DNA of 64,000 nt from Gemmatimonadetes bacterium SCN 70-22. GTDB taxonomy: Bacteria > Gemmatimonadota > Gemmatimonadetes > Gemmatimonadales > Gemmatimonadaceae. The notes beneath the pieces were generated by a model. The model saw nothing but the letters and a program-made list of their open reading frames with translations. It made no database searches and was not told the origin of the DNA. The DNA is taken from the NCBI GenBank assembly GCA_001724275.1, contig MEDZ01000015.1, forward strand, positions 1 through 64,000, written 5' to 3'. Within the stretch, counting starts at the first letter, position 1. Every line of letters starts with the position of its first letter. The position numbers and the translations under genes were made by a program. Below are positions 1 through 64,000 of this stretch, one piece after another.

Positions 1-2850
1 CACGGCGGCCGCCGACGCGCCGGCGACCCGCTCACGCAGGCGGTCGAGGTCATCCGCGATCTGCCCCTCGAGGTTGTTCGCGTACTCGCGTGAAGCGCCG
101 CGCATCACGTCGCGCGAGAAGCGGATCTTGTCGTCGATCCGTCCCTCGCGAATCGCGTTCGCGGCATCCTTCAGCTTGCGCGCCGTCTCCGCGCGATCGC
201 GCAACGCGTCGCGCGCGAGCTGGTCCAGTTGCTGCTCCAGCGCTTCCACGCCCTGCGCCATCTGCTCCTTCCGGTCGTCGAGCCGTCGCTCACGTTCCGC
301 GCGGTTCTCCCCGTCGCCCAGGCGCGCGACCTCTTGCTGCACCTCCCGCTGCTGGCGGGCGAGCTCGCGCGCGCGCTCGGCCGCCCCCTCGACTCCGCGG
401 GTGGTCTGTCGGCCACGCGACTCCTCCAGCAGCCGTCGCGCCGACTCCAGGCGATCCTGCGCTGCCGTCCCGCTGCCACGCCCCTGCTGCCCGTTGCCGG
501 CCGCCGAGCGTCGCATCGCATTGGCCGCGTCCTGCAGCGCGCGGGCCGTCTCCTGCAGCTCGGGCGACTGTTGTTCCCGCGCCAGGCGCTCGAGCCGTCG
601 GGCCAGCTGCTCGGCCTCCTCGGCCATCTGGCGCCGCCCGCCGCCCCCGCTCCCTCCCGCCGCCCCGGTCTGCGCGCGCTGGCGCGCGCGCTCGTTCTCC
701 TGCTGCTGCCGGGCCGCCAGCCGCTTCAGGCGTTCCAGTGTCTCGTCCACCTCGCGACCGGCTTGCTGCTGCGCCCCGCTCTGCACCTGCTCGTACTGGT
801 TGCGCAGCTTGTCGGTTTCCAGCTCGAAGAGGTCGGCCAGGTCTTCGGCGTCGGCGTTCGCGCCGCCGCCGCCCCCTCCGCCACCGGACTGCATGCCGAC
901 CTGCACTTCCCGGAACAGCGCGTCCACGCGCTCCAGCAGCTGCAACGCACGCTGCTCGGGCGCCAGCGCCTCCTTCAGCTTGCGTGTGGCGAGCAGTTCC
1001 TCCGCCGTCCCCATCTCCGCCACGACCTTCGGCATCAGCCCCGCCATCACCCGGAAGGTAGTGTCGGCAGCCTGCACGGCCGGCCGCTGAATGCGCGCGA
1101 GCGTCTGTTGCACCTGCTCGCGCAACTGCCCCTGCGCGAGGTGGATCGTCGTCACGTCGTTCCGGAACGCGGCGGTCTCGGTGGCCGGCCGGTCGCGCTC
1201 GGTCTTGAAGGTGGCCGAGATGATCTCCCGCTGCCGCGCGACCAGCGTCCCCGGATTGTCCCCGCCCTGGCCACTGCCCCCGCCGCCCCCCTGCTGGTTC
1301 TGCCGGTACTCGCGGTCGAACGGACGGATGGTCAGGAAGTAGATGTCGGTGGTCGCCCGCTTTGCCCCCGTGACGGCGTCGTTGTCCCACGCCGTCACGA
1401 AGTAGGAAACGATATCGCCCGGCTGCAGCCCGAGTTCCTCCAAGAAGAGCGTGTGCCCGGCCGAGAGCTCGCGCGGCCGTCGCCCGCGCCCGTCGGAGAG
1501 CACGACCGTCTTCGTCTCGCCGCCATTGACCTGGTAGTGCAGCTCGACGCGCCCCACACCGTAGTCATCCGTGGCCTCGGCCTCGACGAAGACCTCCTCG
1601 ACGCTCGTCGGGCGCACGTCGCGTCCGGGCTTCCGCACCATCACCTGCGGTGGAAGGTCATCCATCGCGTCGATGACGTAGTCCACGTTCCCCGCCACGC
1701 GCGTCCCGTCGGCACTCTGGAGCTCGACCCGGTAGAATCCGTCGCGTCGCACGACAATGGTCGCCGAGAGCGTCGAGTCATCGACCGGCAGCAGCGCCGC
1801 CGCCGAATCGCCGTCGAGGACGAGGCGCCCGCCTGCCACCGCGCGCGTCGCGCGCACGCGAATCGTCACCCGGGTCCCCTTCACCGCCGCGATGTCCCCC
1901 ACATCATCGAGACGCTCGACGGCAAGTCCGGTGTAGGGCGGGAACTGCAGCTCGAGGTCGACGCGACGAACGGCGGGCAGCTCCTTCACCGCCAGCTTGA
2001 ACGGCGGCGACCGCACGCCGTTGGACTCCACGAAGTACTCGGCGCCCTCCTCGACATCGAACAGTCGCGCGGTGAATCGCGTGGAGTCGCGCGCCGGGCC
2101 CATGGGGACGTGCTCCCACTCCCCATTCGCTCCCCGCCTCAAGGAGAGCTCGACGACGTCGCTGGCGAAGCCGAGGAGCCGCGCCCCGATCTCGACGTCG
2201 CTCCCCCGCGCCACGGTCGCGTCGCCGGGGGTGACCTCGATGGCGTACACCGGAGCCGCACCGGCGTCGCGCCACGGGACCAGGAGGAGGCGCGCCGACT
2301 GGCCCACCCACGACGGACCGAGCAAGACGAGCGCCGCGAACGACGCCGCGATCAGCGCCGAGAGCGCCAGCGCACCACGGGTAACACCGTCCTCCAGGCG
2401 ACCGACGGCCGGCGTGCGCGCGAGACGGCGAGCCGCGTCGCGGAACAATCCGTGCGTGAGGAGGGCCGAGCGCCCGTCGTCTGGTAACTGGACCTGCGCC
2501 ACCTCGACCGCACTCAGCACCGCACCGCCCAGCTCCGGGACGCGCTCCTCCAGGTACAGCGCGAGCCGTGCATCGGGCACTCGCCGCACGAGGGGATACA
2601 CCATCCATCGTCCCGCGACGGCCGCCACGAGGATGCCGAGTCCCCATCTCGCGGCCGTGATCCCCTGCGCGGGAAAGCGGGTCGCCTGGAGGGCGGCGGC
2701 AGCGATCCAGAACGCGATCAGCGCCACCCCGAGCGTCACGGCGAGTCCCACCGCCGCGTGCCGCCAGCGCCAACGGCGCCGCAACCCGTTGAGTGCGTCG
2801 GCCAGTGGACGCGACGAGCCGCTGACGGTCGGTTCGGCGAAGGTTGCCAT
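1..2850 (-). CDS. DUF4175-family membrane protein with long Gln/Arg-rich helical tail (partial, 3' end off window)
   Basis: The reading frame opens at an ATG at 2850, after a GGAG ribosome-binding site and 10 nt past the stop of the preceding gene, and stays open to the window edge (950 codons visible). The N-terminus has two hydrophobic segments (about residues 30-80) and a third near residue 180. An extracytoplasmic middle part with Ig-like strands follows, containing a run of Asp/Glu-Tyr-Phe motifs. From about residue 480 the protein is long, low-complexity and helical, rich in Gln, Arg, Ala and Glu, with Gly-rich linkers, so probably coiled coil. This architecture matches DUF4175 proteins, which usually sit at the end of MoxR/DUF58/vWA operons. 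Function is not established; a periplasmic partner of the two vWA proteins is an inference. The C-terminus is not in the window. Confidence 0.8.
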   Translation of the reverse strand, partial: MATFAEPTVSGSSRPLADALNGLRRRWRWRHAAVGLAVTLGVALIAFWIAAAALQATRFPAQGITAARWGLGILVAAVAGRWMVYPLVRRVPDARLALYLEERVPELGGAVLSAVEVAQVQLPDDGRSALLTHGLFRDAARRLARTPAVGRLEDGVTRGALALSALIAASFAALVLLGPSWVGQSARLLLVPWRDAGAAPVYAIEVTPGDATVARGSDVEIGARLLGFASDVVELSLRRGANGEWEHVPMGPARDSTRFTARLFDVEEGAEYFVESNGVRSPPFKLAVKELPAVRRVDLELQFPPYTGLAVERLDDVGDIAAVKGTRVTIRVRATRAVAGGRLVLDGDSAAALLPVDDSTLSATIVVRRDGFYRVELQSADGTRVAGNVDYVIDAMDDLPPQVMVRKPGRDVRPTSVEEVFVEAEATDDYGVGRVELHYQVNGGETKTVVLSDGRGRRPRELSAGHTLFLEELGLQPGDIVSYFVTAWDNDAVTGAKRATTDIYFLTIRPFDREYRQNQQGGGGGSGQGGDNPGTLVARQREIISATFKTERDRPATETAAFRNDVTTIHLAQGQLREQVQQTLARIQRPAVQAADTTFRVMAGLMPKVVAEMGTAEELLATRKLKEALAPEQRALQLLERVDALFREVQVGMQSGGGGGGGGANADAEDLADLFELETDKLRNQYEQVQSGAQQQAGREVDETLERLKRLAARQQQENERARQRAQTGAAGGSGGGGRRQMAEEAEQLARRLERLAREQQSPELQETARALQDAANAMRRSAAGNGQQGRGSGTAAQDRLESARRLLEESRGRQTTRGVEGAAERARELARQQREVQQEVARLGDGENRAERERRLDDRKEQMAQGVEALEQQLDQLARDALRDRAETARKLKDAANAIREGRIDDKIRFSRDVMRGASREYANNLEGQIADDLDRLRERVAGASAAAV

Positions 2851-2860
2851 GGCTCCGCTC

Positions 2861-4945
2861 CTACTTCGGCTGTAATCGCCGCTGCGAGACCCGCCCGGCC
2901 AGCCAACCCTCGGCAAGCAGGACCAGTGTCGCCACGACCAGAAGGTACCACCAGATCGACTGTCGGCGCTCCTGCTCCACCAGGCGCTGGGCCGGGTCGG
3001 CCGTCCCCTGGCTCACGACCACGTCGTCGTCCGGTGCGAGGGCGTTGACGAGCCGCACGGGATCGAAGGTCGCGAACTCGAGCTCGGCCGGGGCGGGGTT
3101 GGCCGCGACCAGGCGCGGCCGCTCGTTAGGTACGCCGGCGCGCCGCATCTCGTACCACCCCGCCTGGCGCAGCTCCAGCGCCGGCGGCGCCCCCGCGCCC
3201 CCGACGGCGATCCGCTCCCCATCCGGCGTGCGGACCGTGAAGCGCTCCCCTCCATTCGACGCGTTGCGGTCCCCTGCCGCGTCGGTGAGGTCGACCGACT
3301 CACCGACCGCGTACGACCCGCGCTCCGGACGGTAGTCCGCGGCATATCGCACCAGCTGGTGCAGGAAGGGGAGGTAGACGGCCTGTCGCGGAAGGTCGTT
3401 CCACACTCCGTCCAGGCTGCTCCCCCACGTGATCACCCGGCCGCGCCCCACCCGGTGCTCGGCGAGGGCCACGGCCCCGTCGTCGAACCGGGCCAGGGCC
3501 CCGCTTTCCACCTGCAGCGGGCGATACCGGAAGAAACGGGCAGACGAGAGGTCGCCGCTGCGGGCGGCTCCAAAGATCGAAAGCGCTGGGTGCGTGCGAT
3601 CGAGGTACCCGAGGACGCCGCCACGACCGCCCAGCCGATCGACCGGGTCCCCAACGGCGCCCGGCAGGAGGGCCCCGCCCTCCCCCGCGAAGGCGCGCGA
3701 CGAGGCCCGCTCGCCTAACGCGCTGAGTATCCCGCCGCCGCCTCGCACGAACTCGAGCAGCGGCGCGCCACCGATGCCCGCGGGGACCCCCGCGTCGTTC
3801 AGCAGCACCAGTTGTCGCCCCACCAGGTCCGCCGCCGTGACGCTCCGCGATCTCGCCACTCGCACCTCGAAGGTGGGCTGGTCGCCGATCGCCAGGGCCC
3901 GGCGCACGAAGATCCCTCGTTCCGCGGGTGCATCCGAGTGCTCGACCAGCAGGACGCCAATGCTCGGCGGCCGGCGAAGCCGGAACAGGAACGCGTCGTC
4001 ACCGGGGAAGGCATCGGCGTCGAGCACGACGCGAGCGGGGGCGCCCTCGCCTGCCACCGTCACCGGGGCGAACGTCACCGTCCCCCCACCATCGCTCGGC
4101 AGGTCGATGCGCCGTTCGTCCACCGTGCGCCCGTTCACCTCCAGGCGTGCCGCGACACCCTTCACCGCCGGCCCGGCGTTCACCACGCGGGCGCTCACGA
4201 CCACGCGGTCGCGCGGCGCGCTCGCATCGCGACGCAAGTCAACCGACCGGACGGAGCGATCGGCCACCTCCCCGGCGCCGACGTCGACCGGGACGATCTT
4301 CGTCCCCGGCGGGAGCGTCACATCGTCGTCCAGGTCCCACGCGCTGCGCTGGAAATCGCTCACCACCATGACCTCCTTCAGCGGGAGCGCCGTCCCCGCG
4401 AGGATCCGCCTGGCGAGCGCCACCGCCGGGGCAAGGCGCGTCCCGGCATCGCTCGGCATGATGGAATCCAGCGCGGAGCGCAGCGCGGCGCCATCGGCCG
4501 TCGCCTCGTTCACCGCCGTCGCCCGCACGTCGAAGGGGACCAGCGTCAGTCGATCGCCCTTCCCCAACGAGCCGAAGCGGTCACGCACGGCCCGCTGGGC
4601 GGACGTCCACCGCTCACCGTGTCGCATGCTCATGGAGCGATCGAGCAGCACGACCACCTCGGTTCCGCCCCGCCCTCCCGGCGATGCCGCCGCCGTGCGC
4701 GCCAGCACCGGACGCATGAACGCCGCCGCCAGGAGCGCGATGATCAGGCATCGCGCGGCGAACAGGAGCCAGTCCCGGATCCGCTGGCGGCTGGCATGCT
4801 GGTAGGGCGTGCGCTGCACGAACATCAGCGAGGGGAAGGACACCGCCTCCTTCCGTTCCCTGTGCACCAGGTGCACCAGCAGCGGCACGACAATCGCCGC
4901 CAGTGCGCCTGCGAACAGCGGGGCCAGGAAGGAGAACCGCATCAC
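2861..4945 (-). CDS. BatA-type membrane protein with von Willebrand A domain
   Basis: This 694-residue protein starts with two transmembrane helices (about 6-25 and 60-80) carrying the BatA (aerotolerance regulator N-terminal) signature, including the conserved LVHLVHR stretch after helix 1. A vWA domain follows; its metal-ion site reads D102-x-S104-x-S106 (LLDRSMSM). The middle contains Ig-like and glutamine-amidotransferase-like segments, and a final transmembrane helix lies near residue 675. Such proteins are thought to present a Mg-binding vWA surface to MoxR-type ATPases at the membrane. Its start overlaps the DUF58 gene stop by 4 nt (ATGA), so translation is probably coupled. Leu410 is encoded by the rare TTA codon in the CGTTAGGC motif at 3713-3720. 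Confidence 0.85.
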   Translation of the reverse strand: MMRFSFLAPLFAGALAAIVVPLLVHLVHRERKEAVSFPSLMFVQRTPYQHASRQRIRDWLLFAARCLIIALLAAAFMRPVLARTAAASPGGRGGTEVVVLLDRSMSMRHGERWTSAQRAVRDRFGSLGKGDRLTLVPFDVRATAVNEATADGAALRSALDSIMPSDAGTRLAPAVALARRILAGTALPLKEVMVVSDFQRSAWDLDDDVTLPPGTKIVPVDVGAGEVADRSVRSVDLRRDASAPRDRVVVSARVVNAGPAVKGVAARLEVNGRTVDERRIDLPSDGGGTVTFAPVTVAGEGAPARVVLDADAFPGDDAFLFRLRRPPSIGVLLVEHSDAPAERGIFVRRALAIGDQPTFEVRVARSRSVTAADLVGRQLVLLNDAGVPAGIGGAPLLEFVRGGGGILSALGERASSRAFAGEGGALLPGAVGDPVDRLGGRGGVLGYLDRTHPALSIFGAARSGDLSSARFFRYRPLQVESGALARFDDGAVALAEHRVGRGRVITWGSSLDGVWNDLPRQAVYLPFLHQLVRYAADYRPERGSYAVGESVDLTDAAGDRNASNGGERFTVRTPDGERIAVGGAGAPPALELRQAGWYEMRRAGVPNERPRLVAANPAPAELEFATFDPVRLVNALAPDDDVVVSQGTADPAQRLVEQERRQSIWWYLLVVATLVLLAEGWLAGRVSQRRLQPK

Positions 4946-5877
4946 TTCACCGTCCGCAGCCGCTCGCGCCGCAGCAGGTACTCGAACAGGAGCGCATCGA
5001 GTGGCTGCGACGTGTCGACGAAGGTGTAGTCGATCCGGTGCTCGCCGAGGCGCCGCTCCAGCGTGGCGATGTGGTCGGTGACCAGGCGCTGGTACGCCGG
5101 GCGCAGGCGCGCTGGCACGACGGGGAGCCGCACGCCGCTCTCCGCATCCTCGAAGGTCGCCGCTTCCTCGAAGTCGAAGTGGCGTTCCCGCGGATCGAGG
5201 AAGTGCATCACGACGACGTCATGCCCAGCGTCTCGCAGCGGGCCGAGGGCCGCGATGACCTTGTCCGGCTCCTCGTACAGGTCGGAGATGACCAGCATGA
5301 AGCCGCGCCGGCGCTGGCTCTCGGCGACCTTGGCGAGCGGGCGCGCCAGCGCGCCCGTCCCTCGCGGGACGGCGCGGTCGATGGCGTGCAGCACCTGCGG
5401 CAGGTGCTTGGCCGATGGCGGTACGACATCCACGATGTCGTCATCGAACGTCGCGATGCCGACCCGGTCACGCTGGCGATGGGAGAAGTAGGCCAGCGAG
5501 GCCGCGAGATACTTGGCGTACTCCAGTTTCGTCAGCGCGGTCGAGCCGAATCCCATCGACCCCGAGACGTCGAGCAGCACCATGAAGTTGGTGTTCGTGT
5601 CGGCCTCGTACTCCTTCAGGAAGTAGCGCTCGGTGCGCGCGTACACCCGCCAGTCGATGTGGCGGATGTCGTCACCCGGCATGTACTGGCGGTGCTCGGC
5701 GAAGTCGGTCGAGAAGCCGAGGTGCGGCGAGCGATGCAACCCCGAGATGAAGCCCTCCACCACCCAGCGGGCCACGAGCTCGAGGTTCCCCACGCGCGCG
5801 AGCGCCTCGGGGTCGATGAAGCGGACCCCGGGAAGCGCGTCGCGGCCGGACGACGATGGCGAAGCGGGCGACGGCAT
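4942..5877 (-). CDS. DUF58 domain protein (vWA-like)
   Basis: This 311-residue soluble protein has the DUF58 core: the segment HRQYMPGDDIRHIDWRVYAR near residues 62-81 is the family signature, and a vWA-like site (LLDVSGSMGF) follows near residue 100. DUF58 proteins are nearly always encoded next to MoxR ATPases and are regarded as their vWA partners or substrates-adaptors, for example in assembly or maturation of metalloenzymes or membrane complexes. The gene starts 3 nt after the MoxR stop and overlaps the BatA-type gene by 4 nt. Length is normal for the short DUF58 type without N-terminal membrane helices. Confidence 0.9.
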   Translation of the reverse strand: MPSPASPSSSGRDALPGVRFIDPEALARVGNLELVARWVVEGFISGLHRSPHLGFSTDFAEHRQYMPGDDIRHIDWRVYARTERYFLKEYEADTNTNFMVLLDVSGSMGFGSTALTKLEYAKYLAASLAYFSHRQRDRVGIATFDDDIVDVVPPSAKHLPQVLHAIDRAVPRGTGALARPLAKVAESQRRRGFMLVISDLYEEPDKVIAALGPLRDAGHDVVVMHFLDPRERHFDFEEAATFEDAESGVRLPVVPARLRPAYQRLVTDHIATLERRLGEHRIDYTFVDTSQPLDALLFEYLLRRERLRTVK

Positions 5878-5880
5878 GCG

Positions 5881-6918
<1,038 letters not shown>

Positions 6919-6930
6919 GGATCTCCTGGG

Positions 6931-7689
6931 TCAGTGCGTCATGGCGTACACGATGTAGTTCACCGCCAGCTTGTACGCCTCGTTGGTGAGCGAGATGGGG
7001 AGGAAGCCCTCGTCGGACCATTCCATGTAGTCGCCGATGTCATTGTTGTAGTTGGCGATCATCACCAGCCGCTTGGCCGGGTCGTTGTCCTCGAATGCGC
7101 CCCAGAACTCGGCCTTCACCCCGTAGTTGGGGTGGTCCATGTCCAGCGACTCGATGCGGAAGAACGAGTCGAAGATGGGATGAGACCGGTCCAGGCGCAC
7201 GAGCGTGAGGCCGGGGAACGCCTGGTGCCACCGCCGCTCGAAGTTGAACCAGTGCTGCCCGGCGAAGTCGTCGAAGATGAGGAACCCGCCCTTCTGCACG
7301 TACGCACGCACCCCGGCGAGTTCCTGCTCGTTCATCGACCAGAACCCCGGTTCCGACACGTAGGCGATCGGGTACTTGAAGAGCTCCGGATCGTCGAAGC
7401 CGAGGATGTTGCTCCCCTCGAGATACGGCTTCACCGTCGTGAGCTCCTCGAGGATCTTCATGAAGTGATTCTCGGCACGGGGGTAGTCGTGGTCCCACTT
7501 GAGGTCCCACCCTCCGCCCAGCGGCTCGAACTTCACGCGCACGAAGGTGAATCGCCCGTCGTAGGCGACGTTCGGATTCGGCGCGCGCCCGGGGCTCCCC
7601 CGCCGTCCGCCTCGGAAGCCCTGGGCGGCGAGGGTGAGCGCAGGGACGAGCATGATCGCGACCATCCACCAGCGGCGTCGGATCCTCAT
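6931..7689 (-). CDS. Secreted DUF4159 protein
   Basis: This 252-residue protein has a typical signal peptide (RIRRRW then a hydrophobic stretch ending at ALTLAAQG, cleavage about residue 23). A Gly/Arg-rich stretch follows, then the DUF4159 domain (starting FTFVRVKFE at about residue 48). That domain resembles a glutamine-amidotransferase/flavodoxin fold and lacks an obvious catalytic triad. DUF4159 is regularly found in MoxR/DUF58/DUF4175 clusters. The start overlaps the TPR-peptidase gene stop by 4 nt (ATGA). A periplasmic structural or sensing role in the MoxR system is an inference. Confidence 0.85.
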   Translation of the reverse strand: MRIRRRWWMVAIMLVPALTLAAQGFRGGRRGSPGRAPNPNVAYDGRFTFVRVKFEPLGGGWDLKWDHDYPRAENHFMKILEELTTVKPYLEGSNILGFDDPELFKYPIAYVSEPGFWSMNEQELAGVRAYVQKGGFLIFDDFAGQHWFNFERRWHQAFPGLTLVRLDRSHPIFDSFFRIESLDMDHPNYGVKAEFWGAFEDNDPAKRLVMIANYNNDIGDYMEWSDEGFLPISLTNEAYKLAVNYIVYAMTH

Positions 7690-10319
7690 GGGCGTCGCTC
7701 CCGCAGCGCCAGCAGCAATGCCTGCGCCTTCTCGAAGTTCGGGGCCAGGTCCAGCGTCCGCAGCACCTCCCGCCGCGCGGCGGCCACGTCGCCGGCGTCG
7801 GCGTACGCGCGCGCGAGCTGGTACATCGCTTCCACGCGATCGCTTGGGTCGAGCGCCAATACCGCCTGCCGTTCCCGGATGGCCAGCCCATGCCGGCTCG
7901 CCCGCCCCGCCCCCTCGGCCAGGCGTTCGTGCACGGACGCGTCGAACGGGGAGATGTACAACGCGCGCTCGAGTGCGGCGAGCGACGTGGCGGTATCGCC
8001 GCGCACTGCCGCCACGGCCGCCAGCTCGAGATTGGCCTCGTACGCCACCTCGCTTCGCTCGCTCATCGCCCGCAGCTCACGCAGCGCCGCCGCACTGTCG
8101 CCGCGTACCAGGTGGATGCGCGCGAGGGTGCGATACGGACTGTCCTCGCCAGCGTACCACGGAAAGAGCCCCTTGGCCCGCTCGAGCTCGCGGACGGCGC
8201 CGTCCCACTCCTGCCGCTCCGCGTACGACGTCGCTGCGCGCATCGCGTCGGCAAACGCGCCGCCCCATCGGATCTCCCCGTCGCGCTCGCCGCCACGCTC
8301 CAGCGCCACCGCCCCCAGCTCTCGCGCGAACCTTCCGCGCACATAGGCATCGAAGCGCGCATCGAGCGCCGCCAGGTCGAGTCCCATCACCTCGCGCATC
8401 GCCTGCGGGGTGCTCGCCCCGCGCCGGTAGGCCGCCAGCATCGCCCTGATGCCCGCGATCCCCTTCTCCTCCTCGATCCACTCGGCGACGAGCGACGCCT
8501 GATAGTACGACAGGACGACTTCCTGCGGGAAGCGCGGGCGCATGAAGCCGTCGTTCATGTGCGACGGCGGCGCGAGCATCCCGCCCTGGTAGGCCGCCAG
8601 GAACTCCGGGGTCACGTCGCTCCCCCACGACGGGCGCGCGCGTCGCTCCTCGTGCACCGACAGGCCTTCCGAGAACCAGCGCGGGACGCGATGATCGCTC
8701 GCGCCTAACGTGAAGGTATGCCCGAGCTCGTGCCAGAGCGTCGCCCCCCAGTTGAACTCGCCCACGCGCCGGGCCGCCGGCGAGTCCATCGCGATCACGG
8801 GCCCGAAGCAGACCCCCAGCGCCCCGAGCCCCGCCAGCCCCACCGTGCGGACCGAGAAGTCGGCGTGACTGCGGAAGAACTCGATGCGCACCGGCTCCGC
8901 CGGGCGATAGCCGTAGCGCGACGCGAGCGAATCGAACGCCTCCTCGGCCAGCGGCGCCACGTACAGCGACAAGAGCGGCGCGTCCTTCTTCTCGATCACG
9001 AAGGTGAAGCGCGGCGTCTGCACCTCGACATAGCCGTCGAAGGTGTCGAGCAGGTCGAGCGTGTTCTTCGCCCAGACGTCATAGGGATCGAGGGCGAAGG
9101 CCCGATCGAGGTTCGCGCGTCCTTCCGCCATGCGCCCGATGCGCAACTGGTTCACCCCCAGCAGGGCCAGGGCCCGCGCCGCCTTCGGGTCACGGGCCGC
9201 CCCCTGCTGGGCGAAGGCGACCGCCTGTCGGTACAGCCGATTCCTCGCCAGGACGTCGGCCAGCGTCACCTCCGCATCCGCTGCCCCCGGGAGCCGGGCG
9301 TGCGCCCGCGCGATGGCGCGTGTGAAGTTGGCCGAGTCGCCCGCGAGGAAGCGCGCCGCCGCCAGGGCGATGAGCGGCGACGGCGCCCCGGTGTCGGCCG
9401 CCAGCCCCCGGATCGCCTCGGCCGCGGCCTCGTCGTAGCGTTCGACGTCGATCAGGAGGAGCGCCGAGATCGCCCGCGCCTCGGGATCGCTCGGGTTGAC
9501 CTCGAGCGATTTCCTCACGAGGGTCGACGCGTCGCCCCGCCCGTCGAACGAGACCACGCGCGACATCCCCAGCAGCGCGCGGGGATGCCGCGGGTTGATG
9601 GCTAGCACTCCCTCGAACATCGCGCGGGCATCGGTGCCGTTGTACTTCTCGAGAAAGAGGAAGCCCAGCTCGGTGCGCGTGTCGAGGTTGGCGGAATCGC
9701 GGGCGATGGCCTCGTCGTACGCCGTGAGCGCGTCCTTGAACAGCTGCGGATCGTCGCGCCCGAGGTACCGGCAGGCGACGGCGACCGCGCGCAGCTCGTC
9801 GGCGGTGAGGCGCGTGCGGTTCGCGTTGTAGGCGCCGATGAAGGTGTCGAATGCGCGCATGGCCTCGTCGCGCTGGCCGGCCTCGAGGGCCAGCGTCGCC
9901 AGTTGCAATCGGGCCGTGAGTGAGTCCTTCCCGCCCAGCGCGCGCTGATAGGCCTCCCGCGCTTCCGACGCGAGTCCGCGGGCGCGGAGGGCGTCGCCGG
10001 TGACGACGTCGGCGTCGACGGCGCCGCCGGAGGCGCGCCGGAAGGCCTCGCCTGCGGCGGCCGCGTCGGCGTATCGCCCCACGTCCATCAGTGCCCGCAC
10101 CAGCAGCCGGGCCGCGGGGGCGTGTGCACTGTCACGCGCCAGTGCCTGCCGCGCGAGGCTAATCGACTGGTCGTACGCCCCGCGCTGCCTCGCCTCCGCC
10201 GCGCGGGCCGACAGGTGCACCGGATCGGCGTCCTGCGCGCACGCGACCATGGGGACCACCGCCGCCAGCAATGCCGTCGCGACTCGCCAGGCGCGCCAAC
10301 CGCACGTCGCTCGCGTCAT
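7686..10319 (-). CDS. Secreted TPR protein with peptidase-MA-like gluzincin domain
   Basis: This 877-residue protein begins with a signal peptide (about 1-28) whose end reads VVPMVACAQ, possibly a lipobox with Cys27. Tetratricopeptide repeats fill roughly residues 30-430. A zinc-metallopeptidase domain follows: HELGH at 530-534 supplies two His ligands and the catalytic Glu, and E551 in WFSEGLSVHEE is the expected third ligand, as in gluzincins of the peptidase MA type. More TPR repeats (about 690-875) close the protein. It therefore looks like an active envelope protease on a TPR scaffold. It overlaps both neighbouring genes by 4 nt. Leu538, next to the active site, uses a TTA codon in a CGTTAGGC motif (8703-8710). 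Confidence 0.85.
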   Translation of the reverse strand: MTRATCGWRAWRVATALLAAVVPMVACAQDADPVHLSARAAEARQRGAYDQSISLARQALARDSAHAPAARLLVRALMDVGRYADAAAAGEAFRRASGGAVDADVVTGDALRARGLASEAREAYQRALGGKDSLTARLQLATLALEAGQRDEAMRAFDTFIGAYNANRTRLTADELRAVAVACRYLGRDDPQLFKDALTAYDEAIARDSANLDTRTELGFLFLEKYNGTDARAMFEGVLAINPRHPRALLGMSRVVSFDGRGDASTLVRKSLEVNPSDPEARAISALLLIDVERYDEAAAEAIRGLAADTGAPSPLIALAAARFLAGDSANFTRAIARAHARLPGAADAEVTLADVLARNRLYRQAVAFAQQGAARDPKAARALALLGVNQLRIGRMAEGRANLDRAFALDPYDVWAKNTLDLLDTFDGYVEVQTPRFTFVIEKKDAPLLSLYVAPLAEEAFDSLASRYGYRPAEPVRIEFFRSHADFSVRTVGLAGLGALGVCFGPVIAMDSPAARRVGEFNWGATLWHELGHTFTLGASDHRVPRWFSEGLSVHEERRARPSWGSDVTPEFLAAYQGGMLAPPSHMNDGFMRPRFPQEVVLSYYQASLVAEWIEEEKGIAGIRAMLAAYRRGASTPQAMREVMGLDLAALDARFDAYVRGRFARELGAVALERGGERDGEIRWGGAFADAMRAATSYAERQEWDGAVRELERAKGLFPWYAGEDSPYRTLARIHLVRGDSAAALRELRAMSERSEVAYEANLELAAVAAVRGDTATSLAALERALYISPFDASVHERLAEGAGRASRHGLAIRERQAVLALDPSDRVEAMYQLARAYADAGDVAAARREVLRTLDLAPNFEKAQALLLALRERRP

Positions 10320-11362
10320 GGTCGCCGCCCCTCCAGCGCGCGAAGGGCGCGCGTCCTCTCGGCGAGCTCGATCATCAGCGGCTCGAGCGCCTTCTGGTAC
10401 TCATCCTCGCGCATCGCCGTGCGCCGGGCCCGTAGCTGCTCGATCCGCCCCTCGATCTCCCGCCGCTCGGCCACCAACCGTGCGACGCGCGGATCGCCCA
10501 CCGCCGTCGCCCCTCCCCGCGGTTCCAGGAAGGTCGTGCGCGCGCGAGGCCCATCCGGCCCTCGCTCGCTCGCATCGCCGTGCCCCACGCCGTCGCCGTC
10601 GTCGTCCAGCACGGCGTGCTCGGTGGCGAGGCGATTCCCCTGCTCGAATACCCGCTCCACTTCGTGGCGGGCGTAGGTGAAGGCCTCGAGCAGGTTCACG
10701 CGTCCATCCTTGTCGCTGTCGGCCCCATCCTGCGTGAGCGCCGCCACGAAGTGCGCGGGAAAGAGCGTCGCGTTCTGCTCGCGACCCGAGCGGGTCGCGG
10801 CGATAATGGTGCGATTGGGCGCCGAGAGCACCCTGACGAAGTCGCCGCTGGCGCTGGTGGTGTTCACGAAGACGACCGCGACGTCGCGCAGCGGCGCGAG
10901 CGCCGTCCGGAAGTCCTCGGCGGAGAGGTCAGGGCCGGGGACGTTGAAGCGCGCGGTGGCGTCCTGCGTGGAGCCATGCCCGAAGAGGATGATCACCAGC
11001 CGGTCGCCTGGGCGCGAGGATGCCACCAGTCGTGCGAGGTGGTGCAACACGTTGTCGCGCGTCGAGCGCCCGCGCACGCCGGCACGCGTCGAGTCTTCCC
11101 CGAGCACGGTGACGAGAGAATCCGGGACGCCGAAGCGAGCGGTGGCGGCGCGGGCGATGGTGGCAGCCCACCCGTGGAACGCCTCGGCGAGGCGTTTCTC
11201 TCCGCCGACCCCGACGACGACGAGGAAGGCGGTGCGCGGGGACTCGGCAACTGCTGCGGGGGGCGGTGCCTGTGCCGCCGCAGTGGCGTGGGGGGCCCCC
11301 CCCGATAACAACGCTACCAGCACGCCCCCCCAGGCGCCGTACCATTTCCGCGCAGGCCTCAT
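10316..11362 (-). CDS. Secreted caspase-fold protein lacking the catalytic Cys, with EF-hand-like loop
   Basis: With the ATG at 11362 the product has 348 residues and a clean signal peptide (about 1-31). The caspase/C13-like core starts with the strand AFLVVVGVGG. The His loop is intact (ILFGHGS, H129), but where active relatives have the nucleophilic Cys (DAC-SG or QACRG type) this protein reads VNTTSASGDF, residues 166-175, with Thr instead. So proteolysis is not expected. A DxDxDG loop ending in Glu (residues 215-226) has EF-hand spacing and may bind Ca. The C-terminal 80 residues are helical and charged. An alternative in-frame ATG at 11434 overlaps the upstream stop (TGATG) and adds 24 residues, which would bury the signal peptide; the GGGAG site before 11362 favours the shorter form. 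Confidence 0.75.
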   Translation of the reverse strand: MRPARKWYGAWGGVLVALLSGGAPHATAAAQAPPPAAVAESPRTAFLVVVGVGGEKRLAEAFHGWAATIARAATARFGVPDSLVTVLGEDSTRAGVRGRSTRDNVLHHLARLVASSRPGDRLVIILFGHGSTQDATARFNVPGPDLSAEDFRTALAPLRDVAVVFVNTTSASGDFVRVLSAPNRTIIAATRSGREQNATLFPAHFVAALTQDGADSDKDGRVNLLEAFTYARHEVERVFEQGNRLATEHAVLDDDGDGVGHGDASERGPDGPRARTTFLEPRGGATAVGDPRVARLVAERREIEGRIEQLRARRTAMREDEYQKALEPLMIELAERTRALRALEGRRP

Positions 11363-11433
11363 CGCCCTCGCTCCCATGCCGGTCGGCTTCACGCCGCAGC
11401 CCGTTGTCACGCCGACTCCCTTCACCATACCCA

Positions 11434-13725
11434 TCACGCCACCCCCCGCCGCCGCCGCAGCGCCCACTCCGCGCCTAACGCCGACAACAGCAGCACCAGC
11501 AGCGCCGGCATGTCCCACAGGTCCTTCCTCTCCACCACCGTCACTCCGCTTGCGCTGTACTGCAGGTCCCTCGCCACGTCCAGCGCGCGCTCGGCCGGGT
11601 AGTAGCGTCCCCCCGTCTCCTCGGCAAGCTGCCGCAACAGCGCCGGTCGCATCTCGGCGCCGAAATACTCCGCCGCCGGCGGCGCCACGCGCACGAACGC
11701 CGGCTCCGCCAGCACCGTATCGCGCCCGACTACCGCTCGCAGTCGCACCTCGTGCACCCCGTTCCCCTCCGGGACGTAGGTCGTCCGGTACTCCCCATCG
11801 CGCTCGACCGCCCACTCCAGCGCCACGTCCTGTGTGACACCGGATGCGGTGGTGATGGTCCCTGCCACCGTGGCCCCATTCGCCCGCAGGAATGCCGAGT
11901 CGCTCACCTCGGCGCGGACGGCGATCCCCTCGCCCGGGCCGCTCTCTTCCGCCACCAGCGGCTCCACCCGGTCGGGCACGTCGCTCACCAGCCAGCGCAA
12001 CATCTGGCGCCAGAACGTCTCGTGCGTCTGGTCGTCGACCGCGATCGCGGCATCCATCTGCCAGAGCCACGAATCCTGTGCCGCAAACACGATCGCCTTG
12101 CCGCGGCCATAGCGCTGGAACGCCAGCAGCGGACGCGTCGTGCCGCCGTCAGCGGTCATCCCGTCCAGCAGCACCGTCGCCCCCGGCTTGGGCCGTCCCA
12201 GCCGGTTGACCGACGTCAGCGGCGGCAGCGCCTCCCACCGGGCGCGCGTCGCGCTGTCGGTCGCCGCGAGCTGCAATGCGGGGTGTCCGCTCCCCGCCCC
12301 GGTCGGCCGCGCGCGCAGCGCCGTGACGACCGCGGCATCGCCCGGCACCCCCTGCAGTTCCAGTGGGAGCGCGTCGCTCACCGCCGTCCCACCGTACCCT
12401 CCCTCGCCCAGGGCATCGCGTCCCCCCAACAGGAGCAACCCGCCCCCGCGCTCGCCGACGAAGTCCGCGAGCATCCGAAGCTGGTCGCCCGTGAAGAACG
12501 CCGCCTCGACGCTCCCCAGCACGACCGCGCGATAGGCGAACAATTCCTCGCGCGTGCGGGGGAAGCCGGCCGCCAGCTCGAGCGAATCGTCCACACCAAG
12601 GCGGAGGAACTTGTCGCGAGAGGAACGGAGGAGCGTGACCAACTGGATGTTGCCGTCCTCCTCCACCGCCCGGCGAAGGAACTTGAGCTCGAAGCGCGGC
12701 TCTCCCTCCACGTAGAGGATCTTCTCGCGTCGGTCGCGTACCGCCACCAGCGTCGCGCGCGCATTGTTCTCGGCAATCAGTTCGCCCGGCTGCACCGGAA
12801 CCTTGACCTCGAGCAGCCGCGCGCCCACCTCGCTGGCGGGGACGCGAATACGGACCGACACCGCCTCCCCGTCGCGCGGCAGCACCGCCGTCGCCGTTCC
12901 CACGATCCGCCCCGAGTCCTCCACCACCACCGGGATCCGCGCGCCGCCGTAGCCGCGCTGCACCAGCACCACCTGCACGTACAGCGAGGCGTCGCGCAGC
13001 AACGTGCGCGGCGCCTCCACCCGGGCCACTTCCACGTCGCGCTCGAAGCGCTCGCGCCCGATCCCCACCGCATACACCGGAACGCGGCGTGCCCGCAGGG
13101 AAAGCAGCTGCTCGGTGAGTCCGGTCTCCCCCGGTGTCGTCGCGGAGTTGTCGGCCCCATCGCTCAGCAGGACCACGCCAGCGGTCGGCACCCCCGTCAG
13201 GTCGTCCTCCACGCGAAGGAGTGACGATGCCAGCCTGGTGCGCGTCCCGTCGAATCGAATGCCCGACGCATCCGCGAGGCGCCCGCCCCCTCCCAGCCGA
13301 AAGACCCGCAACTGGTAGCGACCGGCCAACGCCCGGAGGAGCGCCGAATCGCTCCCTCCCGCCAGGTGCATCACGATGTCGCGGCGCGCCCCGCCGTCCA
13401 GGTCGCGTACCGCCATGCTGCGCGAGTCGTCCACCACGACCGCCACCACGTTGCGCTGCGGGATCGAACTGCTGAGCACGAGGACCGGGCGCGCCACGGC
13501 CACCGCGAACAGGGCGATCGCCGTGGCCCGGAGCGTCACCAGCGTCCATCGCGTGGCACGGGACAGCTCACCGGGATGGCGAAGGTACGCCGCGGTGGCG
13601 GCCCCGATCGCCCCCGCGGCGAACAGCGCGATCACCCACGCCGGGATCGGCGCGTCGAACCCCAGGCGTCCCTGCGCGAAGGCGAAGGGACGAAACTTGA
13701 ACAGCAGTTCGACCAGTCGATCCAA
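11434..13725 (-). CDS. Membrane protein with vWA and glutamine-amidotransferase-like domains
   Basis: This 763-residue protein starts at TTG 13725 behind a strong GAGGGG site and is probably the first gene of the eight-gene MoxR operon. Two transmembrane helices (about 28-48 and 60-82) precede a vWA domain whose metal site reads DDSRSMAV (about 97-104). A class I glutamine-amidotransferase-like domain follows near residues 400-490 (AVVLGSVEAAFFTGDQL and a Gly-rich GGGLLLLGGRDALGEGG). A last helix lies at about 742-758. Proteins of this build are common next to MoxR/DUF58. The 258 nt before it (13726-13983) must hold the operon promoter, but I see no convincing -35/-10 pair there. One CGTTAGGC motif with a TTA codon lies near the 3' end (11473-11480). 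Confidence 0.83.
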   Translation of the reverse strand: MDRLVELLFKFRPFAFAQGRLGFDAPIPAWVIALFAAGAIGAATAAYLRHPGELSRATRWTLVTLRATAIALFAVAVARPVLVLSSSIPQRNVVAVVVDDSRSMAVRDLDGGARRDIVMHLAGGSDSALLRALAGRYQLRVFRLGGGGRLADASGIRFDGTRTRLASSLLRVEDDLTGVPTAGVVLLSDGADNSATTPGETGLTEQLLSLRARRVPVYAVGIGRERFERDVEVARVEAPRTLLRDASLYVQVVLVQRGYGGARIPVVVEDSGRIVGTATAVLPRDGEAVSVRIRVPASEVGARLLEVKVPVQPGELIAENNARATLVAVRDRREKILYVEGEPRFELKFLRRAVEEDGNIQLVTLLRSSRDKFLRLGVDDSLELAAGFPRTREELFAYRAVVLGSVEAAFFTGDQLRMLADFVGERGGGLLLLGGRDALGEGGYGGTAVSDALPLELQGVPGDAAVVTALRARPTGAGSGHPALQLAATDSATRARWEALPPLTSVNRLGRPKPGATVLLDGMTADGGTTRPLLAFQRYGRGKAIVFAAQDSWLWQMDAAIAVDDQTHETFWRQMLRWLVSDVPDRVEPLVAEESGPGEGIAVRAEVSDSAFLRANGATVAGTITTASGVTQDVALEWAVERDGEYRTTYVPEGNGVHEVRLRAVVGRDTVLAEPAFVRVAPPAAEYFGAEMRPALLRQLAEETGGRYYPAERALDVARDLQYSASGVTVVERKDLWDMPALLVLLLSALGAEWALRRRRGVA

Positions 13726-13983
13726 GCGCGCCCCCCCTCGCCATCGGCGTTTGGTCGATCCCCGAGTGCACGATGTACGTACGAACCGGTGGAACGTTCC
13801 GCTGGGGCACCGGGCGGCGCCAGCACCGCCCCTCCCACGCCACGCCCGTCATCGCCCACGCGTCCCCGCGCTCCAACGTGCGCAGGCTCAGGGCGCTCCG
13901 CCCGCTCAAGGGGACGAGCCGCTTCGCCAATCCCACGACGGGAGGGGGTGGCCGACGAGGCGCTACGCCCCGTCCGCGGGTCG

Positions 13984-14460
13984 TTAGGCGACCGCCCCGC
14001 GCGCCTCGTCCAGCACGATCCGGCGCACCGCCTCCGTCCGATAGGCGAAGATCCGGCGCAGCTGCCGCTTCACCAGCGGGAGCGCGATGTCGCCCAGTGG
14101 GGCCAACGGAAGCCGGTACCGGACCTCATCATCGATGAACGTCCCCCCTTGCCCGTCGGGGCGGAATCGGTGGGTGTGGTGCCATAGCGCGTATGGCCCC
14201 TCGATCTGCTCGTCCACGAATGCGTGCGGAGGGTCCCACGTCGAGATGAGGGTACGCCACCGCATCGGGACGCCGTGAAGCCGGATCGTGTAGTCGATGA
14301 GCGTCCCCTCGTGCATGGCGATGGGGAGGGGCGTCCGGATGGCGAAGCCAAGTTCAGGCGGGGTGATCCGCCCCAGGTTCTCCGCCCGGGCGAAGAACTG
14401 GAAGACCTGCTCGATCGCGATGGGAAGGTGCAGTGAAGCGGTCAGTCGATGCGTCGGCAT
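13984..14460 (-). CDS. SRPBCC (START-like) family protein
   Basis: This 158-residue protein has the SRPBCC hydrophobic-ligand-cavity fold: the opening pattern ([20 protein letters not shown], then a predicted helix containing ENLGRITPP) and the HTHRF strand are typical of the polyketide-cyclase/CDP-paratose-epimerase-like subgroup. It is cytoplasmic, with no signal peptide. The ligand cannot be told from sequence. The gene stands alone, with a terminator-like stem-loop upstream (14508-14531) separating it from the next minus-strand gene. Its TAA stop lies inside a CGTTAGGC motif read from the opposite strand (13982-13989). Confidence 0.8.
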
Positions 14461-14507
14461 GGATGCGGCGGGAGTGCTTCACGGAAACGTCCAGGGGACA
14501 AAAGGCA

Positions 14508-14531
14508 AACGACCGGGTCGCCCCGGTCGTT
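14508..14531 (-). terminator. Intrinsic terminator of the 14557-15063 gene
   Basis: A perfect 10-bp stem (AACGACCGGG, positions 14508-14517, paired with 14522-14531) with a 4-nt loop. On the minus strand it is followed by a T-rich stretch (TTGCCTTTTGT). It lies 25 nt past the stop of the unknown gene. Confidence 0.75.
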
Positions 14532-14556
14532 CCTCCGTGCACATCCGTTCCGTCCC

Positions 14557-15063
14557 TCAGGCGACGCGCGCCGCCCCGCCCAGGTCGAGCTCCGCGTCGG
14601 GGACCACCTTGCGATAGGCCGACACGGCATGCTGCAGGGCGAGCAACGCCGACGCTTCCAGGTCGTATTCCATCGCCAGCTCGCCGAGCCGGGTGGGCGA
14701 ATGGTCGGTGAAGCGACGGCTCCCCTGGTCGCACCCCTGATGGCGCCGGTTGTACTCGCGCACCGCGTGCCACAGCGCGTTGGCCTTGTGCCACCACTCC
14801 TCGTCGCGGTGCGAGGACGCGTTGGCCGCCACGGCCTCGTACGACCGGGCGCTCGAGACGAGGACCTCGTCGCAGATGCAGGCGACGCGGAGCGCCCCCT
14901 GCTGCTCATCCTCGTGCGCCCCATGATCGACGAGTCGCGCATAGCGCTGGCGCTGGCGCGCGCACTCCTGCGCTGCGCGGAACATCCGGTCGGCCTGCGT
15001 ACGGGGCGTCTCGATGACGGGGTTGTCGCCGGTGATCGCTGCTGGACGTTTCGACTTCGGCAT
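14557..15063 (-). CDS. Hypothetical protein (168 aa)
   Basis: I do not recognise this protein. It has 168 residues, is soluble and mostly helical, and begins with a basic, Pro-containing segment. Two Trp-rich stretches stand out: EEWWHKANALWHAVREYNRR near the centre, followed by HQGC. The last third (LGELAMEYDLEASALLALQHAVSAYRK) looks like a four-helix-bundle segment. There are no metal clusters apart from scattered His and Cys (CICDE near residue 60). It is divergently transcribed from a Ycf46-like ATPase across 146 nt, so shared regulation is possible. The AT-rich -10-like TATTAA sits 31 nt before its start, and the start has no clear Shine-Dalgarno site. Confidence 0.6.
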   Translation of the reverse strand: MPKSKRPAAITGDNPVIETPRTQADRMFRAAQECARQRQRYARLVDHGAHEDEQQGALRVACICDEVLVSSARSYEAVAANASSHRDEEWWHKANALWHAVREYNRRHQGCDQGSRRFTDHSPTRLGELAMEYDLEASALLALQHAVSAYRKVVPDAELDLGGAARVA

Positions 15064-15209
15064 ACGCGGATGGGGGGAAATGAGGACGGGAAGTTAATAG
15101 GGGAGGTGCTCCCGAAGGGAACCCTCCCACCATCACGACCCACCGGTGACGCGCCTCCAAACGGACAGTCATTGGAGGGAACTGGTAACGCGCCACTCTC
15201 CACCCCTCC
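15064..15209. promoter_or_regulatory. Divergent intergenic promoter region
   Basis: This 146-nt gap separates the divergent 168-aa gene and the Ycf46-like gene. On the minus strand, TATTAA (15099 to 15094) is the only AT-rich hexamer and would place a start about 20 nt before the ATG. A pair of related stretches, GGTGACGCGCC (about 15146) and GGTAACGCGCC (about 15184), lies on the Ycf46 side and could be a repeated binding site. The promoter assignment is by eye only. Confidence 0.35.
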
Positions 15210-16745
15210 ATGCCCCTCCCCGAATTCATCGAAGAGCTCGAGCTCCTCGTCCGCTCCCGTTATGCACTCATCGTGGTCGACACGTGGGAGTACGAGCGCG
15301 CGACCGAGGTCCTGCGGCACGTCGCCTCCCGCCTCTCGCTGCACTACTTCGAGTGGCGGCGCTCCAAGGGCGTGCGGCGCGGGAGCGCTCCGGGCGACCC
15401 CTTCGCCGATGAGACCGCCCTCCCGACGCAGGCCCTCCGGCACGTGGAGCGGGAGGGGGCCGGCATCTACCACTTCCCAGCGCTCGACGCACACCTCGGC
15501 GACCCGGAAGTGGTCGCCCAACTCCATGACGTGGTCGATCGCTTCGCCACGCGACGCGGGGCGATCGTCATCAGCGGTGGCGACGTCCGGCTCCCGGAGT
15601 CGCTCCGCCCCCACGCCATCGTGGTCTCCCTCCCGTCGCCGGAGCCGGAGGAATATCGCGCCCTCCTGGAGCGCGTGGTCCGCGACCATGCGGCTCGAAT
15701 GCCGGTGCGAGTCGACCTCACTCCGACCGATCGCGCTCGCCTCCTGCACAATCTCGCCGGGCTCTCGCTGACCGAGGCGGAGAAGGTTCTCACCCGCCTG
15801 ATCATGACCGACGGCGCGCTGTCCGCGCTCGACATCCCACGAGTGACGGCGGCGAAGCGCCAGGCGGTGGAGCAGGACGGGCTGCTCGAATACTGGCCCA
15901 CCGAGACGGGCATGTCCCAGGTGGCGGGGCTGGCGGGACTGAAGAGTTGGTTGGCACGTCGCCGGGGCGCCGTCCTCGAGCCCGATCGCGCCAGCGCCTT
16001 CGGCCTCCCCTTCCCCAAGGGGATCCTCCTCCTCGGCGTTCCGGGGTGTGGCAAGAGCCTGTGCGCCAAGTCGGTCGCGCATGAGTGGGGGCTCCCCCTC
16101 CTTCGGCTCGACCCCGGCCTGTTGTACGACAAGTACGTCGGCGACAGCGAGAAGAACTTCAAACGCGCGCTCCGGACCGCTGAGCGCATGGCGCCCATCG
16201 TCCTCTGGATCGACGAGCTCGAGAAGGCCTTCGCCGCGTCGTCCGGTGAGCACGACGGCGGCGTGTCGCGACGTGTCTTCGGCTCGTTCCTCTCCTGGCT
16301 GCAGGACCGGCGCGGCGACGTGTTCGTCGTCGCCACCGCCAACGATGTCTCGTCGCTCCCGCCGGAGTTCATTCGCAAGGGGCGCTTCGACGAGGTCTTC
16401 TTCGTCGACCTCCCGCGCGCCGCCGCGCGTCGGGAGATCTTCGAGATCCACCTGCGCAGGCGCGGGTGCGATCCTTCCGCCTTCGCGCTCGACCAGCTCG
16501 CTGCCGCCTCCGATGGCTTCAGCGGCGCCGAGATCGAGCAGGCCATCGTCTCCGCGCTCTACGACGCCTTCAGCGCGGGGAGCGCGCTGGCACATGAGCG
16601 CGTCGAACACGAACTGCGCGCCACCCGTCCCCTCTCTCGCACCATGTCCGAGCCGCTGGCCGCCCTGCGATCGTGGGCGCGGGACCGGACCGTGCACGCG
16701 GATGGCGAAGCACCACCCCTCTCACGCCCGGCGCTCGTGACCTGA
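15210..16745 (+). CDS. Ycf46-like AAA+ ATPase
   Basis: This 511-residue protein has an N-terminal domain (1-200) opening with a LVRSRYALIVVDTWEYER motif, typical of the Ycf46 family of cyanobacteria, plastids and many bacteria. An AAA+ core follows: Walker A GVPGCGKS (about 276-283), Walker B IVLWIDELEKAF (about 331-342), and an Arg-finger region KGRFDEVFFVDLP (about 390). Ycf46 relatives are thought to be regulatory or chaperone ATPases; some are linked to carbon-uptake control, but the role outside phototrophs is unknown. The start follows a C-rich leader with no clear ribosome-binding site. It faces idi, convergent across only 9 nt. Confidence 0.82.
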   Translation: MPLPEFIEELELLVRSRYALIVVDTWEYERATEVLRHVASRLSLHYFEWRRSKGVRRGSAPGDPFADETALPTQALRHVEREGAGIYHFPALDAHLGDPEVVAQLHDVVDRFATRRGAIVISGGDVRLPESLRPHAIVVSLPSPEPEEYRALLERVVRDHAARMPVRVDLTPTDRARLLHNLAGLSLTEAEKVLTRLIMTDGALSALDIPRVTAAKRQAVEQDGLLEYWPTETGMSQVAGLAGLKSWLARRRGAVLEPDRASAFGLPFPKGILLLGVPGCGKSLCAKSVAHEWGLPLLRLDPGLLYDKYVGDSEKNFKRALRTAERMAPIVLWIDELEKAFAASSGEHDGGVSRRVFGSFLSWLQDRRGDVFVVATANDVSSLPPEFIRKGRFDEVFFVDLPRAAARREIFEIHLRRRGCDPSAFALDQLAAASDGFSGAEIEQAIVSALYDAFSAGSALAHERVEHELRATRPLSRTMSEPLAALRSWARDRTVHADGEAPPLSRPALVT

Positions 16746-16754
16746 CGTCGCCCC

Positions 16755-17318
16755 TCAGGCGAGGGGACGCTCCGCCCGACGGCACACGTCCAGGGGCGCC
16801 AACCGCTCGAGCGCGAGGGGAAACCACGCCGAGTAGCGAGCCGGGTCAGCGCGCACCTCGGCCAGCGCCTCGGCCAACGACGACGCGCGCCACGCCTCGA
16901 CCTCGTCCGCGTTGGGCCGCGGCGTGTCGACGACCCGCGCCACGAAGACGTGATCGTACTCGTGCTCGATGAGCGCCGGGGCAACCTGCGCGCGGTAGAC
17001 GAACGCGAAGGCCGCCTCCAGCGTGGCGCACTCCACCCCCATCTCCTCGCGCACGCACCGACGCGCGGCATCGGCGGGACTCTCGCCCCGCCGCGGATGC
17101 GTGCAGGCGGTATTGGACCACAGCCCGCCCGAGTGGTACTTCCCGGCGGCGCGGCGCTGCAGGATCAGGGCGCCCGACGCGTCGAAGGCGAAGACGGAGA
17201 CGGCGCGGTGCAAGGCTCCCGTGTGATGCGCCTCCAGCTTCCCCGCCGTCCCGAGCTCGCGATCGTCCTCGTCGACGAGGATGACGGGAGGAACGGCGGT
17301 AGTCTCGGTGGGTGGCAT
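16755..17318 (-). CDS. idi: Isopentenyl-diphosphate delta-isomerase, type I
   Basis: This enzyme interconverts isopentenyl and dimethylallyl diphosphate in isoprenoid synthesis. The 187-residue product is a Nudix-fold protein. The active-site Cys sits in NTACTHP, the modified Nudix box (RRGESPADAARRC then REEMGVE) supplies metal-binding Glu residues, and the second catalytic Glu lies in EHEYDHVF. I chose the ATG at 17318 because homology begins at once (VILVDEDDRELG) and the upstream in-frame residues are low-complexity Arg/Ala. It stands alone, downstream of tRNA-Met and its terminator. Confidence 0.92.
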   Translation of the reverse strand: MPPTETTAVPPVILVDEDDRELGTAGKLEAHHTGALHRAVSVFAFDASGALILQRRAAGKYHSGGLWSNTACTHPRRGESPADAARRCVREEMGVECATLEAAFAFVYRAQVAPALIEHEYDHVFVARVVDTPRPNADEVEAWRASSLAEALAEVRADPARYSAWFPLALERLAPLDVCRRAERPLA

Positions 17319-17451
17319 CGGCCGCTGGGGTAGTTGACGGACGAGGGGACGCCGGGCGGCGCCTCGAGCGACGCCTCGAGCGACGCCCACTGACGATACG
17401 AGCCGTCCCCTCTCGCGAACCGGGTCCGTGACCCGCGCTCGATCAAACGCA

Positions 17452-17486
17452 GCAGGGCACCCTGGCCAATCGCCAAGGCGCCCTGC
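17452..17486 (-). terminator. Terminator of tRNA-Met
   Basis: A 15-bp stem (17452-17466 with 17472-17486) containing two G-U pairs and a 5-nt loop lies 4 nt past the tRNA 3' end on the minus strand. It is followed by GCGTTTGATC, only a short T run. Confidence 0.75.
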
Positions 17487-17490
17487 TCGA

Positions 17491-17564
17491 TAGCTGGGGC
17501 CGGATTCGAACCGGCGACCCCGGCATTATGAGTGCCGTGCTCTAACCACCTGAGCTACCCAGCC
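17491..17564 (-). tRNA. tRNA-Met/Ile2 (anticodon CAT), elongator type
   Basis: The minus strand folds into a complete cloverleaf of 74 nt. The acceptor stem is GGCTGGG/CCCAGCT (first pair G-U), the D-arm contains AGCTCAG-GGTTAGAGC, the anticodon loop is CTCATAA, and the T-arm is GCCGG-TTCGAAT-CCGGC, with discriminator A. No CCA is encoded. The paired first position argues against an initiator. Elongator Met and lysidine-modified Ile(CAU) cannot be separated by eye; the acceptor and D-arm look more like elongator Met. Confidence 0.92.
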
Positions 17565-17584
17565 GTGTACGTCCCGAGGGAGGG

Positions 17585-17615
17585 GAAACCTAACCACCTC
17601 CCGGCTCGCGTCATA
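17585..17615 (-). promoter_or_regulatory. Candidate promoter of tRNA-Met
   Basis: On the minus strand, TAGGTTTC (17592 to 17585) lies 20 nt before the tRNA 5' end, and TATG lies exactly 19 nt further upstream. The element matches the TAnnTTTG-type -7 box of Bacteroidetes and also a weak sigma-70 -10 (TAGGTT). It belongs to a set of similar elements described in the findings. Confidence 0.5.
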
Positions 17616-17733
17616 GGGGGGAGCGTTCGCCACGAAGACGATGACGCAAACGCCAGCCGTGCGTCCTAGGAGGGGAACCATCCGGTACGCGCGTTCTCCC
17701 TCGAGCCGGTCGCCCCGAACCCTCTCCCAACGA

Positions 17734-18240
17734 ATGCCTCCGAACCCAACACCCACGCCGCGACGCCCCGATGCGGCGGTCCAGGCCATGGTCAACGAGT
17801 TCATGGAGGAGAAGCGGCGCGAGGTCGAAGCATCGACGCCCTTCGCTCCGTCCACGGGGATGCGGCACACCCTCGTCGCCATACTCTCGGTGGCCTGCCT
17901 CGCCGTCTGGTTCGCCCCGTATCCATCGTTCGCGACTGGCGGACCATCGGTGGACGAACTCCAGCGGGAGCTGCAGCTCGAGGAGGCGAGCGCCCGTGCG
18001 AAACTCTACCTCGCCGCCAACAGCGTGGCGCATTTCCGGGCGACCCAGGGACGTCTCCCCCGCACGCTCTCCGAGGCCGGGGTCGCGCAGCACGCGGCGA
18101 TCGACTATCGCCCCCGCACCGACTCCGTCTTCACCCTATCCACGCACGTCGACTCCGTCACCCTGATGTACGACTCCCGCACTCCCGCCTCCAGCATCCT
18201 CGGGCGCAGCGAGGAGCTCATCGCCAAGCGGGGACACTGA
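17734..18240 (+). CDS. Single-pass membrane protein next to prepilin (hypothetical)
   Basis: The 168-residue form starting at ATG 17734 has a Pro-rich cytoplasmic N-terminus, a charged helix (VNEFMEEKRREVEAS), one transmembrane segment (about 45-62) and a periplasmic part. The periplasmic part contains FRATQGRLPRTLSEAG, which resembles the processed region of type IV pilin-like proteins. Its stop overlaps the next start (TGATG), so it is co-translated with a prepilin and may be a pilus-assembly accessory or minor pilin-like protein. A strong AGGAGGGG site at 17668-17675 precedes an in-frame ATC codon at 17680 rather than an ATG; if ATC is used, 18 residues are added. Confidence 0.65.
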   Translation: MPPNPTPTPRRPDAAVQAMVNEFMEEKRREVEASTPFAPSTGMRHTLVAILSVACLAVWFAPYPSFATGGPSVDELQRELQLEEASARAKLYLAANSVAHFRATQGRLPRTLSEAGVAQHAAIDYRPRTDSVFTLSTHVDSVTLMYDSRTPASSILGRSEELIAKRGH

Positions 18241-18698
18241 TGCGCGCGCGTCGAGGGTTTTCCATCCCCGAGCTGATGGTGGTCCTCATCCTCCTGGGAC
18301 TCCTGGTCCGGCTCGGCTTCCCGCGCTATACCGAGCTGCGGGCGAAGGCGGAGGCCCGCGCCGTCGTCGGCGATGTGCAGGCAGTACGGCTCGCCGCCTA
18401 CAGCTACAACACAGAGAAGCAGGGCTGGCCGGCGGATGCAGGGACCGGCGTCGTCCCGGCCGAGCTCAAGTCGCTCCTCCCGACCGACTTCACGTTCCAG
18501 CGGCAACACTGGGTGCTCGACTGGGACGTGTGGCCGGGCGCGGGGCCCGGAGGATCTTCCGTGATTGGCGTCACGGTGGACGCGAGCGACCCGAAGCTCG
18601 TGACCGCCATCCGCTCCGCCGCCAGGCTCGGCATCCCCTACATGACTTCCGGTGCCCAGACGACCTTCCTGCTGGCGGGCTTTGGCGGCAACTACTGA
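18240..18698 (+). CDS. Type IV prepilin-like protein
   Basis: This 152-residue protein has a canonical class III signal: a short basic leader (MRARRG), the cleavage site G/F, Glu at +5 (FSIPELMVV), and a hydrophobic helix. This is the substrate pattern for prepilin peptidase and N-methylation in type IV pili or type II secretion pseudopilins. The C-terminal globular part has no visible disulfide Cys pair. The start overlaps the preceding stop by one base. No other pilus genes lie in the window, so whether it is a major, minor or pseudopilin is open. Confidence 0.85.
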   Translation: MRARRGFSIPELMVVLILLGLLVRLGFPRYTELRAKAEARAVVGDVQAVRLAAYSYNTEKQGWPADAGTGVVPAELKSLLPTDFTFQRQHWVLDWDVWPGAGPGGSSVIGVTVDASDPKLVTAIRSAARLGIPYMTSGAQTTFLLAGFGGNY

Positions 18699-18720
18699 CG
18701 CGCCGGGTGGGGCAAACGAA

Positions 18721-18753
18721 AACGCGGTCGGCGCCAAGGGCACCGACCGCGTT
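18721..18753 (-). terminator. Bidirectional stem-loop between prepilin and initiator tRNA
   Basis: A 15-bp stem (18721-18735 with 18739-18753, one mismatch on the plus strand that is a G-U pair on the minus strand) with a 3-nt loop. On the minus strand it is followed by TTTTCGTTTG, so it probably ends the tRNA-fMet transcript. It also lies 23 nt past the prepilin stop and may serve both genes. Confidence 0.75.
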
Positions 18754-18770
18754 CTGTTCGTCGTGCGAAG

Positions 18771-18844
<74 letters not shown>

Positions 18845-18854
18845 TCAGGATGGT

Positions 18855-18884
18855 GAAATCTAGACGCCGCGGGAGTGAAGTCAA
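18855..18884 (-). promoter_or_regulatory. Promoter of initiator tRNA
   Basis: On the minus strand, TTGACT is followed by TAGATTTC (18862 to 18855), which ends 10 nt before the tRNA 5' end. Read as sigma-70, it is TTGACT-N16-TAGATT. Read as Bacteroidetes-type, it is TTG-N19-TAGATTTC. It is the best-defined promoter in the window. Confidence 0.65.
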
Positions 18885-18901
18885 GGGAACGGCCGTGGTC
18901 G

Positions 18902-19189
18902 CTACTGCCCTCCCTTTCCCGGCTCCACGAACCGGTACACCAGCTCCTTGTCGCTCCGCACGAATCCGTTCTCCTCGCGGGCAATCCGCTCCTGCAGCGC
19001 CGGGTCGGTGGCGATCCGGCGCTTGAATCGCGCAAGCGAATCCACGTCGTGCTTCAGCGAGTCGATCGTCGCGCGCAGTGCCCGCTCCTTTCCCCGCTGC
19101 ATGATCAGGTCGGTCGTGGAATACTCCCCGCCCTGCACCGCGAAATACACGGCGAGCAGGCACCCGAGCGCGACGAGGAATCGCTTCAT
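18902..19189 (-). CDS. FtsB/DivIC-like septum formation initiator
   Basis: This 95-residue protein has a short cytoplasmic N-terminus, one transmembrane helix (about 4-20) and a coiled-coil (RGKERALRATIDSLKHDVDSLARF). It ends with the ARE..GFVR..KELVYRFVE pattern typical of the FtsB/DivIC family, which links early and late divisome proteins in the periplasm. It lies directly downstream of enolase (12 nt), the position in which ftsB is found in many bacteria, which supports the call. Confidence 0.85.
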   Translation of the reverse strand: MKRFLVALGCLLAVYFAVQGGEYSTTDLIMQRGKERALRATIDSLKHDVDSLARFKRRIATDPALQERIAREENGFVRSDKELVYRFVEPGKGGQ

Positions 19190-19201
19190 GATGCGAACGA
19201 A

Positions 19202-21314
<2,113 letters not shown>

Positions 21315-21318
<4 letters not shown>

Positions 21319-22265
21319 GACGAAAAGTGGTCGTGCCCCACACCGAGGTCAACGCGCTCGCCGCTCCCCGCGCGCGACGCCACCACGACCGGCACCTCGG
21401 CACGACGCGCGCGCCCGATTTCACTGAGCGGGAGCGCGAACGTCCGCGCGAACGCGTCGACATCGAGCGGGTGGGGCGCCGCGACGACGAGTTCGTATTC
21501 CTCGCCGCCGTGCGTCGCATCCGAGAAGGTGCATCCGCGCATGACCGGTATCCGGTCGGCGTCGATCCGCAGTTCGAGCCCGCTCGCGACCGCCAGGTGC
21601 TGCAGCTCCGAGGCCAGGCCGTCGGAGATGTCGATGAGGGCGCGGACGCCGTGCTGCGCCAGCCACGCCGCCTCCGCCAGGCGCGGGCGCGGCCGCGCGA
21701 AGCGCTCGCGCAGCGCTTGCTCGGGCACCTCTCCGCGCTCCAGCGCCCGCAGGGCCGCCGATGGCCCGCCAAGCACGCCGGTCACATAAATGATGTCACC
21801 CGCCGCCACGGCATCGCGTCGCGCCGGGACCGCCGTCGAGCCGATCACCGTGATGGCGACGGCGAGCTGTCGGCCACGCGTGATGTCACCGCCCACGATC
21901 GGCGTCCCCGTCTGGCGGGCGGCATCGCCGATGCCGTCGGCGAGCGCCTCGACCTCCGCCATCGACGCCTCGGGAATCGTGAGGGCGACGACCATCCCGC
22001 GCGGTGCCGCGGCCATGGCCGCCAGGTCGCTCAGGGCGGCCGCGCTGGCGCGGTACCCGAACTCGCGAAGGGAGAGCCATTCCCGCCGAAAGTGCACCCC
22101 CTCCACCGATGCGTCGGTGCTCACCACCACCCGTTCGCCTGCGGGGACGTCGAGGATCGCCGCGTCGTCACCGACTCCGCGGGCCAGCTCGCCCCAACGC
22201 GCCAGCATGGCGCGCACGAGGTCGAACTCACGTCCGGGGCCCAGCCCGATGTGCGTCGAATGCAC
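21315..22265 (-). CDS. thiL: Thiamine-monophosphate kinase
   Basis: ThiL phosphorylates thiamine monophosphate to the cofactor thiamine diphosphate. The 316-residue product has the family signatures GVGDDAAIL near the N-terminus, STDASVEGVHFR, the GGDITRG loop, and DISDGLASEL in the C-terminal half. I chose the GTG at 22265 (HSTHIGLGPGREFDLV begins the homologous part), 10 nt after the stop of the NAD(P)HX repair gene. Upstream in-frame sequence is Arg/Pro-rich and does not look like ThiL. Confidence 0.9.
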
Positions 22266-22275
22266 GACGGCGCCG

Positions 22276-23805
22276 TCAGCCTTGGCCGATGGCCGGGAGG
22301 CGCGCCATGACGCCGACGTCGACGGGATCGGAGTCGCCCCACGCCATCCCCAGGGCACGCACGACGTCGTCGAGCACGATCCCGCGAGCCGGCCGCCCCG
22401 CGTTGGCGATCTCCCCTGCCCGGCCGTGCGCAAAGGCCGCGCAGGCGGCGGCGGCGAACGGATCACCCGTCTGCGCCAGCAGCGTCGCCGCGATCCCTCC
22501 CACGATGTCGCCGCTCCCCGCCGTCGCGAGCACGGGGGTCCCCCTCGCGCTCACCATCGAGGTGCCATCGGGGGCCGTGATGACGGTCGGGACCCCCTTC
22601 AGCAGGACCACCGCGTGCAGCGCACGCGCGAGTCGCGCCCCGATGTCGAACCGCTCTTCGAGGACCGTGTCGACGTCGACGCCGATCAGCCGCGCGAATT
22701 CGAGCGGGTGCGGCGTCACGATGGCCGGTCGTCCGTCGAGGAGGTCGCCAAGCGCCGCCTCATCGCCAGCGAACGCGTTCAGCGCGTCGGCATCCAGGAC
22801 CACGGGCCCCGTCCACTCCGACAGCCAGCGGGTCACCCGTTCGCGCGCCGCGGCGTCACCGCCCAGCCCGGGGCCGATCAGGACGGCGTGAGGCCACGCG
22901 ACCAGCGTGCGATCGGGATCGCCGTCGGGCCAGGTCACCGCCGTCGCCTCCGGGACGCCCCCCTGCAACGGTGTCAGGCTCGCCTCGTGGACGCACAGCT
23001 TGACCATCCCCACTCCCGAGCGCAGGGCGCCGTGTGCGGCCAACCCGACGGCTCCCGCCATGCCGCGGTCGCCACCGACGATCAGGATCCTCCGTCGCGT
23101 TCCCTTGTGGGACTCGGCCGGCATCGGGGGTACGTGGTGGGCGAACCACGCCGGGTCGACGAGCGTTGGCGCCCCATCGGCGAGGGCGGCATGCCTCCCC
23201 AATCCGATGTCGACGACGAGGAGTTCGCCGCAGGGCGAGCGCGACAGGAGGTGCCCGCGCTTGACGGTGCCGAAGGTGATGGTGGTGTCGGCGACGACGC
23301 CCCCCTCCGCCATCTCGCCCGTGGTGGCGTCGAGCCCGGTGGGAAGGTCGAGCGCCACCAGGCGCGCGCCGCGACGCCGCTCCGCATTGGCGTAGGCCGC
23401 GAGCTCGGCGATCGCCCCGCGCAGGGCGCCGCGGGCCCCCGTCCCCAGCAAGGCATCCACCACCAGGTCGGGGGGGGCGTCGGGGGTGCCTAACGACACG
23501 ACGCCCAGCGCCTCGTCCCGCGCGGTCGCGGCGTCGCCGCTGCGCGGTTCGCCCGCGGCCCGCACGTGCACCGACATCCCGGCGCGAGCCAGCGCGGCCG
23601 CGACGATCCAGCCGTCCCCCCCGTTGTTGCCGGGGCCGCAACACACCACCGCACGCTGCCCCGCCTCAGGCGGGCACAGGGCGCGAATGGCATGCGCCGC
23701 GCCGAGGCCGGCGCGGCGCATCAACTGCATCGAAGGGACTCCGGCGGCAATTGCCGCCGCGTCGCGTGCCGCGGCCTGCTCGGCTGTCACGACGTGGACC
23801 GTCAT
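22276..23805 (-). CDS. nnr: Bifunctional NAD(P)H-hydrate epimerase/dehydratase
   Basis: This 509-residue fusion repairs hydrated NADH and NADPH. The N-terminal epimerase domain (about 1-210) has VVCCGPGNNGGDGWIVA. The C-terminal ADP-dependent dehydratase domain (about 225-500) is ribokinase-like, with ILIVGGDRGMAGAVGLA and the catalytic ATAGSGDIVGGI motif. The fusion is the common bacterial form. It precedes thiL and plsC in the same direction. Leu105 uses a TTA codon in a CGTTAGGC motif (23488-23495). Confidence 0.93.
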   Translation of the reverse strand: MTVHVVTAEQAAARDAAAIAAGVPSMQLMRRAGLGAAHAIRALCPPEAGQRAVVCCGPGNNGGDGWIVAAALARAGMSVHVRAAGEPRSGDAATARDEALGVVSLGTPDAPPDLVVDALLGTGARGALRGAIAELAAYANAERRRGARLVALDLPTGLDATTGEMAEGGVVADTTITFGTVKRGHLLSRSPCGELLVVDIGLGRHAALADGAPTLVDPAWFAHHVPPMPAESHKGTRRRILIVGGDRGMAGAVGLAAHGALRSGVGMVKLCVHEASLTPLQGGVPEATAVTWPDGDPDRTLVAWPHAVLIGPGLGGDAAARERVTRWLSEWTGPVVLDADALNAFAGDEAALGDLLDGRPAIVTPHPLEFARLIGVDVDTVLEERFDIGARLARALHAVVLLKGVPTVITAPDGTSMVSARGTPVLATAGSGDIVGGIAATLLAQTGDPFAAAACAAFAHGRAGEIANAGRPARGIVLDDVVRALGMAWGDSDPVDVGVMARLPAIGQG

Positions 23806-23836
23806 CGGGCTGGCCGCGGCCGGGGGACGCCGCGGC

Positions 23837-24034
23837 CTACTTGTGGGACTGGCCGACCGTCCGTCCGAAGCTGATCTCGCCGTTGTCGATACGGATGTTG
23901 AAGCCGCACTCCGGGTTGCTGCACACCCACGCCTTGTAGGTGATCGGCGCGCCGTCGCGTCCGTAGTCGCTGAGAGGGAGCAGCACGCCCTTCTCGCACT
24001 TCTGGCATTGCGGAAATTCCATGTTTTGGGTCAC
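23837..24034 (-). CDS. Small zinc-ribbon protein
   Basis: This 65-residue protein contains a CQKC pair near residue 9 and a CSNPEC pair near residue 38, giving a four-Cys zinc ribbon with a strand-rich spacer (PLSDYGRDGAPITYKAWV). It starts at GTG 24034 behind GGAGG; an ATG four codons later is possible. The partner is unknown. Such ribbons usually bind nucleic acid or protein. It is the gene before the NAD(P)HX repair gene, 31 nt away. Confidence 0.7.
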   Translation of the reverse strand: MTQNMEFPQCQKCEKGVLLPLSDYGRDGAPITYKAWVCSNPECGFNIRIDNGEISFGRTVGQSHK

Positions 24035-24085
24035 TGCGCCTCCAAGCGCATGAGGGGAGGACGCGTCGCCGGTCGCGACGCGCCG

Positions 24086-24472
24086 TCAGGCCAGGTGTTC
24101 TGCACTCCAGGGATATGCCCGTTCGAAGGCCTGATCGAACTCATAGACGTTGACGAAATCAAGTCGCGAATCGTTCGGCTGCGTCATCAGGAGCCCGAGG
24201 TCCACCATCGTGAAGACGATGTCCCCCACGTCCGCCGTCGCCCGGATCCCCCAGTGCTCGAGCACCAGGCGAGCCATGACACCGAACTTCTCCAGCGCCA
24301 GGTCGCGCACCGCCGTGGCGAGCTCGCGACCATCCACGTGACGTCGTTCGGCAAGACGAGTGTGGTGAAACTCCAGCGCCGCGAGCACGAAAAGATATGC
24401 GTGCTCGTGGTACCGCGTCTCACGCAGGCGGATCTGGTCCCAGATCCCTTCTCGAAAGGCCAACTCTGCCAC
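24086..24472 (-). CDS. Minf_1886-family protein
   Basis: This 128-residue protein matches the Minf_1886 family: the pattern RYHEHAYLFVLAALEFH near residue 17 and VGDIVFTMVDLGLLMTQPNDSRLDFVNVYEF near the C-terminus are diagnostic. No function is established for the family. I chose the GTG at 24472, 8 nt after GGGAGAG, because homology begins there (AELAFREGIWDQI). Upstream, 24473-24706 is a 234-nt divergent gap holding an AT-rich stretch (GGATAAAAATG at 24528) but no clear promoter. Confidence 0.8.
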   Translation of the reverse strand: MAELAFREGIWDQIRLRETRYHEHAYLFVLAALEFHHTRLAERRHVDGRELATAVRDLALEKFGVMARLVLEHWGIRATADVGDIVFTMVDLGLLMTQPNDSRLDFVNVYEFDQAFERAYPWSAEHLA

Positions 24473-24706
24473 CTTCGCGAACTCTCCCGCGGGGGTCTCC
24501 CGCCCGTTGTTCGGATCGCACAGCGTGGATAAAAATGCGTGCGGGGGGGTGGCTCCACAACTCCCGCGCAGCAGCGGGAACGGGGGGCACCCCTCCTCCC
24601 CGCGCCGTCGCTCCCCTAGACGCGCAGGCGCAACCGCGATCATTGTTCGGCCCTCCGGTGCCGCGCACGAGGCGGGGCGCCCACCCATCAGCATGAGGTG
24701 TCCCAC

Positions 24707-25477
24707 ATGATCGCCTCCATCCGGCGTGCCGCTTGCGCCCTTCCCCTTCTGCTTGCCAGTGCCCAGGGCGTCCGGGCCCAGCATCCGGCCCCGCCCGGGC
24801 TCCCGTGGCCGCCCGTCGCCACCTTCTCGATCCTGGGATACGACCCGTCGACCGGCGAGGTGGGGGGGGCGGTGCAGAGTCGCGTCTTCTCCGTCGGGAA
24901 CGGTGTGCTCTGGGCCGAGGCCGGCGTCGGCGTCGTCGCCACGCAGGCCATCGTCGACGTGAGCTACGGACCGCAGGCGCTCGCACTCCTCCGGCAGGGC
25001 CTGTCGCCTAAGGACGTCGTGCAGCGCGTGTGGAGCAGTGACCCCGATCCCCGCCCCGAGGACTGGACGAAGCACGGGCGACAGTTCGCCGTGATGAACG
25101 CGTCGGGCGACGTCGCCGCCTACACCGGCCCGCGCGCGAGCGCCTGGGCCGGCGACCGACAGGGGAAGTACTGCTCGGCCCAGGGGAACATCCTGGCGGG
25201 CGAGGGCGTGGTGACGGCGATGGTCAAGGCGTTCGAGGAGACGAGCGGCCACCTCTCCCTCCGCCTGCAGGCGGCGCTCGAGGCGGGACAGGCGGCTGGC
25301 GGCGACACCCGCGGGATGCAGTCGGCCGCGATGGTGATCGTCAAGAAGGGCGCCGGCGTCTGGCTCAACAACGACGTCGTCCTGCGCCTGCAGGTGGATG
25401 ATTCCCCCGAGCCCATCAAGGAGCTGCGCCGCTTGGTGGAGAAGGCGGCGGAACAGCGCGAACGGATGCGCCGCTGA
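24707..25477 (+). CDS. Secreted DUF1028 protein
   Basis: This 256-residue protein starts at ATG 24707 after GAGGTG and carries a signal peptide (about 1-25, ending VRAQHP). The DUF1028 domain begins ATFSILGYDP and includes the Gly-rich block GGAVQSRVFSVGNGVLWAEAGVGVVATQA. The fold is an Ntn-hydrolase-like one, and members are often annotated as uncharacterised or as putative pilus or hydrolase proteins. A stem-loop terminator follows the stop. It is one of the few plus-strand genes in this part. Confidence 0.88.
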   Translation: MIASIRRAACALPLLLASAQGVRAQHPAPPGLPWPPVATFSILGYDPSTGEVGGAVQSRVFSVGNGVLWAEAGVGVVATQAIVDVSYGPQALALLRQGLSPKDVVQRVWSSDPDPRPEDWTKHGRQFAVMNASGDVAAYTGPRASAWAGDRQGKYCSAQGNILAGEGVVTAMVKAFEETSGHLSLRLQAALEAGQAAGGDTRGMQSAAMVIVKKGAGVWLNNDVVLRLQVDDSPEPIKELRRLVEKAAEQRERMRR

Positions 25478-25487
25478 CCCATCGCCA

Positions 25488-25513
25488 CGGGCGCGGCTCC
25501 CTGGCCGCGCCCG
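25488..25513 (+). terminator. Stem-loop after the DUF1028 gene
   Basis: A perfect 10-bp GC stem (CGGGCGCGGC, 25488-25497, with 25504-25513) and 6-nt loop starts 10 nt after the stop. A C run rather than a T run follows, so it may need Rho or act only as a 3' end stabiliser. Confidence 0.55.
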
Positions 25514-25540
25514 CCCCCCCCCGCAGACGCTGGAGGTGCC

Positions 25541-25933
25541 ATGACCGATAGCCCAGCCTCCCTCACCCGACTCGGCCAGGTGGCGATCCCCGCCCGGGAC
25601 ATCGAGCGGGCGATCGCCTTCTATCGCGACATCCTCGGACTCCGGTTCCTGTTCGCGGCACCTCCCGGGCTCGCCTTCTTCGATTGCGGCGGCGTGCGCC
25701 TGATGCTCGCCGAGCCCGAGGACGGCGAGGCCTTTCGTCCCGGCTCGGTGCTCTACTACGCCGTGGACGACCTGCCGGCCGCGTACCGGACCCTGGTGGA
25801 TCGCGGCGTCGCCTTTGCCCAAGGGCCGCATCTGGTGGCGCGGATGCCCGACCATGAACTCTGGATGGCGTTCCTCGACGATTCCGAGGGAAACGTGGTC
25901 GCCCTGATGAGCGAGGTACGTTCGCCGCGCTGA
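25541..25933 (+). CDS. VOC (glyoxalase/bleomycin-resistance) family protein
   Basis: This 130-residue protein is a single VOC module of two beta-alpha-beta-beta-beta units. The first unit starts RLGQVAIPARDIERAIAFYRDILGLRF; the second contains DHELWMAFLDDSEGNVVALMSE. The expected metal-ligand positions hold Gln13 rather than His in the first strand, and His and Glu later, so metal dependence is uncertain. The substrate cannot be inferred. A strong ribosome-binding site (GGAGGTGCC) precedes the ATG. Confidence 0.85.
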   Translation: MTDSPASLTRLGQVAIPARDIERAIAFYRDILGLRFLFAAPPGLAFFDCGGVRLMLAEPEDGEAFRPGSVLYYAVDDLPAAYRTLVDRGVAFAQGPHLVARMPDHELWMAFLDDSEGNVVALMSEVRSPR

Positions 25934-25941
25934 CGGGCGCA

Positions 25942-25974
25942 GCCCGCCGCTGGAGCGCGCACGGCGCGGCGGGC
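25942..25974. terminator. GC stem-loop between convergent VOC and OsmC genes
   Basis: A 9-bp stem (GCCCGCCGC at 25942-25950 with 25966-25974) lies in the 103-nt convergent gap. There is no T run. It is probably a transcription end for one or both directions, on position alone. Confidence 0.4.
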
Positions 25975-26036
25975 CGAAGCGTCGCGCCATGCCGCCGCGC
26001 GTGCGGCGCCCCGGCTCCCGTTCCCCTGCGGCCCGG

Positions 26037-26525
26037 TCAGCTGGCGCGGGTCTCGACGCCGACGACGACCGGGATGCCGTGTCGCACGCTCTCGGTGACG
26101 ACGCAGAAGTCCTCGAAGATCTCGAGGCAGCGCTTCATGCGCTCCACGTCGCCAGCCGCAACCTCGGGAAACAGCTCCACGTGCAACCCGCCGACGCGGA
26201 GGCGCTTGCGCTCGTTGCGCACCAGGGTGCCGCGGGCCTCCACCCGCAGGCCCTTCACCTCGATCCGCGACTTGCGCAGGCAGAAGAGCAGCGACGACGC
26301 CAGGCACGACGCCATGGCCGAGGCCAGGGTGCGCGACGGACTGATGTCGGCGCCCTCACCCAAGGGGGGCGTCTCGTCGATGTGGAAGTGGCGCGCCCCG
26401 TCGAGCCCCGGATCGACGTCGAATCGATACCCCCCCTCGAGGGTCAGGGTGACGCGAAACTCCCCTTCTCCGTCCGCCGGCGCCGCGCTCCCCGGCGCGG
26501 CGCCGGCATCACCAGCCTGTGTCAT
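26037..26525 (-). CDS. OsmC-family protein
   Basis: This 162-residue protein belongs to the OsmC/Ohr fold: DISPSRTLASAMASCLASSLLFCLRK carries the first conserved Cys region and the second redox Cys lies in LEIFEDFCVVTESVRHG. Such proteins reduce organic peroxides or handle sulfur-containing small molecules. It starts at ATG 26525, overlapping the DsrE-like stop by 4 nt. It is the last gene of a four-gene sulfur-relay-like operon, which suggests persulfide or sulfur-carrier chemistry rather than plain peroxide stress. That last point is inference. Confidence 0.85.
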   Translation of the reverse strand: MTQAGDAGAAPGSAAPADGEGEFRVTLTLEGGYRFDVDPGLDGARHFHIDETPPLGEGADISPSRTLASAMASCLASSLLFCLRKSRIEVKGLRVEARGTLVRNERKRLRVGGLHVELFPEVAAGDVERMKRCLEIFEDFCVVTESVRHGIPVVVGVETRAS

Positions 26526-26989
26526 GTGAAGATGACCTGTCCGCCAGCCGCAAGCTGGTAGAACTGTCCGACGGTGATGATCCCCTCGAGGTCGTCGATG
26601 AAGTCCTCGCGGGCAAGGCCGAACATGTCGACCGACGCCTTGCATGCATACAACTTGGCGCCCGAATCGGCCAGCAGCTGGATGAACTCCGGGATGGGCG
26701 GGAAGTCGAGCTCCTCCATCTTCTTCTCCATCTGGTGCGTCACGAACGTCGACATGCCGGGAAGCCCCCCCACCATGGTGGGGATGTGCAGCCCGGGGTT
26801 GCCGACGGTAGCCACCTTCAGGTGCTCGTTGCGCGCCTTGTTGATGGCGTCCATTCCGAAGAAGGTGAAGAAGACGTTGGCCTCGATCCCCTCCATGCGG
26901 GCGCCATTGGCCATGATGAGCGCGGGATACACGCCCTCGAACGAGCCCTTCGAGACGATGATGGAGACCTTCTCAATGGTGCCGGACAT
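26522..26989 (-). CDS. DsrE/DsrF/DrsH-like sulfur-carrier protein
   Basis: This 155-residue protein has the DsrE/F/H-like fold of the peroxiredoxin-like sulfur-transfer group: SIIVSKGSFEGVYPALIMANGA at the start, the FFTFFGMDAINK block, and the single conserved Cys in LYACKASVDMFGL (about residue 117). That Cys is the usual persulfide carrier. It lies 24 nt downstream of the TusE-like gene and overlaps the OsmC gene, so the two probably act together. The ribosome-binding site GGAG is part of a small palindrome (CTGGAGCTTCCAG) just before the ATG. Confidence 0.85.
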   Translation of the reverse strand: MSGTIEKVSIIVSKGSFEGVYPALIMANGARMEGIEANVFFTFFGMDAINKARNEHLKVATVGNPGLHIPTMVGGLPGMSTFVTHQMEKKMEELDFPPIPEFIQLLADSGAKLYACKASVDMFGLAREDFIDDLEGIITVGQFYQLAAGGQVIFT

Positions 26990-27013
26990 GACTGGAAGCT
27001 CCAGGTGAGGGCG

Positions 27014-27328
27014 TCAGATGCAACCGTGGGGTTTCGGGATGCCGCCGAGCTTCGCGGCGAGCTTGGCCGGCCCCTTGGGAAAGAGCTGGTAGAGCGCCTT
27101 GATGTCGACGCCCGATTCCTTTCCCAGCGAGCGGATGGTCGGTGCGTCGCCGGTCTCCAGGTACCGCTGGCGCATGAAACGGATCACGAGCCAGTGACGG
27201 TCGGTGAGGGTGATGCCCTCCTTGGCGGCAAGCTCCTCGGCCACCGCCTCGTTCCACTGTTCGGGCTTCTGGAGGTAGCCCTCGGCGTCCACGTCGAGCG
27301 TGGCGCCGGCAATCGTCATGGTGGTCAT
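27014..27328 (-). CDS. TusE/DsrC/DsvC-family sulfur relay protein
   Basis: This 104-residue protein matches the TusE/DsrC family: LTDRHWLVIRFMRQRYLETGDAPTIR, then LYQLFPKGPAKLAAKLGGIPKPHGC. The penultimate Cys103 on the flexible C-terminal arm is present. The second Cys found in true DsrC of sulfite reducers (10 residues upstream) is replaced by Ala. So it should carry sulfur as a one-Cys relay protein, like TusE, rather than forming the DsrC trisulfide. It sits between an SQR-like flavoprotein and a DsrE-like carrier. Confidence 0.88.
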   Translation of the reverse strand: MTTMTIAGATLDVDAEGYLQKPEQWNEAVAEELAAKEGITLTDRHWLVIRFMRQRYLETGDAPTIRSLGKESGVDIKALYQLFPKGPAKLAAKLGGIPKPHGCI

Positions 27329-27404
27329 GGTGTCCCTGCGTGCATGGGGGATGGGCGGGGGTATGGGCGGCGGTGCCCGGCGGCGCCGTTGGTCGACGTC
27401 CCTG

Positions 27405-28673
27405 TCAGCGCCCGGCGAACTCGGCGGGCGGCTCCTTGCCGGTCATCGTCATCTGCGGCTTGATGCCCGGCATGTCGTGCCCCGGCAGGAGCAAGTTCCA
27501 GTAGATCCACTTGAAGGCCATCTTGCCGAGATGGTTGACCTTGCTCTCGCTGAGCAGCGACATCGGTCCGATCCGGGCGAACGGGAACTTCCCGGGGAGC
27601 GGCTCGGTGTCGTAGTTGAAGTCGATCAGGAGCGCCTTGTCGAAGCCGGTCTCGATGAAGCAGTTGGCGTGGCCGTCGAAGGCCGGCTCGGGGGGCAGTC
27701 CCTCGAGGAAGCGCGCGATGTTCTCCTCGAGGATCTCCCCCTCGAAGTGTGCCACCGAGCCCGCCTTCGATGCCGGGACGTTGGTGGCATCGCCGATCGC
27801 GAAGATCGAGGGGGAGAGCTTGCTCTGCAGCGTGTGATGGTCGGTCTTCACGAAGCCGGCATCGTCACCCAGCCCCGGGGTGTGCTTCACGAAGTCCGCC
27901 CCCTGGTGCAGCGGGATGCTCACCAGAATGTCGAACGGGACCTCGCGCTCGTCCCACGAGGCGAGCACTCCCGCTTCACCGTCCACGCGCCCGGCGTTGA
28001 ACTCGGTCAGCAGATGGACGTGCTTCTCGTCGAGCAGATAGCTGAGCGCACGGGTGCAGATGGGCTTGGTGAAGGCGCCATCGAGCGGCGTCGCATAGGT
28101 GATGTCCACCCGGTCGCGAATCCCTCGCATGGTGAAGAACCAGTCGGCGAGGAAGGCGAACTCGAGGGGGGCCACCGGACACTTGATGGGCATCTCGACG
28201 ACGTTGATCACGAGCCGTCCCCCGCCCCAGTTGGCGAACGCATTGGCGAGCGCCGTCGCCCCTTCCAGGGTGTAGAAATCGAACATCTTCGTGCGCCAGC
28301 CGGGGCCGGTGAGTCCTTCCGTCTCATCGGGGGCGATGCGCGTCCCGCTGGCAATGATGCAGGCGTCGTAGGGGATCCGTTCCCCGTCGGACAGCTCGAC
28401 CTCCTGCGACTCCGGGTGCAGGCGCTGCACCACCGCGGCCACGTACTCCACCTTGTCGTGCAACTGCGCGCGGCGCGAGCGCACGATCTCGTCCGGATGG
28501 TAGATCCCGAAGGGGATGAACAGCAGCCCGGGCTGGTAGACGTGCTGGTCGTCCTGGTCGATGACGGTGATCTGCGTGGCGCCGCGGGCGACCTCCGACG
28601 CGTACCGGCGACGCAGGCGATTCGCCATGATCGTCCCGGCGGTACCTGCACCCAGGATCACGATGCGTGACAT
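27405..28673 (-). CDS. Sulfide:quinone oxidoreductase-like FAD protein
   Basis: This 422-residue flavoprotein has an N-terminal FAD Rossmann motif (VILGAGTAGTIMANRLRRR), ACIIASGTRIAP near residue 105, and FAIGDATNVP near 291. Cys165 in KCPVAPLEFAF and Cys338 in ANCFIETG match the positions of the redox-active Cys pair of sulfide:quinone oxidoreductases; Cys105 and Cys206 are also present. I chose ATG 28673, directly after GGGAGGAACC. It heads the operon with TusE-, DsrE- and OsmC-like genes. That context supports sulfide or persulfide oxidation feeding a carrier relay; the exact SQR type needs a tree. Confidence 0.82.
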   Translation of the reverse strand: MSRIVILGAGTAGTIMANRLRRRYASEVARGATQITVIDQDDQHVYQPGLLFIPFGIYHPDEIVRSRRAQLHDKVEYVAAVVQRLHPESQEVELSDGERIPYDACIIASGTRIAPDETEGLTGPGWRTKMFDFYTLEGATALANAFANWGGGRLVINVVEMPIKCPVAPLEFAFLADWFFTMRGIRDRVDITYATPLDGAFTKPICTRALSYLLDEKHVHLLTEFNAGRVDGEAGVLASWDEREVPFDILVSIPLHQGADFVKHTPGLGDDAGFVKTDHHTLQSKLSPSIFAIGDATNVPASKAGSVAHFEGEILEENIARFLEGLPPEPAFDGHANCFIETGFDKALLIDFNYDTEPLPGKFPFARIGPMSLLSESKVNHLGKMAFKWIYWNLLLPGHDMPGIKPQMTMTGKEPPAEFAGR

Positions 28674-28760
28674 GGTTCCTCCCACGGGTCTCGGCCGACC
28701 CCTTCCGGCGACGCTCTACTGCTCAACCGAACATTCATATGGAAGATCGAAAGCTGCCAT

Positions 28761-28782
28761 CAGGCGATCGGATTTCCGCCTG
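28761..28782. promoter_or_regulatory. Inverted repeat CAGGCG-N10-CGCCTG before the SQR-like operon
   Basis: A 6-bp inverted repeat with a 10-nt centre lies 88 nt before the SQR-like start and 169 nt before the divergent secreted-protein gene. Spacing and symmetry fit a dimeric repressor site such as those of ArsR-type sulfide sensors. The only AT-rich hexamer nearby, CATATG (28736-28741), lies between the repeat and the SQR-like gene. The operator call is inference. Confidence 0.4.
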
Positions 28783-28950
28783 TCAGGGAGGCGATGACGC
28801 ATGAACGGCTCGTCGATGGCGGCGCGAGGCGCAGTCCCTGGACGTCCCTTGAGGGGGCTGCCGGCCTGCACTAGCCTTCGCCGACGCGGGGGGGACGGCG
28901 GCGCCGCATCGCATCGCCCCCCCTTCGACGACCTTCCCGCTTCGTTAGGC

Positions 28951-29517
28951 ATGCCCCTGCGTCTTCCCTCACGCTCCCGCTCCGCCCGTCTCGCGCTCCT
29001 GCTGGCCGTCCTCGGAGGGGCGGTGCCCGTGCGCGCGTCCGCGCAGGTCAACAATTGCATCCCGCCCACCGGGCACGCCGAACCGGTCGGGTCGCTCGAC
29101 GCGTTGCGCGGATCGTTCCTGGTCATCGCCTACGGCACCAGCGGACCGCGGAAGGGGCGGATCACGTCGGGGACGCTGGAACTCGCCCCCGCCCCGGCGG
29201 AGATGCGCCGCGAAGGGACGCTCATGATCGGATCCTCGAGTCTCGACCTGGCGCGCGTCGGCGGACGATTCTCCGGCTCGCTGCGGTCGCGCGACCCGGG
29301 GGCGCCCGGAGTCACGCTCGAGGCGCCGCCCGGAGGGGGGCGCGCGACGCTGACCTTCGGCTCGGTGCGCACCCGGACGTCCGCCGGCGAACTTGCCGTG
29401 CCGGTCACGCGCTTCGAGCTGGCGGAGCGGTCGCTGCGCGGCTACCGCGGCTACTGGCGCACCCACGGCGCTGGGGGGCACAGCGCCGCGGGTTATTTCT
29501 GCGCGACGCGGTTCTAG
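28951..29517 (+). CDS. Secreted hypothetical protein (188 aa)
   Basis: I do not recognise the mature domain. The product has a long Arg/Ser-rich signal peptide (about 1-32, hydrophobic core LALLLAVLGGAVPV, cleavage after ASA). The mature part contains two Cys (NNCIPP and the C-terminal YFCATRF, which could pair), and beta-rich repeats such as GTLELAPAP and GTLMIGSSS, suggesting a small beta-barrel or sandwich. The CGTTAGGC motif (28943-28950) abuts the ATG. The stop overlaps a possible start of the following lipoprotein gene. Confidence 0.6.
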   Translation: MPLRLPSRSRSARLALLLAVLGGAVPVRASAQVNNCIPPTGHAEPVGSLDALRGSFLVIAYGTSGPRKGRITSGTLELAPAPAEMRREGTLMIGSSSLDLARVGGRFSGSLRSRDPGAPGVTLEAPPGGGRATLTFGSVRTRTSAGELAVPVTRFELAERSLRGYRGYWRTHGAGGHSAAGYFCATRF

Positions 29518-30203
29518 TGCCCCGCTTCCCCACGTGGCGGGCAGCGGCGGGGCGCGCGAAGGCCACCGCCTCCCGCCCCATCCCCGCACCTCCCCCGCGC
29601 CCGGCCCTCGTGGCGAGCGCCGGGCGCTCGTGGCGCCGCGTCCGTGTCCCCGCCGTCGCGCGCCTGCTGCTGCTCGGCGTCGCCGTCGCGGGGTGTGCGG
29701 GGCGCACGCCCGTGCGCCTGTCGGCGTCGTCCGTCGGCACCGCCGTGCAGGTGTCGGGACACTTCACCGGGGCAGTGTCGATCGAGGACGACGTGCTGAC
29801 GTTGCATCTGGACACCGCGGACGTGCAGTACCTCGGCTTGCAGCCGGGCGATGCGACCGCGCTCGAGGGGGTCACCCTCCGCGCCGTCGTGGCCGCCGAC
29901 TCGTCGGGGCGCGGGATCCCGATGGGGGTGAGCGGGGCGCTGGCGGTGGCCGACGTGCTGCGCGCCGGCGAGCGGCGTGCCCTCGCCCCTCGGCAGCTGG
30001 CGGTCCCGCTCCCGCCGGGCGGGCGGGTGCGGGACCTCTGGCTCGCCTTCCAGCTGCGCGGCACCGCGCGGCCGCCGGGGGGCGAGCCGGCGCTCGTGAT
30101 CGCGTACGCCTGCAGTGCGTCCAACGTGCTGGGCGACACCCGGGGGGCGCGCGCGCGCGCGCGCCGGATGCGGGCCGACCCTGCCGCGGGGTGCCGGTTG
30201 TAG
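29517..30203 (+). CDS. Probable lipoprotein (hypothetical)
   Basis: The open frame runs from a GTG overlapping the preceding stop (29517) to 30203. A second GTG at 29610 gives a more normal signal peptide: basic residues, a hydrophobic run LLLLGVAVAG, then Cys29 in AVAGC (lipobox). The mature part (about 170 residues) is beta-rich and resembles no family I know. Near the end it is encoded by a run of GC dinucleotides (30147-30164) giving Ala-Arg repeats. The start is uncertain between the two GTG codons, and neither has a good ribosome-binding site. Confidence 0.55.
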   Translation: MPRFPTWRAAAGRAKATASRPIPAPPPRPALVASAGRSWRRVRVPAVARLLLLGVAVAGCAGRTPVRLSASSVGTAVQVSGHFTGAVSIEDDVLTLHLDTADVQYLGLQPGDATALEGVTLRAVVAADSSGRGIPMGVSGALAVADVLRAGERRALAPRQLAVPLPPGGRVRDLWLAFQLRGTARPPGGEPALVIAYACSASNVLGDTRGARARARRMRADPAAGCRL

Positions 30204-30291
30204 CTGCAACGCCGGGGGGGCGGTTGCGGCTGGCAGCCCCGGGAAAGGCGCTCCCGGGGGGGAGCCCGCTGCCCGCTCTTTGGGGGCGAGG

Positions 30292-30322
30292 TTACGGCGC
30301 ACGCCAGAATCGTTACATTTTC
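30292..30322 (+). promoter_or_regulatory. Candidate promoter of the HTH gene
   Basis: TTACGG (30292-30297), 16 nt, then TACATT (30314-30319) continuing as TTTC. This is an acceptable sigma-70 pair and also fits the TAnnTTT(T)C element seen before both tRNA genes. A start about 7 nt downstream would leave a leader of about 50 nt. Confidence 0.5.
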
Positions 30323-30381
30323 CCCGACGCCCCCACACTTCCCTGGGCCGTCACTCATCACTCCCACCCTTGGAGTGCCGT

Positions 30382-30624
30382 ATGCCTGGACGTAAGCGCG
30401 ACACGCGGTTCTCGTCGCGGCGCCAGCCGGCTCGTTATGCGGGCGCCGCCAATCGCAAGGGCAGCGACAACTTCGCGTCGAAGCTGACGGAGAAGGATGT
30501 CAGCCGGGCCCGCCAGATGCACAAGCGCGGCGTGCCGTTGCACGAGCTCGCCGACAAGTTCGGCGTGCACGCTTCCACGATGTCCCGGGCGCTGCGCAAG
30601 CTGACATTCCGGCACGTCCGGTGA
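30382..30624 (+). CDS. Small helix-turn-helix DNA-binding protein
   Basis: This 80-residue, strongly basic protein starts at ATG 30382, 8 nt after GGAG. The N-terminal 40 residues are Arg/Ser-rich and probably disordered. The C-terminal half is a helix-turn-helix like that of resolvases and transposases: LTEKDVSRARQMHKRGVPLHELADKFGVHASTMSRALR. There is no sensor domain. It may be a stand-alone regulator or nucleoid-type protein. It has its own candidate promoter, and two membrane/secreted genes follow it closely. Confidence 0.72.
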   Translation: MPGRKRDTRFSSRRQPARYAGAANRKGSDNFASKLTEKDVSRARQMHKRGVPLHELADKFGVHASTMSRALRKLTFRHVR

Positions 30625-30634
30625 GGCCGGTCGC

Positions 30635-31219
30635 GTGGTGAGGGGGGGCCGCATTCGCCGCGGCCTTGGGGCCGTGGCGATCTTCCTCACCGCGATCGCC
30701 CTGCAGCAGGCCTCGACCCGCCCCTGGGGATGGGGGAGCGCCAGCGACGGCTCGCGATACGAGCTGTCGCCCGTGGGGCTGTCCCGCCTCGAGGGGGGCG
30801 ACGCGACGCGACGCGACGCCTCGGCGCGCACGGACTGCCGCTGGTGGCCGGTGTACGGCGACCCGGCGCTGTGCGGCGTGCGACCGGACGGCGAGGCAGC
30901 ATATCGCCGCCTGCGTCTGGCCTACCCCGCCCTGCAGGTCGCCATGTGGCTCGCGGTCGCGAGCCTGCTCCTGCAAACGTTGCGGATTCCGCGCCAGCGC
31001 CTGTGGCAGGGCGCGGCCCCACTCGCCACCTGCGCCCTCTCCGCCGCGGGCGTGCACTTCGTGTCGCGTGAGGCACCACGGGCGTTGAACGCCCTGCAGC
31101 AGGTCGACCTGCACTTCGGCGAGTTCGGCTTCGTGTGCGGCGTGGCCGCGGTGGTGCTGAGCGGCTTCAGCGCGCTCGTGGCGCTGCGCGAGCCGCCCCC
31201 ACCGGTGAGCGACCCCTGA
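30635..31219 (+). CDS. Integral membrane protein (hypothetical)
   Basis: The 194-residue product starts at GTG 30635 and has about four transmembrane segments (near residues 9-26, 98-115, 128-146 and 168-187) and a periplasmic loop (about 30-90) with two Cys (TDCRWWP and DPALCGV) that could form a disulfide. No family is recognised. It begins 10 nt after the HTH gene, and its stop overlaps the next start (TGATG), so all three genes are probably one transcript. Confidence 0.6.
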   Translation: MVRGGRIRRGLGAVAIFLTAIALQQASTRPWGWGSASDGSRYELSPVGLSRLEGGDATRRDASARTDCRWWPVYGDPALCGVRPDGEAAYRRLRLAYPALQVAMWLAVASLLLQTLRIPRQRLWQGAAPLATCALSAAGVHFVSREAPRALNALQQVDLHFGEFGFVCGVAAVVLSGFSALVALREPPPPVSDP

Positions 31220-31773
31220 TGGGGGTCGCCTTCGCGATGGCCGCCGCCCTTGCCCTCGGCGCCACGCTCCCGGCAGCCGTCGGTCGGGTCCCGGGGCCAC
31301 GCCCCCCCATGCCGCAGCGTCCGGCCCCGATCCCGGTCTCCCCCGACTCCGCCCGCGCCGACTCGGCGGCCTTCGCCGCGCTCCCTCCGGGCGTGCGCAC
31401 AGTGCTCGACATTCGTGCACAGCTGCAACCCGACGGGGCGGATCCCGGACTGGCCTGCGTCCCGCTCAGCACCACCTCCGACGGGAGCCGACGGCAGCGC
31501 GTGCAGGGACGACTCGACGGGCTCGGCGTCGTGGTCTTCGCGCGCGCCAGCCGCACCGGCGTCCTGTCGCGCGTCGAGTTCGTGCGACGGCTCCCCGGCG
31601 GGGGGCAGCACGGCTACACCTGGGACGCCGCGGGCGATGCCACGACGGCGATGGAGTGGCCGCCCGGATCGAGCGAGGCCGTGTCGCACCCGGTCCCGAA
31701 GGGGTCACCCATACCGCGCGCGGTGCGAGGACTCGGGCGCCTCGTCCTGGCGTGGCCCTGCCGGGACGGCTAG
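31219..31773 (+). CDS. Secreted hypothetical protein (184 aa)
   Basis: The protein has a short signal peptide (about 1-22, AAALALGATLPAAVG), a Pro-rich linker with PPMPQRPAPIPV, and a beta-rich domain with two Cys (GLACVPL near residue 79 and the C-terminal WPCRDG) that may be disulfide-bonded. I recognise no family. It is translationally coupled to the preceding membrane protein (TGATG). The 120 nt after it (31774-31893) lead into proline dehydrogenase and hold no clear promoter. Confidence 0.58.
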   Translation: MGVAFAMAAALALGATLPAAVGRVPGPRPPMPQRPAPIPVSPDSARADSAAFAALPPGVRTVLDIRAQLQPDGADPGLACVPLSTTSDGSRRQRVQGRLDGLGVVVFARASRTGVLSRVEFVRRLPGGGQHGYTWDAAGDATTAMEWPPGSSEAVSHPVPKGSPIPRAVRGLGRLVLAWPCRDG

Positions 31774-31893
31774 CGCGCCGAGCCGCGGCGCCCTGCACCG
31801 TTTCGCACGGGAGTGCACCGGTGTATCGTCCCTGCGCGGCACAGCCGCGCCGGCGGTGCATGCCATCCCGATTCCCTCCACGCCCTTCGCTCC

Positions 31894-32820
31894 ATGTCGC
31901 TCGCCCGCAACGCCCTCCTTCGGGCCTCGAAGTCCCAGTGGCTGGCCTCCCAGATGACCCAGCGGGCGTTCGCCCGCCGCGCCGTCAAGCGCTTCATGCC
32001 AGGCGAACGTCTCGAGGACGCGCTCGACGCGGCCCAGGGGCTCGCGCCGGCGCGCATCGGGACCATCATCACGCGCCTGGGGGAGACACTGACCGGTGAG
32101 CGCAACAGCGACGAGGTGCGGGAGCACTACCGATCGGCGTTGGGGGCGATCGCCCAGCGCGGCCTTCCGACCGAGCTCTCGGTCAAGCCGACGCAGCTGG
32201 GGCTCGACGAGTCGGTGGAGGAGTGCGTGCGGCAGCTCACACCGCTCGTCGCCGCATCGGCACAACAGGGGCGCACGCTCTGGATCGACATGGAGGACTC
32301 GAGCTACGTGGACCGCACGCTCGCGCTCTACGAGCAGCTCAAGGAGGGCCACGACAAGGTCGGACTCTGCCTGCAGTCCTACCTGTTCCGCACCCCCGCT
32401 GACCTCGAGCGCCTGCTGGCCATCAAGCCGGCGATCCGCCTGGTGAAGGGCGCCTATGCCGAGCCGGCCACCGTGGCCTTCCCGGCCAAGAAGGACACCG
32501 ACGCCCAGTACGTATCGTTAGGCATCCGCCTCCTCGAGGCGGCCCGGACGGGCGGGGCCTTCCCTGTCTTCGGGACCCACGACATGGCGATCGTCAACCA
32601 CCTCGTGGCCCGGGCCGCCGAACTGGGCGTGGCGCCGGGGCAGTTCGAGGTGCACATGCTGTACGGCATCCGTTCGGCCGAGCAGCGGGCGCTGGCGGAG
32701 CAGGGGCACGCGGTCCGCTGCCTGATCAGCTATGGGAACAACTGGTTCCCCTGGTACATGCGCCGCCTGGCGGAGCGCCCGGCCAACGTCTGGTTCGTGG
32801 TGCGCAGCACCTTCATGTGA
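31894..32820 (+). CDS. Proline dehydrogenase (monofunctional)
   Basis: This 308-residue FAD enzyme oxidises proline to 1-pyrroline-5-carboxylate. Hallmarks are the barrel strands LSVKPTQLGLD, LWIDMEDSSYVD, RLVKGAYAEP (catalytic Lys), FGTHD, EVHMLYGIR, and the C-terminal substrate motif YMRRLAERP. It lacks the P5C-dehydrogenase half of PutA and is near the usual size for monofunctional PRODH. I chose ATG 31894, where homology starts. A TTA Leu codon sits in the CGTTAGGC motif at 32516-32523. The last codons overlap the next gene (GTGA). Confidence 0.92.
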   Translation: MSLARNALLRASKSQWLASQMTQRAFARRAVKRFMPGERLEDALDAAQGLAPARIGTIITRLGETLTGERNSDEVREHYRSALGAIAQRGLPTELSVKPTQLGLDESVEECVRQLTPLVAASAQQGRTLWIDMEDSSYVDRTLALYEQLKEGHDKVGLCLQSYLFRTPADLERLLAIKPAIRLVKGAYAEPATVAFPAKKDTDAQYVSLGIRLLEAARTGGAFPVFGTHDMAIVNHLVARAAELGVAPGQFEVHMLYGIRSAEQRALAEQGHAVRCLISYGNNWFPWYMRRLAERPANVWFVVRSTFM

Positions 32821-34421
32821 CGGAGCGCGCCGGCACACCGCGCGACCGCCCCCCGCGCGACCGCGGTCGCGCCTGGCGATGGCTCGCGTGGTGTGCCGGC
32901 GCGCTCCTCTGCGTCACACAATACGCCGCGCAGCGCACGCTCTGGGTCGACGAACTGGCGCTCACGCGCAACATCCTCGATCGCCCGCTCGCGGATCTCG
33001 TCACCCGTCCCCTGGCGTTCGACCAGGTCGCCCCCGCGGGATTCCTCGTCCTGCAGAAGGGCGTGGTCGCCACCCTCGGCGACTCGGAGCTGGCACTGCG
33101 CGCCGTGCCGTTCGCGATGGCGCTCGCCGCGCTCGCCCTGGTCGGCGCCCTGGGACGCGTCCTGATCGGCGGGTGGGCCAGCGCCATTCCCGTGCTGCTG
33201 CTCGGGGGCTCCGGGCGGATGATCTGGCTCTCGTCGCAGGCCAAGCAATACTCCACGGACCTTGCCGTCACGGCCGCCCTCCTCCTGGTCGCGGTCACGG
33301 TCCCGGCCTGGCGAACGCGGGGGCGCTGGCGATGGCTGGCGCTGCTGGTGGGACTCGTCGCCCCGTGGCTCTCCCAGCCATCGATCTTCTCCCTGTCGGC
33401 CGCCCTCCTGGGGGTGGTACTCGATGACCGCCGACCGGGGCAGTCGCCGCACCGATTCACCCGGCGCCTGGTCGCCGCGTGGGCGGTGTCGGCCCTGGCC
33501 GCCGTCATCGTCGCGCGAGCTCGCGTGACGCCGGAGACCATGTCGTTCATGCGCGCGTACTGGGCGGCGGGCTTCGCCCCCATCCCTCCGATGGGGTGGG
33601 GAGACCTGAAGTGGCCGCTGCACGTCGTGCGCCTCCTCGTGCGCGACATCGTGAACGGCGCGTGGAGCTATACCTACCTTGGCGTTGCAGCGCTCGGGGG
33701 GTGGGAACTGTTCCGGCGCTCGCGGACCACCGCCCTCGTCCTCGTGCTGCCGATGGCGGCCGCGTTCGGCGCGGCGACCCTGCGCCTCTACCCGCTGGCG
33801 GACCGCCTGGCGTTCTTCCTTTCACCGATCGTGGTCGTGCTGATGGGGGCCGGCATCGCCGCCGTGGCACGCGGGCTGGCGGAATTGCGGGGGAGCCTCC
33901 GCCCGGCGGCGCTGCTCCTGGTGGCCCTCCCCGCCGTGCCGCTCCTCGACCACCGCCCACCGTACGCGATCCAGCACCTCTCCCCCCTTCTCGGCACGTT
34001 GCGCCAGCAGCTGCGGCCCGGCGACCGCGTGTACGTGCCGTACGGAGGCTGGCAGGCGTGGACGCACTACGCCCCCCGGGCCGGGATCGCGGCCGACGTG
34101 ATCCTCGGCCGCTGTCACGACCGGGACCTCGCGGCCTATGGCGCCGAGACCGAGCGGCTGCAAGGCGCGTCGCGCGGCTGGATCCTGTTCGTCCCCGCGG
34201 GGCGCCTGCAGGACGCCTCGGTCATCCTGCGTCATGCCGACCGCCTGGGGACGCCACGCGCGCATTGGGTGCGCGAGGACCGTGATGCCGCGGGACGGCC
34301 GCGCACCGTGGCCCTCTACCTGTACGACCTGCACCCGGTCGCCGACGGCCAGGGAGGACGACCGACGCCGTCCCTGGCCGCGACGGCGGCGGGGTGCCGG
34401 GGGGCCGCGGTCGACCGGTGA
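32817..34421 (+). CDS. GT-C-like polytopic membrane protein
   Basis: This 534-residue protein starts at GTG 32817, overlapping the proline dehydrogenase stop by 4 nt. It has about ten transmembrane helices and ends with a soluble domain (about 400-534). After the first helix, LWVDELALTRNIL places an acidic pair in the first periplasmic loop, as in GT-C/ArnT/PMT-type glycosyltransferases that use lipid-linked sugars (family 39-like). No substrate can be deduced. Coupling to proline dehydrogenase is probably positional. It converges on the peroxiredoxin gene across 96 GC-rich nt. Confidence 0.7.
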   Translation: MTERAGTPRDRPPRDRGRAWRWLAWCAGALLCVTQYAAQRTLWVDELALTRNILDRPLADLVTRPLAFDQVAPAGFLVLQKGVVATLGDSELALRAVPFAMALAALALVGALGRVLIGGWASAIPVLLLGGSGRMIWLSSQAKQYSTDLAVTAALLLVAVTVPAWRTRGRWRWLALLVGLVAPWLSQPSIFSLSAALLGVVLDDRRPGQSPHRFTRRLVAAWAVSALAAVIVARARVTPETMSFMRAYWAAGFAPIPPMGWGDLKWPLHVVRLLVRDIVNGAWSYTYLGVAALGGWELFRRSRTTALVLVLPMAAAFGAATLRLYPLADRLAFFLSPIVVVLMGAGIAAVARGLAELRGSLRPAALLLVALPAVPLLDHRPPYAIQHLSPLLGTLRQQLRPGDRVYVPYGGWQAWTHYAPRAGIAADVILGRCHDRDLAAYGAETERLQGASRGWILFVPAGRLQDASVILRHADRLGTPRAHWVREDRDAAGRPRTVALYLYDLHPVADGQGGRPTPSLAATAAGCRGAAVDR

Positions 34422-34517
34422 CCCGACGCCGCCCGGCACCAGGGGCGGCGGCCACTCGCACGGTGGGCCGCGCCTCGCGCCCGGCCCGGCGGGCGGCGAC
34501 GCGCGGCGCGCGAGTTC

Positions 34518-35153
34518 CTACGCGTTGGGCTGCGGCGTGACGCGCAGGTAGGGCTTCTTCTTCACGAACCCCTTGGGGAAGCGCTGTGTCGCCTCCTCGT
34601 CGGAGAGTGCGTTGGAGATGATCACGTCCTCGCCCGGCTGCCAGTCGGCGGGGGTGGAGACGGAGAAGTTGGCCGTTAGCTGCAACGAGTCGAGGACGCG
34701 CACGATCTCGTCGAAGTTGCGGCCGGTGCTCGCCGGGTAGGTGAGCATCAGTTTCACCCGGTTGTCCGGGCCGATCACGAACACCGAGCGCACCGTCTGC
34801 GTGTCGTTCGCGTTCGGGTGAATCATGTCGTACAGGGTCGAGACCTGGTGGTCCGGGTCGGCGATCATCGGGAAGTTGACGGCGTTGCCCGTCACGTCCT
34901 CGATGTCGCTCTCCCACTTGTGGTGCGACTCCACGGGGTCGACGCTGAGGCCGATGACCCTGGTGTTCCGCTTCGCGAACTCGGGCATGAGCTTGGCCAC
35001 GGCGCCCAGCTCCGTGGTGCACACGGGGGTGAAGTCCCGGGGATGCGAGAAGAGGATCGCCCACCTCCCCTCCTTCCACTGGTGAAAGTGCACCGGCCCC
35101 TGCGTGGTGTCGGCCGTGAAATCCGGCGCGACGTCTCCGATTCGAACCGTCAT
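34518..35153 (-). CDS. 1-Cys peroxiredoxin (Prx6 type)
   Basis: This 211-residue protein reduces peroxides through the single Cys in PRDFTPVCTTELG (about residue 45). It is the only Cys in the protein, so resolution must come from another thiol. The long C-terminal dimerisation domain (from about 160) and the SVDPVESHHKWESDIED block are typical of Prx6/AhpC1. I chose ATG 35153 after CGGAG; a GTG at 35174 would add seven residues. It stands alone, divergent from a DUF3108 gene across 223 nt in which I see no clear promoter. Confidence 0.93.
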   Translation of the reverse strand: MTVRIGDVAPDFTADTTQGPVHFHQWKEGRWAILFSHPRDFTPVCTTELGAVAKLMPEFAKRNTRVIGLSVDPVESHHKWESDIEDVTGNAVNFPMIADPDHQVSTLYDMIHPNANDTQTVRSVFVIGPDNRVKLMLTYPASTGRNFDEIVRVLDSLQLTANFSVSTPADWQPGEDVIISNALSDEEATQRFPKGFVKKKPYLRVTPQPNA

Positions 35154-35376
35154 GGTGGGCTCCGCTGGTGTCACGTGAGCCTAAGCGCACGCCACGCCCG
35201 GCGGAAGGCGGGGCCGTGCGGCGCCAGCCCCCTCTCCACCCCCCTGCGCCGCGAGCAAGCGCGGCTGTCAGGCAAGCGCCCACACCCGGATCCCGACTTC
35301 GCGGTAGCCGATCGTCCCGATTCTCCGACTTCGACCGCGCGTGCATCCGGCGAGCGTTGCGTGCGGAGGTACATGA

Positions 35377-36231
35377 ATGCAGCATGAGCGAACCACAGGG
35401 CGGTCGATCGCGACGAGGCTGGGCCACGGGCTCCGGCGCACGGTCACGGCCGTTTCGCTGCTGGTCGCCCCCTGGCCGGTGCTCGGCGCCCAGGACGCCG
35501 GTGCCCCCCTCCCCTTCGGCATCGGCGAGGAACTTCGGTATCAGGTCACCGCCGGGCGGTGGGGACGCGTGGGGCGCGGGACGATGTCCGTGGAGGGCCC
35601 CGAGGACGTGCGGGGCCATCGCGCGCTCCTGTTGCGATTCGAGGTCCGGGGGCGCATCGGTCCGGTGTCGGTCGTGAATCGCACCGATTCCTGGGTGACG
35701 CCCTCGCCGCTCGCCTCGCTCCGCTTCTCGAAGTACGAGCGGCAGTTCATCCACCGCCGCGACGAGCGCGTCGAGATCTTCCCGCCCGACCAGCGCTGGC
35801 GCTCGCACGGCGATGTGGGCGACGCGGGGGAGGCGGGGGAGGCGGGGGCGGCCGGCGATGGCGGGACGACGCCGACCGACGCGCCGCTGGATGAGCTCTC
35901 CTTCATCTATTTCCTGCGCACGCTGCCCCTGTCGCTGCACGAGCGGCATTCGCTGTCGCGTCACTTCCGCGCGGAGCGCAACCCGGTCGAGGTCACGGTG
36001 CTCGGGCGCGAGGTCATCACCGTGCCGGCCGGCGTGTTCGCGACGGTGGTGGTGGAGATGCGCGTGAAGGACCGCCGCCACTACGACCGCGAGGGGGTCC
36101 TTCGCCTGCACCTGACGGACGATCGCGCGCACGTCCCCGTGCGGATCGAGACGGCCATGCCCGTCGTGGGCACGACGGTGCTCGTCCTCGAGTCCCGTCG
36201 CGACGGGGCCACGACGGTCGTCGGCCGGTGA
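35377..36231 (+). CDS. Secreted DUF3108 protein
   Basis: This 284-residue protein has a signal peptide (about 1-38, ending VLGAQ) and a DUF3108 domain: FGIGEELRYQVTAGRWGRVGRGTM at the start, then paired beta strands ending PVRIETAMPVVGTTVLVLES. DUF3108 proteins are periplasmic and of unknown function, perhaps envelope-associated. A low-complexity insert near residue 148 (GDAGEAGEAGAAGDGG) comes from a 9-bp tandem repeat (GCGGGGGAG, about 35825-35851) and probably forms a flexible loop. Confidence 0.8.
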   Translation: MQHERTTGRSIATRLGHGLRRTVTAVSLLVAPWPVLGAQDAGAPLPFGIGEELRYQVTAGRWGRVGRGTMSVEGPEDVRGHRALLLRFEVRGRIGPVSVVNRTDSWVTPSPLASLRFSKYERQFIHRRDERVEIFPPDQRWRSHGDVGDAGEAGEAGAAGDGGTTPTDAPLDELSFIYFLRTLPLSLHERHSLSRHFRAERNPVEVTVLGREVITVPAGVFATVVVEMRVKDRRHYDREGVLRLHLTDDRAHVPVRIETAMPVVGTTVLVLESRRDGATTVVGR

Positions 36232-36515
36232 CGCCGCGCACACCTAACTGCGTCATGCGTGCGGCAACTGTTGCCGTCCGGCCGGTACCTAACGCCACTC
36301 GTCAGGCAACTCCCCACGCGACTGGCGTGGGCTCCTCACGAAAGTCGCATGTGACCCCCGACATTCGCGCCCCGCGGACCGTCCGATCCTTCGCCTCGAG
36401 CAGGGCACCAGACGCTGCTCGCGTGAGAGGCACCGGCGCCGCGCTGGCGACGCTCGTGCAACGCACCTGAGGCTCACCTGAGGCTCACCTGAGACTCGAC
36501 CCGGAGCACCCCGAC
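36232..36515. other. Intergenic region upstream of yceI with 11-bp repeats
   Basis: This 284-nt gap holds no convincing gene. It contains CCTAACT (36243) and CCTAACG (36288), near-copies of the window-wide motif, and three head-to-tail copies of the 11-mer ACCTGAGGCTC (36465-36497, the third reads ACCTGAGACTC). The array ends 18 nt before the yceI ATG, just before its CGGAG ribosome-binding site. Confidence 0.6.
36465..36497. repeat. Three tandem 11-bp repeats before yceI
   Basis: ACCTGAGGCTC, ACCTGAGGCTC, ACCTGAGACTC in direct tandem. The 11-bp period puts each copy on nearly the same DNA face, as expected of a phased regulator array, but simple slippage expansion is equally possible. Confidence 0.85.
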
Positions 36516-37121
36516 ATGCGCAGCCCAACCATTCGCACCTTCCTCGGCCTCGCCTTCCTCGCGCCGTTCACGGCCGCGTGGACGACGGGAACCCGCTCGC
36601 TCGACCTCGAACCCAGCAGCAAGCTGTGGGTCACGGGCACGTCGACCGTCCGCTCGTGGCAATGCAAGGCCGCGACGTTCGACGCCGCGATCCAGACGAC
36701 GCAAGACGCCGGCATCCCCGCCGCCATCCTCGCCGGCGACAAGGCGGTGCGCGCCGTGTCGGTGACCGTCCCCGTCGAGCGCCTCGATTGCAACAACGGC
36801 ACGATGAACGAGCACATGCGCAAGGCCCTCAAGGCGCAGGAGTTCCCCACCATCACCTTCACCCTCGCCGGCTACGAGCTCGCCAAGCAGGCGGAGGGGG
36901 TGAAGGTGACGCTCAACGGGACGCTGACGCTCGGGGGCATGCAGAAGGCCATCACCATGCAGGCCGACGCCAGGGAGGAAGGCCCCGGGGCGCTGCGCGT
37001 GAGCGGCGTGCACGAACTGCGCATGAAGGAATACGGGCTGAAGCCGCCCACCCTGATGATGGGGACGATGAAGGTGAACGAGCTCGTGAAGGTGAACTTC
37101 GACCTCCTGTTGAAGGACTGA
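36516..37121 (+). CDS. YceI-family periplasmic protein
   Basis: This 201-residue protein has a signal peptide (about 1-21) and a lipocalin-like YceI domain: LWVTGTSTVRSWQCKAATFDAAI, the SVTVPVERLDC strand, MNEHMRKALKAQEFPTITF (the family signature) and TLTLGGMQKAI. YceI proteins bind isoprenoid or other lipid molecules in the periplasm and are often induced by stress. Two Cys (near residues 50 and 89) could form a disulfide. The porin-like gene follows on the same strand after two hairpins. Confidence 0.9.
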   Translation: MRSPTIRTFLGLAFLAPFTAAWTTGTRSLDLEPSSKLWVTGTSTVRSWQCKAATFDAAIQTTQDAGIPAAILAGDKAVRAVSVTVPVERLDCNNGTMNEHMRKALKAQEFPTITFTLAGYELAKQAEGVKVTLNGTLTLGGMQKAITMQADAREEGPGALRVSGVHELRMKEYGLKPPTLMMGTMKVNELVKVNFDLLLKD

Positions 37122-37131
37122 CGCCACTGTA

Positions 37132-37179
37132 CGCGGGGCGGTTCGCCCGCCCCGCGCCGACGGGCGCACGATGCGCCCG
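37132..37179 (+). terminator. Double stem-loop after yceI
   Basis: First hairpin: 10-bp stem, 37132-37141 with 37147-37156. Second: 8-bp stem CGGGCGCA, 37161-37168 with 37172-37179. There is no T run. They separate yceI from the porin-like gene, whose ribosome-binding site (GAGGG, about 37192) follows at once, so partial termination or mRNA-end protection is likely. Confidence 0.5.
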
Positions 37180-37204
37180 GTGATATCCTCCGAGGGCAAC
37201 ATCC

Positions 37205-38608
37205 ATGACTGCCAGAACCACGTTCTCCGCGATCTTCGCTGCCTCGCTGCTCAGCGCCTCCGTCGTGATCGCCCAGCAGGCGCCGGCCAACAAGCCGTCC
37301 GACCCCGCCCCAGCCAAGAGCTCCGGCACGACCGACTCCTCGAAGACCGACAGCAAGGCGGCCAAGCCCGCCTCCTTCAGCTACGCGCCGCAGATCGGCA
37401 TCCAGCGCCTTCGCCCGGTCGACCAGCGCGGGATCAACGTCTTCGAGACGCCGAAGACCGACGCCGTGCCGTACACCGGCTTCAAGCTCGAGTGGGGCGC
37501 CGCCTTCACCCAGCAGTTCCAGGACCTCGACCACTCCAACACGGCCGCGCCGCGCATGGTCGGGGGCACCGACATGAACCAGCCGGTGAGCATCGGCGCC
37601 GGATTCAACAACGCCAACGCCAACCTGTACATGAACGCGCAGCTCGCGCCGGGGATCCGCGTGGCGCTGACCTCGTACATGTCGGCCCGGCACCACAACG
37701 AGATGTGGGTGAAGGATGGCTACCTCCTGATCGACGAGTCGCCGATCAAGGTCAAGGCGCTCGAGACGTTGATGCAGTACGTGACGGTGAAGGCCGGGCA
37801 CTTCGAGATCAATTACGGCGACGCCCACTTCCGCCGCACCGACAACGGGAACGCGATGTACAACCCGCTCGTGGGCAACTACATCATGGATGCCTTCACG
37901 ACCCAGATCGGCGGCGAGGTGCTGTTCCGCAAGGGCGCCTTCCTGGCCATGGGCGGCGTGACGGGTGGTGAGGTGCGCGGCGTCGTCCGCACGCCCGAAA
38001 AGCGCTCCCCCGCGTTCCTCGGCAAGATCGGCTTCGACAAGCAGTTCACCCCGATGGTCCGCGTGCGCCTGACGGGCTCGATGTTCTCGCAGTCCAAGTC
38101 GGCCAACAACACGCTGTACACCGGCGACCGCGCCGGCTCGCGCTACTACTCCGTCCTGGACTCGGTGACGTCCAGCGAGACCTCGCAGGCCTGGTCGGGC
38201 GCCCTCCAGCCCGGGTTCTCCAGCAAGGTGCACGCGAACGTGATCAACCCGTTCGTCAAGGTCGGCGGCCTGGAGCTGTTCGGGAACATCGAGACCGCCA
38301 AGGGCGGCGCCGCCACCGAGACGGTGGATCGCGAGTGGAAGCACAATGCCTACGAGGCGACCTACCGCTTCCTGAAGGACCAGCTCTACGTCGCCGCCCG
38401 CTACAACACGGCGAAGGGACGGCTGCCGAAGATCGCCAACGACGTCTCCCTCGACCGCTCGCAGTTCGGCGGCGGCTGGTTCATCACGCCCAACGTGATG
38501 CTCAAGACCGAGTACGTGACGCAGAAGTACAACGACTTCCCGGTGAACGACATCCGCAACGGCGGGAAGTTCAAGGGCTTCGTGGTGGAGGGCGTGGTCG
38601 CCTTCTGA
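37205..38608 (+). CDS. Probable outer-membrane beta-barrel (porin-like) protein
   Basis: This 467-residue protein has a signal peptide (about 1-24, ending VIAQQ), then a Lys/Ser/Thr/Pro/Ala-rich linker (25-57). A long series of amphipathic strands follows, broken by Gly/Asn/Asp turns, ending in a C-terminal aromatic residue (VVEGVVAF), as expected for a BAM-inserted barrel. I cannot assign a porin family; the strand pattern recalls phosphate-selective-porin-like proteins. It has a good ribosome-binding site and a very strong terminator, which together suggest high expression. Confidence 0.65.
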   Translation: MTARTTFSAIFAASLLSASVVIAQQAPANKPSDPAPAKSSGTTDSSKTDSKAAKPASFSYAPQIGIQRLRPVDQRGINVFETPKTDAVPYTGFKLEWGAAFTQQFQDLDHSNTAAPRMVGGTDMNQPVSIGAGFNNANANLYMNAQLAPGIRVALTSYMSARHHNEMWVKDGYLLIDESPIKVKALETLMQYVTVKAGHFEINYGDAHFRRTDNGNAMYNPLVGNYIMDAFTTQIGGEVLFRKGAFLAMGGVTGGEVRGVVRTPEKRSPAFLGKIGFDKQFTPMVRVRLTGSMFSQSKSANNTLYTGDRAGSRYYSVLDSVTSSETSQAWSGALQPGFSSKVHANVINPFVKVGGLELFGNIETAKGGAATETVDREWKHNAYEATYRFLKDQLYVAARYNTAKGRLPKIANDVSLDRSQFGGGWFITPNVMLKTEYVTQKYNDFPVNDIRNGGKFKGFVVEGVVAF

Positions 38609-38625
38609 CCCGGCCGGGGAGAACG

Positions 38626-38655
38626 CGGAGGGGCGCCGGTTCCGGCGCCCCTCCG
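38626..38655 (+). terminator. Strong terminator after the porin-like gene
   Basis: A perfect 14-bp stem (38626-38639 with 38642-38655), two-base loop, followed by TGCGTTTCC. It lies 17 nt past the stop. A direct repeat of GCTGCGACGCCGG (38668 and 38683) and a CGTTAGGC-type motif (38706-38713) fill the rest of the convergent gap to glyA. Confidence 0.8.
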
Positions 38656-38724
38656 TGCGTTTCCGGCGGCTGCGACGCCGGTTGCTGCGACGCCGGCCCC
38701 GGGATGCCTAACGGCTCCCCTCCC

Positions 38725-40023
38725 TCACCCGCTGGCCCCCGCCCCTTCCTCGGCCAGCGGGTACAGGGGGAAGTCGTCCGTCAGCGCCTTCACCGAGGCC
38801 CGCACCGCCTCGTGGGCGGCCGCGTCGTCGGGGGCGGCCAGCACGGCGTCGATCAGCGCGGCGATCCGGCGCATCTCCCCTTCCCGCATCCCGCGCGTCG
38901 TCACCGCGGGGGTGCCGATCCGGATGCCGCTGGTGACGAACGGCGACTGCGTCTCGCGGGGCACCGTGTTCTTGTTGACGGTGATCCCCGCCCGGTCGAG
39001 CACCTGCTCCGCCAGCTTTCCCGTGATCCCCTTGTTGCGCAGGTCGACGAGCATCAGGTGATTGTCCGTCCCGCCCGAGACGAGCTGGTATCCGCGCTCC
39101 GCCAGCGCCAGCGCCAGCGCCTGGGCGTTGCGCACGACCTGGCCGCAGTAGTCGGCGAACGACGGATGGAGCGCCTCGCGGAACGCGACGGCCTTGGCGG
39201 CGATGACGTGTTCCAGCGGTCCCCCCTGCGAGCCGGGGAAGACCGCCTTGTCGACCACCTTCGCGTGCTCCGCCTTGCACAGGATGAGCCCGCCGCGCGG
39301 CCCACGCAGCGTCTTGTGCGTCGTCGTGGTGACCACGTCGGCGTGCGGCATCGGCGAGGGGTGGTGCCCCGTCGCCACGAGCCCCGCGATGTGCGCCATG
39401 TCGACCATCAACAGCGCTCCCACCTCGCGGGCCACCTCGGCGAAGGCGGCAAAGTCGATCACGCGCGGATAGGCGCTCGCCCCGGCGATGATCATCCGCG
39501 GCCGCTCGCGACGCGCCACGTCGCGCAACATGTCGTAGTCGATGTACCCGGCGTCGGTGACGCCGTAATGCACCGCGCGATACAGGAGCCCGGAGAAGTT
39601 GACCGGCGACCCGTGCGTCAGGTGCCCGCCCTGCGAGAGGTCCTGCCCGAGCAGCGTGTCACCCGGCTTGAGGAAGGCGAGGCAGACCGCGCTGTTGGCC
39701 GAGGCCCCGGAGTGCGGTTGGACGTTCGCGTGGTCGGCGCCGAACAGCTGCTTGGCCCGGTCGATCGCCAGCTGCTCCACATGGTCCACGATCTCGCAGC
39801 CGCCATAGTAGCGCTTGCCCGGGAGCCCCTCCGCATACTTGTTGGTGAGGGGTGAGCCCAGCGCCTCGAGGACGGCCGGGGAGACGAAGTTCTCGCTGGC
39901 GATCAGTTCGAGCCCCTCGGACTGGCGCTCGATCTCACGCTCGATGAGCCGGGCGATCTCCGGGTCGGCCTCGCGCAGCGCGCTCCCCGGGGGACACCGA
40001 TCCCACGACTTCCAGTCGCTCAT
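38725..40023 (-). CDS. glyA: Serine hydroxymethyltransferase
   Basis: GlyA converts serine and tetrahydrofolate to glycine and 5,10-methylene-THF, the main source of one-carbon units. The 432-residue product has [39 protein letters not shown], the PLP Lys in [16 protein letters not shown], and the C-terminal [15 protein letters not shown]. It overlaps rpiB by 4 nt (ATGA). Length and key residues are normal. Confidence 0.97.
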
Positions 40024-40472
40024 TTCGCCTCCGGCGCAGGTTCGATCTTCTCGACGCGTCGCTCATGCCGTCCCCCCTCGAAGGGGGTCTTGAGCCACGT
40101 CTCGAGAATACGGGTGGCGTCCTCCTCGGACACGAAGCGCGCGGGGAGGACGAGGATGTTCGAATCGTTATGCAGCCGCGACAGCTCGGCAATTTCCGGC
40201 GTCCACGCCACGGCGGCGCGTACGTGCGGGTGCCGGTTGGCGGCGTACGACATGCCGAGTCCCGTCCCGCACAGGAGCACGCCGCGCCTGGCCTCCCCAT
40301 GTTCGACGCGCAACGCCACCGGATGCGCGAAATCGGGATAGTCGGTCGACGCCGACGAGTTGGTGCCGACATCCTGCACGTCGTAGCCCAGCGCCTCGAG
40401 GCGCGCCACGAGCTTCTGCTTCAACGCGAAGCCGGCGTGGTCGGAGCCGATGGGGATGGTTTCCTTGGACAC
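40020..40472 (-). CDS. rpiB: Ribose-5-phosphate isomerase B
   Basis: RpiB interconverts ribose-5-phosphate and ribulose-5-phosphate. The 150-residue product shows [12 protein letters not shown], the catalytic Cys loop [16 protein letters not shown] and the [13 protein letters not shown] segment. The start is GTG 40472, and the tandem AGAAGACG-type array begins one base upstream, exactly where a ribosome-binding site should be. Translation is probably coupled onward to glyA (4-nt overlap). An rpiB-glyA pair is a common arrangement. Confidence 0.95.
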
Positions 40473-40473
40473 G

Positions 40474-40545
40474 AGAGGACGAAAGGACGAGAAGACGAGA
40501 AGACGAGAAGACGAGAAGACGAGAAGACGAGAAGACGAGCGGACG
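40474..40545. repeat. Tandem AGAAGACG-type array before rpiB
   Basis: Nine 8-bp units: AGAGGACG, AAAGGACG, six perfect AGAAGACG, then AGCGGACG. Variant units sit at both edges and perfect ones in the middle, the usual pattern of slippage expansion. The array touches the rpiB GTG. Confidence 0.95.
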
Positions 40546-40636
40546 ACCGAATTCTACAGTGCGGGACGCGACGCGGAGAGGGGGCGGGGCCGACAGGCTC
40601 CCACCCCCTCTCCGCCCCTCGGCCGCGCGCCCGCCC

Positions 40637-41713
40637 CTAGCTCCTTCTGGGCCACTGCGGCCAGGTGCGCACCAGCCCCCCCACCGCGGCGAGGCGGCGC
40701 TCGGCCAGGCGATCGGCCGCCTCATAGGTCGGGATCCCCTGCTCGCGGGCAATCTCGAAGACGCCGAGCGTCGTGTCGTAGATCTCGTCGGCCTTGCGCA
40801 GGGCGCGCTGCGCCGTCCATCCGGCCAGCTCGCTGTACACGTTGATGACACCGCCGGCGTTGGCGACGAAGTCGGGGGCGTAGAGGATCCCCTTCTTCTC
40901 CAGGTCGCCCCCGTGCTTCTCCGGGAGGAGGAGCTGGTTGTTGGCCGCACCGGCGACGATCTCGGCCCGCAGCTTGGGGATCGTGTCATCGTTGATGATC
41001 CCGCCGAGGGCGCAGGGGGCGAAGATGTCCGCCTGCACGCTGTAGATCGCGTCGAGGTCCACCGCGCGCGCCCCGCACTCGTCCACCACGCGCTTCACGC
41101 GCGCCGCATCGATGTCGGTGACGATGAGCTTCGCCTCGTGGGCGTGGAGTTCCTTGCACAGGTAGTAGCCGACGTTCCCCAGCCCCTGCACCGCGATCGT
41201 CTTGCCGGCGACCGACTCCGAGCCCCAGCGGTGCTTGGCCGTGGCCTGGATGGCGCGGAAGACGCCGCGGGCGGTGACCGGCGAGGGGTCGCCCGACTTG
41301 GTCGCCAGCCCGGCGACGTAGTCGGTCTCCATGTGCACGAAGTCCATGTCCGCCGTGCTCGTCCCCACGTCCTCGGCAGTGACGTACCGTCCGCCTAACG
41401 ACTCGACGAAGCGCCCGTGGGCGCGGAAGATCATCTCGCGCTTGGCCGTCCGGTTGTCACCGATGATGACGGCCTTGCCGCCGCCGAGGTTGAGCCCGGC
41501 CACCGCGTTCTTGTAGGTCATCCCGCGCGCGAGGCGCAGCGCATCGATGATGGCCTCGTCGTCGCTCTTGTACTGCCAGAAGCGCGTCCCGCCAAGGGCG
41601 GGGCCCAGCGTGGTGTCGTGAATCGCGATGATGCCACGGTAGCCACTCGACTTGTCGTGACAGACGACAAGCTGCTCGTGGCCCATCTCGGAGATTACGT
41701 CGAAGAGGTTCAT
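40637..41713 (-). CDS. Leu/Phe/Val-type amino-acid dehydrogenase
   Basis: This 358-residue enzyme is of the Glu/Leu/Phe/Val dehydrogenase family and oxidatively deaminates a branched-chain or aromatic amino acid with NAD. It has [10 protein letters not shown], the catalytic Lys in [28 protein letters not shown], and the Rossmann motif [11 protein letters not shown]. Length fits leucine or phenylalanine dehydrogenase (about 350). Which substrate is used cannot be settled by eye. Next to acyl-CoA dehydrogenase it would suit branched-chain amino-acid breakdown. A TTA codon lies in the CGTTAGGC motif at 41393-41400. Confidence 0.9.
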
Positions 41714-41818
41714 GGGTCTTGAGACGGGAGAGGGGAGGCGGGAGACGGGAGTGTGGGGCCGCGCTGGTGGGGACCAGCCGGCGTCACGTCGCCGCGCCGC
41801 GTGAGGTGCTGCATTGCG

Positions 41819-42982
41819 TCATGACTTGGCGTACAACTCGCGGGCAATCACGATCCGCTGGATCTCGGATGTGCCCTCGTAGATCTCGGTCACCTTCGCG
41901 TCCCGGAAGAGGCGCTCCACCGGATACTCCTTCACGTAGCCGTAGCCCCCGAAGATCTGGATGGCCTCGGTGGTGACCCACATGGCGGTCTCGCTGGCCA
42001 TCAGCTTGCTCATGGAGCCGAACTGCGTGATGGGTTGCCCGCGATCCTTCGCCGACGCGGCCGCATACAGCAGGGCGCGCGAGGCGGCCACGCGCGTCGC
42101 CATGTCGGCCAGCTTGAACTGCACCGCCTGGAACTCCTTGATCGGCTTGCCGAACTGCTTGCGCTCGGCGGCATACCGTACGGCGTGCTCGAGCGCCGCG
42201 CGCGCGATGCCGATGGACTGCGCCGCGATGCCGAGTCGCCCGTTGTCGAGCGACTGCATCGCGTACACGAAGCCCATCCCTTCCTGGCCGAGCAGGTTGG
42301 CCGCCGGCACGCGCAACTCGTCGAAGACGAGCTGGTTGGTCTCGGAGCCGCGCAGCCCCATCTTGTCCTCCTTCTTTCCCACGGAGAAGCCGGGAAGGTC
42401 GGGCGTGACGATGAAGGTCGAGATCCCACGCGCCCCCTTTCGGTCGTTGGGCGCATCGGTGCGGGCCATCGCGAGGATCACGTCGGCGTGAGCGCCGCTC
42501 GTCACCCAGGCCTTCACGCCGGTCAGGACGTAGTGGTCGCCGTCGCGGACCGCCCGCGTGCGCAGCGAGGCCGCGTCGGAGCCGGCGTCCGGCTCGGACA
42601 GGGCAAAGGCGCCCAGGAACTCGCCCCGCGCCATGGGGCGGAGGAAGCGCTGCTTCTGCTCCTCGCTCCCGTATCGCAGGAGCATCTGCGTGGGAAGCGA
42701 GTTGTGCACGCTCATGAGCACGGCCACCGAGGCATCGACGGCGGCGATCTCCTCGAGCGCGACGAGATACGTACAGGTGTCGAGGCCCAGCCCGTCGTAC
42801 GCCTCGGGGATGAGCATCCCGAGGAATCCGAGCGCGCCAAGCTTGTCGACGATGCGGCGATCGAAGATCGACTCGCGGTCCCACCGGTCGCTGTGTGGCG
42901 CGATCTCGGCGGCCGCGAAGTCGCGCGCGGTCTGCTGGATCGCGCGCTGCTCCTCGGTGAGGGGGATGAGTGCCCAGCTCAT
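41819..42982 (-). CDS. Acyl-CoA dehydrogenase (short/branched-chain type)
   Basis: This 387-residue FAD enzyme introduces a 2,3 double bond in acyl-CoA. It shows FALSEPDAGSDAASLRT, WVTSGAHADV, QIFGGYGYVKEYPVERLFRD and YEGTSEIQRIVIAREL, where Glu is the catalytic base in the short-chain type. It sits between 3-hydroxybutyryl-CoA dehydrogenase and the amino-acid dehydrogenase, fitting butyryl-CoA or branched acyl-CoA oxidation. The ribosome-binding site is poor, and an AGAAGACG-type array begins 8 nt upstream of the ATG. Confidence 0.93.
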   Translation of the reverse strand: MSWALIPLTEEQRAIQQTARDFAAAEIAPHSDRWDRESIFDRRIVDKLGALGFLGMLIPEAYDGLGLDTCTYLVALEEIAAVDASVAVLMSVHNSLPTQMLLRYGSEEQKQRFLRPMARGEFLGAFALSEPDAGSDAASLRTRAVRDGDHYVLTGVKAWVTSGAHADVILAMARTDAPNDRKGARGISTFIVTPDLPGFSVGKKEDKMGLRGSETNQLVFDELRVPAANLLGQEGMGFVYAMQSLDNGRLGIAAQSIGIARAALEHAVRYAAERKQFGKPIKEFQAVQFKLADMATRVAASRALLYAAASAKDRGQPITQFGSMSKLMASETAMWVTTEAIQIFGGYGYVKEYPVERLFRDAKVTEIYEGTSEIQRIVIARELYAKS

Positions 42983-42990
42983 GGGAGGTG

Positions 42991-43022
42991 AGAAGACGAG
43001 AGGACGAGAGGACGAGAAGACG
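42991..43022. repeat. Tandem AGAAGACG-type array before acyl-CoA dehydrogenase
   Basis: Four 8-bp units: AGAAGACG, AGAGGACG, AGAGGACG, AGAAGACG. It lies 8 nt from the start codon, the same distance as in eno. Confidence 0.92.
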
Positions 43023-43078
43023 AGGCGCGTGCGGAGTGGGCGGCGCGCGCCCGACTCCGGCGTCCCGCCTCGCGGGGG

Positions 43079-43927
43079 CTAGTCATACTTGTGGAAACCG
43101 CGCCCGCTCTTGCGTCCCAGCCACCCCGCGGCGACGTACTTTCGCAGCAAGGGACACGGACGGTACTTGGAGTCGCCGAGCCCGTCGTGCAGGACCTCCA
43201 TGATGGCGAGGCACGTGTCGAGGCCGATCAGGTCGGCCAGGGCCAGGGGGCCCATCGGGTGGTTCATCCCGAGCTTCATCACGGTGTCGATCGCCTCCAC
43301 CGTCCCTACCCCCTCCATGAGCGCATACACCGCCTCGTTGATCATCGGGAGGAGGATGCGGTTGGCGACGAAACCGGGGAAGTCGTTCACTTCGACCGGC
43401 GTCTTCCCCACGGCCTTCGCCAGCTCGAGGACGCGCTGGGTGGTGGCGTCGCTCGTGGCGAGCCCCCGGATGACCTCCACCAGCTGCATCACCGGGACGG
43501 GGTTCATGAAGTGCATCCCGATCACCTGCTCGGGACGCCGGGTCCGGGCGGCGATGTCGGTGATGGAGATGGAGCTGGTGTTGGTCGCGAGGATCGCCCC
43601 CGGGGCGGCGAGGCGGTCCACGTCGCCGAAGATCTTGTGCTTCAGCTCCACGTTCTCGGTGGCCGCCTCGATGACGAGGGCCGCACCCGCGACGGCGCCG
43701 ATGTCGGTGCTGTCGGTGAGGCGGGCCAGGGTGGCCGCCTTGGCCGCGGCGTCGAGCGTCCCCTTCTTCACCTGGCGGTCGAGGTTCTTGTCGATCGTGG
43801 CCCTGCCGCGCGCCAGCGCCTCCGCGGCCACGTCGATCATCGTGACGGGGAAGCCGCTTTGCGCGAAGACATGGGCGATCCCGTTGCCCATCTGCCCCGC
43901 ACCAATCACCGCAATCCTGTCGGACAT
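43079..43927 (-). CDS. 3-hydroxybutyryl-CoA dehydrogenase
   Basis: This 282-residue enzyme interconverts acetoacetyl-CoA and 3-hydroxybutyryl-CoA with NAD(P). It has the Rossmann motif [46 protein letters not shown] (catalytic His), [18 protein letters not shown], and the C-terminal [21 protein letters not shown]. It is full length. With the thiolase gene and acyl-CoA dehydrogenase it forms most of a short-chain acyl-CoA pathway; a crotonase is not in the window. It starts 6 nt after the CPBP protease gene. Confidence 0.95.
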
Positions 43928-43933
43928 GTTCGT

Positions 43934-44824
43934 TCAGCTCCTTGGGCGCGCCCCGCGCCGCAGCAGGAAGACAATCGCGAGCAGCATGCCGGCGGCGGCA
44001 AAGAGCCCCGCTTCGGGCCCCCACGCGCCCCCGGTGGCCCAGTCCGGGCCGGCATCCACGGTTCGATAGTTCGGCGCCCCCAGCCCCGTCCCGCTCACCG
44101 ACGTGTGCATCACGCCGGCCATCACGAAGTTCCACGCCACGTGCGCCGCCCACGCCGCGTAGAGACTGCGCATCGCCACCAGGATGCTCCCGAGAAAGAT
44201 CCCCGCGAGCGTCACCACCGCGATCGACTGCAACGTCGCTCCCGCGTTCTCCAGGTGCATCAGGCCGAAGGCGACGCTCGTCAGCACGATCGCCGCTTGC
44301 GCCCCGAGCCGCTCTCGCAGGAGCGCGAACGCGTAGCCTCGCGTCGCCAGCTCCTCCCACAGGGCCGCCGGGACCAGGAGGGCGAGGGTGAGCAGCGCCT
44401 CCCGCCCCACGTCCCCCGGAGGCATCGCCTCCACGCGCAGCCAGCCGATCCCCAGCAGGGCCAGCGAGGGCACCCCGACCGCCGCCGCGCCTAACGCGCC
44501 CCCCACGAGCAGGGCCCGCGGCGTGCACGCCGCCCGGTCGAGCGCCACCAGGCGCCACCCATCCGGCTCAACGACCCGGAACGTCCACCAGTGCCCGACC
44601 AGCATCCCGATCGACCACGTCAGGACGTACGTGGGGAGGCGCACCCCGGTGGCCCCCTCGACCCAGGCGGCCACGGGCGGCAGCACGGCGCGGGCGCCGA
44701 GATACCCCACGGAACAGGCAAGCAGGAAGATCGCGAACTTCCACGCCGGGGCGACGCTCCCCCCGCGCCACTCGCGCCCACCGGGCGACGGCGCGAGGAG
44801 CTCCTCCCCTCCGGACACGGACAT
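43934..44824 (-). CDS. CPBP intramembrane glutamic endopeptidase
   Basis: This 296-residue integral membrane protein belongs to the CPBP/Abi (Rce1-like) family. It has the catalytic EExxxR motif in WEELATRGYAFALL and the HxxxN motif in HVAWNFVMAG, with about eight transmembrane helices. Family members cleave prenylated or membrane substrates, or act in bacteriocin self-immunity; the target here is unknown. It is inserted between thiolase and 3-hydroxybutyryl-CoA dehydrogenase, an odd place for a protease. A TTA codon in a CGTTAGGC motif lies at 44489-44496. Confidence 0.88.
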   Translation of the reverse strand: MSVSGGEELLAPSPGGREWRGGSVAPAWKFAIFLLACSVGYLGARAVLPPVAAWVEGATGVRLPTYVLTWSIGMLVGHWWTFRVVEPDGWRLVALDRAACTPRALLVGGALGAAAVGVPSLALLGIGWLRVEAMPPGDVGREALLTLALLVPAALWEELATRGYAFALLRERLGAQAAIVLTSVAFGLMHLENAGATLQSIAVVTLAGIFLGSILVAMRSLYAAWAAHVAWNFVMAGVMHTSVSGTGLGAPNYRTVDAGPDWATGGAWGPEAGLFAAAGMLLAIVFLLRRGARPRS

Positions 44825-44853
44825 GGCCGCTCGCGCGCCGCCGTCGCTTCCGC

Positions 44854-46059
<1,206 letters not shown>

Positions 46060-46099
46060 GGCTGGAACGGCGGGAGAAGGCCCCCACCCGTTTGGGGAG

Positions 46100-46140
46100 G
46101 GGAGACCCGAAAGCTAACCGCGGGTCTCCCGCCGGAACAA
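46100..46140 (-). promoter_or_regulatory. Candidate thiolase promoter inside an inverted repeat
   Basis: On the minus strand, TTG, 21 nt, then TAGCTTTC (46116 to 46109). The -7/-10-like box lies in the 11-nt loop of a perfect 10-bp inverted repeat (46100-46109 with 46121-46130), so a protein bound to the repeat would cover the promoter. The 15-mer CGGTTAGCTTTCGGG here (46106-46120, minus) is repeated exactly before purH (61175-61189, plus). Confidence 0.5.
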
Positions 46141-46240
46141 CGAGGCAGGGGCGGGACGCCCGGAGCCGGCGCGCGTCGTGAGCCACCCCTCGGCGCCGCC
46201 GCTCGGCGCGGCCCCTCGGCCGCTCCCCCTCCCCCCGTCG

Positions 46241-47227
46241 CTACCGCAGGCGCAGCGTCAGGTGGTGCGCCCCCCCCTTCCCGCGCATGTCTTCCCAACC
46301 GTAATCGAGCGACACGCGGTCGAACGACACCCCGGCACCGGAGGTCAGCGGACGCTGGGCCCTGAGTTCCGGCGCGCGAACCCCACCGCGCACGACGAAC
46401 GCCACCCCCTCGATGGGGACGTAACTCAGCTCTCCCCCCGCGGCCGGGAGGACCCGGCCGTCGCGCCGCACCGCCAGGTTGGCGGCGGCGGCCACGTCGA
46501 ACCACCGGAAGTTGCCGAATCCCCCCGCCGCACCGAACGAGAGCCGGGCGGGGAGTTGCGCTCGTGTCTCCCCGATGGCGAGGTCGCGCCCCAGGTGCTG
46601 CAGCGCCACCCCGGCCGTCACCGCCCCGTTGAGGAGGCTCCTGGAGGCGCCGAGGTCGAAGGAGGCCGAGGTCGCGCGCACATCGGAGACGCGTTCCTCC
46701 ACGTAGCGCGCCGACGCCCCCCACCGCATCCCCTTCCAGGCAAAGGACGCCGCGACGTTGGCGCCCAATCCGGCGGTGGCGCGCGCCGCTTCGTCGGTCA
46801 GCACGTCGCTGCGCGCCGGGAAGCCGCCGAAGCGCGACCGCGCGTCCAACAGCTGCGTCCCGACCGAGATGCCGAGCGCCCCGACGGTCATCGCACTCGC
46901 CAGGTGCCCCACGGTCGCCCCGCTAGCATAACGAGCCCCGGTCAGCGAGACGGCATTGCTCCCCCCGGCGAGCGCCGGGTTGCCGAAGGCCGCGTCGACG
47001 TCCCGCGTCCCCATCGACAGGCCGCCCATCGCCACGGCCCTGGCGCTTGCCGGGAGCTGGAGGATGAGGGGAGCATAGCGCTCGCGCTGCGCCTGCGCGG
47101 GCGGCGCCGCCAGCACGACGGCGCACGTCGTCAGGAGCAAGGCGCGCATGGCTCCGCCGATGCGCAGGCCAGCGGTCGCCACCGCGGGAGGGGCGGCGAC
47201 GACGTCGCCAGCGGGGCGGCCGCTCAT
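46241..47227 (-). CDS. PorV/PorQ-like outer-membrane protein
   Basis: The frame opens at ATG 47227 (4-nt overlap with the hydrolase stop). A second ATG at 47149 starts directly with a signal peptide (MRALLLTTCAVVLAAPPAQAQ), so this is the likelier start (302 residues). The mature protein begins APLILQLPASARAVAMGGLSMGTRDVDAAFGNPAL, the conserved opening of PorV/PorQ/UPF0164-type barrels of Bacteroidetes and relatives. It continues as a 14-strand-like barrel and ends HHLTLRLR. PorV-type proteins help move type IX cargo or act as outer-membrane transporters; no type IX genes are visible here. Confidence 0.78.
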   Translation of the reverse strand: MSGRPAGDVVAAPPAVATAGLRIGGAMRALLLTTCAVVLAAPPAQAQRERYAPLILQLPASARAVAMGGLSMGTRDVDAAFGNPALAGGSNAVSLTGARYASGATVGHLASAMTVGALGISVGTQLLDARSRFGGFPARSDVLTDEAARATAGLGANVAASFAWKGMRWGASARYVEERVSDVRATSASFDLGASRSLLNGAVTAGVALQHLGRDLAIGETRAQLPARLSFGAAGGFGNFRWFDVAAAANLAVRRDGRVLPAAGGELSYVPIEGVAFVVRGGVRAPELRAQRPLTSGAGVSFDRVSLDYGWEDMRGKGGAHHLTLRLR

Positions 47228-49191
47228 CGCGCACCTCCCATCCCGGGGGCCAGGAAATCGGGGGACATGCGGGAGAATCCGATGTTGTCGAGGAGGACCG
47301 TCCCCGCGTCGGCGCGATCGAAGCGCCAGCGCACCATCGCGAGGCGGGACGGATCGAAGCCGGGGGTGACTCGCGCGAAGTCGGCGAGCGGGATGGCGTA
47401 GGTCTGCAGGACGATCTCGTACGTGCTGGCGAAGCCCTGCTTGTCACGCCCTGCGCGGCGATAGACAAACGACTCGAGCGGGCGCCGCGGGACGCCGTAC
47501 GCGGACAGCGGCACGCTGGCCGTACGTCCCGCGGCGTCGACCCCCTCGATGCTCAGGTCGATCGGCGTCGTGTCGGTCGAGGCCTTCGTCCGTGGCTTGG
47601 GCTTCGCCCTGGGCTTCGCCGTCGCCTTGCGCGTGGAGTCGCCCGCCTTCGTCGTGTCCTTCGGCGGCTGGCGCGGCCCGGGGGTGACGTCGGTGGGGGC
47701 GAGCGAGAAGACGAAGGAGCTCCCGCCATCGATGCGCCAGGCCGCGCGCAACGAATCGCCTAACGACATGGCGTAGACCGCTGGCTGGCCGCGCGCGAGC
47801 GTGTCGTCGCCCGCGACCCGCCGGTTCCACCCGAGCGTCACCGCGGTGTGCCCCTGGTTGCTCCCCTTCCAGCGGAACGGGACCACCGCCTCCTTCCACG
47901 ACGCCAGCGAGTCACCGCGCAACGTCACGCCGTGCACGCTCCCGGTGGTGACGTCCACGTCTTCCTCGTAGTCCGCCGCCGTGCGGAACGTGGCGTCCTC
48001 GAAGCGGGTGAGGTACATCGTCCTGGGGAGCCACCCCCCGGCCGCGCGATGGTCCCGGAACAGCGGGAGATACTCGCGCTTGTCGCGCAGCGTCGCCTCG
48101 AGGAAGGCGGTGATGGTCACCTCGGCGAAGCGGCGCTGCTCCTGCGGGGTCACGAGGCCGCGCACGTCGAGGTAGCGCGCACTGCGCGGGCCACCGTCGA
48201 GGTTGCCCCACACGGTGTTCCACTGCCCGTGGTTGGCGCGATACATGTAGATGGCGGACTTGAACCACGCGCCGCCGTCCGTGAAGTGCAGGCGCTCGTA
48301 CTGGGCGAGTCCCGAGAAGGACGAGACGTCTCCGTCGTGCGAGCCGTGAATCAGGAGGTAGTTGTAGTTGGACAGCGGCGTGGGCTTGCCCGACGGGCGA
48401 TACTGCCCGTCCACCGGGGCGATGGCCACCAGCGACCTGATGTCGAAGCCGAAGTCGAACGCGACGGACGCATCGTCGGGATAATGGGCCAGGCGGTTGA
48501 AGGCCCCCGCGACGGCGACCGCCTCGCCCCCCCGCGAATGCCCCATCAGGGCGATGCGGGTCATGTCCACCTTGCCCTGCAGCGGCGAGCCGGTGGAGTC
48601 GTTGAAGCGGCGCCAGGCCTGCAGGTGCTTGAGCAGCATCCACCCGCGCGCGTCGTTCTCGTTGCGCATGAAACCGTTGAGGAAGTTCTCGTCCACCGAG
48701 GCCAGGATGAAGCCGCGCGAGGCGAGCAGCTCTCCCAGGTAGCGGTAACCGGGGTCCGAGAACTCCTTCATGTTGTGGTTGCCGTGCACGATGAGGACGA
48801 GCGGGTACGGCCCGGCGCCATCCGGATACCAGACGCGCCCGTTCACCGGGAGCTTGCTGAAGTCGAAGCCCCAGAACTTCTTCCGAAGCTTCCCCTGCTG
48901 CGGATCGGGCGGGCCCGCGAGCTTGCTCCCGTCGACGGTTGCGGTGCGGAGGGTTACCGAGTCCCGGAACTCGGCGCGGCGCTTGTCGGTGCCGCTCCCG
49001 TAGTAGAGCGAGCGCACCGCCAGGGGACCGCGCAGGCCGGGATCGGGCGCGGCAATCGACTGCCGCGAGAGGACGATGGCGGAGTCGTCCCTGGCGAGCT
49101 TCAGCGGTGCCGCGATGCACGCCGCAAGGGCGACGGGCGTGACCGCCAGCACGAAGGGCGTCGCGAGCCGACGCCGGGGCGCAGCGTGCAT
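47224..49191 (-). CDS. Secreted alpha/beta hydrolase
   Basis: This 655-residue protein has a signal peptide starting at ATG 49191 behind GAGG (hydrophobic LATPFVLAVTPVALAAC, possibly a lipobox at Cys). The hydrolase core (about 110-430) contains LVLIVHGNHNMKEF (oxyanion region) and the nucleophile elbow MGHSRGGEA; SHDGDVSSFSG and ANHGQWNTVW could carry the acid and His. The C-terminal part is a beta-sandwich interrupted by a Lys/Pro/Arg/Thr-rich linker (about 535-570). The substrate is unknown; the fold resembles chlorophyllase/PET-hydrolase-like esterases. A TTA codon in a CGTTAGGC motif lies at 47758-47765. Confidence 0.82.
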   Translation of the reverse strand: MHAAPRRRLATPFVLAVTPVALAACIAAPLKLARDDSAIVLSRQSIAAPDPGLRGPLAVRSLYYGSGTDKRRAEFRDSVTLRTATVDGSKLAGPPDPQQGKLRKKFWGFDFSKLPVNGRVWYPDGAGPYPLVLIVHGNHNMKEFSDPGYRYLGELLASRGFILASVDENFLNGFMRNENDARGWMLLKHLQAWRRFNDSTGSPLQGKVDMTRIALMGHSRGGEAVAVAGAFNRLAHYPDDASVAFDFGFDIRSLVAIAPVDGQYRPSGKPTPLSNYNYLLIHGSHDGDVSSFSGLAQYERLHFTDGGAWFKSAIYMYRANHGQWNTVWGNLDGGPRSARYLDVRGLVTPQEQRRFAEVTITAFLEATLRDKREYLPLFRDHRAAGGWLPRTMYLTRFEDATFRTAADYEEDVDVTTGSVHGVTLRGDSLASWKEAVVPFRWKGSNQGHTAVTLGWNRRVAGDDTLARGQPAVYAMSLGDSLRAAWRIDGGSSFVFSLAPTDVTPGPRQPPKDTTKAGDSTRKATAKPRAKPKPRTKASTDTTPIDLSIEGVDAAGRTASVPLSAYGVPRRPLESFVYRRAGRDKQGFASTYEIVLQTYAIPLADFARVTPGFDPSRLAMVRWRFDRADAGTVLLDNIGFSRMSPDFLAPGMGGAR

Positions 49192-49385
49192 TTCACCTCG
49201 AGGAGGGAGTCGTCCTGATCGCGCGGTATGACACCGGTTCGGGTGAAAAGGTGTGCACGGTGCCGCGCGCCGGTAACCCATGCGGGACGAACCGCGACTA
49301 CCGAGCCGTCAGAGGGCGATCGTCGCCCGCCCCGTCACGCGCCCGCCCACGCCCCGCGGACACGGCCCTGCGGAAACGCCCCGAT

Positions 49386-49745
49386 TCAGATCCACTCGAG
49401 CGCGGTCCGCGTTCGCTCGGTCACCACGTTGCCGGTGTGTCGCGTGGACTCGGGCTCGAAGAGGACCACGTGCACCTCCTCGTCGGCGACCGGGCGATGT
49501 TCGACGCCGCGCGGGACGATGTAGAACTCCCCGGCCCCGATCGTCACCTCGCGGTCGCGTAGCTGCATGCGCAGCGTCCCCTGCACCACGAGGAAGAGCT
49601 CGTCTTCATGCGCGTGGAAGTGCCAGTCGAATTCGCCCTTGAGCTTGGCCACCTTGACCAGCTGGCCGTTGAGGGCCCCGATGACGCGGGGGTGCCAATG
49701 GTCATCGAAGCGGGAGAATTTCTCGGCGAGGTTGACGGCGCGCAT
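49386..49745 (-). CDS. Cupin-domain protein
   Basis: This 119-residue single-domain cupin carries motif 1 as WHFHAHEDELFLVVQGTLRMQL (two His and a Glu ligand) and motif 2 as GEFYIVPRGVEHRPVA (third His). The metal site is complete. It resembles mannose-6-phosphate-isomerase-like small cupins of unknown substrate. Upstream, 24 nt separate it from the APC permease gene; downstream, the 194-nt gap 49192-49385 holds the hydrolase promoter region with no clear box. Confidence 0.87.
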   Translation of the reverse strand: MRAVNLAEKFSRFDDHWHPRVIGALNGQLVKVAKLKGEFDWHFHAHEDELFLVVQGTLRMQLRDREVTIGAGEFYIVPRGVEHRPVADEEVHVVLFEPESTRHTGNVVTERTRTALEWI

Positions 49746-49769
49746 GGGCGTGGCGGATGAGGGGGCTCG

Positions 49770-51110
49770 TCAGGCGTGCCTGGCGACGGCCGAGTGCCGC
49801 GCGACCTGGCGATAGACGGGATAGCTCAAGGCCATGAAGATCACGGCGACCAGCGCCGTGCGACGATCGGCGGCCACGAAGCCGACCAGCAGGGCCAGCG
49901 ACGCGAGCAAGGCGATCACGGTCGTCAGCGGCGCCCCCCACGCCCGGTACGGGCGGGCGAGCCCGGGCTCGCGACGGCGCAGCACGAGCACGTTCAGGGT
50001 GTTGACGGCGTCCACGACGGTCATGAGGACGGCCGTGAGGGCGAAGAGCCGCTCGAAGGTCCCGCTCAGGGCGAGCGCCACCGCCACGAGGGCCGTGAGG
50101 ATCGTCGCCACCGCCGGCGTTCCTCTCCGGTTGACCGATGCCGCCCGGCGGAAGAAGAGCCCATCGCGGGCGATGGCGAAGAGGGCGCGCGGCGCGATCA
50201 TGACGAGGGCATTGAGGATGCCGAGCAGCACCAGCAGGGCGAGTCCGGTGACCAGGCGATCGCTCGCCCCGCCGAAGACGCGTTGCATGGCGGTGGCCGC
50301 CGGGAGGGTGCTGGCCGCGAGCGCTCGGATCGGGAGGACGTGCAGGTAGGCGGCGTTCATCAGCAGGTAGATCGCCATCACGACGAGGACGCCGAGCAGG
50401 AGCGCGCGCGGGACGTCGCGCCCGGGGTCCACCTGTTCCTCGCCGAAGAAGGCGGCCGCGTACCAGCCGCCGTATGCGCCGATCACCAGCTGCAACGCGC
50501 CGGCGAAGGCGACGAGGGTCACCCCGCCGGACGCGTCGTCCCCTGGCGGGCTGCCGGCGTACGGCAGGGCGTCCGGGGCGGCGGGCGCCAGGAGGCAGGC
50601 GGCGACGAAGGCGAGGAGCGCCGCGGCCTTGGCCAGCGAGACCACCTCCTGCGTCCGGCTCCCCGCGCGTACCCCCGCCAGCTGCAGCGAGGCGAAGACC
50701 GCGAGGCCCGCCACCGCGACGACCGGTTCGAGGCCGGCCAGCGACGGGACGAGCCGCGCCCCGTACTCGGCGGCGGCCAGCGGGATGTACGCCGTCGCGA
50801 CCGTCAGGGCGAGCCAGTCGCTCCACCCGATGAGGAAGCCGCCGTACGGGCCGAGGGCGCGCCGGGCGAAGACGTACGATCCCCCGGAGCGCGGGATCGC
50901 CGCCGCCAACTCAGCGAGGTTGTTGGCCTGCAGGAGGGCGTAGAGCCCCGCGAGGCCCCACGCCAGGAAGACCAAAACCTCGTGCTGCACCAGGCCGGCG
51001 ATCGTCCCCGGCGTGCGCAGGATCCCGACACCGACGGCCCCACCGACGATGATGGCAAGGCCGAAGCCGACGCCGAGGACGCGCTGGAGGGCGCCACGCG
51101 GCGTCGGCAT
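49770..51110 (-). CDS. APC-family amino-acid permease
   Basis: This 446-residue protein has 12 predicted transmembrane segments. The first helix carries the APC signature (GFGLAIIVGGAVGVGILRTPG), whose unwound Gly motif binds the amino group of the substrate, and the loop after helix 2 has AAIPRSGGSYVFARRALGPYGGF. It is likely an amino-acid/cation symporter or exchanger of the APA/LAT type. It starts 3 nt after thrS, so the two genes are probably co-transcribed; supply of amino acid for charging is a possible link, but unproven. Confidence 0.9.
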   Translation of the reverse strand: MPTPRGALQRVLGVGFGLAIIVGGAVGVGILRTPGTIAGLVQHEVLVFLAWGLAGLYALLQANNLAELAAAIPRSGGSYVFARRALGPYGGFLIGWSDWLALTVATAYIPLAAAEYGARLVPSLAGLEPVVAVAGLAVFASLQLAGVRAGSRTQEVVSLAKAAALLAFVAACLLAPAAPDALPYAGSPPGDDASGGVTLVAFAGALQLVIGAYGGWYAAAFFGEEQVDPGRDVPRALLLGVLVVMAIYLLMNAAYLHVLPIRALAASTLPAATAMQRVFGGASDRLVTGLALLVLLGILNALVMIAPRALFAIARDGLFFRRAASVNRRGTPAVATILTALVAVALALSGTFERLFALTAVLMTVVDAVNTLNVLVLRRREPGLARPYRAWGAPLTTVIALLASLALLVGFVAADRRTALVAVIFMALSYPVYRQVARHSAVARHA

Positions 51111-51113
51111 CGA

Positions 51114-53039
51114 CTAGGCGCCGAGAGCCCGCGTCCGGATCTCCTCCTGCACCCGGGCAATGAAGGCATCCACGCCGACGATGTCCTGCTTCTTCCCCTG
51201 CCCGCGGGCGCGCACGGCGAGCGTCCCCTGCTCCGCCTCGCGCTTCCCGAGAACGGCCATGTACGGGATCTTCAGGAGCTCGGCCTCGCGAATGCGGTAG
51301 TTGAGCGTGTCGTTGTGCGCGTCCATCGTGGCGCGGATGCCGGCGCCCCGCAGCCTGGCCGTCACCTCCGCCGCCTGCGGGGCGAGGTCGTCGGTGATGG
51401 GGAGGATGCGCACCTGCTCCGGCGCGAGCCAGACGGGGAAGGCGCCGGCGAAGTGCTCGATGAGGATCGCCATGAAGCGCTCGAACGAGCCGCTCACCGC
51501 GCGGTGGATCACGACCGGGCGGTGCACCGTATTGTCCTCGCCGACGTAGGTCATGTCGAAGCGCTCCGGCGCGGCGTAGTCGAGCTGGATCGTCCCCAGC
51601 TGCCACGCCCGCCCCAGCGAGTCGGTGACGTCGAAGTCGATCTTGGGGCCGTAGAACGCGCCATCCCCCGGCTTGAACTCGTAGGGGAGCCCCGTCGAGT
51701 CGAGGGCCGCCTGCAGCGCCGCCTCGGCACGGTCCCACATCGCGTCCGTCCCGATCCGCACCTCGGGGCGGGTGGCGAACTTGAGCGTGGCCGTGAGCCC
51801 GAAGGTGCGGTAGTAGCCAAGGATGAAATGCAGCAGGCGGTGCACCTCCTCCGGGATCTGGGACTCCATGAGGAAGATGTGGCAGTCGTCCTGCTGGAAC
51901 TGGCGCACGCGCGTGAGCCCCGACAGCGCGCCGGTGATCTCGTTGCGGTGCAGCACGTCGTACGTGTTGTAGCGGAGCGGGAGCTCGCGGTACGAGTGCT
52001 TCTTGCTGTTGTACAGGACGTAGTGCGAGGGGCAGTTCATCGGCTTGAGCGACATGTCGTGCTCGCCCGACTCGTTGTTCAGGACGAGGAACATGTTCTC
52101 GCGGTACTTCCCCCAGTGGCCGGAGGTCTCCCACAGCCCCTTGTTGTACAGCAGCGGGGTCTTGATCTCCTTGTAGTCGTCCCGTTGCAGCTCGCGGAGG
52201 TACTCGTTGATCGTGTTGACGATCGTCGTCCCGCGCTCGGTCCAGAAGGCCGCCCCCGGCGCGTAGGGGTGGAACAGGAAGAGGTCCAGCGCCTTCCCCA
52301 CCACGCGGTGGTCGCGCCGCTTCGCCTCCTCGATGCGGAACAGGTGCTGCTCGAGATCCTCCTTCTTCCAGAACGCCGTCGCGTAGATGCGCTGCAGCAT
52401 CTGCCGCCGCTCGTCGCCGCGCCAGTATGCCCCCGCCGTGCTCAGCAACTTGAAGTGCCTGAGGTACGACGTATCGGGCACGTGGGGGCCGCGGCAGAGG
52501 TCGATGAACGGGCCGTCGGTATAGGTGGAGATGATCTCGCCGGTCGGGAGGTCGTCGATGCGCTCCAGCTTGAGCGGGTCGTCGGCGAAGTGCTGCCGCG
52601 CCTCGTCGATGTTCACCTCGGCGCGGACGAACGGGTACTTCTCGGCCACGACCTTCCGCATCTCCGCCTCGAAGGCCTCGAGGTCCTCGGGGGTGAAGGG
52701 CTTCTCGACCTCGAAGTCATAGTAGAAACCGTCGTCGATGGCCGGGCCGAAGCCGATCTTCGCCTCGGGGCGCAGCCGCCGCACCGCCGTGGCGAGGATG
52801 TGCGCCCCGGAGTGCCGTAGCACCTGCAGCGACTCCGGATCCTTCTCCGTCAGGACCCGGAACGCCCCCGCGCGCCGCAGGGGGGTCATGAGATCCTGTA
52901 CCTCGCCGTCGACGGAAACCGCCACCGCCGCGCTCAGGAGTCGCGGACCGATGGAGGCCACCACATCGCGCGGAAGCGTGCCGGCTGGGACTTCGCGGGT
53001 ATCGCCGTTGGGAAGGGTCAGGGTCAGCAGTGCGGACAT
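51114..53039 (-). CDS. thrS: Threonine-tRNA ligase
   Basis: This 641-residue class II synthetase charges tRNA-Thr. It has an N-terminal TGS domain (1-60), the editing domain with HSGAHILATAVRRL (HxxxH), the catalytic core with motif 2 region FQQDDCHIF and zinc ligands MKPMNCPSHYVLY and later His residues, and the C-terminal anticodon-binding domain ending IRTRALGA. Size and order are those of a complete enzyme. No leader stem-loop typical of thrS autoregulation is visible in the 63-nt gap upstream. Confidence 0.97.
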   Translation of the reverse strand: MSALLTLTLPNGDTREVPAGTLPRDVVASIGPRLLSAAVAVSVDGEVQDLMTPLRRAGAFRVLTEKDPESLQVLRHSGAHILATAVRRLRPEAKIGFGPAIDDGFYYDFEVEKPFTPEDLEAFEAEMRKVVAEKYPFVRAEVNIDEARQHFADDPLKLERIDDLPTGEIISTYTDGPFIDLCRGPHVPDTSYLRHFKLLSTAGAYWRGDERRQMLQRIYATAFWKKEDLEQHLFRIEEAKRRDHRVVGKALDLFLFHPYAPGAAFWTERGTTIVNTINEYLRELQRDDYKEIKTPLLYNKGLWETSGHWGKYRENMFLVLNNESGEHDMSLKPMNCPSHYVLYNSKKHSYRELPLRYNTYDVLHRNEITGALSGLTRVRQFQQDDCHIFLMESQIPEEVHRLLHFILGYYRTFGLTATLKFATRPEVRIGTDAMWDRAEAALQAALDSTGLPYEFKPGDGAFYGPKIDFDVTDSLGRAWQLGTIQLDYAAPERFDMTYVGEDNTVHRPVVIHRAVSGSFERFMAILIEHFAGAFPVWLAPEQVRILPITDDLAPQAAEVTARLRGAGIRATMDAHNDTLNYRIREAELLKIPYMAVLGKREAEQGTLAVRARGQGKKQDIVGVDAFIARVQEEIRTRALGA

Positions 53040-53102
53040 GGGAGCGTGGGGCGAGGCACGTGAGAAAATGGGTGCGCCGGGCGCGCGGATGGGGGAACCG
53101 CG

Positions 53103-53249
53103 CTAACGGACGCTTTCGATGAGCGGGGTGACACGCCCGGCATACCGGAACGCCAGCACGACCCCCCCGACGACGAGCGCGGCGAGGAGGAGCCACGGAA
53201 TGAGGCGCGTGAGGGTGGAGGAGCGATGTTCCGGCGGCACAGATCGCAT
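53103..53249 (-). CDS. 48-residue single-pass membrane protein
   Basis: A short frame from ATG 53249 to TAG 53103 encodes 48 residues: a polar N-terminus (RSVPPEHRSSTLTR), one strongly hydrophobic helix (LIPWLLLAALVVGGVVLAFRY) and a short polar tail. No family is recognised. It lies 63 nt before thrS in the same direction and divergent from the BON-like gene. The coding potential is supported by a proper transmembrane profile and GC-rich third positions, not by any known homologue. Confidence 0.5.
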   Translation of the reverse strand: MRSVPPEHRSSTLTRLIPWLLLAALVVGGVVLAFRYAGRVTPLIESVR

Positions 53250-53338
53250 ATTGACGACGCGCAAGTTATCGTACGACAGTGAGTTGATGCTACGGGGACG
53301 CGCGAGCGCCGCTCACGCCCCGCCACCCGAGACGACAC

Positions 53339-54317
53339 ATGGTTCGGTATCACGACGACGAGGATTCCGGCACGGGCCGCGCGCTCCTGGTCACCGCGGG
53401 AGTGGCCGCCGGCCTCCTGGCGGGGGCCGTGGTCGCGCAGCGGCTCGGCGGATGGAAGGGACTCCGCAAGCTCCTCAGGAATCGGCGCCACCCGCTCCAC
53501 GCCGTGCTGAGCCGCGTCCTCCCTGGGGGGATCGTGGCGACGGTGCTCGACTCCATCGGGATCGACGAAATGGTGAGCGCCCTCCTGCACGGGCGACGGG
53601 GCTCGGGCGCGCGGCTCCGCCGCCGCCGCTACGACGAGGAGCTCGACGAGTACGAGCTGGACGAAGTGGAGCGCGCCACGGCGGGACTCGACGACGAGGA
53701 CGACGAGGACGACGAGGACGACGAGGAGTCGCCGCGCGCCTTGCGGCTGCACGACGACGAACTCGTGGAGGAGGACGAGGAGGAGGACGAGGCCGAGGAC
53801 GTCGACGCGTACGATGAGCTCGTCGACGACGAGGACGACGACGCCGAGGACGCGGAAGCCGAGGAGGCGGACGGCGACGACGTTATCGTCGGCGAAGACG
53901 AGTGGGAGGAAGGGGAGGAGGTGGTGGAAGGCTTCGACGAGGAGGAGGACGAGATCGTCGAGACCATCCCTCCCGAGGACGTCGAACGCGAGGTGTTGGC
54001 GGCCTTTAGGCGGCACCCGCTGCTGCGCCAGCGCGCGCTGGAGATCGCCGTCGACGAGGACGGGGTCCTCGAACTCACCGGTTGGGTGCGGCGCGAGCGC
54101 GAGCTGCGTATCGCCCGCCGGGTCGCCGCCCGGGTCCCGGGAGTGGAGCGCATCGTCGTCGACGTGGCCGTCCGCGATGGCGTACGCGAGGCCGCGCGCA
54201 CCGACGTACGCGGGGACGTGCGGACGGACGGCCGCGTTGCCACCGAGGGCCGTCCCGTGCAGGACGGCCCTCGTCGCATTCGCCCCTCGCTTGCCCGAAC
54301 GGATAGATTTCGCCCTC
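53339..54317 (+). CDS. Acidic membrane protein with BON-like domain (3' end unresolved)
   Basis: The frame starts at ATG 53339 with a glycine-zipper-like membrane helix (about 14-36), a basic segment, then an extremely acidic low-complexity stretch (about 100-220, Asp/Glu runs). It ends in a BON-like domain (about 225-285): PPEDVEREVLAAFRRHPLLRQRALEIAV then GVLELTGWVRRERELRIARRVAARVPGV. BON domains bind membranes or lipids. No in-frame stop occurs before valS; the frame continues to 55033, 716 nt into valS. I end the feature at the valS start for that reason. A +1 or -1 slip would end it at a TAG at 54304-54306. Confidence 0.6.
54245..54272 (+). terminator. Stem-loop between BON domain and valS
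   Basis: A perfect 11-bp stem (GAGGGCCGTCC, 54245-54255, with 54262-54272) and 6-nt loop lies 46 nt before the valS ATG. It looks like a terminator or leader hairpin, but no reading frame on this strand closes before it. There is no T run. Confidence 0.5.
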
Positions 54318-57071
54318 ATGTCGACCAACGAATTCCCCTCGCAATACGACCACGCCGCCACCGAGCGCGCCCTGTACGAGCGCTGGCAGGAGGCGGGGGT
54401 CTTCACGGCGCAGCCCGAACGCTCCCGACGCGCCGGCGGCACGCGCGATCCCTTCACGATCGTCATCCCCCCGCCCAACGTGACCGCCGTCCTCCACATG
54501 GGGCACGGGCTCAACAACACCGTGCAGGACGTGGTGATGCGCTGGCGCCGGATGAGCGGAGACGAGGCGCTGTGGATCCCGGGGACCGACCACGCCGGGA
54601 TCGCGACACAGAACGTCGTCGAGAAGCAGCTGGCCAAGGAGGGGAAGACACGCTTCGACGTCGGACGCGAGCCGTTCGTGGCGCGCACCGCTGCGTACGT
54701 GGAAGAGACGGGGGGGACCATCCTGGCCCAGCTGCGCGCCATCGGGGCGTCGGCCGACTGGACCCGAACGGCCTACACCCTCTCGCCCCAGCTGTCGCGC
54801 GCCGTGCGCGAGGCCTTCGTGCGCCTGTTCGAGCGCGGGCTCATCTACCGAGGCCATCGCGTCATCCACTGGTGCCCGCGCTGCCTGACGTCGCTCTCCG
54901 ACGAGGAGGCCGAGCACCACGAGAGCAGCGGGAAGCTGTACCACATCAGCTATCCCATCACCGCGGCCAACGTCGCCGAGGAGCCACGATTCATCGTCGT
55001 GGCCACCACACGCCCCGAGACGCTGCTGGGTGACGTGGCGGTGGCGGTGAACCCCAACGACGACCGCTACAAGGATCTCATCGGGCGCACCGTGAAGCTC
55101 CCGATTGCCGACGTCGAGATCCCGATCATCGCCGACGACTACACCGATCCTGCGTTCGGATCGGGGGCGGTGAAGATCACGCCGGCACACGACGCCAACG
55201 ACTTCGAGGTGGGGCAGCGTCACAGCCTGGCGATGCCGGTCATCCTCACGCCGACCGGCGAGCTCCGCGAGGTGATGGATGCCGGCGGGCGCGTCCCCGA
55301 GGACCTGACGGGGATGGATCGCTTCGCGGCACGCGACGAGATCGTGCGCCGCCTCGAGGCGCTCGGACGCCTGGTGAAGGTCGAGCCGCACCAGCATGCG
55401 ATCCGTCGCTGCTACCGCTGCGACACGGTGGTCGAGCCTCGCCTGTCGGAACAGTGGTTCGTCAAGATGAAGCCGCTCGCCGAGCCCGCCCTGCGGGCGG
55501 TGCGCGAGCGGGAGGTCCGCATCCTCCCCGAGCGCTGGGAAGCGGTCTACATCAACTGGCTGGAGGGGATCCGGGACTGGAACATCTCACGGCAGCTGTG
55601 GTGGGGGCATCGCATCCCCGTCTGGTACTGCGACGGGTGTGGCAAGGTGACCGCCTCGCGCGAGGACGTGACGCACTGCCCCGCCTGCTCGGGACCGGTG
55701 CGGCAGGACGAGGACGTCCTGGATACCTGGTTCTCGTCGGGACTCTGGCCGTTCTCGACGCTGGGATGGCCCGACGACACCGCCGACCTCAAGGCGTTCT
55801 ACCCCACCGACATGCTCGTCACCGCCCCGGAGATCCTCTTCTTCTGGGTGGCCCGCATGATCATGACCGGCTACGCCTTCATGGGTGAGGCACCGTTCCA
55901 CACGGTGTACCTGCATGGGACGGTGCGCGACACCAACCACGTGAAGATGTCCAAGTCGCTGGGGAACGGGATCGACCCTCTCGACGTGGTGAAGCTCTAC
56001 GGGGCCGATGCGCTGCGCTACACGGTCGTGGCGGGGATGGGGCTCGGGGCCGACACGATCCTCGATCCGAAGGACCTGGAGCGCTCGTTCGCCCCGGGGC
56101 GCAACTTCGTCACCAAGCTCTGGAACATCGGACGCTTCCTCCTGACCAACGTGGGGGACGACGAGGTCCTTCCGATCGACGCGATCCCTCCCGGCGACTT
56201 CACGCGAGCCGACCGCTGGATCCTCGGCCGGCTCGACGCCGCGATCGACGCATGCAACACGGCGTTGGGGCCCGCGCGCCCGGATGCGGGGCGCTGGCGC
56301 GAAGAGCAACGCTTCGCCGGGCTGCGCCTCAACGAATACGCCGAGGCGGCGCGCAGCTTCGTCTGGAGCGAGCTCGCGGACTGGTACCTGGAATCGGTGA
56401 AGGGACGCCTGACGGCCCCCGGCGAGGATCGCGAGACGGCCCGCGCCGTCCTGGTGCACGCCTTCGACCAGGCGCTCCGCCTCCTCCACCCCATCGTCCC
56501 CTTCGTGACCGAGGCGCTCTGGCAGCGCCTCCCGGGGCACGTGAACCGGACGTTCCTGGCGGTGGCGCCCTGGCCCACCGCACTCCAGCTCGCCGGGGAA
56601 TCGAGCGAGTTCGAGCGGGTCATCGAGGCGGTCGTCGCCATCCGCCAACTGCGCGGCGAGTACGGCATCGCCCCGGGAAAGCAGCTCGCCGGCTTCGTCA
56701 TCCCCGCCGCCGCTTCCGGCGCCCTGTTCGCGACCGAGGGGGCGCTCATCGAGCGCCTGACCCGCTGCGCCGTGACGGTGGCCGACGCCTCGCCGGCCGG
56801 GGCAGCGGCACACCAGGTCCTCTCCGATGGTACTGAGATCGTGCTCCCGCTGGCGGGAGCCATCGACCTCGACAAGGAATGCGCGCGACTCAAGGGAGAA
56901 TTGGAAGGATTGGAGAAGCAGCTCACGGGGCTGCGTTCCCGCCTGCAGAACGAGAACTTCGTGGCTCGCGCCAAGCCGGAGGTGGTGGAGGCGGAACGAC
57001 GGAAGGAGCAGGAGTGGAGCGCACGCCGCGAGCAGCTGGCGGCCAAGGTGGGGTCGTTGTGCGGCAGCTAG
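54318..57071 (+). CDS. valS: Valine-tRNA ligase
   Basis: This 917-residue class I synthetase charges tRNA-Val. The HIGH motif appears as PPNVTAVLHMGHGLNN, the editing domain (CP1) lies about 200-350 (TTRPETLLGDVAVAVNP), a zinc ribbon reads WYCDGCGKVTASREDVTHCPACSG, KMSKS appears as KMSKSLGNGIDP, and the C-terminal coiled-coil (about 850-915) is present. I chose ATG 54318; the upstream frame is open but shows no homology. Its 3' end overlaps the following lipoprotein start by 13 nt. Confidence 0.97.
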   Translation: MSTNEFPSQYDHAATERALYERWQEAGVFTAQPERSRRAGGTRDPFTIVIPPPNVTAVLHMGHGLNNTVQDVVMRWRRMSGDEALWIPGTDHAGIATQNVVEKQLAKEGKTRFDVGREPFVARTAAYVEETGGTILAQLRAIGASADWTRTAYTLSPQLSRAVREAFVRLFERGLIYRGHRVIHWCPRCLTSLSDEEAEHHESSGKLYHISYPITAANVAEEPRFIVVATTRPETLLGDVAVAVNPNDDRYKDLIGRTVKLPIADVEIPIIADDYTDPAFGSGAVKITPAHDANDFEVGQRHSLAMPVILTPTGELREVMDAGGRVPEDLTGMDRFAARDEIVRRLEALGRLVKVEPHQHAIRRCYRCDTVVEPRLSEQWFVKMKPLAEPALRAVREREVRILPERWEAVYINWLEGIRDWNISRQLWWGHRIPVWYCDGCGKVTASREDVTHCPACSGPVRQDEDVLDTWFSSGLWPFSTLGWPDDTADLKAFYPTDMLVTAPEILFFWVARMIMTGYAFMGEAPFHTVYLHGTVRDTNHVKMSKSLGNGIDPLDVVKLYGADALRYTVVAGMGLGADTILDPKDLERSFAPGRNFVTKLWNIGRFLLTNVGDDEVLPIDAIPPGDFTRADRWILGRLDAAIDACNTALGPARPDAGRWREEQRFAGLRLNEYAEAARSFVWSELADWYLESVKGRLTAPGEDRETARAVLVHAFDQALRLLHPIVPFVTEALWQRLPGHVNRTFLAVAPWPTALQLAGESSEFERVIEAVVAIRQLRGEYGIAPGKQLAGFVIPAAASGALFATEGALIERLTRCAVTVADASPAGAAAHQVLSDGTEIVLPLAGAIDLDKECARLKGELEGLEKQLTGLRSRLQNENFVARAKPEVVEAERRKEQEWSARREQLAAKVGSLCGS

Positions 57072-58504
57072 CGCGGCTGCTGGTCGTCGCCGCGGCATGG
57101 AGCTGTGCCTCGGCGGGGGCCCCGCCGGGCGGACCGGAGGACTTCGAGTCGCCCAAGGTCGTGCGCGTCCGCCCGGACACCAATGCGGTGAACGTGCGGG
57201 CCGGCGGCGTGACGTTCGAGTTCGACGAGGTGGTGAGCGAACGCCCGCGGGGCGCGACGGACCTCGCGGGACTCTTCCTCGTCTCGCCGAGTGCCGGAAC
57301 GCCGAGCATCTCCTGGAGGCGGAAGACGGTGTCGGTGAGCCCGCGCGGCGGGTTGCGTCCCGGCACGACGTACACCGTGCGGATGCTCCCCGGCCTCACC
57401 GACCTCGAGGCGAATGTCGACTCCATCGGGATGCTCGTGGTGTTCTCGACGGGCCCGTCCATCGCGACCGGGCACCTGCGCGGCGTCATCTTCGACTGGC
57501 CGGCGGAGAAGCCGGCGCCGGAAGCGCTCATCGAGGCGTTTCCCATTCCCACGTCACGCGATTCGGTGCGCTACGTCGCCCTGTCCGACTCCTCGGGACA
57601 GTACGACCTGGCCCACGTCCCGCCCGGCCGCTACCTGCTGCGCGGGCTGGTCGACGCCAACAAGAATCGCCTCATCGACCCGCGCGAGCTGTACGACACG
57701 GTGACCGTGACGCTCGCCGACTCGCTGCGCCACGAGATCCTGGCCTTCGTGCACGACACGCTGGGGGCGGGGATCCAGACGGTGACGGTCACCGACTCGC
57801 TGACGCTGCGCGTCTCGCTCGATCGGGCACTCGACACGTCGTTCGTGCTCGACACCACGCGCTTCACGCTCAAGCAGGCCGACTCCACGGCCGTGCGGAT
57901 CGCCCGCGTCCTCTCCCGGCGCGCGTTCGAGAAGGAGCGCGATGATTCCATCCGGACCAAGGCCATCCAGGACTCCATCCAGCGGGCGGCGCGGCGCGAC
58001 TCGGCCCGCGCCGCCGACACGACACGGGCGGCGCCAACGCCCCCGGTCCCGCCGACCACGCGGCGGACGCCCCCGCGCCGTGCCACCCCCGCCCCGCCGG
58101 CCCAGGCTCCCGACACCACCGCCAGGCGCAAGCCGGCTCCCAAGCCGAGCGTCCCGGCCCCGGTCAGCGAGGTGGTGATCAAGCTCGGGACCCCGCTTCG
58201 CCCCGGCACGACGTATCGTCTCCGGGCCATCGAGCTGCGCACGCTGTTGCGTCATGCGCGCACGAGCGAGCGCGTCTTCACCACGGAGAAGGAGCGCAAG
58301 GCAGCCGACACCACCCGCAAGGGGGCGGCACGCCGCGACTCGACGCCGCGCCCCCGGCCGGACACGGGGGGCGTCGGGGGGGCGGCGGGACGCGGGCCGG
58401 CGTCCGGCACCGTGGGGGCGTCGCTGGCGTCGTCGCCTCGCGCGGCGCACGCCAGGTCGCCGTGGGTCGACGACCGGCGCCGCGCCGCCATCGCTAGCCG
58501 TTAG
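57059..58504 (+). CDS. Lipoprotein with Ig-like (SbsA/Big_5-type) domains
   Basis: This 481-residue protein starts at GTG 57059 inside the end of valS. The signal peptide is short with a lipobox-like AAAWSCAS (Cys15). A Big_5/SbsA Ig-like domain (about 30-125: ESPKVVRVRPDTNAVNVRAGG, LRPGTTYTVRMLPGLTD), then a carboxypeptidase-regulatory-like sandwich (about 135-215) and a further Ig-like part follow, interrupted by an Ala/Arg/Pro/Thr-rich linker (about 300-360). The tail after residue 410 is low-complexity. Likely a periplasm-facing outer-membrane lipoprotein of unknown function. Its TAG stop lies inside a CGTTAGGC motif (58499-58506). Confidence 0.72.
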   Translation: MRQLARLLVVAAAWSCASAGAPPGGPEDFESPKVVRVRPDTNAVNVRAGGVTFEFDEVVSERPRGATDLAGLFLVSPSAGTPSISWRRKTVSVSPRGGLRPGTTYTVRMLPGLTDLEANVDSIGMLVVFSTGPSIATGHLRGVIFDWPAEKPAPEALIEAFPIPTSRDSVRYVALSDSSGQYDLAHVPPGRYLLRGLVDANKNRLIDPRELYDTVTVTLADSLRHEILAFVHDTLGAGIQTVTVTDSLTLRVSLDRALDTSFVLDTTRFTLKQADSTAVRIARVLSRRAFEKERDDSIRTKAIQDSIQRAARRDSARAADTTRAAPTPPVPPTTRRTPPRRATPAPPAQAPDTTARRKPAPKPSVPAPVSEVVIKLGTPLRPGTTYRLRAIELRTLLRHARTSERVFTTEKERKAADTTRKGAARRDSTPRPRPDTGGVGGAAGRGPASGTVGASLASSPRAAHARSPWVDDRRRAAIASR

Positions 58505-58508
58505 GCTC

Positions 58509-59870
58509 GTGACCGACGCGCGCCGCGCCCTCCCCGCCATCGGCGTCCTCCTGGCGCGCCGAGGGGTGCAGGCGCTCGGGGAAGGCGCCCCACGCGCGCT
58601 CCTCGCGGAGGCGGCCCGGCGCGCGGTGGCCGACGTGCGCGAGGGGCGCACTCCTGTCCCGTCCGACGAGGCGGGATGGGTGGCACGCATCGCGGAGGTA
58701 CTGCACGCCCTGCAGCAGCCGTCGCTCCGCGCGGTGTTCAACGCGACCGGTGTCGTCCTCCATACCAACCTCGGGCGCGCCCCGCTGGCCCACGCCGCCC
58801 TCGAGGCCATCAACGGGACGGCCGCGGGCGCGTGCAACCTCGAGTACGACATTGCCGAGGGGCGGCGCGGGTCGCGATACGCGCACTGCGTCGCCCTCCT
58901 GTGCGAGCTGACCGGCGCCGAGGATGCGATCGTCGTCAACAACTGCGCGGCGGCGCTCGTCCTGGCGCTCAACACCTTCGCCCGCGACCGCGAAGCGATC
59001 GTGTCCCGGGGCGAGCTGGTCGAGATCGGGGGGAGCTTCCGCGTCCCGGAGATCATGGCGCGGAGCGGCGCCGCGCTGCACGAGGTGGGGACGACCAACC
59101 GCACGCACGTCGACGACTATCGCGCCGCGTTAGGCACCGCGACCGGGGCCCTGGTCAAGGTGCACCGCTCCAACTTCGAGATCACCGGCTTCGTCGCCGA
59201 GGCGACGGTGCGCGACCTCGCCCCGGTGGCCGGCACGCACGGCGTCCCCCTGCTCTACGACTTCGGGAGCGGGCTGATGGTCGACCTGTCCGCGCATGGC
59301 CTGGCGGGCGAGCCCGTGGCGCGCGACGGCGTGCGCGACGGCGCCACGCTGACCATGATGAGCGGCGACAAGCTCCTCGGCGGGCCGCAGGCCGGCATCA
59401 TCGTCGGGCGCGCCGAGGCGGTCGACGCCTGCCGGCGCAACCCGCTCTGCCGCGCCCTTCGGGTGGACAAGCTCACCCTCGCCGCGCTCGAGGCCACGCT
59501 GGTGCTGTATCGCGACCCTGCCGCCGCCATGCGCGAAGTCCCGGTGCTGGCGATGCTGACGGCACCGGCCGACGACATCCGCGCGCGGTCGGAATCGTTG
59601 GGTGACGCCCTCCGCGCCGCCGGGATCCCCTGCGACGTCGTCCCTGCCGAGGCCACCGTGGGCGGCGGCGCCTTCCCGGCGGCGCGCATTCCGTCGTGGG
59701 CCGTCGCGCTCCAGGGCGATGCGCTGGCGCGCGATCGCCAGCTGCGTCGCGGGACGGAACCCGTGGTTGGACGCATCGAGCGCGACCGGCTTCACCTCGA
59801 CCTCCGCTCCGTCCCGGCCGCGCTCGACCTCCATCTCCGTCGCGCCATCATCGGCGCGTGCGCGCCATGA
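58509..59870 (+). CDS. selA: L-seryl-tRNA(Sec) selenium transferase
   Basis: SelA converts Ser-tRNA(Sec) to selenocysteinyl-tRNA using selenophosphate and PLP. The 453-residue product has the SelA opening (ALPAIGVLLARRG), VFNATGVVLHTNLGRAPL, YDIAEGRRGSRY, VNNCAAALVLAL, VGTTNRTH, and the PLP Lys in MMSGDKLLGGPQAG. Length is normal. I chose GTG 58509, 4 nt past the lipoprotein stop. It overlaps the GmhB-like gene by 4 nt. selB, selC and selD are not in the window. A TTA codon in a CGTTAGGC motif lies at 59128-59135. Confidence 0.93.
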   Translation: MTDARRALPAIGVLLARRGVQALGEGAPRALLAEAARRAVADVREGRTPVPSDEAGWVARIAEVLHALQQPSLRAVFNATGVVLHTNLGRAPLAHAALEAINGTAAGACNLEYDIAEGRRGSRYAHCVALLCELTGAEDAIVVNNCAAALVLALNTFARDREAIVSRGELVEIGGSFRVPEIMARSGAALHEVGTTNRTHVDDYRAALGTATGALVKVHRSNFEITGFVAEATVRDLAPVAGTHGVPLLYDFGSGLMVDLSAHGLAGEPVARDGVRDGATLTMMSGDKLLGGPQAGIIVGRAEAVDACRRNPLCRALRVDKLTLAALEATLVLYRDPAAAMREVPVLAMLTAPADDIRARSESLGDALRAAGIPCDVVPAEATVGGGAFPAARIPSWAVALQGDALARDRQLRRGTEPVVGRIERDRLHLDLRSVPAALDLHLRRAIIGACAP

Positions 59871-60421
59871 CGGCGCGCCCTGCCGCCTTCCTCGACCGCG
59901 ACGGAACGCTGATCGAGGACGCCCACTACCTCGCCGATCCCGACGGCGTGCACCTCCTCCCAGGGGTCGCCGAGCCGGTGTCCGCCATCAACGAGGCGGG
60001 CCACCTCGCAATCGTGATCACCAACCAGAGCGGGATCGCGCAGGGGCTCCTGACCGAGGCGCAATACGAGGCGACGCGGCAGCGACTCGACGCCCTCCTC
60101 GCCGAACGAGGGGCACGGATCGACGCGTCCTACCACTGTCCGCACCACCCCAGCGTCTCCGGCCCGTGCGACTGCCGCAAGCCGGCGACCGGGCTGTACC
60201 TGCGGGCGGCCAGGGAGCAGGACATCTCGTTGGAGCGGTCGCTCTTCGTGGGAGACCGTCGTCGCGACATCGAGCCGGCCACGGAGCTCGGCGGAATGGG
60301 GATCCTCGTCCCGTCCAACGAGACCCCTCCCAACGACGTCTACTGGGCCCGCACGCACGCCCGCGTGATGCACTCGCTGGGCGAAGCGGTCACCCACTGG
60401 CTGGCCACGCTGGCGCGCTGA
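59867..60421 (+). CDS. GmhB-like HAD phosphatase (D-glycero-heptose-1,7-bisphosphate 7-phosphatase family)
   Basis: This 184-residue HAD enzyme has motif I AAFLDRDGTLIED, motif II VITNQSGIAQG, a zinc-binding loop YHCPHHPSVSGPCDCRKPATGLY (Cys and His ligands of GmhB) and motif III/IV SLFVGDRRRDIEPA. GmhB acts in ADP-heptose synthesis for lipopolysaccharide; the family also contains histidinol-phosphate phosphatases, so the substrate is likely but not certain. ATG 59867 overlaps the selA stop (ATGA); a GTG three codons upstream is an alternative. Confidence 0.88.
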   Translation: MTARPAAFLDRDGTLIEDAHYLADPDGVHLLPGVAEPVSAINEAGHLAIVITNQSGIAQGLLTEAQYEATRQRLDALLAERGARIDASYHCPHHPSVSGPCDCRKPATGLYLRAAREQDISLERSLFVGDRRRDIEPATELGGMGILVPSNETPPNDVYWARTHARVMHSLGEAVTHWLATLAR

Positions 60422-60488
60422 GCAGCGCCGCATCGTACCCCCACACTGCCCTTACTCCGCGAGCGCCGCGTGGGTACAATGCGGCGCC

Positions 60489-61181
60489 ATGCACAAGCGG
60501 ATCGCGGTGCTCGCCTCCGGGGGCGGGTCGAACCTCCAGTCCATCCTGCAGCACTTCGCGACCCTGGGCGAGGAGCGCCCGGGCGATGTCGTCCTCGTCG
60601 CCAGCGACCGGGGAGCCGCCGGTGCGCTCGAGCGGGGACGCGCCGCGGGGGTTACCGCGGTGGCCATGGACAAGGCGCTCCGTACCAGCGGTCTCCTCTC
60701 GCTCCTGCAGGAACACGCGATCGACCTGGTGGTGCTGGCCGGCTACCTGCGCTTCGTCCCGGCCGAGGTGACGCGCGCCTTTCGCGGGCGGATGGTCAAC
60801 ATCCACCCTGCCCTCCTCCCCGCGTTCGGGGGGGAAGGGATGTACGGGCACCACGTCCACGAGGCGGTGATCGCCCGCGGGGCTCGCGTGACGGGCGCCA
60901 CCGTGCACTTCGTGGACGAGGTGTACGACCACGGCCCCATCATCGCCCAGTGGCCCGTCCCCGTCTTCCCGCACGACACGGCCGCGGCGCTGGCGCAGCG
61001 GGTGCTGGAGGTGGAGCACGCGCTGTACCCGCGGGTGGTGCAGCACGTCGCCTCGGGGGACATATCGTTAGGCGATGACGGCCGGGTGGTCGGGGGGGAA
61101 GGGCGCGTGGCCCCATCCCGGTTCGCGCTCAGCGACACCCCGGGCGCCACGGTCGAGGGCATTCGGGCGATCCTCGGTTAG
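60489..61181 (+). CDS. purN: Phosphoribosylglycinamide formyltransferase
   Basis: PurN transfers a formyl group from 10-formyl-THF to GAR in purine synthesis. The 230-residue product has VLASGGGSNLQSIL, the catalytic Asn-His pair in VNIHPALLPAFGGEGMYG, and the Asp in VDEVYDHGPIIAQ. It is slightly longer than usual because of a 25-residue C-terminal extension. It is followed by purH on the same strand. A TTA codon in a CGTTAGGC motif lies at 61066-61073, and the stop codon is part of a promoter-like motif. Confidence 0.94.
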   Translation: MHKRIAVLASGGGSNLQSILQHFATLGEERPGDVVLVASDRGAAGALERGRAAGVTAVAMDKALRTSGLLSLLQEHAIDLVVLAGYLRFVPAEVTRAFRGRMVNIHPALLPAFGGEGMYGHHVHEAVIARGARVTGATVHFVDEVYDHGPIIAQWPVPVFPHDTAAALAQRVLEVEHALYPRVVQHVASGDISLGDDGRVVGGEGRVAPSRFALSDTPGATVEGIRAILG

Positions 61182-61266
61182 CTTTCGGGCGGGTCGGGCG
61201 CGCGCGGGCACCGGCGCCGCCTCCCGCGGCGCCCACGCTCCCCGCGCTCCCCGCGCCGCCCGACCC
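61175..61266 (+). promoter_or_regulatory. Candidate purH promoter and structured leader
   Basis: CGGTTAGCTTTCGGG (61175-61189) overlaps the purN TAG stop and is identical to the thiolase promoter core. No TTG box is visible at 19-21 nt upstream. Directly after it, GGGTCGGGCG (61191-61200) can pair with 61257-61266, closing a large GC-rich leader hairpin that ends 41 nt before the purH ATG. Promoter and leader roles are inferred. Confidence 0.4.
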
Positions 61267-61307
61267 TTCCGCCCATCGTCCTCCGCCCAGCTCGTACCGC
61301 CCGCAGA

Positions 61308-62840
61308 ATGCCCACTGCCCTGCTCTCCGTTTCCGACAAGTCGGGACTCGTCGACTTCGCCCGCGCCCTCGTCACCGCGGGGTGGGACCTCGTTTCCACC
61401 GGGGGGACCGCGCGCGCCATTCGCGACGCCGGCCTCGCCGTGCGCGACATCGCCGAGGTCACCCGCTTTCCCGAGATGCTCGACGGCCGCGTGAAGACGT
61501 TGCACCCGACGGTGCACGGCGCCCTCCTGGCCCGTCGCGACCTGCCCGAGCACATGGCGGCGATCGCCGAGCACGACATCGCCCCCATCGACCTCGTCTG
61601 CGTCAACCTGTACCCCTTCCGCGAGACGGCCGCCCGCCCCGGGGTCCACCCCGACGAGGTGATCGAGAACATCGACATCGGCGGCCCCTCGATGCTCCGC
61701 TCGGCAGCCAAGAACTTCGCGTCGGTCTGGGTGCTGGTCGACCCGGCCGACTACGCCCCGGTGCTCGAAGCCATCCAGTCGGGCACGGACGACGCCACGC
61801 TCCGCCGGCGCCTGGCCGAGAAGGTGTATGCCCACACCGCCGCCTACGACGCCGCCATCACCAGTTGGTTCGCCCAGCAGCGCGGCGACCGCTTCCCCGA
61901 CACGCTCCCGGTCGCGCTGGAGCGCAAGCAGTCGCTGCGCTACGGGGAGAACCCCGGGCAGGCGGCGGCCTTCTACATCGAGCGGTCGGGTGACGGGTTG
62001 GCCGGGCTCGTCCAGAAGGGGGGGAAGGAGCTCTCGTTCAACAACCTCCTGGACCTCGAGGGCGCGCTCCTCGCCAGCGACCCGTTCGGCGACCAGCCGT
62101 GCTGTGCCATCATCAAGCACACCACTCCGTGCGGGCTCGCCGTCGGCGACTCGGCGCTGGACGCCTACCGCAAGGCGCTCGCCTGCGACCCGGTCTCGGC
62201 CTTCGGGAGCGTCGTCTCGTTCACCGTCCCGGTGGACCAGGCGGCGGCCGAGGCAATCGCCTCGCTCTTCGTCGAATGCATCGTCGCCCCCGCCTTCAGC
62301 GAGGAGGCGGTGGAGATCCTCGGCCGGAAGAAGAACCTGCGCGTGCTGGAGGGGACGGCGCGCTGGCGCCCCGGCGCCCAGGACTTCAAGCGGGTGCGCG
62401 GGGGGTTCCTGGTGCAGGATCGCCCGCCCACCTCGTTAGGCGATGCCGACTGGAAGATCGTCACGCGCCGCGCCCCCACCCCCCGGGAGCACGCCGACCT
62501 CCTCTTCGCCTGGCGCGCCGTGAGCTCGGTGAAGTCGAACGCGATCGTCCTGGCGCGCGACGGCGCGACGATCGGGATCGGCGCCGGGCAGATGTCACGC
62601 GTCGACGCCTCGTTCATGGCGGTCCACAAGGCCCGGACCATCGGCCACGAGACCACCGGCGCGGCGCTCGGCTCCGACGCCTTCTTTCCCTTCCGCGACT
62701 CCATCGACCAGGTGGCCGAGGCGGGGGTGACGGCCATCGTGCAGCCGGGCGGCTCGGTGCGCGATGCCGAGGTGATCGCCGCCGCCGAGGAGAAGGGGAT
62801 CGCCATGGTCTTCTCGGGGCAGCGGCTGTTCAGGCACTAG
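61308..62840 (+). CDS. purH: Bifunctional AICAR formyltransferase/IMP cyclohydrolase
   Basis: PurH carries out the last two steps of IMP synthesis. The 510-residue product has the N-terminal cyclohydrolase domain (ALLSVSDKSGLVDFARAL, STGGTARAIRDAG, VKTLHPTVHGALLARRD) and the C-terminal transformylase domain with the catalytic Lys-His in IIKHTTPCGLAVGD and the terminal IAMVFSGQRLFRH. It is full length. Its TAG stop is made of the TA target of an IS630 insertion plus the first G of the element. A TTA codon in a CGTTAGGC motif lies at 62434-62441. Confidence 0.96.
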   Translation: MPTALLSVSDKSGLVDFARALVTAGWDLVSTGGTARAIRDAGLAVRDIAEVTRFPEMLDGRVKTLHPTVHGALLARRDLPEHMAAIAEHDIAPIDLVCVNLYPFRETAARPGVHPDEVIENIDIGGPSMLRSAAKNFASVWVLVDPADYAPVLEAIQSGTDDATLRRRLAEKVYAHTAAYDAAITSWFAQQRGDRFPDTLPVALERKQSLRYGENPGQAAAFYIERSGDGLAGLVQKGGKELSFNNLLDLEGALLASDPFGDQPCCAIIKHTTPCGLAVGDSALDAYRKALACDPVSAFGSVVSFTVPVDQAAAEAIASLFVECIVAPAFSEEAVEILGRKKNLRVLEGTARWRPGAQDFKRVRGGFLVQDRPPTSLGDADWKIVTRRAPTPREHADLLFAWRAVSSVKSNAIVLARDGATIGIGAGQMSRVDASFMAVHKARTIGHETTGAALGSDAFFPFRDSIDQVAEAGVTAIVQPGGSVRDAEVIAAAEEKGIAMVFSGQRLFRH

Positions 62841-63914
62841 TGGGACGTAGTTGAAATAGATGTAGCACGCATGCGTCGCGTGGGGTCGCGGTAGCGCCAC
62901 ACAAACGGCTGACAGGTGGTGTTATGCAGTTTGATGTACTGCAGCAGTTTCCGCTTGAGGTCCGTGGTCGAGGTGAAGATCCCGCGCGCGATGCAGTCGC
63001 GTTCGATGCGTGCGAACCAGCTCTCCACCTAGTTGAGCCAACTGCTGTACGTGGGCGTGTAGTGCATCGTGACGTGCGGGTGGGCGTCGAGCCACGCCTG
63101 CACCGCCTTGGTCTTGTGGGCGGACAGGTTGTCGACGATGAAGTGGAGCGGCTTCCGCTTGGGCGCCGCCGCCCAGACCTGGTCGAGGAACGCCACGAAT
63201 TCCGTGCTCGTGTGGGGCGCGCCGCGGTGCGCCCTTCCACGCGGCCGGTGGCCACCTCGAGCGCCGCGTACAACGACAGGGTGCCATGCCGCACGGACTC
63301 GAAGCCGTGTCGCTCGGCACGGCCGGGCGAGAGCTGGAGCCGGGGATCGGTGCGATCCAACGCTTGGATCGCGGTCTTCTCATCGATGCAGAACAACACG
63401 GCATGCTGCGGCGGCTCGAGGTAGAGGCCGATGATGTCGGCGGCTTTGGTCTCGAAGTCGGGATCCGGGCTCGCCTTGTAGCGCTCCAGCCGATGCGGCC
63501 GCAAGCCGTGCCGCTTCCACACCGCCGCGATGGTGGTGTGGGCGAGCCCCAGCCGGGCCGCCAGGCGGCGACTCGACCAGTGGGTCAGGGGGGGACGGGC
63601 GGCGCGGCCTGCACCGTCAGGCGCACGATCTTCGCCTCCAGCGCGGCCGACAAGCCATGTCCCCGCCCGGCCCGCGGGGCATCGCCCAGGGCGAGCACGC
63701 CCCCCTGGACATAGCGACGCTTCCAGGCCGCGATGAACCGATCCGTACACGCGAGCGCGCCGCCGATGGAGGAGTAGGACGCGCCGTCGCCGAGCGGCAG
63801 CACGCCCCGGATGCGCTTGGCGATGTCTGGACTGAGCGTCGTTTGACGGAGCAGCCGCTCGAGTTCGGCGCGCTCGACGTCGGAGAGCACGAGGTCCATG
63901 GCACGATGACACAT
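62837..63914 (-). pseudogene. IS630-family transposase, frameshifted and nonsense-mutated
   Basis: The start (63914) encodes an intact N-terminal helix-turn-helix segment (LSDVERAELERLLRQTTLSPDIAKRIRG). The frame breaks at a C7 run near 63588-63594, then resumes with HWSSRRLAARLGLAHTTIAAVWKRHGL and the first catalytic Asp region AVLFCIDEKTAIQALDRT. It breaks again near 63226-63232 and resumes with the DDE-domain PLHFIVDNLSAHKTKAVQAWL. A TAG at 63029-63031 then replaces the usual Gln in SSWLNQVE. The end reads KLHNTTCQPFVWRY. Three lesions make transposition from this copy impossible. Confidence 0.9.
62840..62867 (+). repeat. Left terminal inverted repeat of the IS630 element
   Basis: 28 bp starting GTGGGACGTAG directly after the TA target; pairs with 63938-63965 at 19 of 28 positions. 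Confidence 0.8.
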
Positions 63915-63937
63915 ACCGGCCGCTCATGCAAGATCGA

Positions 63938-63965
63938 TGCTATCCACATTTCACTTACGCGCCAC
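63938..63965 (-). repeat. Right terminal inverted repeat of the IS630 element
   Basis: 28 bp that read GTGGCGCGTAAG on the minus strand, ending at the TA of 63966-63967; partner of 62840-62867. Confidence 0.8.
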
Positions 63966-64000
63966 TAGTAATTTCATCGCGCCGCTCAACCGCAATTTAT

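Follow-up and report, generated by a model that had tools for sequence, protein, structure and literature searches.

Caspase-fold proteins lacking the catalytic cysteine have been described in family C14, where pseudo-orthocaspases and pseudo-metacaspases carry Ser at the Cys position and are presumed to be inactive, according to the available sections of two reports (PMC6426788, PMC3501461). As far as the available text of the first of these goes, pseudo-orthocaspases are mostly of the YS (Tyr-Ser) form, in which both residues are changed, and they are absent from RCII-bearing Gemmatimonadetes, while TbMC1 and TbMC4 of T. brucei represent the HS and YS forms (PMC6426788). The corresponding sections of the second report state that, of the putative metacaspases from bacteria analysed in 2012, 84% retain the dyad and that Ser is the most frequent replacement of Cys; the one Gemmatimonadetes sequence counted there lacks the dyad, and it may or may not belong to the family considered here (PMC3501461). 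Another relevant system is the Bat operon, in which MoxR, DUF58 and vWA proteins are encoded together. The function of Bat proteins is unsettled, and no role in oxidative stress was found in Leptospira biflexa, as given in the available part of that study (PMC3557215).

Against this background, we analysed a gene in a stretch of 64,000 nucleotides (the window) from Gemmatimonadetes bacterium SCN 70-22 (contig MEDZ01000015.1). The frame list and the translation give an open frame of 348 amino acids on the minus strand (10316-11362), and the translation, Pfam, profile alignment with hhalign, a structure model and a census of relatives together describe its product as a C13-like caspase-fold protein with His129, Ser170 at the Cys position, an EF-type loop at residues 215-226 and a C-terminal helical tail. 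His129 (codon 10976-10978) lies in FGHGS, whose GHG motif spans residues 128-130 (10973-10981, minus strand). The stretch VNTTSASGDF (residues 166-175) contains S-A-S-G (residues 170-173; 10844-10855, minus strand), and the loop DSDKDGRVNLLE (residues 215-226; 10685-10720, minus strand) has the form D215-x-D217-x-D219-G-x-V-x-x-x-E226. An earlier note, which read the protein as caspase-like without the nucleophilic Cys, had named FGHGS with His129, VNTTSASGDF and the four acidic loop residues, and all of these letters are indeed present. The N-terminus is hydrophobic, ends in ATAAAQ and by eye resembles a signal peptide; the protein is probably exported. At E <= 0.001 its own genome contains one match, the gene itself. 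A scan for promoters and terminators over 11300-14000 found none. Further along the protein, an almost invariant Glu248-His249 (Glu248 in 176/178 and His249 in 166/178 distinct relatives) is followed by a second acidic loop-like stretch, LDDDGDGVG (within residues 247-262; window 10577-10624, minus strand), whose DGDG part is missing in some lineages that retain the Glu-His.

The partial Pfam match of the window protein points to peptidase C13 (PF01650), with 21.6 bits at a cut-off of 22.8. The only other match at E <= 1 is unrelated (E 0.29), and the C14 p20 model PF00656 gives none at that threshold; among 30 family members, PF00656 matches one (E 0.013). A relative belonging to a different family of the class (G233, L100) scores 35.2 bits, above the PF01650 cut-off, which one further match (G185, L101) also exceeds; at E <= 0.01, PF01650 matches 19 of the 63 members aligned. 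In a structure model built from an alignment of two sequences (the window protein and L031; mean pLDDT 59.7), strands and helices follow each other as in the caspase fold. Of its best 25 structural matches, 23 are legumains or asparaginyl endopeptidases, with Z up to 11.8 and superpositions of about 180 residues at about 4 angstrom, and the remaining two are caspase-6 (11.5) and caspase-3 (11.2); after the legumains, the matches are to caspases and metacaspases. The VIA structural matches cover model residues 1-207 of 311. Foldseek alone returned one match at E <= 0.001, a metacaspase near the threshold (best E 9.3e-4), and a sequence profile run against the PDB reached metacaspases, in alignments that end at the His and span only the first half. 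The caspase-hemoglobinase fold that characterizes C13 is thus recovered both by the legumain matches and by the profile alignment. Although the model alone is insufficient, the Pfam, PDB-profile and structural matches taken together make a C13-like fold likely; a caspase/hemoglobinase fold closest to legumain (C13) is the most likely assignment. Nevertheless, the dependence of the fold on weak sequence matches and a model of pLDDT 59.7 counts against the role that we prefer below, that of a pseudoprotease subunit.

Which residue stands in place of the cysteine is best seen from the motif register, in which the active C-x-S-G corresponds to S170-A-S172-G173. With hhalign (probability 97.9 local, 99.0 global), 30 members were aligned to 25 C14 domains of the phylum that retain the Cys; Ser170 fell on this Cys, and Thr168 and Thr169 fell on the two residues preceding it. 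These C14 domains come from the 29 loci of a PF00656 search (L107-L135, of which L117, L120 and L135 have no pattern match), with L102 and L105 also used for the loop counts and shuffles; having been selected by Cys-demanding patterns, they are uninformative on the frequency of Cys in C14 proteins. The same register holds for both motifs when the G233 protein is set against human legumain ('vntaSasg' over 'yieaCesg'), an alignment that is weak alone, since phmmer with the domain gives E 0.84, behind four unrelated chains, and with the whole frame loses the match. We conclude from these alignments that Ser170, and not Thr168 or Thr169, occupies the Cys position. The earlier note had put Thr168 or Thr169 there and had asked whether orthologues share the Thr. 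They do not: both positions vary freely among 178 relatives (28 and 26 changes on a tree), which rules out either residue as the nucleophile. It had also proposed alignment to C13 and C14 together with structure prediction; the former yielded the Ser170 register, whereas the model is of low confidence exactly at the site (pLDDT below 50 at model residues 132-138, that is, protein residues 169-175), and this loop is too uncertain for the site geometry to be read.

To place the window protein among its relatives, we took a census of 197 rows, which reduce to 178 proteins distinct over residues 100-240, all from Gemmatimonadota; one fragment (L074) and the second piece of L088 were dropped as too short. 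Position 170 is Ser in 142, Thr in 32, Pro in three, Asp in one and Cys in none (codons AGY 136, TCN 6, ACN 32). Position 129 is His in 177 and Gln in one, and position 172 is Ser in all 178. Smaller samples were cleaner, with Ser in 31/31 rows and then in 60/63. The absence of Cys from the site is family-wide in these sequences, and the reading of a caspase-type fold without the nucleophilic Cys but with the His retained is supported. No column aligned to a residue of the window protein has Cys in three or more of the 178, so that no conserved substitute Cys was seen. Since Cys occurs in none of the relatives, a mutation private to the window copy is ruled out. By the same census, a decaying pseudogene or sequencing accident is refuted: the open frame, the 178 Cys-less relatives, the strong column conservation and the conserved operon leave it a negligible chance. 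Cys-bearing members of the family were not found among the 178 from Gemmatimonadota. A scan of genome contigs gave a single locus (L031), from a Gemmatimonadetes bacterium; among other collections, plasmids gave only Gemmatirosa, and viral contigs and six genomes of another class of the phylum gave none. Searches with PF01650 and PF00656 returned Cys-bearing paralogues that are more distant. The member from Gemmatirosa kalamazoonensis is encoded on a replicon of 1.1 Mb in the plasmid collection (NZ_CP007129.1, 747133-747870) and matches in two reading frames. A literature search found no publication on the family, which is no proof of absence.

The pattern of substitution at the site bears directly on whether the protein is catalytic. 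We counted the fewest changes per column on a quick tree from which columns 129 and 170 had been omitted: eight at 170, one at 129 and none at 172, 215 or 226, against a median of 34 over residues 45-240. Changes between Ser/Thr and other residues at 170 number only three, accounting for four proteins without a hydroxyl (three Pro, one Asp). It is tempting to speculate that these proteins are working serine/threonine hydrolases or ligases on a caspase fold, in which His129 would activate Ser170 (or Thr) and the calcium loop would order the site. The fixation of His (177/178) and of Ser or Thr (174/178), together with the small number of tree changes, speaks for such an enzyme; at the same time, this is more constraint than a dead site needs, and it counts against a pseudoprotease. 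So does one protein (L160) in which Gln replaces His129 and Pro occupies position 170, as if both had been lost together, although this is a single case, and the other two Pro proteins and the Asp protein retain His129. The few changes on the tree indicate that a hydroxyl is favoured at 170, yet four proteins do without it. That lineages persist without Ser, as 32 Thr and four non-hydroxyl residues among the 178 testify, is counted in favour of a pseudoprotease. As a nucleophile, Ser can seldom be exchanged for Thr or Thr for Ser, and their mixture at 170 weighs against a hydrolase. To our knowledge, no caspase-fold enzyme with a Ser nucleophile has been described, which weighs the same way. 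In addition, 26 of the 196 columns (45-240) change less often than 170, a set of Ser, Thr and Asp would also fit a purely structural turn or helix-cap role, and the model gives low confidence over the site residues. Taking both sides into account, we favour the pseudoprotease over the hydrolase, which we regard as a serious but clearly less probable alternative.

In its calcium-type loop, the window protein contains the canonical EF-hand pattern DxDxDGx[VIL]xxxE, and shuffling residues 174-313 produced the strict EF pattern 3 times in 20000, in agreement with the earlier note, which had called the loop perfectly formed. The loop is conserved: apart from one gap at D215, D215 and E226 are invariant (177/177 readable), D217 is Asp in 170 and Asn in seven, and D219 is Asp in 168 and Asn in nine. 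No Pfam EF-hand model matches the window protein at E <= 1. The conservation of the loop, and its position, which the low-confidence model puts between two helices, are what one would expect if the fold had been kept for calcium-dependent binding alone rather than for cleavage, as the earlier note had proposed. However, EF-like loops, scored by a looser pattern than that used for the window protein, also lie 49-67 residues past CxSG in 6 of the 25 distinct C14 domains of the phylum that bear Cys; in the window protein the distance is 41. Over 2000 rounds, tails that had been shuffled gave a mean of 0.1/25 and at most 2/25, and never 6. Because similar loops accompany an intact Cys, the loop does not indicate an exchange of cleavage for calcium binding, and on sequence grounds it argues neither for nor against catalysis. 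Thus, of the earlier proposal the conserved loop stands, the supposed switch from cleavage to binding is weakly supported, and calcium binding as the sole reason for keeping the fold seems improbable to us. The available portion of one review states that metacaspases need calcium for activity, with the calcium sites in another loop of p10, and that bacterial orthocaspases are regarded as calcium-independent (PMC5756287); both points speak against an easy reading of the present loop.

The genomic context is the other conserved property. All operon genes lie on the minus strand. Upstream is a gene for a 763 aa protein (11434-13725) having a glutamine-amidotransferase-like domain above the Pfam cut-off and weak, below cut-off matches to vWA and BatA/two-anchor N-terminal models (vWA/GATase). 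Downstream, the C13-like stop overlaps, as ATGA, the start of a TPR protein gene (7686-10319), which has HELGH in its sequence and falls just below the cut-off for Peptidase_MA_2 (31.1 of 32.4 bits). Then come a DUF4159 protein (6931-7689) and a MoxR-type AAA ATPase (5881-6918), both identified by Pfam and operon comparison, and, by operon comparison, a DUF58 protein (4942-5877) and a BatA/vWA protein (2861-4945). Another AAA ATPase gene, at 15210-16745, faces the other way, on the plus strand. The operon was compared across 40 loci (40 genomes), all selected as carriers of the C13-like gene. Most of them have the order vWA/GATase, C13-like, TPR/peptidase MA, DUF4159, MoxR, DUF58, BatA on one strand; the genes are present in 38, 40, 39, 34, 36, 36 and 35 loci, respectively. 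In one locus (L063) the DUF4159 gene precedes the TPR gene. Among the cases of missing genes are contig ends (L066, L097), perhaps a cut at the edge of the retrieved stretch (L098) and apparently real breaks (L068, L070, L074). In L074 (G259), only a 187 aa fragment of the C13-like gene is present, and the 17 kb locus yielded neither vWA/GATase nor MoxR, as in a broken or degenerate operon. A second DUF4159-type gene lies upstream of vWA/GATase in 14 of the 40 loci (L060-L064, L067-L071, L075, L094, L098, L099).

The C13-like gene occurs in 84 of 179 genomes of the window's family (E <= 0.001) and the vWA/GATase gene in 89 (E <= 1e-20), and all of the 84 are among the 89, as judged by comparing the lists by eye. 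In the five additional genomes (G034, G046, G082, G107, G157), the vWA/GATase gene was only partly recovered; in three of them, the recovered part sets in within 22 bases of a contig start. Across the phylum, a draw of 298 genomes included 150 with a profile match, two of them weak (G138, G302) and perhaps to other caspase homologues. In other words, about half of the Gemmatimonadota genomes sampled carry the gene.

Based on these observations, we propose the following scenario. The ancestor of the family would have carried Cys, and Ser, or Thr in several lineages, would have come to hold the nucleophilic position throughout. The protein would then no longer be a cysteine protease, and proteolysis would be lacking. 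Instead, it might act as a pseudoprotease subunit, a module stabilised by putative calcium binding that binds a peptide or a partner. Presumably exported, it could contact the co-encoded BatA-type vWA proteins to form a membrane or periplasmic machine, which the MoxR ATPase with DUF58 would drive or assemble. In our view, the most likely role, at somewhat better than an even chance, is that of a pseudoprotease subunit without proteolytic activity, stabilised by calcium, within an envelope MoxR-vWA machine. A bolder idea, which we hold to be rather unlikely, is that a Ser(Thr)170-His129 dyad, ordered by the calcium loop, replaced Cys-His and turned the protein into a naturally occurring hydrolase of the serine/threonine type, be it a protease, an esterase or a ligase, that serves this envelope machine. 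Shifts between Ser and Thr under strong constraint next to a fixed His amount to a natural experiment, which sets a hydroxyl nucleophile on a caspase fold against a binding module. The tight coupling to the MoxR-DUF58-BatA operon offers a handle on the function of these poorly understood operons. If the protein is only a pseudoprotease, it is another instance of a known trend.

How, then, does the family relate to known systems? With peptidase C13 (legumain, the GPI transamidase subunit; PF01650) it shares the fold order, the GHG His, the place of the CxSG-type motif and an A-T strand after the motif, and the partial Pfam match adds to this likeness. It differs in having Ser, Thr, Pro or Asp for Cys in 178/178 while retaining the catalytic His, as well as in its EF-type loop, C-terminal helical tail and operon with MoxR and vWA proteins. 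With the C14 pseudo-forms it shares the caspase fold and Ser at the Cys position, but the His is retained here and the window protein has no C14 match at E <= 1. As in Bat operons, MoxR, DUF58 and BatA-type genes lie together on one strand; the difference is a caspase-fold gene as a regular member. The MoxR-vWA ternary conflict systems with caspase domains, as presented in the available part of Kaur et al. 2020 (PMC7159879), likewise bring MoxR, vWA and components of the caspase superfamily together in a single neighbourhood. Unlike in those systems, inspection of the window operon revealed no VMAP-like third protein; the C13-like gene is conserved, its product is probably exported, and among the seven operon proteins PADLOC matched only MoxR, weakly, to IetA. 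A Ser at the Cys position is therefore already known from His-Ser caspase homologues elsewhere; what sets the present case apart is that the family is C13-like, combines His with Ser or Thr and, in the genomes covered here, occurs in a single phylum as part of a Bat-type operon.
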